From IMG/VR virus record IMGVR_UViG_3300042504_000087, positions 1 to 28,940 of that record: a stretch of 28,940 nucleotides of DNA, one strand, 5' to 3'. Position numbers and translations under genes: made by a program. This document shows positions 1-28,940 of this stretch, piece by piece (within the stretch, counting starts at the first letter, position 1; each line of letters opens with the position of its first letter). This DNA is from a virus. The notes below the pieces were generated by a model, which saw only the letters and a program-made list of their open reading frames with translations, was not told the origin of the DNA and did no database searches.

Positions 1-2211
1 CTGTGCCATTCCTTGAAAGGTTGATGGGGGCATCATCTCAGGCACTGGTGGCTGCGGCTGGGACACAAACTGTGCCGCCTGCTGCTGGGCCAACAATGCC
101 TGCTGACGCATTGCTTCACGATCAATACTTTGTGCCGCATCAATTTCGGCTGTAGAAATCTGTGATTTGTACTTTAACTCAATTTCATACTTTTTGAGAT
201 ACAAATCTTGGGCCATCTTGTCGCGGTTTAAATCGTCATCCATGATCATCTGCTGGCGCTTGAGTTCCAGTTCGGCAGCCTTTTTCTGGATATCTGCCTT
301 GATCGACTCGGCCTGCACTTGAGCCAGCACCTCTTCGGGTGATGGTTTTGGTGTTGGCGTGGGTGGCACATAGTCGGCAGGGATATCTTGGAAAAAGCTG
401 GTTGAATCTTTAAAGCCAGATAACTCTACGATTTTGCGTAGGGTATTACTAAACTGCTGGGGCGTGACCAATGGGTTTGTGGGGCCAAGCTGCTGCAAGA
501 TTTGCTCTTGCTTGGACATGATCATCATCAGCGCTTGCAGTTTTTCATTGGTGTCGCCATTGCCCAGGGCAATATTGATGTTGGCATCCATGCTGGTGTC
601 CCAGAATCTTGGATCAATAGACACCCACTCATTGCGCATTCGCACCATTCGGGCTTTGTCCTGATGCGTTGTGGCCAAGAACAAAATGCCCTTAAATAGC
701 TTTTTCATGCCTTCAGCCAGAATGCGAGCTGTCAGCTCAATGCGGCCTTGGCTGGCATTGATCGTTGCGTTTACAGCTGCTTTGGTGCTTGACTGCAATG
801 CATCAGCATTCAGACCCATGGCCGCCTTGCTCATGCCCGTGCGATCTTCTTTGATCTGGTCCATGTATTCCATCATCGGGAATGCAGCTTGACCCACAAA
901 TGGAGTCGTCAAAGGCTGGACCATGCCAGGCGCTCTCATGCGAATGATCGCGCCCGTCTCATTGTTCAAGACATCATCGATGTTGACTTGGCCTTCGACC
1001 ACCGCTGTGCGCGGGTGAATGCTCTGGGCCAGACTGTCCAATGTGTTGCGGAGTATTTCCGACTTGATTTCTTGCAAGTCGCGGGTGATGTCAAAAATCG
1101 ACATGGCCTCAAGTGGGCTTGTGTGTGGCTCTGGGTCGCAGGGAAAGTCAGCAAAGGGAATGTAGCTTGCCGGCAGATTCCTGACCACCTTATAGCCACC
1201 ACCCATGCAGCAGACCTTGCGCAGCTCTGCAATGCCATCGCCATCAAAGTCCACACGGGAATAAGCCTCGATGTACAGCACTCTGCGCATCATTGGGTTG
1301 GCAGCGTCATTCGTGCCAAATGTTGTGGACAGTGGCTGGCGCGCTAAATACTCATCATTGCTGTCCAAGTCAGTCGATGACATATTCTCTTCAATCTCAT
1401 CCTGGTCATAACCCATGGCCAACAAATCAGCCATTGTGGCCATCTGCCTGTGGGCAATGATGGTCGAATCGTCAAACGATCTGGCGCGTCTGTCCAGTAG
1501 TAGCTCTTCGGGTGGCACGGCCATGATCCTGATCCGGCCATCCTTTGTGATGCGCTTGATCTGCACATCATGGATCATCGGTGCAGGCATCACCATGGGT
1601 TGACCAGTCATGGGGTCCACAGTTGTGAGCTGCGCTTCATCAATTGCTGGGTCTGGGTAGGATGTGATGATCTTGACCTCGCCACCAGGCTCTTGCATCA
1701 GCATTTCTAAGGTCTGGTCATCGAGGCCGGTGTACTCTTCAATTCGGACCTTCTCTTCGTCTTCCCACCAGAATTTGGCTATTCCGCATTTGCGAACCAG
1801 TGCATCCTTAAAAATTGCATAGCTCGTCAAAAACCCGTTGTTGTCATTCTGGAAAACATAGTTTGCATAGTCGGTCGCCTGCTGGGCCATCTTCACATCT
1901 TCTGGGCCACGGGGTGCAAACTCGACCACATTCTCAGAATTAAAGAAAACGCGCATCAGACTTGGCAGCATGGCCGAGACAGTGTCGCGCACTTCCATGG
2001 CCACCACCTTGCTGTTGCCTTCGACCTCATTGCCAAATAAATCACCGCGATAGTATTCGGTCCCCTTGGCGCGTGTGGGTGACAGATCACTGTCCACATA
2101 GCTCACCGCATCGGTCAGGTCTTGCGTGATGATCGCTTGCAGTTCTGCATCATCCATTGGCTCGGTGGCTGCAATGTCGGTGGATAAATTTTCAGTAATG
2201 TTTTCAATCAT
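1..2211 (-). CDS. Portal protein (head-tail connector), 3' end outside window
   Basis: The frame is open from an ATG at 2211 to the window edge: 737 codons with no stop, so the C-terminus is missing. The product is the dodecameric portal, which forms the DNA channel at one capsid vertex and docks the terminase and tail. The N-terminal half is rich in Asp/Glu and contains segments typical of P22/podovirus-type portals: YRGDLFGNE near residue 54, RVFFNSENVVEFAPRGPED near 87, and RTGMSKAAMGLNADALQSST near 450. The C-terminal part (after about residue 620) is a long Gln/Lys/Glu-rich helix, as in the barrel of P22-like portals. The start overlaps the stop of the methyltransferase gene by ATGA. Family assignment is from recognition of these segments. 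The large size (over 737 residues) fits P22-like rather than T7-like portals. Confidence 0.9.
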   Translation of the reverse strand, partial: MIENITENLSTDIAATEPMDDAELQAIITQDLTDAVSYVDSDLSPTRAKGTEYYRGDLFGNEVEGNSKVVAMEVRDTVSAMLPSLMRVFFNSENVVEFAPRGPEDVKMAQQATDYANYVFQNDNNGFLTSYAIFKDALVRKCGIAKFWWEDEEKVRIEEYTGLDDQTLEMLMQEPGGEVKIITSYPDPAIDEAQLTTVDPMTGQPMVMPAPMIHDVQIKRITKDGRIRIMAVPPEELLLDRRARSFDDSTIIAHRQMATMADLLAMGYDQDEIEENMSSTDLDSNDEYLARQPLSTTFGTNDAANPMMRRVLYIEAYSRVDFDGDGIAELRKVCCMGGGYKVVRNLPASYIPFADFPCDPEPHTSPLEAMSIFDITRDLQEIKSEILRNTLDSLAQSIHPRTAVVEGQVNIDDVLNNETGAIIRMRAPGMVQPLTTPFVGQAAFPMMEYMDQIKEDRTGMSKAAMGLNADALQSSTKAAVNATINASQGRIELTARILAEGMKKLFKGILFLATTHQDKARMVRMRNEWVSIDPRFWDTSMDANINIALGNGDTNEKLQALMMIMSKQEQILQQLGPTNPLVTPQQFSNTLRKIVELSGFKDSTSFFQDIPADYVPPTPTPKPSPEEVLAQVQAESIKADIQKKAAELELKRQQMIMDDDLNRDKMAQDLYLKKYEIELKYKSQISTAEIDAAQSIDREAMRQQALLAQQQAAQFVSQPQPPVPEMMPPSTFQGMAQ

Positions 2212-2741
2212 GGCTTGACCTTTGTGAGAACCACATACATGGAGTCCACAGCCCGTGGCGTGCGGATAATCTCCTCATGGGGCAATTCTAGTGCTTCTCC
2301 CACCTTTGAGAGACGCATTTCCAGCGTTGTCAACTCAAACCGATCCGGCCAGCCCAAGTACCAGTGCCACTCGGTGTAATACTTCCAAGAATTCTCGTTA
2401 AATGCTCTGACATGGGTCGGGTCTTGCCAAGCGCCAAGGCTCAAGTCATAAGGCACATGGATGCGCATTTCACCGCCCACTCTCAAAAGCTCTTTGCAGT
2501 TGGTCATGGCATCGACCAGATCGTGGATGTGTTCCAGCACATCATTGGCCAGAATGGTTTCAAACATCCCTGGCACGATCTCCAGCTGCCCAAAACGGGT
2601 TTGCAGGGTATCGCCCCACTTTACTTTGCTGATATCGACCAGCCAGTCAGGATTCTTGCTGGCTTGAATATCTGCATTCAGATACTCTTTGCACCAGTCT
2701 TTCCCAGAGCCTAGATTAAGAATCAAACCAGGCACTCGCAT
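2208..2741 (-). CDS. SAM-dependent methyltransferase (class I, type-11-like)
   Basis: The protein has 177 residues from the ATG at 2741. The glycine motif that binds S-adenosylmethionine is at the start (LILNLGSGKDW, residues 5-15), followed by an acidic strand end (NADI), and the post-motif NDVLEHIHD lies near residue 70. This order is that of class I methyltransferases such as those acting on sugars or small acceptors; the substrate is unknown. An ATG at 2822 is in frame, but it would lie inside the upstream glycosyltransferase gene for over 100 bases. The 2741 start leaves a 26-base overlap and puts the SAM motif at the usual N-terminal position. It sits directly between a glycosyltransferase and the portal gene and overlaps the portal start by ATGA, so the pair may modify a glycan together. 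Confidence 0.85.
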   Translation of the reverse strand: MRVPGLILNLGSGKDWCKEYLNADIQASKNPDWLVDISKVKWGDTLQTRFGQLEIVPGMFETILANDVLEHIHDLVDAMTNCKELLRVGGEMRIHVPYDLSLGAWQDPTHVRAFNENSWKYYTEWHWYLGWPDRFELTTLEMRLSKVGEALELPHEEIIRTPRAVDSMYVVLTKVKP

Positions 2742-3411
2742 ATTCTGGCCGGTTTTCTCTAAGCCATGGCAGCGCCTGGTCATGCAGTTTTTGCGCGTCA
2801 AAGCCAATGGTGTTGCTGCCAATATGGTGAACGTAACTTGCGCTCACATAGTGGCCATAGCCTTTTTGGATTAAATCCATACAATGCACATCATCGCTGT
2901 ACCAGTTCAAAGGGGGAAACTTTGCCTCTTCAAATGCATCACTTGATATCCATGCAAAGATTGGGCTGACCTCTTGGACCAGTTTGATGTGGGCCTCAGA
3001 CGGGAATTTGTAAAAGTTCAGTTTCTCCGGCTGCTCAGTGATCCGCACATTTTGACAAGGTCTGGCCGCATCACTTCGAGCCGCCACCCACCCAGCTTTG
3101 TAGCTGTTCATGGTCCTGACAATGGCCACATCTTCCATCAGCACCTTCACGCTGGTGGGTGTCAGCACAATGTCGTCATTGGCCACAATGCATGATGACC
3201 AGTCTTTGAGCGCTGCCTCAATCACCTCGTTGTAGTCCTCGCCAAAGTTCCTTGGCTGGCCATAAATTTTGTAATCGGCATCAAAACGCTCAATCACCGA
3301 CTCTGGGCCGCGCAGATAGACCGGACACTCTGGCGCGTATTGCTTGATGGATTCCAGCAGCACGGCCAGACCATGGCCCCTGACAGTGGCAATGACAATC
3401 GGACAAATCAT
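2716..3411 (-). CDS. Glycosyltransferase-like protein (GT-A/family 2-like)
   Basis: The protein has 231 residues. The start is the ATG at 3411, which overlaps the preceding stop by ATGA; a longer in-frame start at 3483 would run through the upstream gene. The N-terminus MICPIVIATVRGHGLAVLL looks like the first nucleotide-sugar-binding strand of GT-A enzymes. VANDDIVLTP near residue 75 resembles the metal-binding DXD-type motif, and YSDDVHCMDLIQKGY near 178 resembles the acceptor/base region. Its role is probably transfer of a sugar to a host or virion component, since it is paired with the methyltransferase downstream. The family call is by motif and strand pattern only; substrate and product are not deducible. 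Confidence 0.7.
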   Translation of the reverse strand: MICPIVIATVRGHGLAVLLESIKQYAPECPVYLRGPESVIERFDADYKIYGQPRNFGEDYNEVIEAALKDWSSCIVANDDIVLTPTSVKVLMEDVAIVRTMNSYKAGWVAARSDAARPCQNVRITEQPEKLNFYKFPSEAHIKLVQEVSPIFAWISSDAFEEAKFPPLNWYSDDVHCMDLIQKGYGHYVSASYVHHIGSNTIGFDAQKLHDQALPWLRENRPEYASAWFDS

Positions 3412-3704
3412 TTCTTGGCCTTGTTCCTGGCACTGATCGCAGCCGCCTTGGCTTTGGCATCGGCCTTGGAGCTTGCGCCCCATGCCTTCAATGACAGCAG
3501 CAGTCTGGTCGGCTCACCGCCCTTCATCTCAGGACCAGGCATATTGCCCATCCGCGCCAAGAATGATGCGCGTCTTGGGTTGTCACCAGCCTTGACTGGC
3601 GCTTTCAAATCCATACCCTGCGCCTTCGCACTGGCACGGCCCTTGGCATTTAAGCCGCCAGAGGGTGACTTGCCCTCTTTACGCTGCCAAGCTGGGGTCT
3701 TCAT
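3408..3704 (-). CDS. Small basic phage protein, DUF6321-like
   Basis: The protein has 98 residues, very rich in Lys, Ala, Gly and Arg. The opening MKTPAWQRKEGKSPSGGLNAKG and the later DNPRRASFLARMGNMPGP and LLLSLKAWGASSKADA segments match what I recall of the DUF6321 family, found between terminase and portal genes in many phages. No enzymatic motif is visible. The strong positive charge and lack of hydrophobic segments suggest nucleic-acid binding or a capsid-internal role, which is inference. It overlaps both neighbours by ATGA (3701-3704 and 3408-3411), so it is part of one coupled translational unit. Confidence 0.85.
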   Translation of the reverse strand: MKTPAWQRKEGKSPSGGLNAKGRASAKAQGMDLKAPVKAGDNPRRASFLARMGNMPGPEMKGGEPTRLLLSLKAWGASSKADAKAKAAAISARNKAKK

Positions 3705-3856
3705 TTCTTTTTTACTGGCTTGGCGGTTTTAGCCGCTGCTTTAAAGTCTGAAGCGCTTGGCGCGCCTTTAGCCCCAGGCTTGCGCATTTTCTCTTTGCTT
3801 CCAGCAGCAATTCTTTCGCGTTTTGCATGAATGTTTGCATATAGTCCTTTTTTCAT
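3701..3856 (-). CDS. Very small basic phage protein (51 aa), MKKGLYANIH family
   Basis: A 51-codon gene read from the ATG at 3856 to the TGA at 3701. The protein begins MKKGLYANIHAKRERIAAGS and ends in a Lys/Ala-rich tail. I recognise this opening as a recurrent tiny protein of phage terminase-portal regions, of unknown function. The pattern of Lys/Arg with Gly-Ser turns and no hydrophobic core suggests an unstructured, nucleic-acid- or protein-binding peptide. It overlaps the upstream Cys-rich gene and the downstream DUF6321-like gene by exactly ATGA at each end, which strongly supports it being a real gene. Confidence 0.85.
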   Translation of the reverse strand: MKKGLYANIHAKRERIAAGSKEKMRKPGAKGAPSASDFKAAAKTAKPVKKK

Positions 3857-4332
3857 TCCTCTTCTCCCTCTTCATAGTCTTCAGATTCTTCACCCTCTTG
3901 CTCACCAGTGTTCGGACCACCGACCACCCATGCATCGCAAGTTCTGCTGGCTGCGCACTTGAAATCAAAGATTTCGCAGTAACCCAAATCGGCCAACTTG
4001 ATTGTTCCCCATGGGTCTGCTTCCATGCCAATGCCTTGGGCAATGCACTCTTTGATGTTGTCAGACACATTGAATGCCGCGCAGTTACCGCATAGGCTTT
4101 GCTTTGCGTCATCCATGCTCACATCCCACTGGTCGGCCTTCTTGCGCCAAAAAGCCTCATTAGGCAGTTTGGGATTCTCAGGGCCATAGGCCGCGCTGGT
4201 GATTGCCTTGGCGCGGTTTTTCAGATTGAGGGTAATGTCTAGCGTGGGCATTGGGCAGTTCTCGCCTGCGCCCATGTCCTCGCCCTCTTCTTTATCCATG
4301 ACCTGGCTCATGGTGCGCTGCATAGTAGCCAT
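3853..4332 (-). CDS. Cysteine-rich, possible metal/Fe-S-binding phage protein
   Basis: The protein has 159 residues. A conserved-looking core (residues 26-140) begins with a CPMPTLDITLNLKNR segment and carries six further cysteines: C81, C84, C96, C119, C126 and C132, in the segments CGNCAAF, KECI, GYCEIFDFKC and TCDAW. This spacing resembles small Fe-S or zinc proteins such as high-potential iron-sulfur proteins. I have seen similar sequences in other environmental phages without a known role. The last 20 residues are almost all Glu/Asp/Gly. The start overlaps the DUF6496-like stop by one base (TAATG) and the end overlaps the next gene by ATGA. Metal binding is inferred from the cysteines only. 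Confidence 0.8.
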   Translation of the reverse strand: MATMQRTMSQVMDKEEGEDMGAGENCPMPTLDITLNLKNRAKAITSAAYGPENPKLPNEAFWRKKADQWDVSMDDAKQSLCGNCAAFNVSDNIKECIAQGIGMEADPWGTIKLADLGYCEIFDFKCAASRTCDAWVVGGPNTGEQEGEESEDYEEGEEE

Positions 4333-4520
4333 TATTTTTTCGCCTTGTTTGTGGCCGTGCGCTGACCGCGCATTGGCAGCTTTGCTTCAGACATTGCAAT
4401 GGCAATGGCTTGTTTAGGATTCTTAACAATTTTGCCAGTTCCACCGCTGTGGAGCTTGCCAGCCTTGTACTCACCCATTACCTTGCCGACCTTCTTTTGC
4501 GCTTTACTCATTGCCTTCAT
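4332..4520 (-). CDS. Small basic phage protein, DUF6496-like
   Basis: The protein has 62 residues from the ATG at 4520, preceded by GGGGAAACCT as a plausible ribosome site; an ATG nine bases further in is an alternative. A longer in-frame start at 4595 would reach into the terminase gene. The sequence KVGKVMGEYKAGKLHSG followed by VKNPKQAIAIAMSEA is the pattern I associate with DUF6496, a short Lys-rich domain found in many phages beside terminase genes. No function is known. The gene lies 32 bases after TerL and its stop shares a base with the next start. Confidence 0.8.
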   Translation of the reverse strand: MKAMSKAQKKVGKVMGEYKAGKLHSGGTGKIVKNPKQAIAIAMSEAKLPMRGQRTATNKAKK

Positions 4521-4552
4521 AGGTTTCCCCCATTGGTTTGTCAATACCCGAA

Positions 4553-5959
4553 TTATGCAACCCGCACAAGGTTTCTGCGCAGGGGCTGAGACCACTTTCC
4601 TGATCCACTTGACCCGTACATCCCTGCAATCGCGTCAGACGCAAATGTCAGGACAAAGGCATCGGCCTTGTCAGGGCTTGGCAGGCCTCTGCGCTTTATC
4701 TCATCTTTCCCCTCGATGGCGATCTTGCCGTTGCTGGTAAATGAGTACCGCACTGTGGCCAGTTCGGCAATCAAGACCTCATCCTTTGGCATCTTGCAAT
4801 CTCTGGCCTCAAGCCACGCCCGTGCTTTGTACCAAAGTTCTGCCTTCAGATTCCTGTACGTTCCACCCATCGCGGGTGATTCACTTACATTGATCCCTCT
4901 GGCCGGCAGGCCCAGCTCTCTGAGCCGGTCCACCACCCCAGCGCCTAATCCAATCGAATCCACCAGTATTTCCTTTGGCTGCTGGCTCGGTGGCAGCGCC
5001 TGGTACTCGGCCACCACCGCACCAGTCAATTGCATCAGGTCCAGATTTTTCCATGTCCGAATAGCCTCAGTCACCGCATTGCCCTGGCGCTTGCACAGCG
5101 CTGATCTGTCCGAGCCAAACCGCGCCACATCCAAGCCCCATAGCATGGGCGCATAGTCACTTGGCGCGACATCCCGATTCACCGCACTCTCCAGTAGGTC
5201 CATGGCAATGACAGTGTCGTCATCCCCCTTGGGAAACTCCCCGATCACCCTGATCCGGTAGACGTTGCTTTCCTCGCCATAGCGCATGGCCATCTCTTTG
5301 ACGTACTCATCACTCACCCTTGGCGAGTCAGTGCAGGCCACTTGAAATGTGGTCCACTCATCGGCCAGGCGCGTGTGGGTGTCATAGAAAAACCCACTAG
5401 ACCTCACCGGATTCCCCAAAAGCAGCGTCACCGCGTTGTGGCCAGACATCGAGCCAGCCGCGGCCTCAAACACTTGCTCCGGCACACCAGAAGCCTCATC
5501 GGCCACCAGCATCACATTCTCCGAGTGAATCCCCTGCAAAGCCTCTGGCTGCTCTGCTCTTGATGTCCTGGCTGAAATAAACATCTCAGTCGGTGCAGCA
5601 TTGAATTCAATCCTTTCCTGCTTGACAGTCAACAACCCCTGCAAAGGCAAAGGCATCGCATTGATCCACCTCTTCAGCTCGGCAAACATTGCGTCATACA
5701 GCTGTGAGCTTGTCGGTGCAGTCACCACCACCTTGACGGGAGACCGCGTCATAAAGTACCAGAGCATGGCCCAGCTGCTTGCCGTACTCTTTCCCACCCC
5801 GTGGCCAGACCTGACACTAATCTTCCGATCACCACGGGCAATCGCCCCAAGAAACTTCACCTGCCACGGGTCAGGGTCAACCCCCAAAACCTCCCGCACA
5901 AACAGCACAGGGTCCGGCTGATACCTCTCTACCCACTGACTGAAAACATTTTCTTTCAT
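4553..5959 (-). CDS. terL: Terminase large subunit (ATPase and nuclease)
   Basis: The protein has 468 residues, a typical TerL length. The ATPase has Walker A SGHGVGKST at 51-59, the adenine/coupling segment VVVTAPTSSQ at 77-86, and Walker B VMLVADEAS at 149-157 with catalytic E155. The RNase H-like nuclease has acidic residues in GLDVARFGSDRSA (D277), ILVDSIGLG (D334) and PSPDKADAF (D430/D433). The enzyme cuts concatemeric DNA and drives it into the prohead through the portal. The start overlaps the preceding small gene by ATGA. It is separated from the small subunit by about 1 kb of small genes and spacer. Headful versus cos packaging cannot be decided from sequence alone. Confidence 0.95.
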   Translation of the reverse strand: MKENVFSQWVERYQPDPVLFVREVLGVDPDPWQVKFLGAIARGDRKISVRSGHGVGKSTASSWAMLWYFMTRSPVKVVVTAPTSSQLYDAMFAELKRWINAMPLPLQGLLTVKQERIEFNAAPTEMFISARTSRAEQPEALQGIHSENVMLVADEASGVPEQVFEAAAGSMSGHNAVTLLLGNPVRSSGFFYDTHTRLADEWTTFQVACTDSPRVSDEYVKEMAMRYGEESNVYRIRVIGEFPKGDDDTVIAMDLLESAVNRDVAPSDYAPMLWGLDVARFGSDRSALCKRQGNAVTEAIRTWKNLDLMQLTGAVVAEYQALPPSQQPKEILVDSIGLGAGVVDRLRELGLPARGINVSESPAMGGTYRNLKAELWYKARAWLEARDCKMPKDEVLIAELATVRYSFTSNGKIAIEGKDEIKRRGLPSPDKADAFVLTFASDAIAGMYGSSGSGKWSQPLRRNLVRVA

Positions 5960-6159
5960 GGGTGGATCGTCTCATAGATGGCCCAAGCCTTAGGACTCAT
6001 CGCCCACTTATGCGCCTCTAGCTCATCAGTCCGCACCAGTATCAGCAAGTGATACGTCATCGCCAAGTCAAACCGATCCTCTTCAATCGCCTCCATCATG
6101 CGAATCTTTAAATCCAGAAGTAGTACCGACAAGTGCAGCGCTGTCAATAAATCAGTCAT
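5956..6159 (-). CDS. Small hypothetical protein (67 aa)
   Basis: Not recognised. The protein has 67 residues, is predicted mainly helical and starts with a Leu-rich segment (LLTALHLSVLLLDLKIRMM, residues 4-22) that could be an amphipathic helix or weak membrane segment. It then has acidic residues and a Trp-containing end. The gene overlaps its upstream neighbour and TerL by ATGA at both ends, so it is probably translated by re-initiation along with TerL. Its position immediately before TerL is compatible with an accessory packaging function, but nothing in the sequence shows this. Confidence 0.7.
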   Translation of the reverse strand: MTDLLTALHLSVLLLDLKIRMMEAIEEDRFDLAMTYHLLILVRTDELEAHKWAMSPKAWAIYETIHP

Positions 6160-6356
6160 TTATCCATCCTCGCTTGCTTTAAGTTCTGACCCGTGATCCT
6201 GTCGGTCCAGCACGATGCACACAGCCACCTCGTCGCACTCATTTCCACCCCACCCTCCGGTGGCTTTTTCAAAGCGCATTTATTACAAAGCTGTAATTTG
6301 TGGCCATGCACATTCCCATTCAATCTCACATGGTTATTTACAAAATTACTTTTCAC
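6156..6356 (-). CDS. Small zinc-finger-like protein (66 aa), GTG start
   Basis: The protein has 66 residues, starting at a GTG at 6356 that overlaps the previous gene's TGA as GTGA. Two Cys pairs, LCNKC (C24, C27) and LCASC (C47, C50), are separated by 19 residues. This is a four-Cys zinc ribbon or treble-clef-like arrangement, and the basic C-terminus could contact nucleic acid. The N-terminal half is AT-rich in codon choice (AAT, TTT, GTA), unlike the GC-richer TerL. Zinc binding is inferred from the cysteines; the partner and function are unknown. Confidence 0.7.
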   Translation of the reverse strand: MKSNFVNNHVRLNGNVHGHKLQLCNKCALKKPPEGGVEMSATRWLCASCWTDRITGQNLKQARMDK

Positions 6357-6514
6357 TGTATTTTCTGCACTTTATTATCAGGGTGAATTAACCACTTATC
6401 ACCCAATATTCTTAATGCCTTAATATATTGCAATTGATTATGTCTGTTCGTGCTATTAGGCACATAATCGACACAGAATAACTTCCTGACTTTAGTTAAT
6501 AACGTGATATTCAT
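6353..6514 (-). CDS. Very small hypothetical protein (53 aa)
   Basis: A 53-codon gene read from the ATG at 6514 to the TGA at 6353. The start overlaps the stop of the upstream 54-aa gene as ATGA, and the stop overlaps the GTG start of the zinc protein as GTGA; such exact junctions on both sides are hard to explain by chance. The protein starts MNITLLTKVRKLFCVDYVPN, is basic, and ends in WLIHPDNKVQKIQ; I do not recognise it. It uses many TTA, ATA and AAT codons and is clearly more AT-rich than the head and replication genes, which suggests a later acquisition. Confidence 0.65.
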   Translation of the reverse strand: MNITLLTKVRKLFCVDYVPNSTNRHNQLQYIKALRILGDKWLIHPDNKVQKIQ

Positions 6515-6675
6515 ATTATCCCCACGATCTGGTTAATGTCCACCCAAGTGTGCCAGACAATTGTCCCATCCAAGCTCATTAGCTTGCAGAACACTTTCTT
6601 GTCTTGAGCCTCATCAGTGTCTAACACAATCCACTCCTGGTCTTTGATGATGATTGTTGCCTGCTTCGTTTTCAT
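6511..6675 (-). CDS. Very small hypothetical protein (54 aa)
   Basis: A 54-codon gene from the ATG at 6675, preceded by GGAG with a 7-base spacer, a very good ribosome site and the first of the coupled chain that leads into TerL. The protein begins MKTKQATIIIKDQEWIVLDT and later has GTIVWHTWVDINQIVGII. Its alternating short strands suggest a small beta-barrel or SH3-like fold. No family is recognised. Its stop overlaps the next start by ATGA. Placement after a spacer of about 310 bases suggests that a promoter for this block may lie upstream. Confidence 0.75.
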   Translation of the reverse strand: MKTKQATIIIKDQEWIVLDTDEAQDKKVFCKLMSLDGTIVWHTWVDINQIVGII

Positions 6676-6738
6676 GGTTTAGCTCCGTTGTTTGTGGAGT
6701 TGACATTTTTGCACAATTTGACTTAGTTGTTACTTTTT

Positions 6739-6885
6739 TTAAAAATTTTTTTTGTAGGTGTTTAGTGCCGCCACAGTCGCCCCCGCCAAAGCGGCCACGG
6801 GGGGGTCACGGCCACCGACCGCCAGCTGGCCACTACCGACTTGTCCCCAGATTTTGGCCAACTTTATCCACAGATTCCTGTGCAT
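6739..6885 (-). CDS. Possible small protein (48 aa), uncertain
   Basis: A 48-codon open frame within the spacer, starting MHRNLWIKLAKIWGQVGSGQ, continuing LAVGGRDPPVAALAGATVAA and ending LNTYKKNF. The composition (Ala, Gly, Val with GC-rich third positions) looks protein-like, and the C-terminal half could be a weak membrane or packing helix. Against it, there is no ribosome site before the ATG at 6885, and the start codon lies inside a DnaA-box-like cluster. It may be coding or it may be a by-product of a GC-rich structural region. Confidence 0.3.
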   Translation of the reverse strand: MHRNLWIKLAKIWGQVGSGQLAVGGRDPPVAALAGATVAALNTYKKNF

Positions 6886-6941
6886 AAGTAGGCTTGTAAT
6901 ACTTTGATGCACTTAATTCTGTGGATAACGACTTATCCACT
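6864..6941. promoter_or_regulatory. Cluster of four DnaA-box-like 9-mers
   Basis: Two exact matches to TTATCCACA are seen: 6864-6872 on the plus strand and 6920-6928 as its complement TGTGGATAA. Two near matches accompany them: TGTGCATAA at 6879-6887 and TTATCCACT at 6933-6941. DnaA of most bacteria recognises TTATNCACA. Four in 78 bases is well above chance, where one exact 9-mer match is expected about once per 130 kb per strand. They may recruit host DnaA to a phage origin or control transcription of the block beginning at 6675. Which of these applies is inference. Confidence 0.55.
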
Positions 6942-6988
6942 TAACATAATGGTCGTTGTATAAAGTGACTGAATGCTTCGGTATTCAT

Positions 6989-7507
6989 TTACTCAGAATC
7001 GTCTAATGACACGACAGTGCGCTTGCGCAGGGCATCAAGGGCCATGCTTCCGAGGTCGATGTTGACCAGTGGCTGCTGCTTGTCACCATATTCATCTGGA
7101 GCCTGCTTAGAGGCCAGCCAGCGCCTTGTATCCACTCTCAGCTTGGCCACCTGCGCCTCTTGAGGCGTGGCAGCGTCTGCGATTTCTAGCGTTTCCTCTG
7201 CTAAACTTCGGCCACCACGCGCCCGCGCACGCGCAAGGGCAGAAGCCCGTGCTTCGCCCCCTCTATCGATCCAATCATAGAAAGCTGTGTGGCTTACCTT
7301 CAACGACCTTGCCAAGCTGAGAATGGTTTCTCCTTGTGAGAGTCTGTCTAGGATGGTAATTTCGCCACCGGCAGCGTGAATCTTCTTGTTGACATCAGTA
7401 GCTTCTTTGCGTGCAAGAGCTGCTTGCTCTTTGAGACCCATCTGCCTTTCGGCAATGTTGTCGGCCACTTCTGCAAGTGTTTGTGCTTTACGTTTTGGTT
7501 CAGCCAT
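6989..7507 (-). CDS. terS: Terminase small subunit (Sf6-like)
   Basis: The protein has 172 residues. A helix-turn-helix lies at about 59-80 (GETILSLARSLKVSHTAFYDW), as expected for the DNA-recognition domain of TerS. The following helical region has the SLAEETLEIADAATPQ and LRVDTRRWLASKQAPDEYGDK segments that are characteristic of Sf6/P22-type small terminases, which form a ring on pac DNA. The start at 7507 has GAGGA about eight bases before it and overlaps the VRR-NUC stop by eight bases. It is followed by a spacer rich in DnaA-like boxes, not by terL directly, which is unusual. Family assignment is by motif recognition. Confidence 0.88.
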   Translation of the reverse strand: MAEPKRKAQTLAEVADNIAERQMGLKEQAALARKEATDVNKKIHAAGGEITILDRLSQGETILSLARSLKVSHTAFYDWIDRGGEARASALARARARGGRSLAEETLEIADAATPQEAQVAKLRVDTRRWLASKQAPDEYGDKQQPLVNIDLGSMALDALRKRTVVSLDDSE

Positions 7508-7868
7508 TCAGATATTCCTCAATTGTTTTGATTGCTTCGGCAGCTGATCTGGCGACCACTGCTCGATACCCTTTTGCATTTAACTGCAAACCTACAGCGC
7601 TTTGCTTGGTTGAAACCACACCGGCCTTGGTCTTCATTTCCACAAATAACGCATGAAAGCCGTTTTTAGGCTCCAAGACGCAAAGGTCAGGCATCCCTGC
7701 CAATACCCCTTCAGAATGCAATCTGACGCGCTCTGAGGCCGTTCTGTCGCCTCCGTTGGGTATTGCTGCAATGATGATGTCTGGATAGAACGCTCGAAAG
7801 TGTTGGACCACTTTGACCTGGTCAATGTGTTCAATGCTTTTTCTTTTGCGTTTTAAGTCAACCACCAT
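7500..7868 (-). CDS. VRR-NUC domain nuclease
   Basis: The protein has 122 residues from the ATG at 7868; an in-frame ATG at 7913 would add 15 residues and lengthen the overlap with the upstream gene from 16 to 61 bases. The VRR-NUC core of the PD-(D/E)XK superfamily is visible: AAIPNGG near 34-40, GVLAGMPDLCVL with D61, then LFVEMKTKAG with E77 and K79, and a Gln (TKQ, 89) on the next helix. In phages this fold is a stand-alone endonuclease, often acting on branched DNA (junction resolvase-like). It is placed between a zinc protein and TerS, so it probably clears branches before packaging. Confidence 0.88.
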   Translation of the reverse strand: MVVDLKRKRKSIEHIDQVKVVQHFRAFYPDIIIAAIPNGGDRTASERVRLHSEGVLAGMPDLCVLEPKNGFHALFVEMKTKAGVVSTKQSAVGLQLNAKGYRAVVARSAAEAIKTIEEYLNG

Positions 7869-8173
7869 TCTTCGGATTTTACAGCCGAGGGTTTGGTCTG
7901 GAATAGGTGGCATCGGTGCTTAACGTCGGTCGGGAATGCAGCCAGTCCAGTTTGGCTGCACTGATGTTCGGACCATGTGACTGTTGCCCATCCACCTTTG
8001 ACCTTTGCTTGGTCAAACATCCACTGCAATGGTTTGGCGTTAACCTTTCGGTGTCTTTCCATCTGCTCTGATGGCATCGACTGGCGCTGCTCGACCATTT
8101 CCGCATTAGCGCATTGATGGCAGAAAACGCGCTCATCTTCGATGAAATCTAAATTTGTGGATAACCTGTGCAT
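7853..8173 (-). CDS. Small Cys-containing hypothetical protein (106 aa)
   Basis: The protein has 106 residues. The start at 8173 has AAGGA five bases upstream, a strong ribosome site. Cysteines at the CHQC motif (18, 21) and two later ones (near 72 and 87) could bind one zinc; the middle is basic and the end Trp-rich (EEWWLT). The first codons coincide with two DnaA-box-like sites, and codons 21-25 contain a copy of the TTCCGCATTAG motif. A competing frame at 7879-8136 lacks the ribosome site. Not recognised; its position beside VRR-NUC suggests DNA metabolism, which is inference. Confidence 0.72.
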   Translation of the reverse strand: MHRLSTNLDFIEDERVFCHQCANAEMVEQRQSMPSEQMERHRKVNAKPLQWMFDQAKVKGGWATVTWSEHQCSQTGLAAFPTDVKHRCHLFQTKPSAVKSEEWWLT

Positions 8174-8175
8174 AA
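8156..8175. promoter_or_regulatory. Pair of DnaA-box-like 9-mers at the start of the zinc-protein gene
   Basis: TGTGGATAA (exact complement of TTATCCACA) lies at 8156-8164 and TGTGCATAA at 8167-8175, spanning the start codon of the gene that begins at 8173. The same combination of an exact box and the TGTGCATAA variant occurs in the 6864-6941 cluster. A further exact box is at 8287-8295. They could be origin elements or sites for host DnaA-linked regulation. Confidence 0.45.
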
Positions 8176-8205
8176 CTTTCCTTTGTGTTGGACCATCAAA
8201 TGCTC

Positions 8206-8258
8206 GTTTCTAATACGGAAAGCCCTTAAGGAATTTTCCGCCTTTCCGCATTAGAAAC
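8206..8258. repeat. Long inverted repeat IR1 (17-bp arms)
   Basis: The left arm 8206-8222 (GTTTCTAATACGGAAAG) and the right arm 8242-8258 (CTTTCCGCATTAGAAAC) are inverted with one mismatch. In minus-strand RNA, the direction of the genes, that mismatch becomes a G-U pair, so the RNA stem would be fully paired over 17 positions with a 19-base loop. The loop itself has a palindrome (CCTTAAGG). No T-run follows in either direction, so it is not a standard intrinsic terminator. Confidence 0.8.
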
Positions 8259-8288
8259 TGAAGTACCTTCCAAGCCGAGACTGGTCTG

Positions 8289-8321
8289 TGGATAAGTGGG
8301 TCTAATGACCCCACTTATCCA
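8289..8321. repeat. Perfect 12-bp inverted repeat with 9-base loop
   Basis: Arms 8289-8300 (TGGATAAGTGGG) and 8310-8321 (CCCACTTATCCA) are exact inverted copies around TCTAATGAC. The left arm overlaps a DnaA-box-like TGTGGATAA (8287-8295). No U-tract follows on the minus-strand transcript, so a terminator role is doubtful; a cruciform or protein-binding role near an origin is as likely. Confidence 0.75.
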
Positions 8322-8336
8322 ACAATCCCTGCCATT

Positions 8337-8392
8337 GTCTAATACGGAATTCCGCATTAGTTCCGTATTAGTTCCGCCTTTCCGCATTAGAC
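8337..8392. repeat. Inverted repeat IR2 with nested 11-base motifs
   Basis: The left arm 8337-8349 (GTCTAATACGGAA) and the right arm 8380-8392 (TTCCGCATTAGAC) are inverted with the same single mismatch as IR1. Between them, motif copies at 8350-8360 and 8361-8371 can pair with the left arm too; the 8361 copy pairs with it perfectly. Three mutually exclusive hairpins are therefore possible. The end of IR2 is three bases from the stop codon of the PrimPol-helicase gene at 8396. Confidence 0.8.
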
Positions 8393-8395
8393 TGG

Positions 8396-10525
8396 TCACA
8401 TCAACCTCACCCAGCCAGACAATGGCTCGTTTGGTGCGAATCTGGTGAAGATGGCCGTGCCAATATGCTTGCGGATATAGCCTGCATCTGAGCCTTTTAC
8501 AGTTGAGAAGATTTCAGTCCAATCCAGTTGATAGGCGTTTTGAAGTTCTTTTGGCACAACTGGCCTGCCTGGTCCTCTTCGCATAATGACGCTGCCTTTG
8601 TCATTGATGATGGCTTGGACATGGTTGCAGACCTCATCGCACTTGTCTTGGATGCGCTGCTCTTTGGCGGTGTCTTGCTGGGACTGCTTGGCGGCCATCC
8701 GGTCTTGTTCTGACGACATGGCTGGAATAGCCACCCTGCAAATAATCTCTTGCAGATCACCAGCTGGGGTGATAACTATTTCTGGGAATGTGATGCTGTC
8801 AAACTTGATCTCTCTGAACTGAGGCTCATAGCGCGTCTTTGTGAGTTTTAGGTAGCGCTGGTTATCCTCATCCATGAAAAGCACGCCAGTCAGGGTTGCA
8901 TCGCCTGTGAATGCTGATGCACCACGGGCCATGGCATCGGAGTCTTGTCGACTAATAGTTTTGTTGGTATGGGTCAGGATGCAGACTGGCGCTTTTTGTT
9001 GAATGAAGATGGTCTGCTTGATGGCGGCAATGTAGGCTCCAACTTCAGAGTTGTCATTCTCGTTGTCAATGTCCATAGTCGCATTGGCCGTGTCTAGGAC
9101 TAATAATGGCTTAATGCCATTAACTGTATGGCGCTCAATATTATGTGCAAGTCTGAGTAAATCCTTGACATTAGACCTTCTGGCATCAATAACCACAAAC
9201 CAGTCATTTAGATTATTTATCTTGTAATGCTTTGAATATGCGAATAATGTTCGGATTATCTGGTCACTATCTTCAGTCACGATGATTGACTTGCGTTTTT
9301 TCTTTGCGTGAATCTCGCAGCCATCAACTTTAAACCCTGCCATGACCATGCACATGGACAGCACTGCTGTGGTCTTTCCCACGCCAGGCTGACCGGCCAA
9401 GATGAAAAAGCTATGGGCCATGAAACCTTCGATCAGGTAATCGATGGGGTTGAGGTGGGTCAGGTCTAGCGTCAGTTCTGGCCATGATGGGTCTGGTGCG
9501 TCTTCTATGACTGGCGCATTGATCACCGCGGCAAAGTCTTCCACCGCTGATTTGCGCTCGGCCTGCTTAGTTGGAGCTTCCCACCCACAGTCTTTGGCGT
9601 GCTTGAACAGTGTGCCAATGCCAACACCTTTGCCCTGGTGAAAGCTCTTCCAGTGGACTTCAATGTCTTTTGTGCCTGCAAACTTGTTGCCGGCCATGGA
9701 CCATGTCATCCATGGGCCTAATCCCGCCTCTCCAAATTCTGTGTGCAGCGCTTGGCCCAGTTCAATCCACTGGTCATAGTCACAGTCTGGGGAAATATGG
9801 TGCAAAGCCTTGATGGCACGATCAAGATCGCTGTCATCCAGCCTTGACCCTAATTGGGTGAAGTCAAATGACTGTGAGGGTGGTGCAGGCTTTGGCTCTT
9901 GCAACTGGTGCTGCTCGATGATCCCCCACTCTTGGAGCAAGGCATAAAGATCGATTGCCTCTTGGAATTCACCGACCACAGCATTGCCACTGAGTAGGAC
10001 TGACTTGCCTGCACTGTTTGGCAGGCCAAAGACTTCAAGCTCTTGGCCACCGCCCAGCTTGTACTTCGGCAGCACCAGGTCAGATTCTTTGGGTGGTTGG
10101 ACCCATAAGAAAACATGACGGCCACGGCCTGAGACAGAAACCTCGGTCAGCATCTGCTTTTGTTTCACATACTTGGCCATGCGCTGGATGGCCACGTTGG
10201 TGGGGCCACTAGCGTGCTTCATGTCCACATCAAGGCAAACCAAATAGTTTCCTGATGCGCTGATGATAGGGCGCTGCTGGACTAGGCCAAGATATTGGCC
10301 ATGAGGCGCTTGCTCCATGGTCCAGACATCTTCAGCGTTGTAGAGATCGCTTGGGTCTGTATCCCGTGCCACACCTTGGCCAGATCGCTTGTAAGGGATT
10401 TTCTTGGAGCCTTGCAAGGCAAAGGTGCAGAACACCGCATCGGGGGCCACAGCGCCTATTTTGCAGGCGACAGACTGGGACTGGCTGAATGTATCTGGCA
10501 GGGGTGTTTCAGTTATAGTTGACAC
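8396..10525 (-). CDS. Primase-polymerase/helicase fusion (PrimPol, PriCT, RepA-like ATPase)
   Basis: The protein has 709 residues from a GTG at 10525 that has AAAGGA six bases before it. An ATG nine codons upstream at 10552 has no ribosome site, and its codons encode that AAAGGA. The N-terminal PrimPol domain has catalytic Asp residues in CLDVDMKH (D99, D101), the nucleotide-contact motif SGRGRHVF (132-139) and QELEVFG (161-167). A PriCT-like helical domain is at about 234-315. The ATPase has Walker A GQPGVGKTT at 378-386 and a Walker B-like LLVLDTANA. It makes primers and unwinds the fork in one protein. Its start lies 111 bases after the stop of the Cas4-like nuclease gene. No DNA polymerase is seen nearby, so the host's is probably used. 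Confidence 0.92.
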   Translation of the reverse strand: MSTITETPLPDTFSQSQSVACKIGAVAPDAVFCTFALQGSKKIPYKRSGQGVARDTDPSDLYNAEDVWTMEQAPHGQYLGLVQQRPIISASGNYLVCLDVDMKHASGPTNVAIQRMAKYVKQKQMLTEVSVSGRGRHVFLWVQPPKESDLVLPKYKLGGGQELEVFGLPNSAGKSVLLSGNAVVGEFQEAIDLYALLQEWGIIEQHQLQEPKPAPPSQSFDFTQLGSRLDDSDLDRAIKALHHISPDCDYDQWIELGQALHTEFGEAGLGPWMTWSMAGNKFAGTKDIEVHWKSFHQGKGVGIGTLFKHAKDCGWEAPTKQAERKSAVEDFAAVINAPVIEDAPDPSWPELTLDLTHLNPIDYLIEGFMAHSFFILAGQPGVGKTTAVLSMCMVMAGFKVDGCEIHAKKKRKSIIVTEDSDQIIRTLFAYSKHYKINNLNDWFVVIDARRSNVKDLLRLAHNIERHTVNGIKPLLVLDTANATMDIDNENDNSEVGAYIAAIKQTIFIQQKAPVCILTHTNKTISRQDSDAMARGASAFTGDATLTGVLFMDEDNQRYLKLTKTRYEPQFREIKFDSITFPEIVITPAGDLQEIICRVAIPAMSSEQDRMAAKQSQQDTAKEQRIQDKCDEVCNHVQAIINDKGSVIMRRGPGRPVVPKELQNAYQLDWTEIFSTVKGSDAGYIRKHIGTAIFTRFAPNEPLSGWVRLM

Positions 10526-10580
10526 TGAAATTCCTTTAAGTTGGGGTTTCATTTGTAAGTTGCCATGAGAGTTGACCTTT

Positions 10581-10620
10581 GACCTGGCAGTGTTAACGCG
10601 CTGTCAGGTCTTTTCTTTTG
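10581..10620 (+). terminator. Hairpin plus T-rich tract, oriented for plus-strand transcripts
   Basis: GACCTGGCAG (10581-10590) and CTGTCAGGTC (10601-10610) form a 10-bp stem with one G-U pair around a 10-base loop. It is followed by TTTTCTTTTG (10611-10620). This looks like an intrinsic terminator for the plus strand, yet the flanking genes are both on the minus strand. It may stop antisense transcripts, or the hairpin may act in the minus-strand message between the nuclease and primase genes. Confidence 0.5.
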
Positions 10621-10635
10621 GCAGGGGATGTGATT

Positions 10636-11643
10636 CTATTCCTTCGCCTTGACAAGACTTGGCGCAGCCTGCTTCTCACCGACTAGGTCTTCGCTGACCT
10701 CGACACCGAGTTTTAAGACAGCACTGGGCGACTTCAGCTCCCAGGCTGTGGGCGTGTCTTTGAATGCTTCCATGACCAGCGCCTCGTCTTTCCAAAATTT
10801 TGTCTTACGGCCTGCGCGCATGGTCCAGCCGGTGATTGCTTGGCCATTGGTCAATTGGTCTTTGGCAGCAGACTGCACTGCATCGGCCCATGCGGCCACC
10901 AGAGCTGCGTTGTCTAGCATCTCAGGGGTAATGCTTGTGTCTGGCAGAAAATCGTTCCTAGCGACCTCTTGGACCTTCTCACGCATACTGGGGCAAATGG
11001 TCTTGGCCTTGCAATATCGGCAGGCATCGGGGCTTGGGTTTGTGGGTGCATCGCCTGTGAGCGCCAGCTCGGCTGCCGACTTCAAGCGCTCACCATGCAA
11101 GTTCAAGCGGTTGCCCGACACTGTCCACTTGCTGTGGCCAACCCGCGGCTGGAAAATGTGCATGGTGCAAGTGATGGTGCTTGGCGCTTTGAGCTGGCGC
11201 ATGGCACCAAGGGCATAGGTCAGCAGCTGCTTGTTATCTTGGGCATCTACAGCCACACGGCCAGTCTTCAGATCAATGACATGGAGATGGTCCCCATCGA
11301 CCAGGATGGCATCAGCCGTGCCACCAAGTGCTGGGTGCAGAGACTTCAGACCTTCATCTAGGTTGACTTCGATCAGCTTTTTGCGCGGATTCTCGACCAG
11401 AGTATTGACAAAGTTGGCATAGCCTTGGGCCATTGAAAGATGGTCCGGATCAGTTCCGGTTGGTATCTCACCACCGCGCAGAATGATCTCAGAGAGTTCA
11501 TGAATCGCTGTGCCAATGGCAGCGGCTTCGCCTGCTGGCTCGTAAGGCATGAGGGATTCAAGCCTGTATGAGCCAGGGCAAGACATGAAGCGGTCTGTTC
11601 TGGATGCTGAGAGTCGGGCGTGTTTACGGGTTTCATGTTGCAT
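10636..11643 (-). CDS. Cas4/RecB-like PD-(D/E)XK nuclease with Fe-S cysteines (DUF2800-like)
   Basis: The protein has 335 residues from the ATG at 11643, which has GGAG five bases before it. A longer in-frame start at 11826 is rejected because it would run through the helicase gene. Nuclease residues are in GGTADAILV (D111) and VIDLKTG (D124, K126), with Q139 on the following helix. Four cysteines, C22 near the N-terminus and C208, C211 and C217 in CRYCKAKTIC, match the 4Fe-4S pattern of Cas4/AddB-type nucleases. The protein probably resects DNA ends for recombination-dependent replication with the helicase upstream and the ssDNA-binding protein. The overall layout matches DUF2800 phage proteins. 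Confidence 0.9.
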   Translation of the reverse strand: MQHETRKHARLSASRTDRFMSCPGSYRLESLMPYEPAGEAAAIGTAIHELSEIILRGGEIPTGTDPDHLSMAQGYANFVNTLVENPRKKLIEVNLDEGLKSLHPALGGTADAILVDGDHLHVIDLKTGRVAVDAQDNKQLLTYALGAMRQLKAPSTITCTMHIFQPRVGHSKWTVSGNRLNLHGERLKSAAELALTGDAPTNPSPDACRYCKAKTICPSMREKVQEVARNDFLPDTSITPEMLDNAALVAAWADAVQSAAKDQLTNGQAITGWTMRAGRKTKFWKDEALVMEAFKDTPTAWELKSPSAVLKLGVEVSEDLVGEKQAAPSLVKAKE

Positions 11644-11657
11644 GGTTTCTCCAAGGG

Positions 11658-12884
11658 TTAAATAATTTGGTTGACGACATTGAGCTTCTTTAGCACTTTG
11701 GCCAAGACATTGTGGTCCAAGCTGGCTTTGATGGTCAAAATGTAGATGATGGGTGGAATGCCTGACTTGTTGATGTTCTCCACTCGGCTTGATGCCTGCT
11801 CCAGTGCTGATGTGGACCAAGTGCATTCGACAAAGACAATCGTGTCGGCAGCGGATAGGTCCACACCTTCAGACATGGCGGCAATGTTGCCAATGATGCA
11901 TTTGGTCTGGCCAGACTGAAAGTCTTTGAGCGCCTGGTCGCGCTTGGCCCTTGTAGTGTCACCCACTACTATCACGGGGTTGTGGACCATTAACAGCTTC
12001 TCCAGCTCGGCCACTACATCCTTGTGATGCGCAAATACCACCACTGGCTCATCGGCCTGGAGCAAGTCATCAATGAATTCACTGGCGGCCTTAACCTTGC
12101 GCATCCCAGCTTCCCGCATAATCTCGGCCAAACCCTCAAAGGCCATGAGCGCGTTGGGGTTGGCCATCAAGGCATCGGCATCAAAGGCTTGCTCTCGCTT
12201 GTCATTGGGTAGATCAAAGGTGATCAGACTGACTTGTGGGTCTTTGTAGTCTTTGAAGATGTTTTCCTTCTTTCTGCGCAGCACATGGGGCTTCATCAGC
12301 TCTTTGAGTTCGACTAGGTTAGACGCGCCACTGGTATCCAAGCCCCATGGCGCGTTCCACATCTTTGCGTATCTGGCCGCAAAGTCAAACCAGCCGCCTC
12401 GGTAAATGCCAAGGCCGTGCAGAATGGGCCACAGCTCGATGGGCCGATTTGGAATTGGTGTGCCAGACAATGCATAGACATGGTCCACTTTCTTCATGGC
12501 CAGCATGGCAGCCTTGGTTCTTTGGGCCTTTGGATTCTTAATTCTGTGGCACTCATCCAAAACTAGAGTGTTATATCTGTCCAAATCTGTTTGTGCATAT
12601 TGCAAAACATCGTAGTTGATGATGGTGATATCTGCGCTGTTTACCTCTGAAGCCTCGCGTTTTCCATTGACCACATGGACTGAAGTCTTGGGCGCGAGCT
12701 TGGCAAATGCAGACTCCCAGACTGTCTTAGCAATGGCTGGGCAAACGATGAGGGCCGGTAGGTTTTCAAGTGCAGCAGCTGCTGTGGGTAGCGTCTTGCC
12801 AACCCGTGGCTGGTCGGCCAGTATGGCCCTGCGCCTGGACAGCAAGAAGAGCTTGGCCTCTTGCTGATGGGGGAATAGTTGCAT
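11658..12884 (-). CDS. SNF2/DEAD-like superfamily 2 helicase
   Basis: The protein has 408 residues, short for the family, with no extra domains. Motif I ADQPRVGKT is at 23-31 (its Pro-Arg replaces the usual Glu-Met-Gly), motif II DECH at 110-113 (LVLDECHRIKNP) and motif III ALSGTP at 138-143. Motif VI is replaced by QASSRVENINKSG rather than the usual QAxGRxxRxGQ. The start at 12884 has AGGA eight bases upstream. It is the first gene of the minus-strand replication block, 29 bases after the predicted -10. In phages such helicases remodel replication or recombination intermediates. Confidence 0.92.
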   Translation of the reverse strand: MQLFPHQQEAKLFLLSRRRAILADQPRVGKTLPTAAAALENLPALIVCPAIAKTVWESAFAKLAPKTSVHVVNGKREASEVNSADITIINYDVLQYAQTDLDRYNTLVLDECHRIKNPKAQRTKAAMLAMKKVDHVYALSGTPIPNRPIELWPILHGLGIYRGGWFDFAARYAKMWNAPWGLDTSGASNLVELKELMKPHVLRRKKENIFKDYKDPQVSLITFDLPNDKREQAFDADALMANPNALMAFEGLAEIMREAGMRKVKAASEFIDDLLQADEPVVVFAHHKDVVAELEKLLMVHNPVIVVGDTTRAKRDQALKDFQSGQTKCIIGNIAAMSEGVDLSAADTIVFVECTWSTSALEQASSRVENINKSGIPPIIYILTIKASLDHNVLAKVLKKLNVVNQII

Positions 12885-12912
12885 TTCGGTTTCCTCGTTT
12901 TAAGTTGTTGCG

Positions 12913-12941
12913 ATCATATCTGCATTTGTGCTAAAGTGCAA
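12913..12941 (-). promoter_or_regulatory. Sigma70-like promoter for the minus-strand replication operon
   Basis: On the minus strand, -35 TTGCAC (12941-12936) and -10 TATGAT (12918-12913) are separated by exactly 17 bases. TATGAT differs from TATAAT at one position. The promoter directs transcription into the helicase gene at 12884. A palindrome abuts its -35 on the far side. Confidence 0.6.
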
Positions 12942-12959
12942 TTTCTGCAAACGCAGAAA
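12942..12959. promoter_or_regulatory. Palindromic operator-like site in the divergent region
   Basis: TTTCTGC-AAAC-GCAGAAA is a perfect inverted repeat with 7-bp arms and a 4-base spacer. It abuts the -35 of the minus-strand promoter and lies 45 bases before the plus-strand start of the ssDNA-binding gene. It is placed to affect both directions. The half-site TTTCTG also occurs in the palindrome at 13809-13827. Confidence 0.5.
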
Positions 12960-13003
12960 ACGATAAATCGTTAAACCTCGTAAACCCTTAAAAGGAAAAA
13001 ACC

Positions 13004-13573
13004 ATGTCAACTAGAGTCGTAACTGGAAAAGTTCGTTTCTCATACTTCAGCGCTTTGACTGCGCGTAAGAATGAAATGAACGGGAAAGAAGAGTTCTCAA
13101 CGCAAGTGCTTGTCCCAAAGACAGACACCGAAACTGTGAACCAATTGAAAGCGGCAGCCAAGGCCGCATTGACCGCCAAGTTCGGGGACAAGATTCCCAA
13201 GACTGTGCGCAATCCCTTGCGTGATGGCGATACAGAAGTCAAATCCGATGGATCACCACTGGGGCCAGAGTATGCAGGGCATTACTTTTTCAATACCAAA
13301 AGCACCAACAAGCCTGGTGCAGTGGATGCCCATGGCCATGACATTCTTGGATCACAAGATATTGTGTCTGGTGACTATGGCCGCGTGTCTTTGAATGCTT
13401 ATGCTTATGACCAGGCAGGCAACAAAGGCGTGTCGTATGGTTTGAACAACATCATGCTTTTGGCCAAGGGTGATTCGCTGGGTGGTGCAAAACCATCGGC
13501 TGCCAGTGACTTTGGCGTGGTGGCCGGTAAGAGCGCGCCAGCTGCTGCACCTTCAATCGATAACGACTGGTGA
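13004..13573 (+). CDS. Single-stranded DNA-binding protein (DUF2815/Enc34-type)
   Basis: The protein has 189 residues. The start ATG has AGGA eight bases before it. The N-terminal segment GKVRFSYFSALTARKN, the following STQVLVPK strand and the NPLRDGD motif near 73-79 fit the Enc34/DUF2815 ssDNA-binding family. The long Ala-rich linker ends in the acidic, Trp-terminated PSIDNDW, which resembles the protein-docking tip of bacterial SSB. It is the first gene of the plus-strand island and diverges from the helicase operon, so binding to single strands made by the helicase and nuclease is likely. Its last 21 bases overlap the 3' end of the opposite-strand XRE gene. Confidence 0.88.
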   Translation: MSTRVVTGKVRFSYFSALTARKNEMNGKEEFSTQVLVPKTDTETVNQLKAAAKAALTAKFGDKIPKTVRNPLRDGDTEVKSDGSPLGPEYAGHYFFNTKSTNKPGAVDAHGHDILGSQDIVSGDYGRVSLNAYAYDQAGNKGVSYGLNNIMLLAKGDSLGGAKPSAASDFGVVAGKSAPAAAPSIDNDW

Positions 13574-13753
13574 TTTGTCAATCAGTTTCTCAAGCGCCAA
13601 GTGCAATTGATTGACTGATGTCCACAGAGGCTCCACAGTTCCACTCAGCCACCGGCTGACCTGGGACTGCTGGATGCCAGCCTCATCGCACACCGCAGAC
13701 ATGGTTATCTTGTGAGCCTTGGCCCTTGCGCGTATTGTGTGAATTGATTCCAT
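13553..13753 (-). CDS. XRE/Cro-type helix-turn-helix regulator (66 aa)
   Basis: The protein has 66 residues, Cro-like in size. The HTH lies at about 19-38 (SAVCDEAGIQQSQVSRWLSG), with the usual Gln/Ser-rich recognition helix. It is a minus-strand gene inside a plus-strand island, starting 105 bases from the divergent GIY-YIG-like gene, and its 3' end overlaps the ssDNA-binding gene. No Shine-Dalgarno is visible before the ATG at 13753; a -10-like TATACA (13782-13777) would give a very short leader. The likely role is control of the divergent promoters; target sites are proposed at 12942 and 13809. Whether it belongs to a lysogeny switch is not shown, as no integrase is seen. Confidence 0.85.
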   Translation of the reverse strand: MESIHTIRARAKAHKITMSAVCDEAGIQQSQVSRWLSGTVEPLWTSVNQLHLALEKLIDKSPVVID

Positions 13754-13762
13754 GGCCGCATT

Positions 13763-13774
13763 CTAATTGCGGAA
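13763..13774 (-). promoter_or_regulatory. CTAATTGCGGAA element just upstream of the XRE gene
   Basis: CTAATTGCGGAA lies ten bases before the XRE start codon and between the predicted -10 and the ATG. It is one base longer than the motif CTAATGCGGAA, whose reverse complement is repeated at 8.10-8.39 kb. ATTC and GAAT flank it as inverted arms (13760-13775). It may be a distant copy of that motif or coincidence. Confidence 0.3.
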
Positions 13775-13805
13775 TATGTATAAAAACAACAGATAAAAAT
13801 AAATG

Positions 13806-13833
13806 TTTACAGAAAGTTTATTTCTGTCATAGT
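13806..13833 (+). promoter_or_regulatory. Putative promoter with embedded palindrome for the GIY-YIG-like gene
   Basis: TTTACA (13806-13811) and CATAGT (13828-13833) are weak -35/-10 candidates with a 16-base spacer, about 25 bases before the GIY-YIG-like start. Overlapping them is a perfect inverted repeat, ACAGAAA-GTTTA-TTTCTGT (13809-13827). A repressor bound there would block this promoter and possibly the XRE promoter on the other strand. Confidence 0.45.
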
Positions 13834-13858
13834 TCGTTTGTGATGACGGAGACAAATT

Positions 13859-14338
13859 ATGAGTTACACAAATTGGACTGTTGAGAAACTTGAAGAGCTG
13901 GCAAAGCAGTACACCAGAAAAATTGATTTTCAAGACCAGTATGGTGGTGCTTATGCTGCTGCTAGAAAACTTGGAATCTGGACACGAATTAGCGCCCACA
14001 TGGAAACAAATCACAAAAGAAACATTGTGTATTTGGCCAAGGTTTTAGACCCTGACTTTGAGAATGTTTACAAAGTTGGTATTTCCTCTGATGGTCGAAT
14101 CATGCAGCGCATGTATGACAACATGCGTAAATCAGGTTTTGACTTCAAAGTTATCAGATTCACAAAGATAAAAGCTGAAGCTGGAAAAGTTGAAAAAGAG
14201 CTGCTGGCAATTGGGACCAAGATTGATCAGCAAACAAAAGAGAGACTGGGCCGCTTTAATGGCCACACTGAATATGTATTTATGGCAGAAGAGCAAATTG
14301 CAAAGTGCCACAAAACATTAGACCAATACGCTATTTAA
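13859..14338 (+). CDS. GIY-YIG-like protein (T5orf172/MUG113 type)
   Basis: The protein has 159 residues. The N-terminal part (residues 7-45, ending in AYAAARKLGIW) looks like a small DNA-binding helical unit. The GIY-YIG-like core follows: IVYLAKVLDPDFENVYKVG (about 56-74), with VYL in place of GIY and VYKVG as the second strand. A Glu (VEKELL, near 112) and the closing NGHTEYVFMA resemble the T5orf172/MUG113 group. The nuclease activity is inferred from the fold signature. The gene is AT-rich compared with the replication genes and diverges from the XRE regulator, which suggests regulated, possibly accessory, expression. Confidence 0.75.
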   Translation: MSYTNWTVEKLEELAKQYTRKIDFQDQYGGAYAAARKLGIWTRISAHMETNHKRNIVYLAKVLDPDFENVYKVGISSDGRIMQRMYDNMRKSGFDFKVIRFTKIKAEAGKVEKELLAIGTKIDQQTKERLGRFNGHTEYVFMAEEQIAKCHKTLDQYAI

Positions 14339-14358
14339 ACCACAAACGAAAGAAACCG

Positions 14359-14454
14359 ATGAAACCCTCAACCGAAACTCTCCTTGATTATTTGACTGCC
14401 TTGGCCATTGGCGTTGGCTTGGCTGTTTTACTTGTCGCATGGTGGTCAGCATGA
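14359..14454 (+). CDS. Very small membrane peptide (31 aa)
   Basis: A 31-codon gene, starting MKPSTETLLDYLTALAIGVG and continuing LAVLLVAWWSA. It is one predicted transmembrane helix with a short N-terminal tail. It starts 20 bases after the GIY-YIG-like stop, with a purine-rich GAAAGAAA upstream, and its stop overlaps the next ATG as ATGA. No family is recognised; single-helix peptides in phages often target the host membrane or assist lysis, but nothing here shows which. Confidence 0.6.
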   Translation: MKPSTETLLDYLTALAIGVGLAVLLVAWWSA

Positions 14455-14720
14455 GCAGAGACGAAATCTTTGAATTGATTGAGGCCAATGGCCTGACCTT
14501 GCATGGCGACATTGAACACTTTGCAGCGCTTGTCGCTGATCTTGTTTACGCTAAATACTTGGAACAACCAACACCCACCCAGACTGGCGTGATCTCAATA
14601 GCAATTTCAGAGCCAGTTGCATACCTTTGCGAGAACGCAGCTGGCCACAGATATTTCCGCTGGAAAAAGCCTTCAAGCGTATACAAGCCAATTGCGCTCT
14701 ACACAAAAGACCAAGCATGA
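14451..14720 (+). CDS. Small hypothetical protein (89 aa)
   Basis: Not recognised. The protein has 89 residues from the ATG at 14451, which overlaps the preceding stop as ATGA and has GGTGG five bases before it; a start at 14439 is in frame but lies inside the membrane peptide gene. The first half is an acidic helix (SRDEIFELIEANGLTLHG, residues 2-19). The second half has strands with aromatic residues (VAYLCENAAGHRYFRWKK) as in small beta-rich early phage proteins. Its stop overlaps the next start by ATGA. Confidence 0.72.
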   Translation: MSRDEIFELIEANGLTLHGDIEHFAALVADLVYAKYLEQPTPTQTGVISIAISEPVAYLCENAAGHRYFRWKKPSSVYKPIALYTKDQA

Positions 14721-14992
14721 ACTACGGCCCAACACCTAACTGCCCCAGAGGCTTGTACCAGTTTGAATGCTCGGTTGAAGACGTTGACCTGGTCTGCTTC
14801 TTGGAATACAGCCCAGAAGAAAAGGGATCAGTTGATTCTTATGGCGCACCTTATGAGCCAAATATTGATGAGTGCATGACCCTCAATAACGCATACATCG
14901 CAGGCACTGATGTGGACATTGCCCACATGATCTTGCAAAGCCTGGTGGACCACATTGAAGTGTCTGCGCTGGAAAAATACAATGACCGATGA
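14717..14992 (+). CDS. Small hypothetical protein (91 aa)
   Basis: Not recognised. The protein has 91 residues from the ATG at 14717, chosen because it overlaps the preceding stop as ATGA; longer readings would lie inside the previous gene. It is acidic with three cysteines (9, 18, 27). The core VDLVCFLEYSPEEKG and the helix DIAHMILQSLVDHIEVSALE suggest a compact alpha/beta protein. It is part of the plus-strand string of small unknown genes, which resemble early takeover genes only in position and size. Confidence 0.7.
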   Translation: MNYGPTPNCPRGLYQFECSVEDVDLVCFLEYSPEEKGSVDSYGAPYEPNIDECMTLNNAYIAGTDVDIAHMILQSLVDHIEVSALEKYNDR

Positions 14993-15161
14993 CTTGCCAC
15001 CAGCCATTGATGCCTGCCTTGACCTGGTCAATGACTTACTGCACCCAGAAGTCTTTGGCCATGCAATCCCCAATGAAGTCAAAACCCGTGCATTCGTTGT
15101 CAGGACAATGCTGGAGCGCTTAAAAGCCAGAATGGAGACCAGCACATGGCCAGAGGCTTAA
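14982..15161 (+). CDS. Small hypothetical protein (59 aa)
   Basis: Not recognised. The protein has 59 residues from the ATG at 14982, which overlaps the upstream gene by 11 bases and has a GGAAAA-like ribosome site. It is wholly helical by appearance (PAIDACLDLVNDLLHPE, then TRAFVVRTMLERLKARME), with acidic first and basic second half. An ATG at 14989 in another frame also overlaps the preceding stop, but its product looks less protein-like. The gene overlaps the winged-helix gene by 16 bases. Confidence 0.62.
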   Translation: MTDDLPPAIDACLDLVNDLLHPEVFGHAIPNEVKTRAFVVRTMLERLKARMETSTWPEA

Positions 15162-15532
15162 AACCCCGTGTAAGCCCTGCCATTGAGGCAGCGCTCCAAA
15201 AGAAAGGCAATCTGTCAGACCTTGATCTGGCCAAGTTGTGCTTTTGTGCCAGGCGCAGTGCTGCAAGGATTCTGTTTGATTTGCACCGCCATGAATTGGT
15301 ATATATCTCTGGATATACCAGAGTGAGCGCCAATGGCCAGTGGCGGCCTCTGTGGTCATGGGGTGATGGGGATGATGCCATTGCGCCTGGGCCAGTGCCA
15401 GGCTCAGAGCGCATTAAGAAATACCGCGAGAAAATGTCAGCCGATGACAAAGACTTTGACGCTGCCAGACGCAGGCAGAAAAGACGGGTTGTGAAACGCG
15501 ACCCACTTGTGGCCGCGTTTTTTGGGTCTTAG
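15146..15532 (+). CDS. Winged-helix DNA-binding-like protein (128 aa)
   Basis: The protein has 128 residues. The first 60 residues read as a winged helix: SDLDLAKLCFCARRSAARIL as helix-turn-helix, then LHRHELVYISGYTRVS as the wing. An aromatic strand (GQWRPLWSWGDG) follows. The C-terminal third is very basic (ARRRQKRRVVKR), consistent with nucleic-acid contact. It could be a transcription regulator of the phage programme; the sequence does not tell whether it activates or represses. It is the last plus-strand gene and its stop abuts the stop of the convergent ejection gene without a base between. Confidence 0.72.
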   Translation: MARGLKPRVSPAIEAALQKKGNLSDLDLAKLCFCARRSAARILFDLHRHELVYISGYTRVSANGQWRPLWSWGDGDDAIAPGPVPGSERIKKYREKMSADDKDFDAARRRQKRRVVKRDPLVAAFFGS

Positions 15533-17635
15533 TTATGGTGCAACATAGTCGGGCAACATTCCACCGATCTGACCAGCACCGCGGCCTGCAACACCAGCAG
15601 CTCTTGCGCGAGACTCGTTCAGTTTCCTGACAATATCTGCCAGCTGGGTCAACTGCTGGGGATCACGCGAGAGCAAGATGCGGCCAATTTCATTTCGCAC
15701 GGCCTCTGGGGTCTGAGTCTGACGGGCCAGATTAGTGGCTGCCGTGACAATGGCCATTGGGCTTCCAGAAGCCGCTGCGCCAGCTGTCTGGGCCAATGGT
15801 GCAATATCAAGATCAGCCTGTCCGGCCAATCTAGCAGCAGTTTGTGAGCCACGGCCAGCAGATTCCAAACGCTTAAGCGCCTCTTCTCTATAAACGGCAG
15901 CAGAAAATGCTTTGTAGTCATTGCCAAATGCGGCCTTCAATCTGTCTTGCGTTGCAGGCTCTTTATAGAATTTGAGCAATGATGTTTGGCCAGCCTCTGT
16001 GCCAGTCTTTTGACGCAAAGCCTGCAAAACACCAATTCTGTATGCTTCAAGTTCAGACGGGTTTAAACCTTTGATAGCTTGCTGCGCATCAAGAATGTCA
16101 CCTTGCATGACCTTTCGACCAATCTCGGCAGCATCCATCATTTGTGATGGTCCAGCATAAGTCTTCATGGCCAAACCATAAGCAGACTGGCCACCAATCT
16201 TGGGTGATTTATTGACAAGCAAATTGGTCAAATCAACGCGAATTTTGTCAGTTGCCAATGCGTCATTGTTATTGCCTGTTCTTCTTAAGGCTTGCGCTGA
16301 GTCATACAAAGTCTGCTTCAGAGTATCCAAAACATTCATTGGCACTTGTTCGCCATACTTTAAGGCTGACAGATCAATGTCTAGGCCAGTTTGCTTTCTA
16401 TAAAGGTTTTCAGCATCGCGCTGCATATTGCCTGACTTTTTAAGCAAATTGATCAAGTTGTTATCGACAGATAAATTAGCAGCATCAACCACAGCATAGT
16501 AAGGGCGTGATTCTTGATAGCGCTTGTTTGCAAAGTTCTCAATGCTTTGCATAAACTGAGCGCCACCAGTGCCAAGGGTTTCATCAGACGCTTCCATCAA
16601 TCGGCCAGCACGGCCTACTTGGCGCTCACGAATAGCACGTTCTGTAGCACTTGCCGTTGTGCCAGGCAATGTGGCCTGCACATCGAGCAAATTGCGTGTA
16701 GACGGGCCACCCACATCAGCAATGCGAGCCTCTGGGCCTAATTTCAAGAGTCTGGCCTGCGCTCTGGTCAATGCGTTTGCTCCTGTCAATGGCTCTGGCA
16801 CATCACGAATCAAAGCCTCTGCCACCTTTTGCTGGGCATAAGTGCCAGCAGCTGTGGGAGACATACGCGCCATGGCCTGACGACCACCAGCACCAAGAAT
16901 GCCCATCACTGGCTGAGTGGTAACACCTAGGCCGCCACTGATCAATGCGCTTTTGCCCGCCTCTTTCAGCATCTCTATTGCGTCATCTTCGTATGAGCCG
17001 CCAAGACCGCTGACAAATCCATAGCCAGCGCCAGAGCCACCAGCTTGTGCCATGCGCTGGCCCATGCCCATGACTTGGCCAGCACCAGGCGCAGCAGTCA
17101 TGTATCTGCCTGCCGCTTGAATTGAGGGTGCAATGCTTGGCGCGACTCGTTGAATTGCAGGCAACGTAGCACCGCCAACATTCCTGACGACAGTGCTTGG
17201 CAGTCCGCCAACCACCATGGGCAGACTGGCCACCAGTTGGCCACCAGCGGCCTTGTATGGTGATTCTTGCTGATAGGACTCGGCAGCACCGCGCATGATG
17301 TCACGGCCCTGCGCGTAGGCTTCAGACAATGGAATGCCTTGCTCAAGCGCTGCAAATGGAGCGCCAACTGCACCCACAATTCTAGGGAATGTGTTGAATG
17401 TTGGGCCTTGCATGGCGCTGACAAAACCGCGAAAACTTTCTGGCAGTTCTGTGCCTTCTCGGTAGGCCGGAGACTGTCCCAAGAATTTTAGGATTTCCCC
17501 TGGCTTATATTGATTCTCAAGCGCGGCTGTGACTTGTGGTCCAACATCTGGCAGTTGAGCCAAAAACTGAATGATCTGGTCATCCTTATAGCCAGCCTTT
17601 TGAGCTTCTTTGATTTTCTCTTTAATGCCATCCAT
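15533..17635 (-). CDS. Large internal virion/ejection-type protein (700 aa)
   Basis: The protein has 700 residues. The N-terminus carries a Lys-rich helix and two GY/KP-type helices (AGYKDDQIIQFLAQLP, then YKPGEILKFLGQSP), followed by Gly/Ala-rich, partly hydrophobic stretches (residues 75-250) suited to membrane insertion. A long helical C-terminal half follows, rich in Ala, Gln, Arg and Leu. This composition, together with three similar neighbours upstream, is typical of podovirus proteins ejected into the host with DNA. The start has AGGAGG six bases before it, inside the last codons of the upstream gene. The assignment rests on context and composition; no named domain is recognised. Confidence 0.72.
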   Translation of the reverse strand: MDGIKEKIKEAQKAGYKDDQIIQFLAQLPDVGPQVTAALENQYKPGEILKFLGQSPAYREGTELPESFRGFVSAMQGPTFNTFPRIVGAVGAPFAALEQGIPLSEAYAQGRDIMRGAAESYQQESPYKAAGGQLVASLPMVVGGLPSTVVRNVGGATLPAIQRVAPSIAPSIQAAGRYMTAAPGAGQVMGMGQRMAQAGGSGAGYGFVSGLGGSYEDDAIEMLKEAGKSALISGGLGVTTQPVMGILGAGGRQAMARMSPTAAGTYAQQKVAEALIRDVPEPLTGANALTRAQARLLKLGPEARIADVGGPSTRNLLDVQATLPGTTASATERAIRERQVGRAGRLMEASDETLGTGGAQFMQSIENFANKRYQESRPYYAVVDAANLSVDNNLINLLKKSGNMQRDAENLYRKQTGLDIDLSALKYGEQVPMNVLDTLKQTLYDSAQALRRTGNNNDALATDKIRVDLTNLLVNKSPKIGGQSAYGLAMKTYAGPSQMMDAAEIGRKVMQGDILDAQQAIKGLNPSELEAYRIGVLQALRQKTGTEAGQTSLLKFYKEPATQDRLKAAFGNDYKAFSAAVYREEALKRLESAGRGSQTAARLAGQADLDIAPLAQTAGAAASGSPMAIVTAATNLARQTQTPEAVRNEIGRILLSRDPQQLTQLADIVRKLNESRARAAGVAGRGAGQIGGMLPDYVAP

Positions 17636-17637
17636 GA

Positions 17638-18936
17638 TCAGCCTCCTGGTACACCAAAGATATTACTAAGGGATGGTCTTGCTGCACCACCACCGCCACC
17701 GCTTGGTAATGCACCAGGTCTTGTTCGCATGACTGACGGGATAGTGGCTGGAGCGCCAAGGGCTGTATCAAGGTTTTTGAAACCATAAGCATCACCAAAT
17801 CCTCGATACTCATTGCGCTTCTTGTTGTACGCATCGCCAGCGGCTGCATACAGTTCGTTGGCCAAAGCCTTAAAGTCATCGCGCTGAGTCGGTGTGAGCT
17901 TTTGGCCACTTAGCATATTGCTGAAATAATTGTTCAATCGATCCATACGGCCAGAAGCGGCCATGGCAATTGCCAATTCAGACTCACGCACCACAGAGCC
18001 AGGGTCTAGCAATTTCATAATCTTGGTAGCACCAGCCACATCACCAATTGGTGTGCCTGCACTCAATGATGAAACCACCTGACCAAATGCAGACTGCATA
18101 TCGCTGTAGTCTTTGTAGATTGGCTCTGCTTTAAATGCCTTGCCAAGACTCATCTCATTTTCAAACCCTTTTTGGCCACTAGTCATGTCCACTGGGACTT
18201 TGACATTGACATTGGTTGCACCAGAGCGCCTCAGTTGCATAATGTTTTCAAGAGTTACAGGCATTCCTGCCTCTCTAAGCAAACGCGACTCGGCTGGTGA
18301 TGGCTCTGGCTTGTCTAGTTGACGTAAGCCTTCTAGTGTCACGGGCAGACCCAATGCCCTTAAAGTCTTGATATTCTCTGGAGTGGCCTCTGGCTTCATG
18401 GCCTCTAGTAAATACTGAGTGCCTTTCTCTCGGCCAAGACCGCCAATCAAGGCACGTTGCTGTGAACTCAAGTTGGCCAATGGATTGGCTGCCGTAGGTG
18501 CAGGCGCTGTTGGCATTGTCTCCGACATAAATCTCTCAATCGGTGGCACTGCCTCGCCCGTCAATGGTTGCATCGGTGCAGGCGCAGCGGCTTCTGGTGG
18601 TTGCAACATCTTTAAAAAATTAGCCTCAGATGCAGCTGCACGTTGGCTTTCTTTTATCTTTTCACCCAAAAGCAAATCTTGCAGTGAGCCAGCACGGGCT
18701 TGTTGATAACCTTGCTGACCAGCCTGCAAAGCCGATCCAAGTGCTTGGCCCAAACTGATTGGCGTTGTGCTTCGGCCACTGGCCTGCAATAGTGCAGCAG
18801 CCGCTGAAAGTGTCGCATTACGGCCAAGCAGTTTGCGCTGGTCTTCTGTCAACAATGCATCAAGTCCTGATGGAGTGCCACCAAGACCGCCACCACCAAA
18901 TAAATTGCCTAAATTTGCAAAATCAAAATTAGCCAT
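17638..18936 (-). CDS. Internal virion/ejection-type protein (432 aa)
   Basis: The protein has 432 residues. A Gly-rich N-terminus (NLFGGGGLGG, residues 11-20) is followed by an Ala/Gln-rich helix, Pro/Ala linkers and a helical C-terminal half ending in SNIFGVPGG. An internal duplication is visible: LRALGLPVTLEGLRQL and LLREAGMPVTLENIMQL, each preceded by a TPEN/SPAE turn. The upstream ribosome site is AAGGGG. It lies two bases before the 700-aa ejection gene. By position and composition it is a virion-internal or DNA-ejection component. Its specific role is unknown. Confidence 0.7.
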   Translation of the reverse strand: MANFDFANLGNLFGGGGLGGTPSGLDALLTEDQRKLLGRNATLSAAAALLQASGRSTTPISLGQALGSALQAGQQGYQQARAGSLQDLLLGEKIKESQRAAASEANFLKMLQPPEAAAPAPMQPLTGEAVPPIERFMSETMPTAPAPTAANPLANLSSQQRALIGGLGREKGTQYLLEAMKPEATPENIKTLRALGLPVTLEGLRQLDKPEPSPAESRLLREAGMPVTLENIMQLRRSGATNVNVKVPVDMTSGQKGFENEMSLGKAFKAEPIYKDYSDMQSAFGQVVSSLSAGTPIGDVAGATKIMKLLDPGSVVRESELAIAMAASGRMDRLNNYFSNMLSGQKLTPTQRDDFKALANELYAAAGDAYNKKRNEYRGFGDAYGFKNLDTALGAPATIPSVMRTRPGALPSGGGGGAARPSLSNIFGVPGG

Positions 18937-18946
18937 TTTTTACCCC

Positions 18947-19882
18947 TTAACCAAGTGCGCCAAGAATTCCACCAGCAATTGCGCCATAAGGGCCGCCTAT
19001 TTGCGCCCCAGCCGCCGCACCACCAAGAATACCCGCACCCACATTTCTTGTGTATGGAGTCGTTGCCACCATGCCAAGATTGGCAGGCTGCGCACCGAGT
19101 GAAGACTGGACCACACCCAGACGCTGCAAACCAATATTTCGGATTGCATCCATTTGTTGCTGGTCCAAAGCCTGACGCGCACCGCCAGCGGCCATGACCG
19201 CTTGAGCGCCACCAAGACGCAATGCTTGTTGTTGAGCAGCCAAATTACCTAGCTGGCTTGCACCGCCTAGCCTTAATTGCGCACCTTGCAAGCCTGCTTG
19301 CTGATTGGCAATGTCGGCTGCTGATCTGCGCGCAATGTCTGCCTGCTGCATGGCCATCGCCTGGTTAAATGCCTGCTCGTTTAAAGTTGTTCCAAGTGTG
19401 GCGGCCTGCTTGGCAAACCCTTGGTTAGTCAGAGCCTCGGCCACACCTTGGCGTGATCCACCAAATGCACGGGCTTGCGTGGCACGTTCACCAGTTTGCT
19501 GAATGGCAGCGCGTCTTGCAGATTCCAGATCAGCCAATGCATTGGTGCGCACAGCTGATGTATATGGATTCATGTAAGAGCCAATTGAGCCTGGTCCAGT
19601 CAATCCCAAATTAGTCTGCTGCGCTGAAATCTGTGCAGGCTGATAAACACCGCCATAAGCGGCCATTTGAGCCGCCAAGTCTGTGCCACTGATGCCTGGG
19701 CCAGCGAGGCCCGTGTTGACCAGAGCCTCCTCGCCTGCCTGGTACATCGGGTTATAGCCAGCAAACTGCTGGACAGGCAATGCACCAGCGACCCCTTGGG
19801 CCTGCTGAAAGTTGGCCAAGAATGCTTCTTTGATTTGGGGATCAATGGAGCTTGTTGACGTTGTTGTTCCACCTTTTGACAT
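18947..19882 (-). CDS. Internal virion/ejection-type protein with C-terminal glycine zipper (311 aa)
   Basis: The protein has 311 residues. It opens with a Thr/Ser-rich segment, then long Ala/Gln-rich helices with the YMNPYTSAVR segment (near 103). The last 30 residues (AGILGGAAAGAQIGG, then YGAIAGGILGALG) form a glycine zipper, a pattern of tightly packing membrane helices. Ribosome site AAGG lies seven bases upstream. This fits a channel-forming ejection protein that crosses the host inner membrane during DNA entry. The YMNPYT-containing arrangement recurs in environmental phages, but I cannot name a family with certainty. Confidence 0.74.
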   Translation of the reverse strand: MSKGGTTTSTSSIDPQIKEAFLANFQQAQGVAGALPVQQFAGYNPMYQAGEEALVNTGLAGPGISGTDLAAQMAAYGGVYQPAQISAQQTNLGLTGPGSIGSYMNPYTSAVRTNALADLESARRAAIQQTGERATQARAFGGSRQGVAEALTNQGFAKQAATLGTTLNEQAFNQAMAMQQADIARRSAADIANQQAGLQGAQLRLGGASQLGNLAAQQQALRLGGAQAVMAAGGARQALDQQQMDAIRNIGLQRLGVVQSSLGAQPANLGMVATTPYTRNVGAGILGGAAAGAQIGGPYGAIAGGILGALG

Positions 19883-19891
19883 ATTGCCACC

Positions 19892-21025
19892 TTATCCGAG
19901 TAAAGATTTCATTTTCTTGGCAGGCACTTTGCCTTCGTTGATCATGTCCAAAAGTCCACGGCCATACTTGTTGACTGAAGACTTCTTGATCACATATTCG
20001 CCAAGATCAAGATTGACAGCGCCATCATCTGGACCAGGAGGGTTTGCACCAAACATCACGCCACCATGGACCATGCCACCTTGAGCCATGCCTGTTGATT
20101 CTTGCTGAGTGTTTTGCGCTGCCGTTGCCGCTGCCTGCTCTGCCGTTGTATTGGCCAAATTAGCAGCTGCGATCTGGTCATACAGACCAGGGTTATAGCC
20201 ACCCATTGCTTGGCCTGCCACCACATTGGCGTATGGATTGCCAACTGGTCGCATCTGGCCCATGACTTGGGCGTATGGAGAACCAGCGCCACCGACCACA
20301 TTGGGGTTGTATTGAGCGCCAATTGGGATTGACTGGTAATTAGCAAAGTTCTGGGCAAAGCCTTGGGTGGCATTGGCAAATGGAGTTGTGCCAGTGATGC
20401 CCATGTTGCCAGTTGGGCCAAGCAAGCCGCCAGTGCCACCAGTCACGCCACCAGTGCCACCAGTCACGCCACCAGTGCCACCAGTCACACCACCAGTCAC
20501 GTTAGTGCCAGTTCCTGTGCCACCAGTCTTTTGCAGTGCAGCCAAACGCGCTAATTCAGCCAAACGGGCTGCTTCAGCATTGCGTTGCTGCAAAAGTAAA
20601 GCCGCTTCATTTTGTCTGCGGACCAAATCAAGCTGGGCCGCATTAGCAGCTGCCAATTGAGCCGCAGTCAAAGTGCCAGCAGAAGTTCTAGCCTCTAAAT
20701 TTCTAGCATCAATCAATGCTTGGCTGGCAGTTTTGTCTCTGGCTGTACGCGCTGCAAGTTCTGCATCAGCCGCGGCATTGGCAATCAATTCTGCTTCAGT
20801 TGTTGGCACTGCCGTCGTGTATTGAGACGCGACACTTTGAGTGGTCACACCAGTAGCACGGGCCACATCGGCTGGAGAAATGCCAAGTCGGTCCATTTCT
20901 ATGCGCAACATGGCATTGCTAGTGCCTTTTTGCTGCGCATCAAGCACAGCATTAAAAATGTTTCGGTCAAATTCGGCCTGCGTCATGCCGTTGGCCAATG
21001 CCCAATTGAGTGCTTCTGATGCCAT
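19892..21025 (-). CDS. Ala/Gly-rich structural or ejection protein with repeats (377 aa)
   Basis: The protein has 377 residues. An N-terminal helical domain (1-75) is followed by a long Ala/Gln/Leu/Arg coiled stretch (80-165), then a GGVTGGT repeat tract (about 171-200), a Gly/Tyr/Asn-rich segment and a conserved-looking end: PDDGAVNLDLGEYVIKK, then VNKYGRGLLDMINEG. That end is a signature I know from many phage virion proteins of unknown role. The AGGGGAA ribosome site precedes the ATG. The repeat tract is encoded by a 21-base tandem DNA repeat and may vary in length between relatives. Confidence 0.74.
   Translation of the reverse strand: MASEALNWALANGMTQAEFDRNIFNAVLDAQQKGTSNAMLRIEMDRLGISPADVARATGVTTQSVASQYTTAVPTTEAELIANAAADAELAARTARDKTASQALIDARNLEARTSAGTLTAAQLAAANAAQLDLVRRQNEAALLLQQRNAEAARLAELARLAALQKTGGTGTGTNVTGGVTGGTGGVTGGTGGVTGGTGGLLGPTGNMGITGTTPFANATQGFAQNFANYQSIPIGAQYNPNVVGGAGSPYAQVMGQMRPVGNPYANVVAGQAMGGYNPGLYDQIAAANLANTTAEQAAATAAQNTQQESTGMAQGGMVHGGVMFGANPPGPDDGAVNLDLGEYVIKKSSVNKYGRGLLDMINEGKVPAKKMKSLLG
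20431..20500. repeat. Tandem 21-base repeat (three full copies)
   Basis: CAGTGCCACCAGTCACGCCAC is present at 20431-20451, repeated exactly at 20452-20472, then with one change at 20473-20493 and a partial copy after. On the minus strand it encodes the seven-residue unit GGVTGGT. Such tracts can expand or contract by slippage and so change the linker length of the protein. Confidence 0.9.
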
Positions 21026-21035
21026 ATTTATTCCC

Positions 21036-21404
21036 CTAAAGTTCCTTTGCCATTACAGACCATTGTGGGCTGTAACCTTCGTCTTTCAAAAATGTCTTTG
21101 CCCAGCCTCTTCGGCCTGCCAAAGTCACCCTGGTGCAACCAACTGATTTGCCCCAGGATTCGATCAATGGTCTCATCCTTGAGAGTTCATCTAGGTCGCC
21201 ACCAGCCAGAAAATAATGCAAATTCTTTAGCCTGGGATAGACAATGATCTCTGTCAATACCACCGAGTCCTTGGCCGGCCACAACTGTAATCTGTGATCC
21301 TCAACCATCTCAGCGACATCGTCAAAATTATGTGTGCCTCCGGAGTATTCTAATGCCGCCTCCACATGATGGCGCAGTCTTTCCAAATGCTCTTTATCAC
21401 TCAT
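21036..21404 (-). CDS. Small phage protein, possibly GNAT-like (122 aa)
   Basis: The protein has 122 residues. The segment LTEIIVYPRLKNLHYFLAGGDLDEL (about 51-75), then IESWGKSVGCTRVTLAGRRGW (about 81-101) and a final FLKDEGYSPQW reads like the strand-helix order of acetyltransferase (GNAT) folds. It is a type often found in phage tail regions. Catalysis is uncertain, since the acetyl-CoA loop is not clear. The start overlaps the stop of the gp10-like gene as ATGA. Confidence 0.6.
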   Translation of the reverse strand: MSDKEHLERLRHHVEAALEYSGGTHNFDDVAEMVEDHRLQLWPAKDSVVLTEIIVYPRLKNLHYFLAGGDLDELSRMRPLIESWGKSVGCTRVTLAGRRGWAKTFLKDEGYSPQWSVMAKEL

Positions 21405-22879
21405 CGCTTACCAGCTGGCACAGCGTCAAGCCTCATCACGCCAATGCGCCAGTCGGCCAAAGTGTTGCCAGTCACCTTCATATTGACTTGACGGCCAGAA
21501 AACCGGACTGAAGTCGGGTTGGCTGCCGTATATGGTCCAAATGACGATTGTGTGCCTGTCGGGTAATTGCGGGTTTTGAATGAAACCACCGCCTCACCTA
21601 GCGTTTGCTCATCTGGGACAACTTGGCGCACAGACATGATGTTGTCGCCATTGCCCAATTGGACTGGTCCAGACTCAGCGTAAAGGCTGGCGCTGTCATA
21701 GTTAAACCCGACCTCATGCTCGTAGATATAGCCAGTGCTTGAGACCATCAAAGGGTATGTGTAAACACCAGCGTCAACCCCAGCAGTTCGGGCCAATGTG
21801 CCAATGTTCCAGTGGTTTTCGCGGTAGTTGAAAGTGACATAGCTGTCATTCTCATTGCTGGCTGCACTTGGGTAAAACCACCAGATTTCACCAAATTTAC
21901 TGACATGGACCGCATAAATCTTAGATGCCTGGGCAAAGTTGATATTGGCAAAAATGTAATCTGACACATCACTTGGCAGTGGTTTGACATAGCCGTCATA
22001 TATCCAGAAGCCAGAATTGCTCATCCAAATGGCAGCAGTGTCAATGGCCGCCACAGCCTGGGCCGAAATGAGGCCGCACCCACTTGCCGCCTTCTCAAAG
22101 CCATAAACAAATGGAGCGCCAACATACTGGGCCGTGTGGACATCCACATCGGTAAACAGTAGATTGACACCCTTGACCCGCTTGCCAGCGATCAATGTGC
22201 CAGGGCTGGCCAAGTCATAGTCGCCTGCAAGGTTGTCGCCTGCTGGTGTCCAAAGGGTATTGTTTTCTTGGTCGCACCACTGCACCTTGCGTGGGTTTCC
22301 ACCAGCGCCAAGGGCAAAGATAATGCGCTCTTGGGTGACTAAAACCGCCTTGTTATTGACTGGCGCATTGGCAATGGCCGCTGCCAATGTGGGTGTTGAA
22401 AAACCTAATTGCCACTCATAGAGCTTGCCATCGGTGCTAGAGCAAGCAATCAAATACTCGCCCCATGTATCGAGTGACCAGGTGGTGGCTGCAATGGGTG
22501 TCCCAGTGTCAGGCCGTGCCACGCCATAGGCAAATGTGCCATAGGTGCTGTAACCATAGCCTGTCAGCACTGTGGAGCTAGCGTAACCGCTTGTGAAGCC
22601 TGTGGGCGTAATGTCTTTGAGTGTCCCAGCCTCATTCATGGCATAGAGCTTGGAATGTGTTCCAGCGCCAATGTATCGGTTGCCACTGTTATCGCGCCAA
22701 GTGATGATGCCTCGACATGAGCCAGACATCTGTGAGCTTGACCTGGTGCGCCATCCATTGATGGGGCGCAGTGTCCCTTCATACCAGCGCACTAGGTTTG
22801 CGTCATACCAGCGGCCTGCTGCCTGGTATTCAGTACCATTTCGGAAAACACCTGGAGGTAATTTAAGAGGTATGTACAT
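21401..22879 (-). CDS. Tail/DNA-stabilisation protein, P22 gp10-like
   Basis: The protein has 492 residues. It is beta-rich throughout with repeated Trp/Tyr/Gly blades (GWRTRSSSQ, GEYLIACSS, NNTLWTPAGDN, AIWMSNSGFWIYDG). This suggests a propeller-like structure as in P22 gp10, which plugs the portal channel and retains packaged DNA. The segment VRWYEGTLRPINGWR near 30-45 is one I recognise from this phage family. Its location next to ejection and GNAT-like genes supports a tail-hub role. Exact orthology to gp10 is inferred from the overall pattern. Confidence 0.82.
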   Translation of the reverse strand: MYIPLKLPPGVFRNGTEYQAAGRWYDANLVRWYEGTLRPINGWRTRSSSQMSGSCRGIITWRDNSGNRYIGAGTHSKLYAMNEAGTLKDITPTGFTSGYASSTVLTGYGYSTYGTFAYGVARPDTGTPIAATTWSLDTWGEYLIACSSTDGKLYEWQLGFSTPTLAAAIANAPVNNKAVLVTQERIIFALGAGGNPRKVQWCDQENNTLWTPAGDNLAGDYDLASPGTLIAGKRVKGVNLLFTDVDVHTAQYVGAPFVYGFEKAASGCGLISAQAVAAIDTAAIWMSNSGFWIYDGYVKPLPSDVSDYIFANINFAQASKIYAVHVSKFGEIWWFYPSAASNENDSYVTFNYRENHWNIGTLARTAGVDAGVYTYPLMVSSTGYIYEHEVGFNYDSASLYAESGPVQLGNGDNIMSVRQVVPDEQTLGEAVVSFKTRNYPTGTQSSFGPYTAANPTSVRFSGRQVNMKVTGNTLADWRIGVMRLDAVPAGKR

Positions 22880-22887
22880 GATGACAA

Positions 22888-23538
22888 TTATGTAATGTTA
22901 GACACAAAGCTCATCGTGACGATGGCCGATGGCACTGCTGGTCGTGTTGGGCTGGTGCTAGTGCTGAAATGTTCCAAACTTACAGCAGTGCTTGTGGTAC
23001 GCCACATTATCTCAATATAGTCTGCGCTGTCCATACTTACAAAGAAGTTCATGGCTGCAATCAAATGGCTTGGGTCGCCTGCCGATTTTCTTTGTGACAA
23101 GTGAAATCTGCTATTTGAATTATCAATGTTTGTCCCATTCTTGCGAAACCAGATGTCAACATCCTGACCATCATTGCTGGTGTTCTTAAACTGAATGGAA
23201 AACTGCAAGTTCCAGATTCCGGCATCGGCCACAGTGATCCGAGAGTTACTGGCTATTGTCACGCCATTGGAAAAGTCTGTGGTGTTAAATGTGACTGCAT
23301 AGGCCGCTGTGGTGCTGGCCGCAGTCTGGTCTGTCGAATCTTGGAAAGCCCCATGGGGGTTATTCATAAACCGACCGCCCCTTGGCCCAAACAAAGAACC
23401 AAGCACAAATGACAGTTTCTTAAAGTAAACAGTCAATGCACCATTGTTTTCATTGAAATGCCTGCGCTCATAGGTCTCGGTCGGATAACCGAGTCCTGGT
23501 GGAGCTGGATTCTCAAGTTGTTGTGTTTGGCTGGCCAT
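22888..23538 (-). CDS. Beta-sandwich structural protein (216 aa)
   Basis: The protein has 216 residues. After a short Pro-rich N-terminus it carries a helix (LTVYFKKLSFVLGSLFG), then strands with FMNNPHGAFQDST, GVTIASNSRITVADAGIW and IWFRKNGTNIDNS. This pattern resembles C1q/TNF-like or phage head-fibre jelly-roll domains. It is probably a virion surface or tail component located just upstream of the gp10-like gene. No precise family is assigned. Confidence 0.65.
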   Translation of the reverse strand: MASQTQQLENPAPPGLGYPTETYERRHFNENNGALTVYFKKLSFVLGSLFGPRGGRFMNNPHGAFQDSTDQTAASTTAAYAVTFNTTDFSNGVTIASNSRITVADAGIWNLQFSIQFKNTSNDGQDVDIWFRKNGTNIDNSNSRFHLSQRKSAGDPSHLIAAMNFFVSMDSADYIEIMWRTTSTAVSLEHFSTSTSPTRPAVPSAIVTMSFVSNIT

Positions 23539-23545
23539 GGGCTAA

Positions 23546-24139
23546 TTATGTCAGGACAGACAGCGCATGGTTGATGTGTTTGATCCGATCATCCAGACCA
23601 ATAAAGCCGCCATTGATCTTCTTGGTTAAGGTTTTATAGTCTTGGGAGTCCGCATACTGGTTGAGCTTGTGGGTGTCCCAAAACCAACCCGCAGTCAGGG
23701 CAGCATACTGAGGTGTAGCCACAAGATCGGGGTTTGCCCAGAAGTCAACACCCAAGGCCTTGCCAGCGTGAAAATACGAGCTAGAGCCTGTCAATTGGAT
23801 GCAACCCCTGCCGCGAAAACGATACCCATCCCCAGAGGCTTCATCTCGGTTGCCCATCCGATTTGCGTAAACAGTATTGGCAATGAGCTTTGGATTTCGC
23901 TGGCAGGCTTGGGCCTTTTCAGCATCAAAGCGCTTGGGCCATGTCTTCATCAGTCCGGCAGCAGAATATGACAGACCCTCTTGAAGTATTTTAAAATTGC
24001 CACACTCATGGCCACACTGACCAATAAAGGCAGCCTGGCGCAGGGGCGTTGAAATGTCAAAGCGCTGAAAAGTCTCATTAAGCGCATCGACCCACTCTGG
24101 GCCAATGTGCAGCCGTGCTAATTGCTCACTATTGACCAT
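23546..24139 (-). CDS. Endolysin, glycoside hydrolase family 19
   Basis: The protein has 197 residues. The GH19 catalytic motifs are visible: IGQCGHECGNFKIL with general acid E45, and LQEGLSYS with E54 in the second catalytic position. Substrate-cleft segments YRFRGRGCIQLTG (near 106-118) and TKKINGGFIGLDDR (near 172-185) follow. The enzyme cleaves the peptidoglycan glycan chain in the periplasm; it has no signal peptide, so a holin is needed. The start at 24139 has AGGAG nine bases upstream and overlaps Rz by 11 bases. Confidence 0.93.
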   Translation of the reverse strand: MVNSEQLARLHIGPEWVDALNETFQRFDISTPLRQAAFIGQCGHECGNFKILQEGLSYSAAGLMKTWPKRFDAEKAQACQRNPKLIANTVYANRMGNRDEASGDGYRFRGRGCIQLTGSSSYFHAGKALGVDFWANPDLVATPQYAALTAGWFWDTHKLNQYADSQDYKTLTKKINGGFIGLDDRIKHINHALSVLT

Positions 24140-24605
24140 TGACTATGCTCCTCACTTCGTTGTAGGCGCTGACGCAGGCGTTGAGCTTGGTGATTGCTTT
24201 GTCTCCTTCGGCTGCGAGGTCGATAAGAGTTGCAATAGTCTGTCGCTCAAGTTCGCTTTCATCGGGCTGGCTGGGTTGTGGATTTCCAATGGTAATGGTG
24301 GCACTTGGACTGGCTTGTGGACAACTTGGGGCTGGGAGGCGCAGCCGGCCAGTCCTAGCAAGCTCATGCATAGCAGACTGTTTTTTCTTGACATCATCTT
24401 GGGCCTTTCTGAGTTTCGTTTCCTGGTCAATCAACTTAGTGCCAAGCTCTGCCTCTTTGGCTCTGGCCTCATCGTTCTTTTTGGCAATGGCAATCTTCAT
24501 GTCATTGTCTCGCTCTAGCCACCCGTAGTGGTGGCCCACTCGGTATGTACCGAATAATGAGACCAAGACGCCAACAATGAGCCAGGGTAAGGGTATTGGT
24601 AACAT
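24129..24605 (-). CDS. Rz: Spanin inner-membrane subunit (Rz-like)
   Basis: The protein has 158 residues from the ATG at 24605, whose first base is the last of the upstream stop (TGATG). A TTG at 24608 is in frame but unneeded. One transmembrane segment lies at about 6-25 (LPWLIVGVLVSLFGTYRVGH). A coiled-coil-type Lys/Glu/Ala stretch follows (40-80), then a Pro-rich periplasmic region. This is the i-spanin that with Rz1 fuses the inner and outer membranes in the last step of lysis. The spanin assignment is firm because the Rz1 gene lies nested in another frame. Confidence 0.9.
   Translation of the reverse strand: MLPIPLPWLIVGVLVSLFGTYRVGHHYGWLERDNDMKIAIAKKNDEARAKEAELGTKLIDQETKLRKAQDDVKKKQSAMHELARTGRLRLPAPSCPQASPSATITIGNPQPSQPDESELERQTIATLIDLAAEGDKAITKLNACVSAYNEVRSIVNGQ
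24152..24397 (-). CDS. Rz1: Spanin outer-membrane lipoprotein (Rz1-like), nested in Rz
   Basis: The protein has 81 residues, read in another frame entirely within Rz. The ATG at 24397 (or the adjacent one at 24394) has AAAGG six bases upstream. A lipobox LLGLAGC (Cys near residue 18) follows a short hydrophobic signal, then a Pro/Ser/Lys-rich tail (QPQVVHKPVQVPPLPLE), as expected for an outer-membrane o-spanin. It is lipid-anchored to the outer membrane and joins Rz across the periplasm. Confidence 0.88.
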   Translation of the reverse strand: MMSRKNSLLCMSLLGLAGCASQPQVVHKPVQVPPLPLEIHNPASPMKANLSDRLLQLLSTSQPKETKQSPSSTPASAPTTK

Positions 24606-25114
24606 CAATCAGTCTCCTGTCTGGCCGCTGCCAATTGCTCGCGCTCATGGTCATCCTCAAGATGCTCTGGTGGCGTTGTGGGTGGTGGGCCAGGGGTCCA
24701 AGACTCGTCAAGCTCTGGGTTGGTCCACTTGGGCATTGCACCAAATGGCTGATTGGGGATGCCATTGGTGCTTGCGTTAAAGCCGTGATTGTTGCTGTAG
24801 CCATACTGGCCGTAGCCTTGCATTGGCTGACACATCGGCTGCATGGATTGTTGGCCACCAAAAGCCTTGGCGGCAGTCCCCACAGCCTTCTTACCCATAA
24901 CCGCGCCAATGCCACCCACAATCAATAGAACGATATCGTTCAGCATCTTTGTATATGCCTGGTCAATGGGGGCCATTGATTTGATGGGCTGGGTGACAAA
25001 GGTCACTGAGTACAAAAGCGCCACCACAATGAAGCAGAGAATGCAAGTCACCGCAATGACCACAAAGCCCCAGACCCTGACCTCGATCTCTTCAGTTGTT
25101 AGGTTTAACTTCAT
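24605..25114 (-). CDS. Two-helix membrane protein of the lysis region, holin candidate
   Basis: The protein has 169 residues from the ATG at 25114; GGAG lies 11 bases upstream. Two transmembrane helices are visible: about 14-37 (VWGFVVIAVTCILCFIVVAL) and about 57-75 (MLNDIVLLIVGGIGAVMG). A long soluble tail rich in Gln, Gly, Pro and Asn follows, ending in charged residues. Its position directly before Rz and the endolysin makes it a candidate holin, but the large tail is atypical. A longer in-frame start at 25201 would run through the lipoprotein gene. Confidence 0.72.
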   Translation of the reverse strand: MKLNLTTEEIEVRVWGFVVIAVTCILCFIVVALLYSVTFVTQPIKSMAPIDQAYTKMLNDIVLLIVGGIGAVMGKKAVGTAAKAFGGQQSMQPMCQPMQGYGQYGYSNNHGFNASTNGIPNQPFGAMPKWTNPELDESWTPGPPPTTPPEHLEDDHEREQLAAARQETD

Positions 25115-25283
25115 CAACTTTTTTCTCCAGTATGGGTGCGACCAGATACTCTGGACATTGCTGAGTGAATAGACACTTTGGCTTCTGGCACTCTGGCGCA
25201 TGGAAATGGTCAGGATTCTGGCACTTGTACCTGTAGCGATCTTCGCAGCCAGTCAGCAGTAAAAGAAGCAATAGATATCTCAT
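25092..25283 (-). CDS. Small Cys-rich lipoprotein (63 aa)
   Basis: The protein has 63 residues. MRYLLLLLLLTGCEDR is a very short lipoprotein signal with lipobox LLTGC and Cys13 as the lipid anchor. Four further cysteines lie in CQNPDHFHAPECQKPKCLFTQQC, which could form two disulphides or bind metal. It is exported and probably held in the inner or outer membrane. It is a second lipoprotein besides Rz1. Known phage lipoproteins act in superinfection exclusion or lysis, but no family is recognised here. It overlaps the next gene by 23 bases. Confidence 0.75.
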   Translation of the reverse strand: MRYLLLLLLLTGCEDRYRYKCQNPDHFHAPECQKPKCLFTQQCPEYLVAPILEKKVDEVKPNN

Positions 25284-25435
25284 TTGCCTAATCCTATTCT
25301 ACCCAGCAGTAAATTAACGATCCGGTCCGACAAGTCATCCGGCAAAAATTTGAGAAAGCCAAGGGCATATAAAGCCACACACCCGTAAACGAATATCTTG
25401 AGGCATAGGTCAAAGGTCTTTTGATACTCATTCAC
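25280..25435 (-). CDS. Very small membrane protein (51 aa), GTG start
   Basis: A 51-codon gene starting at a GTG at 25435 that overlaps the preceding TGA as GTGA; its own stop overlaps the lipoprotein start as ATGA. It begins (V)NEYQKTFDLCLKIFVYGCV and continues ALYALGFLKFLPDDLS. It has one hydrophobic helix (residues 10-30), then acidic and basic residues. It is not recognised. The two perfect junctions are the main support. Confidence 0.7.
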   Translation of the reverse strand: MNEYQKTFDLCLKIFVYGCVALYALGFLKFLPDDLSDRIVNLLLGRIGLGK

Positions 25436-25935
25436 CGACCACACCTTCTTGTTGTGGCACAGAATTCCATCAGCTCATTGACTCCAATGAACACCAAAAA
25501 CAGAACAAAAGCCACACCGCCAATGATCATGGCAATTTCATTCATTTCATCTTCTTTGGCTTTGGCTTCTTTTTCTGCCTTTTTTAAAGCGCTCAATTCT
25601 TTGGCATCAGCAAGGTCCATTTCAGCCTGGCGCGCCTTGATTTTGTTCCAGACATCGATCTTGCCGGTCTGCATAAAGAGCATTTTCAGCTCTTCCTCAA
25701 AGGCTCTGGCCTGCTCTAGGGCCATCTCAATCTGCAAAGCTGTCCCCATGTTTGAGCCTTTGCCAGACTGCTTGGCTTGAAGCATGGCCTTGGTAGCAGT
25801 TGACTTGGCATCGAAAAGTTTGCCAATCATGGGCGCAAGTGAGCCTAAGTCATTGGCAACATTTGCTGCCTTTTTGACCATTGAGATGGCTGACTGGATA
25901 CCCGCTAAAGCGGTCATTGGATCGATGGGAATCAT
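25432..25935 (-). CDS. Coiled-coil protein with C-terminal membrane helix (167 aa)
   Basis: The protein has 167 residues from the ATG at 25935, which overlaps the preceding stop as ATGA; an ATG at 25956 is in frame but would overlap the previous gene more. N-terminal helices (PMTALAGIQSAISMVKKAAN) are followed by a long charged coiled coil (about 75-130). One transmembrane segment is at about 138-158 (IAMIIGGVAFVLFLVFIGV). The pattern recurs in phage structural or lysis regions, but I recognise no named family. Confidence 0.75.
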   Translation of the reverse strand: MIPIDPMTALAGIQSAISMVKKAANVANDLGSLAPMIGKLFDAKSTATKAMLQAKQSGKGSNMGTALQIEMALEQARAFEEELKMLFMQTGKIDVWNKIKARQAEMDLADAKELSALKKAEKEAKAKEDEMNEIAMIIGGVAFVLFLVFIGVNELMEFCATTRRCGR

Positions 25936-26054
25936 TTCTTTTCTACCTTTTTCCATTCAAGGCAAACAACCCTTCGATTGTAAACATCACCGGTCCATGT
26001 CCACCTGATGCATCGATATTCGGCAGCTGCTAATAAGACTAGAGCATAGATCAC
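25932..26054 (-). CDS. Very small hypothetical protein (40 aa), GTG start
   Basis: A 40-codon gene starting at a GTG at 26054 that overlaps the preceding stop as GTGA; its stop overlaps the next ATG as ATGA. The product opens with a hydrophobic segment (VIYALVLLAAAEYR), then has WTWTGDVYNRRVVCLEW. That aromatic, WTGDVYNR-like motif is one I have seen in similar tiny phage proteins of unknown role. A longer in-frame reading to 26201 is rejected because it would cover two other coupled genes. Membrane association is possible. Confidence 0.62.
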   Translation of the reverse strand: MIYALVLLAAAEYRCIRWTWTGDVYNRRVVCLEWKKVEKK

Positions 26055-26143
26055 GGCCACATCAAAATGATGACAAAACTGCCCCAAATGACAAAGACAG
26101 TTATGCATACCGCAGCAATGATTGCCACGGCCCAGTCTTTCAT
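26051..26143 (-). CDS. Very small membrane peptide (30 aa)
   Basis: A 30-codon gene: MKDWAVAIIAAVCITVFVIW followed by a further hydrophobic GSFVIILMWP. It is a single predicted transmembrane helix with almost no soluble part. The ATG at 26143 overlaps the preceding stop as ATGA; its own TGA overlaps the next GTG as GTGA. It is comparable to holin-like or accessory lysis peptides by size and position only. Confidence 0.65.
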   Translation of the reverse strand: MKDWAVAIIAAVCITVFVIWGSFVIILMWP

Positions 26144-26337
26144 AGCCCGAAAATCTTCTTGACGAATTCGGCAGCCACACCTGGTCCAAACAACACGGCA
26201 ATGATTACCGCATAGAGAAGATATTCAATCTTCGTCATGCGCTTGTCCCCATCGCGCAATGACTTGTCTATGTTGTTGTATCTCTCTAAGCAGATTGCTT
26301 CATGCACGGCAAGCCTTTTGTCAACATCGGCATCCAT
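26140..26337 (-). CDS. Small coiled-coil plus membrane-helix protein (65 aa), XhlA-like
   Basis: The protein has 65 residues. The N-terminal half is charged and helical (DKRLAVHEAICLERYNNI, DKSLRDGDKRMTK). The C-terminal half is one transmembrane helix (IEYLLYAVIIAVLFGPGVAA) with a basic tail. This N-soluble, C-membrane layout is that of XhlA-like proteins that assist holins. The gene starts six bases after the tail chaperone stop and leads the chain of overlapping small membrane genes. Confidence 0.7.
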   Translation of the reverse strand: MDADVDKRLAVHEAICLERYNNIDKSLRDGDKRMTKIEYLLYAVIIAVLFGPGVAAEFVKKIFGL

Positions 26338-26343
26338 GATTCA

Positions 26344-26853
26344 TTAAGGCGCATCAGGCCATGTGATGGTCCAAGGGAATCCAGACTGGGCAGTTACATC
26401 ACGCAGCGCCTGGCGATAAGTTGCCCAGGCTGCATCCAATGTTGTTGCAGTCTCAGCAGCCTTGATGACGCGCCAGTCGCATTCGGCCAGCTTGGTGTCG
26501 CGTGTGGTGCGCACAGATTTGGCTTGCTCGACATCTTTGGCAGCTTTGTAAGCAGCCTCATGTTCGGCAGCAGTCTTGGCTGGCTCTGTCTCAGTGGCAG
26601 CTGTATCGGTAAACACTGGTCCAAGGATGTGTTTTGTGTACCACTTGCCATCAATCTGCTCAACACCAGAGGCTTGAGAGTATTGGTAAACATTACCACC
26701 TGTTGCTTGTGGGCCTTCAAAGACTACATCAGCACCCAAAGCCTCTAAGACTTCAGTTGTTGTTATGTCCCATGATGGGCCACCATTGGCTTTTGTGTAT
26801 GCACGAAATTCACTTTCGTACATGACTTGTCCTGATTGTGTTCTGATTTGCAT
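26344..26853 (-). CDS. Tail fibre assembly chaperone-like protein
   Basis: The protein has 169 residues from the ATG at 26853, with GAGG eight bases upstream; a TTG at 26871 would overlap the fibre gene. The C-terminal part has the KLAECDWRVIKAAE, WATYRQALRDV and SGFPWTITWPDAP segments typical of phage tail-assembly chaperones (PF16778-like). It probably helps the adjacent fibre fold or attach. The N-terminus (about 1-75) looks like a small beta-rich domain. An Ala/Glu/Lys helix connects them. Confidence 0.82.
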   Translation of the reverse strand: MQIRTQSGQVMYESEFRAYTKANGGPSWDITTTEVLEALGADVVFEGPQATGGNVYQYSQASGVEQIDGKWYTKHILGPVFTDTAATETEPAKTAAEHEAAYKAAKDVEQAKSVRTTRDTKLAECDWRVIKAAETATTLDAAWATYRQALRDVTAQSGFPWTITWPDAP

Positions 26854-26863
26854 TTTAATTACC

Positions 26864-28816
26864 TCAAGCAATTGCTAAAAATATGTAGGTTGCGCCATTG
26901 GTATTGGCGTTAGAGCCAGACACCTCGTTAACAACAAAGCCTGTGCTATCTGTGTCTAGCCAATCTTCGCCAGTGACTTCTGCATTTGTATTATTTAATT
27001 CAAGGTAGGGGTCATTTCCAGAAACAATCCCTCGTGCTGAATCTGACACCATCCAATCACCAGTTGAGTCTGTGCGCTTGATAAGCACAAATCTTGCCCC
27101 ACCAGTAAAGCCACAGTTAATTGTTTGGCTAGAGCCATTGCCTGTGTATGTGCCTACTTTGGAAACACCTGCACAAGTGGCAAATAGGTAGGCAACATAG
27201 GTTGAGCCAGAAAAGTTAACTGCACTTTCTGTATTAACAGTAAAAACGGTGCTAGTTGGAGAAGTGCTATTCCAAGCCGCATTATCTGCGGTGCTTTCTA
27301 TTGTTGAATTTAGCGCCAAAACATTTGCTGCGCCAATAGTGCTGTTATATACGTACCAACTGTTTGATGCACTTCTTCTTTTGACAATTATTAACTCAGG
27401 CACTGCTGCCAAGTTATGAGTCAAAGTTCGTAAACTTCCCGTCCCTGTATAGCAAACCTCATCAAAGAAGCTAGGGGCACGTTTGAAGAACCAGTTAATG
27501 TAGGATGCAGTGTTTGCGTTTATATATTGAGCAGTATTGTCTGTCCCAAGTCGAACACCATCCATGGCATCAAATCCAGTTAGCGCATCTGTAAATGTTT
27601 CTTCTGCGCTAGTCCCTGTCTGCCTGAGTAGAAGTGTTGCCCCTCGCAGTCTGTCCCACGATGTTGAAAAATTAGCAGCTCGGTCTTTTATCCAAGCCAA
27701 ATCAGGTGCAAACCCTACACCAGTCACAGTAGCAGTTGCACCAGTACCAGTTCTAGTCAAAGGCGCAAACACCTTAGTCGCATCCGTAGGCACTTTCATC
27801 GGGCCTCTGCGAATGGCTATGTAGATGAATGTTTGACCAGAACCATAATTAAATTGAAAGCCAGTGCTTGTTAAGCCAGTTGTGCTACCTCCAATATCCT
27901 CGGCTGCCGATGTATTTGCTCTTAAATAGTTAAGTCCTGAAAAGTTAACAGTCCAACCCCTCATAGTGTCAAACATATACCAATCATCTGCGTTTGTTGC
28001 AGACTTAATAAGTAGCCACTGCGGTTCATAACCAAGATTAACAGTTGCTGGACTGCCGCCAGTAAAAGACCCACACGAAATCACATTGTCTGTACCAGTT
28101 AGGCCAAAGCCTCCTGCGTCATGGGCGAATAGGTAGGCTACGTATGTTCTACCAGAAAGATTTGAAAGACTCCCACCTTTAACAGTAAAGGTTGTTGATG
28201 TGGGTGCAATGTATGATGTTCCATTTCCCCAAACATCTTCACCACTAGTAAACCAAGCTGTTGTGTCATTTAAATAGCCGTAGCCGTTACCGCTGTTAAA
28301 ACCACGACTCCAACATACCCATTGAGCCGCATCGCTAGTGGATTTAACAATAATAAAGCCAGGCGTTGAGTCAAGACTGTGTGAAATAGCTCGACCATTA
28401 GTGCCATCACCCGTATAAGTCACAATATCAAAAAACTTTGGTTGCTTGCGGAATGTCCATGTAGCATACGTTCTAGGAGAAACAGAAAGACTAGCCCCAA
28501 CAGAAAAGCCAGTTGTGCTTAGAGAAGTTACATAATCTGTCTCTGTGGTTTCGGCATCAGTTGTATTTGTTCGCAAAACCTTAGTGATGCCCCTTGCCGT
28601 GTCTTGCACTAAATTTGAGCTAACATTTGACCTAGATTTCCACCAAATCATTCCGCCTTTAGTGGACAAATCAATTCCGTTGTTGATGGTTACAGCCGCA
28701 TCTGTGCCTGTGTAAAGTGTCGTACTGAACACATCCTCTATGTAGTTAACCACAACAGGAACACCACCACCAAAGGCATCGTAACTAGCCGCACCAGAAG
28801 TTGCTTGTAATGGCAT
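26864..28816 (-). CDS. Tail fibre/tail protein with repeated DUF7483-like modules
   Basis: The protein has 650 residues. Two kinds of module alternate. One type has W-K...D..RG (IWWKSRSNVSS at 57; LAWIKDRAANFS near 375) and ends in FRKQPKFFD or FKRAPSFFDE. The other type has YTGDGTNGRAISHSLDS, then a P..IIVK strand and a GRTYVAYLFA-like end, seen about four times. This repeated beta-rich layout is that of tail proteins I associate with DUF7483. It probably contacts the host surface. The start has AAGG eight bases upstream. The fibre gene lies next to the chaperone-like gene, as is usual. Confidence 0.8.
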   Translation of the reverse strand: MPLQATSGAASYDAFGGGVPVVVNYIEDVFSTTLYTGTDAAVTINNGIDLSTKGGMIWWKSRSNVSSNLVQDTARGITKVLRTNTTDAETTETDYVTSLSTTGFSVGASLSVSPRTYATWTFRKQPKFFDIVTYTGDGTNGRAISHSLDSTPGFIIVKSTSDAAQWVCWSRGFNSGNGYGYLNDTTAWFTSGEDVWGNGTSYIAPTSTTFTVKGGSLSNLSGRTYVAYLFAHDAGGFGLTGTDNVISCGSFTGGSPATVNLGYEPQWLLIKSATNADDWYMFDTMRGWTVNFSGLNYLRANTSAAEDIGGSTTGLTSTGFQFNYGSGQTFIYIAIRRGPMKVPTDATKVFAPLTRTGTGATATVTGVGFAPDLAWIKDRAANFSTSWDRLRGATLLLRQTGTSAEETFTDALTGFDAMDGVRLGTDNTAQYINANTASYINWFFKRAPSFFDEVCYTGTGSLRTLTHNLAAVPELIIVKRRSASNSWYVYNSTIGAANVLALNSTIESTADNAAWNSTSPTSTVFTVNTESAVNFSGSTYVAYLFATCAGVSKVGTYTGNGSSQTINCGFTGGARFVLIKRTDSTGDWMVSDSARGIVSGNDPYLELNNTNAEVTGEDWLDTDSTGFVVNEVSGSNANTNGATYIFLAIA

Positions 28817-28819
28817 GGT

Positions 28820-28940
28820 TTAAGCCTTAAATTGTGTGTTGCTTGCCAAGACTGTAAAAGTCGCACTACCTGTCTTGATGATGAGATAGCGATAGCTATC
28901 AATTCCACTTGCATTACCCGCAGTAGGCGCACCACCTAAC
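28820..28940 (-). CDS. C-terminal end of a virion or tail protein (partial)
   Basis: The frame is open from the right window edge to the TAA at 28820, giving 39 residues. These are APTAGNASGIDSYRYLIIKT, then GSATFTVLASNTQFKA at the very end. The aromatic, beta-rich sequence resembles tail proteins. The stop lies three bases before the fibre start, on the same strand, so it is the previous gene of the same operon. The N-terminus is outside the window. Confidence 0.65.
   Translation of the reverse strand, partial: LGGAPTAGNASGIDSYRYLIIKTGSATFTVLASNTQFKA

Follow-up and report, generated by a model that had tools for sequence, protein, structure and literature searches.

A short repeat array lying directly after a PrimPol-helicase gene is probably the core of a phage replication origin (rough probability 0.85), in which the repeats would act as iterons bound by the C-terminal domain of the PrimPol, and domain and iterons would be exchanged between phages as one cassette. 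The reading builds on the array itself, its conserved layout, the concerted replacement of its repeats among relatives, the tracking of repeat type by the PrimPol C-terminus alone among 11 proteins and the DnaA boxes, all of which are read from sequence. From these we infer iteron binding, melting, priming and origin activity.

Repeat array after the PrimPol-helicase gene

In the window (the whole 28,940-bp stretch of a virus record analysed here), seven exact copies of TTCCGYATTAG lie within 292 bp, against about 0.027 copies expected in the whole window from its base composition. The first-pass annotation had listed these 11-base copies, and every one proved exact: TTCCGCATTAG at 8099, 8244, 8350 and 8380, TTCCGTATTAG at 8361, and reverse-strand copies at 8210 and 8339. 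The 11-bp step between the copies at 8350 and 8361, described there as abutting, was likewise confirmed, and the ORF positions agree with its placement of six copies in the non-coding gap between the PrimPol-helicase gene and the next gene, with the seventh (8099) inside the latter, a 106-aa ORF (ORF106); both genes are on the minus strand. In addition, the present study revealed a head-to-head pair at 8339/8350, two part copies, two inverted repeats and three perfect DnaA boxes (Table 1).

No further exact copy was found elsewhere in the virus record, and the motif letters read backwards gave no match in it. With up to two mismatches allowed, 15 matches were found compared with a shuffle mean of 8.95, and 15 were reached in 4 of 100 shuffles; the motif signal resides in the exact copies, the excess over shuffles at up to two mismatches being weak. 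Read from the PrimPol stop codon, the order is direct repeats, an abutting inverted copy, a DnaA-box stem-loop, a stem-loop of opposed copies, two DnaA boxes and the copy in ORF106. As in an iteron origin, the repeats are short and near-identical, follow one another in 11-bp steps where they abut, lie beside an initiator-like gene and occur in one place only. The likeness to plasmid iterons beside such a gene, which had been put forward from the letters of the window, is favoured by this evidence, though the element is a phage. The window is probably part of an incomplete genome because relatives reach 36–38 kb. The gene at 19892–21025 also contains, at 20430–20480, a run of short tandem repeats (an 11-base family present in up to 6 copies) that encodes a Gly/Thr/Val-rich stretch.

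Table 1. Features of the putative origin region and neighbouring genes in the window.
Feature	Position	Strand	Evidence
PrimPol-helicase, 718 aa	8396..10552	-	NrS-1-like primase-polymerase fold, PriCT_2, RecA-like helicase, C-terminal domain (predicted)
PrimPol C-terminal domain, aa 615-718, winged-helix-like by predicted element order	8399..8710	-	30 iteron-type-diagnostic residues
Putative exchangeable specificity cassette, ~540 bp	8160..8699 (nearest 30-bp bin)	-	type-diagnostic DNA columns
Iteron 1, CTAATGCGGAA	8380..8390	-	exact match; array position in relatives
8-base part copy AGGCGGAA, between iterons 1 and 2	8372..8379	-	
Iteron 2, CTAATACGGAA	8361..8371	-	exact match
Iteron 3, CTAATGCGGAA, abuts iteron 2 (11-bp step)	8350..8360	-	exact match
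Iteron 4, inverted, head to head against iteron 3	8339..8349	+	exact match
Stem-loop / inverted repeat over proximal DnaA box	8289..8321	.	stem predicted in all listed relatives
DnaA box TTATCCACA (proximal)	8287..8295	-	similar offset in nearly all relatives
Iteron hairpin, 17-nt arms: iteron 5, part copy 8236-8243, inverted iteron 6	8206..8258	.	inverted repeat
Iteron 5, CTAATGCGGAA	8244..8254	-	exact match
Iteron 6, inverted, CTAATACGGAA on plus strand	8210..8220	+	exact match
DnaA box TTATGCACA	8167..8175	-	perfect match
DnaA box TTATCCACA	8156..8164	-	perfect match
Iteron 7, in ORF106, outside the strictly type-diagnostic block	8099..8109	-	exact match
ORF106, 106 aa, holds iteron 7, without type-diagnostic columns	7853..8173	-	

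Concerted replacement of the repeat among relatives

Relatives were collected by an IMG/VR scan with the PrimPol, and the best 80 of 125 confirmed relatives were used for typing; 4 of the 80 loci held too little DNA after the PrimPol gene, leaving 76 typed. Among these, type A (CTAATRCGGAA) accounted for 33 of the 76 loci, type B (GTAATGCGGTA) for 9 and type C (mostly GTAAACCGGTA or GTAAAGCGGTA) for 34. The three types share the same region and layout with 6–9 repeat copies per locus, the array opening in types B and C with two overlapping full repeats 8 bp apart, in place of the part copy that the window has between iterons 1 and 2. Thus, the motif has been replaced in concert across dispersed copies while the layout was kept (76 of the 80 loci), and replacement of this kind in the same slots argues for iterons more strongly than conservation alone would. 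The first-pass annotation had expected the array in close relatives that keep both flanking genes; the sequence TTCCGYATTAG is absent from types B and C except for one copy in L034, yet a different repeat fills the same slots.

Tandems of two TTCCGYATTAG were detected in 35 viral contigs, 5 already in the locus set and 30 new; 29 of the new contigs encode the PrimPol, and the remaining one, L104, belongs to the contig of L013, which encodes it. Copies scattered through this genome and its relatives, which the annotation had proposed to look for, were not seen: in all 11 type A contigs of at least 32 kb, as in the record itself, the motif stands at a single place.

In clade D (MW202879.1 and IMG/VR loci, from the best 80 of 153 confirmed relatives), with about 52% PrimPol identity, TCGRRGATACC replaces the motif. 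L147 and L150 were left out of the 35 clade D loci, their matches stopping short of the C-terminus, and 2 of 34 loci were too short for motif counting, leaving 32. The layout is the same, with the array after the stop codon, an inverted copy, a DnaA-box stem-loop, an opposed pair and a DnaA box. In most loci the next ORF also contains a repeat, and its distance from the forward copy of the hairpin is 145 bp, the same as in type A. Elsewhere in each of the 32 loci, the clade D motif has 0 or 1 copy at no more than one mismatch. Further repeat drift, with TCGGGTGGCC units, was observed in L139 and L146 of this clade, and L139 is without the distal perfect DnaA box and without the opposed pair in its usual form.

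Among 29 matching known-phage records, MW202879.1 was the only one with at least 80% query coverage, and the phage collection held no DNA-level match for 8000–8500 of the window. Plasmid matches of the PrimPol were fragmentary, covering at most 27% of the protein. One scan of genome contigs yielded a single relative, L187, in a metagenome-assembled Acidimicrobium bin; its PrimPol is 50–61% identical and its array a variant one. L187 is probably a phage contig binned into an Acidimicrobium genome because a 99% identical virus contig, L188, exists, and the bin was accordingly not taken as identifying the host.

DnaA boxes, stem-loops and strand composition

Perfect TTATNCACA sites number only six in the window, three at the array and three at 6864–6928. 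In types A–C (75 loci), 221 perfect DnaA boxes were counted in the 24,750 bp after PrimPol compared with 144 in 753,123 bp elsewhere, and 142 of these 144 fall in one second cluster; for the 32 clade D loci, which lack the second cluster, the corresponding counts were 81 in 10,560 bp and 1 in 247,423 bp. At least two boxes are present in the origin region of all 75 type A–C loci and 31 of the 32 clade D loci. DnaA boxes are known from many, though not all, iteron-type origins. The arms of the stem over the proximal box vary between loci with pairing mostly kept (AAGTGGG/CCCACTT, AAATGGG/CCCATTT, AAGTAGG/CCTACTT), some loci (e.g., L024) having mismatches. Moreover, the array region folds as single-stranded DNA far more strongly than shuffles (z −8.1), forming several stem-loops.

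The second DnaA cluster lies beyond the TerS gene at 6864–6941 of the window and comprises three perfect boxes, one box with a single mismatch and a 22-nt inverted repeat. It is found in most A, B and C relatives reaching that far, mostly at +1434 to +1534 from the PrimPol end, and is possibly a DnaA-titration or regulatory site. Adjoining it, the roughly 560 bp between TerS and the next small minus-strand ORF (6424–6988) are gene-free apart from a mechanically called plus-strand ORF at 6654–6887.

Mapping of the origin by GC skew, as had been suggested, gave no support: the windowed skew turns positive near 8.5 kb, where it is confounded by genes, whereas at four-fold sites it follows the coding strand with no switch at the array (~8.2 kb), and GC skew was dropped as origin evidence. 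The large terminase gene (4553–5959) showed a coding-strand four-fold GC skew of +0.32, whereas the sign was reversed in almost every other gene measured.

The PrimPol-helicase and its C-terminal domain

By predicted fold and family, the product of the gene before the array is a PrimPol-helicase. Pfam searches identified PriCT_2 (aa 247–319, E 3e-18), AAA_25 (aa 365–532) and a sub-threshold DnaB_C, with no DUF927 or D5 domain, and the protein matches phage primase families; RFC and DnaB matches are weak, and PPR matches covering about 37 residues look like chance. The full-chain AlphaFold2 model is of moderate confidence (pLDDT 71). Compared with pdb by Foldseek only, this model matched the N-terminal domain of the NrS-1 primase-polymerase (E ~1e-8) and the RecA-fold proteins Rad51, DMC1 and KaiC (E from 2e-5).

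The last 130 residues were modelled with a pLDDT of 88 as two short strands and a long helix followed by strand-strand-helix-helix-strand, and this succession after a helix is an order known from winged helices. Foldseek found no solved-structure match for the C-terminal model at E ≤ 0.001, and VIA-align returned weak matches only (Z ≤ 4.8), with unrelated chains such as glutaredoxins among the best rows; these rows also include the cullin C-terminus, MukE, DasR and ScpA, chains with winged-helix domains. Sequence searches of solved structures gave nothing for the C-terminal or full-length PrimPol profiles, and all C-terminal Pfam matches of the window protein were below cut-off. The domain is described as winged-helix-like from its predicted element order, the structure searches giving no proof.

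The motif type tracks the PrimPol C-terminus

The PrimPol was aligned for 75 of the 80 loci, L078 being left out for want of its N-terminus, and a column was taken as type-diagnostic when it told the three types apart with at least 85% agreement inside each. All 30 diagnostic PrimPol columns lie at aa 619–717. Ten other phage proteins, all encoded in the flanking DNA analysed, were compared in the same way (44 to 74 loci each; a GIY-like protein with only 3 matches was left out): an SNF2 helicase, a PD-(D/E)XK nuclease, ORF106, VRR-NUC, TerS, two small ORFs, TerL, SSB and XRE. None of the ten has a single diagnostic column, and each was rejected as a reader of the repeats, among them the XRE protein, for which a binding test had earlier been recommended. 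The fewest type changes, counted on FastTree trees without a shuffled-label control, were 2 for the PrimPol C-terminus (the minimum for three types), 6 for its helicase and 19 for its N-terminus. On the same kind of tree, ORF106 required 7 changes and the seven other proteins with trees 13–23 (XRE 19, TerS 14), so that these eight proteins were set aside on this count as well.

Natural recombinants tell the same story. The type B loci L032, L033, L034 and L036 combine an A-like helicase, and L046, L055, L056 and L073 a C-like helicase, with a B C-terminus and B repeats; the one exception is the ORF106 copy of L034, which is type A. Gene exchange thus points to the PrimPol C-terminus as the part likely to read the repeats. 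The PrimPol of L067 has a divergent N-terminal half together with an A-type helicase, C-terminus and repeats, and its sequence suggests recombination at a breakpoint around aa 340–360.

At the DNA level (72 of the 80 loci), 126 of 578 columns from −300 to +239 around the gene end are diagnostic compared with 0 of 770 outside. The block contains the PrimPol C-terminal domain, the iteron array, the DnaA-box stem-loop and the iteron hairpin, beginning near the start of the long C-terminal helix in the model (aa 615) and ending near the ORF106 start.

Residue–base matches

Twelve loci were added to the 75, namely L187 and eleven from the best 80 of 118 relatives, the eleven being chosen by eye as complete and absent from the first set; 86 of the resulting 87 were usable. 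Residue 661, in a GxGRP loop, agrees with the majority iteron base 5 in 86 of 86 loci: the 44 loci with T at this base have P or A at the residue, and the 42 with A have S. Two loci depart from the general association with type: in L258, a C-like helix sequence occurs together with P661 and mainly TAAT repeats (base 5 there being a majority call, 8 of 11 copies), and in L189, a B-like one occurs with S661 and TAAA repeats. Residue 661 is not the sole match, as columns 651 and 709 separate base 5 too. Iteron base 1 is separated by 7 columns including 691, and base 10 by 15 including 690 and 697; no PrimPol column separates base 6 in the 86 loci. Independent phylogenetic contrasts agree in every supported pair (3 of 3, 2 of 2 and 1 of 1), where fewer than six pairs cannot reach significance and most base labels were taken from the A/B/C type rather than from each locus's own count.

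Arrays of clade D fall into two sub-types (11 and 23 loci), which column 707 tells apart, V versus I, in 34 of 34 loci; this column aligns with 697 of the window protein. Just one further column separates the sub-types, and it is full of gaps and has 6 letters. Specificity in the 11-locus sub-type may be relaxed rather than switched because the hairpin copies in most of these loci retain the other motif.

Physical linkage contributes to the association between array and C-terminus, since the array touches the C-terminal coding region. It is very improbable, however, that linkage is the whole explanation, with C-terminus and repeats inherited as one adjacent block and the repeats read by a host factor or acting as RNA or DNA hairpins. 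The strong single-strand folding and the DnaA-box stem predicted throughout would suit such a role, but the type changes beyond the minimum are at least 5 for ORF106 and 4 for the helicase as against 0 for the C-terminus, and dispersed repeat copies change together. Furthermore, the match between residue 661 and base 5 holds in the type-mixing loci L258 and L189, and column 707 separates the clade D sub-types without exception.

Regulatory and packaging alternatives

A second very unlikely explanation is that the repeats are operators, bound by a phage repressor or activator such as XRE that controls the genes downstream of PrimPol. Inverted and direct repeats in a gap before a gene are operator-like and the window does hold an XRE gene, but that protein lacks diagnostic columns and changes type 19 times on its tree, no sigma-70-like promoter or terminator pattern was found at 8000–8700, and an origin is the better fit for an array that has DnaA boxes and a primase-helicase next to it. 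The origin reading would also accommodate an initiator that regulates its own gene through the repeats.

That the repeats are cos or pac sites for the small terminase, encoded about 0.6 kb downstream, is extremely unlikely. Repeated terminase sites occur in some phages, genes for TerS (Sf6-type) and the terminase large subunit are close by, and the short contigs L099, L102, L105 and L117 end 0.2–0.7 kb from the array; against this, TerS shows neither diagnostic columns nor few type changes (0 and 14), and the array lies at 3.1 to 31.7 kb in the 11 long contigs (32–37 kb), never at an end. Finally, RNA processing sites, also raised initially, are unlikely because the repeats change in concert with a protein domain.

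Comparison with described systems

The nearest described arrangement is that of SaPI Rep, and the present putative origin is best placed as a variant of iteron origins outside the SaPI and pRN1 families because its helicase type differs from theirs. The alpha protein of satellite phage P4 also unites primase, helicase and origin binding in one chain and has iterons; its helicase and primase types differ from those of the present PrimPol, and the repeats are unrelated.

SaPI5 Rep carries primase and helicase domains in one chain, and the C-terminal domain of SaPI Rep recognises an iteron origin directly downstream of its own gene (PMC7581432). The likeness to SaPI Rep/ori and to SCCmec Cch2 thus lies in iterons directly downstream of the gene, recognition here being suggested by covariation only. 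SaPI Rep has a DUF927 or D5/Primase_Cterm-type helicase, whereas the present protein combines a RecA-like helicase (AAA_25) with an NrS-1-like primase fold; moreover, SaPI is a staphylococcal pathogenicity island for which the portion of the source consulted mentions no origin DnaA boxes, in contrast to a phage with such boxes in the array region.

For the archaeal plasmid pRN1 (ORF904), an essential stem-loop just downstream of the PrimPol-helicase gene has been described and a winged-helix domain invoked, and similar stem-loops have been proposed for some phages; in RSF1010, separate RepC, RepA and RepB' proteins serve the three tasks (PMC4234260). The present phage likewise has stem-loops downstream of its replication gene and an AEP-like N-terminus, but its helicase is RecA-like rather than SF3. 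The sections consulted on pRN1 state that binding motifs were not yet identified and give no iteron array or DnaA boxes (PMC4234260).

The NrS-1 PrimPol initiates at an 8-nt site on the template, and this site has been suggested as the phage origin (PMC7102993, PMC8718748). The protein resembles the present one in its N-terminal PrimPol fold (Foldseek E ~1e-8), but has an SF3 helicase and, in the portions of these sources consulted, a priming-template site occurring twice in the genome, whereas the present phage has a duplex repeat array tied to a separate C-terminal domain. PrimQH, described bioinformatically, joins AEP, PriCT, RecA-type (RepA/DnaB-type) helicase and WH domains in one chain; this domain set is similar, but the excerpts consulted give no origin for such AEP families (PMC5862659). 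The PLE RepA and its iterons are a functional parallel (PMC7145576). In geminiviruses, iteron positions are conserved and their diverse sequences matched to Rep, although the iteron sequence is reported to be not essential for replication (PMC12548392), which by analogy is a caution for the iteron reading here. Those are ssDNA plant viruses with 5–6-nt iterons upstream of Rep, whereas the present repeats are 11 bp long and follow the PrimPol gene. By titles and abstract openings, no account of the present putative origin was found in the open-licence PMC literature.

Proposed mechanism and implications

In the proposed mechanism, the PrimPol C-terminal domain (aa ~615–718) would bind the 11-bp iterons, the direct array presenting them at one-turn spacing, and would thereby bring the RecA-like helicase and the NrS-1-like primase-polymerase of the same chain to the repeats. 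Inverted copies and stem-loops may help to position helicase rings or to expose single strands, while host DnaA, bound to the conserved boxes within or next to the stem-loops, would probably help to open or remodel the duplex, and PrimPol would then prime on the exposed strand. The steps after iteron binding are modelled on SaPI Rep, pRN1 and plasmid iteron systems. Exchange of the ~540-bp cassette between phages would alter origin specificity and leave replication intact.

Tentatively, a constant engine with a swapped ~540-bp cassette could define replication-compatibility groups, under a possible code in which residue 661 would set base 5, 691 base 1 and ~690–697 base 10. Selection may maintain the variety of cassettes, acting either against cross-recognition by co-infecting phages or satellites or against host factors that attack origins.

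To our knowledge, origins are unmapped for most phages known only from metagenomes; here, an origin and its probable reader domain can be named from sequence, and the natural domain swaps predict specific gel-shift outcomes. A single polypeptide, the PrimPol, combines primase, RecA-like helicase and candidate iteron reader, and its putative origin also carries boxes for host DnaA. The system would thus offer a tractable case for the evolution of initiator–origin specificity, by cassette exchange and by changes of a few residues, and suggests a simple way to find origins in the present phage family.
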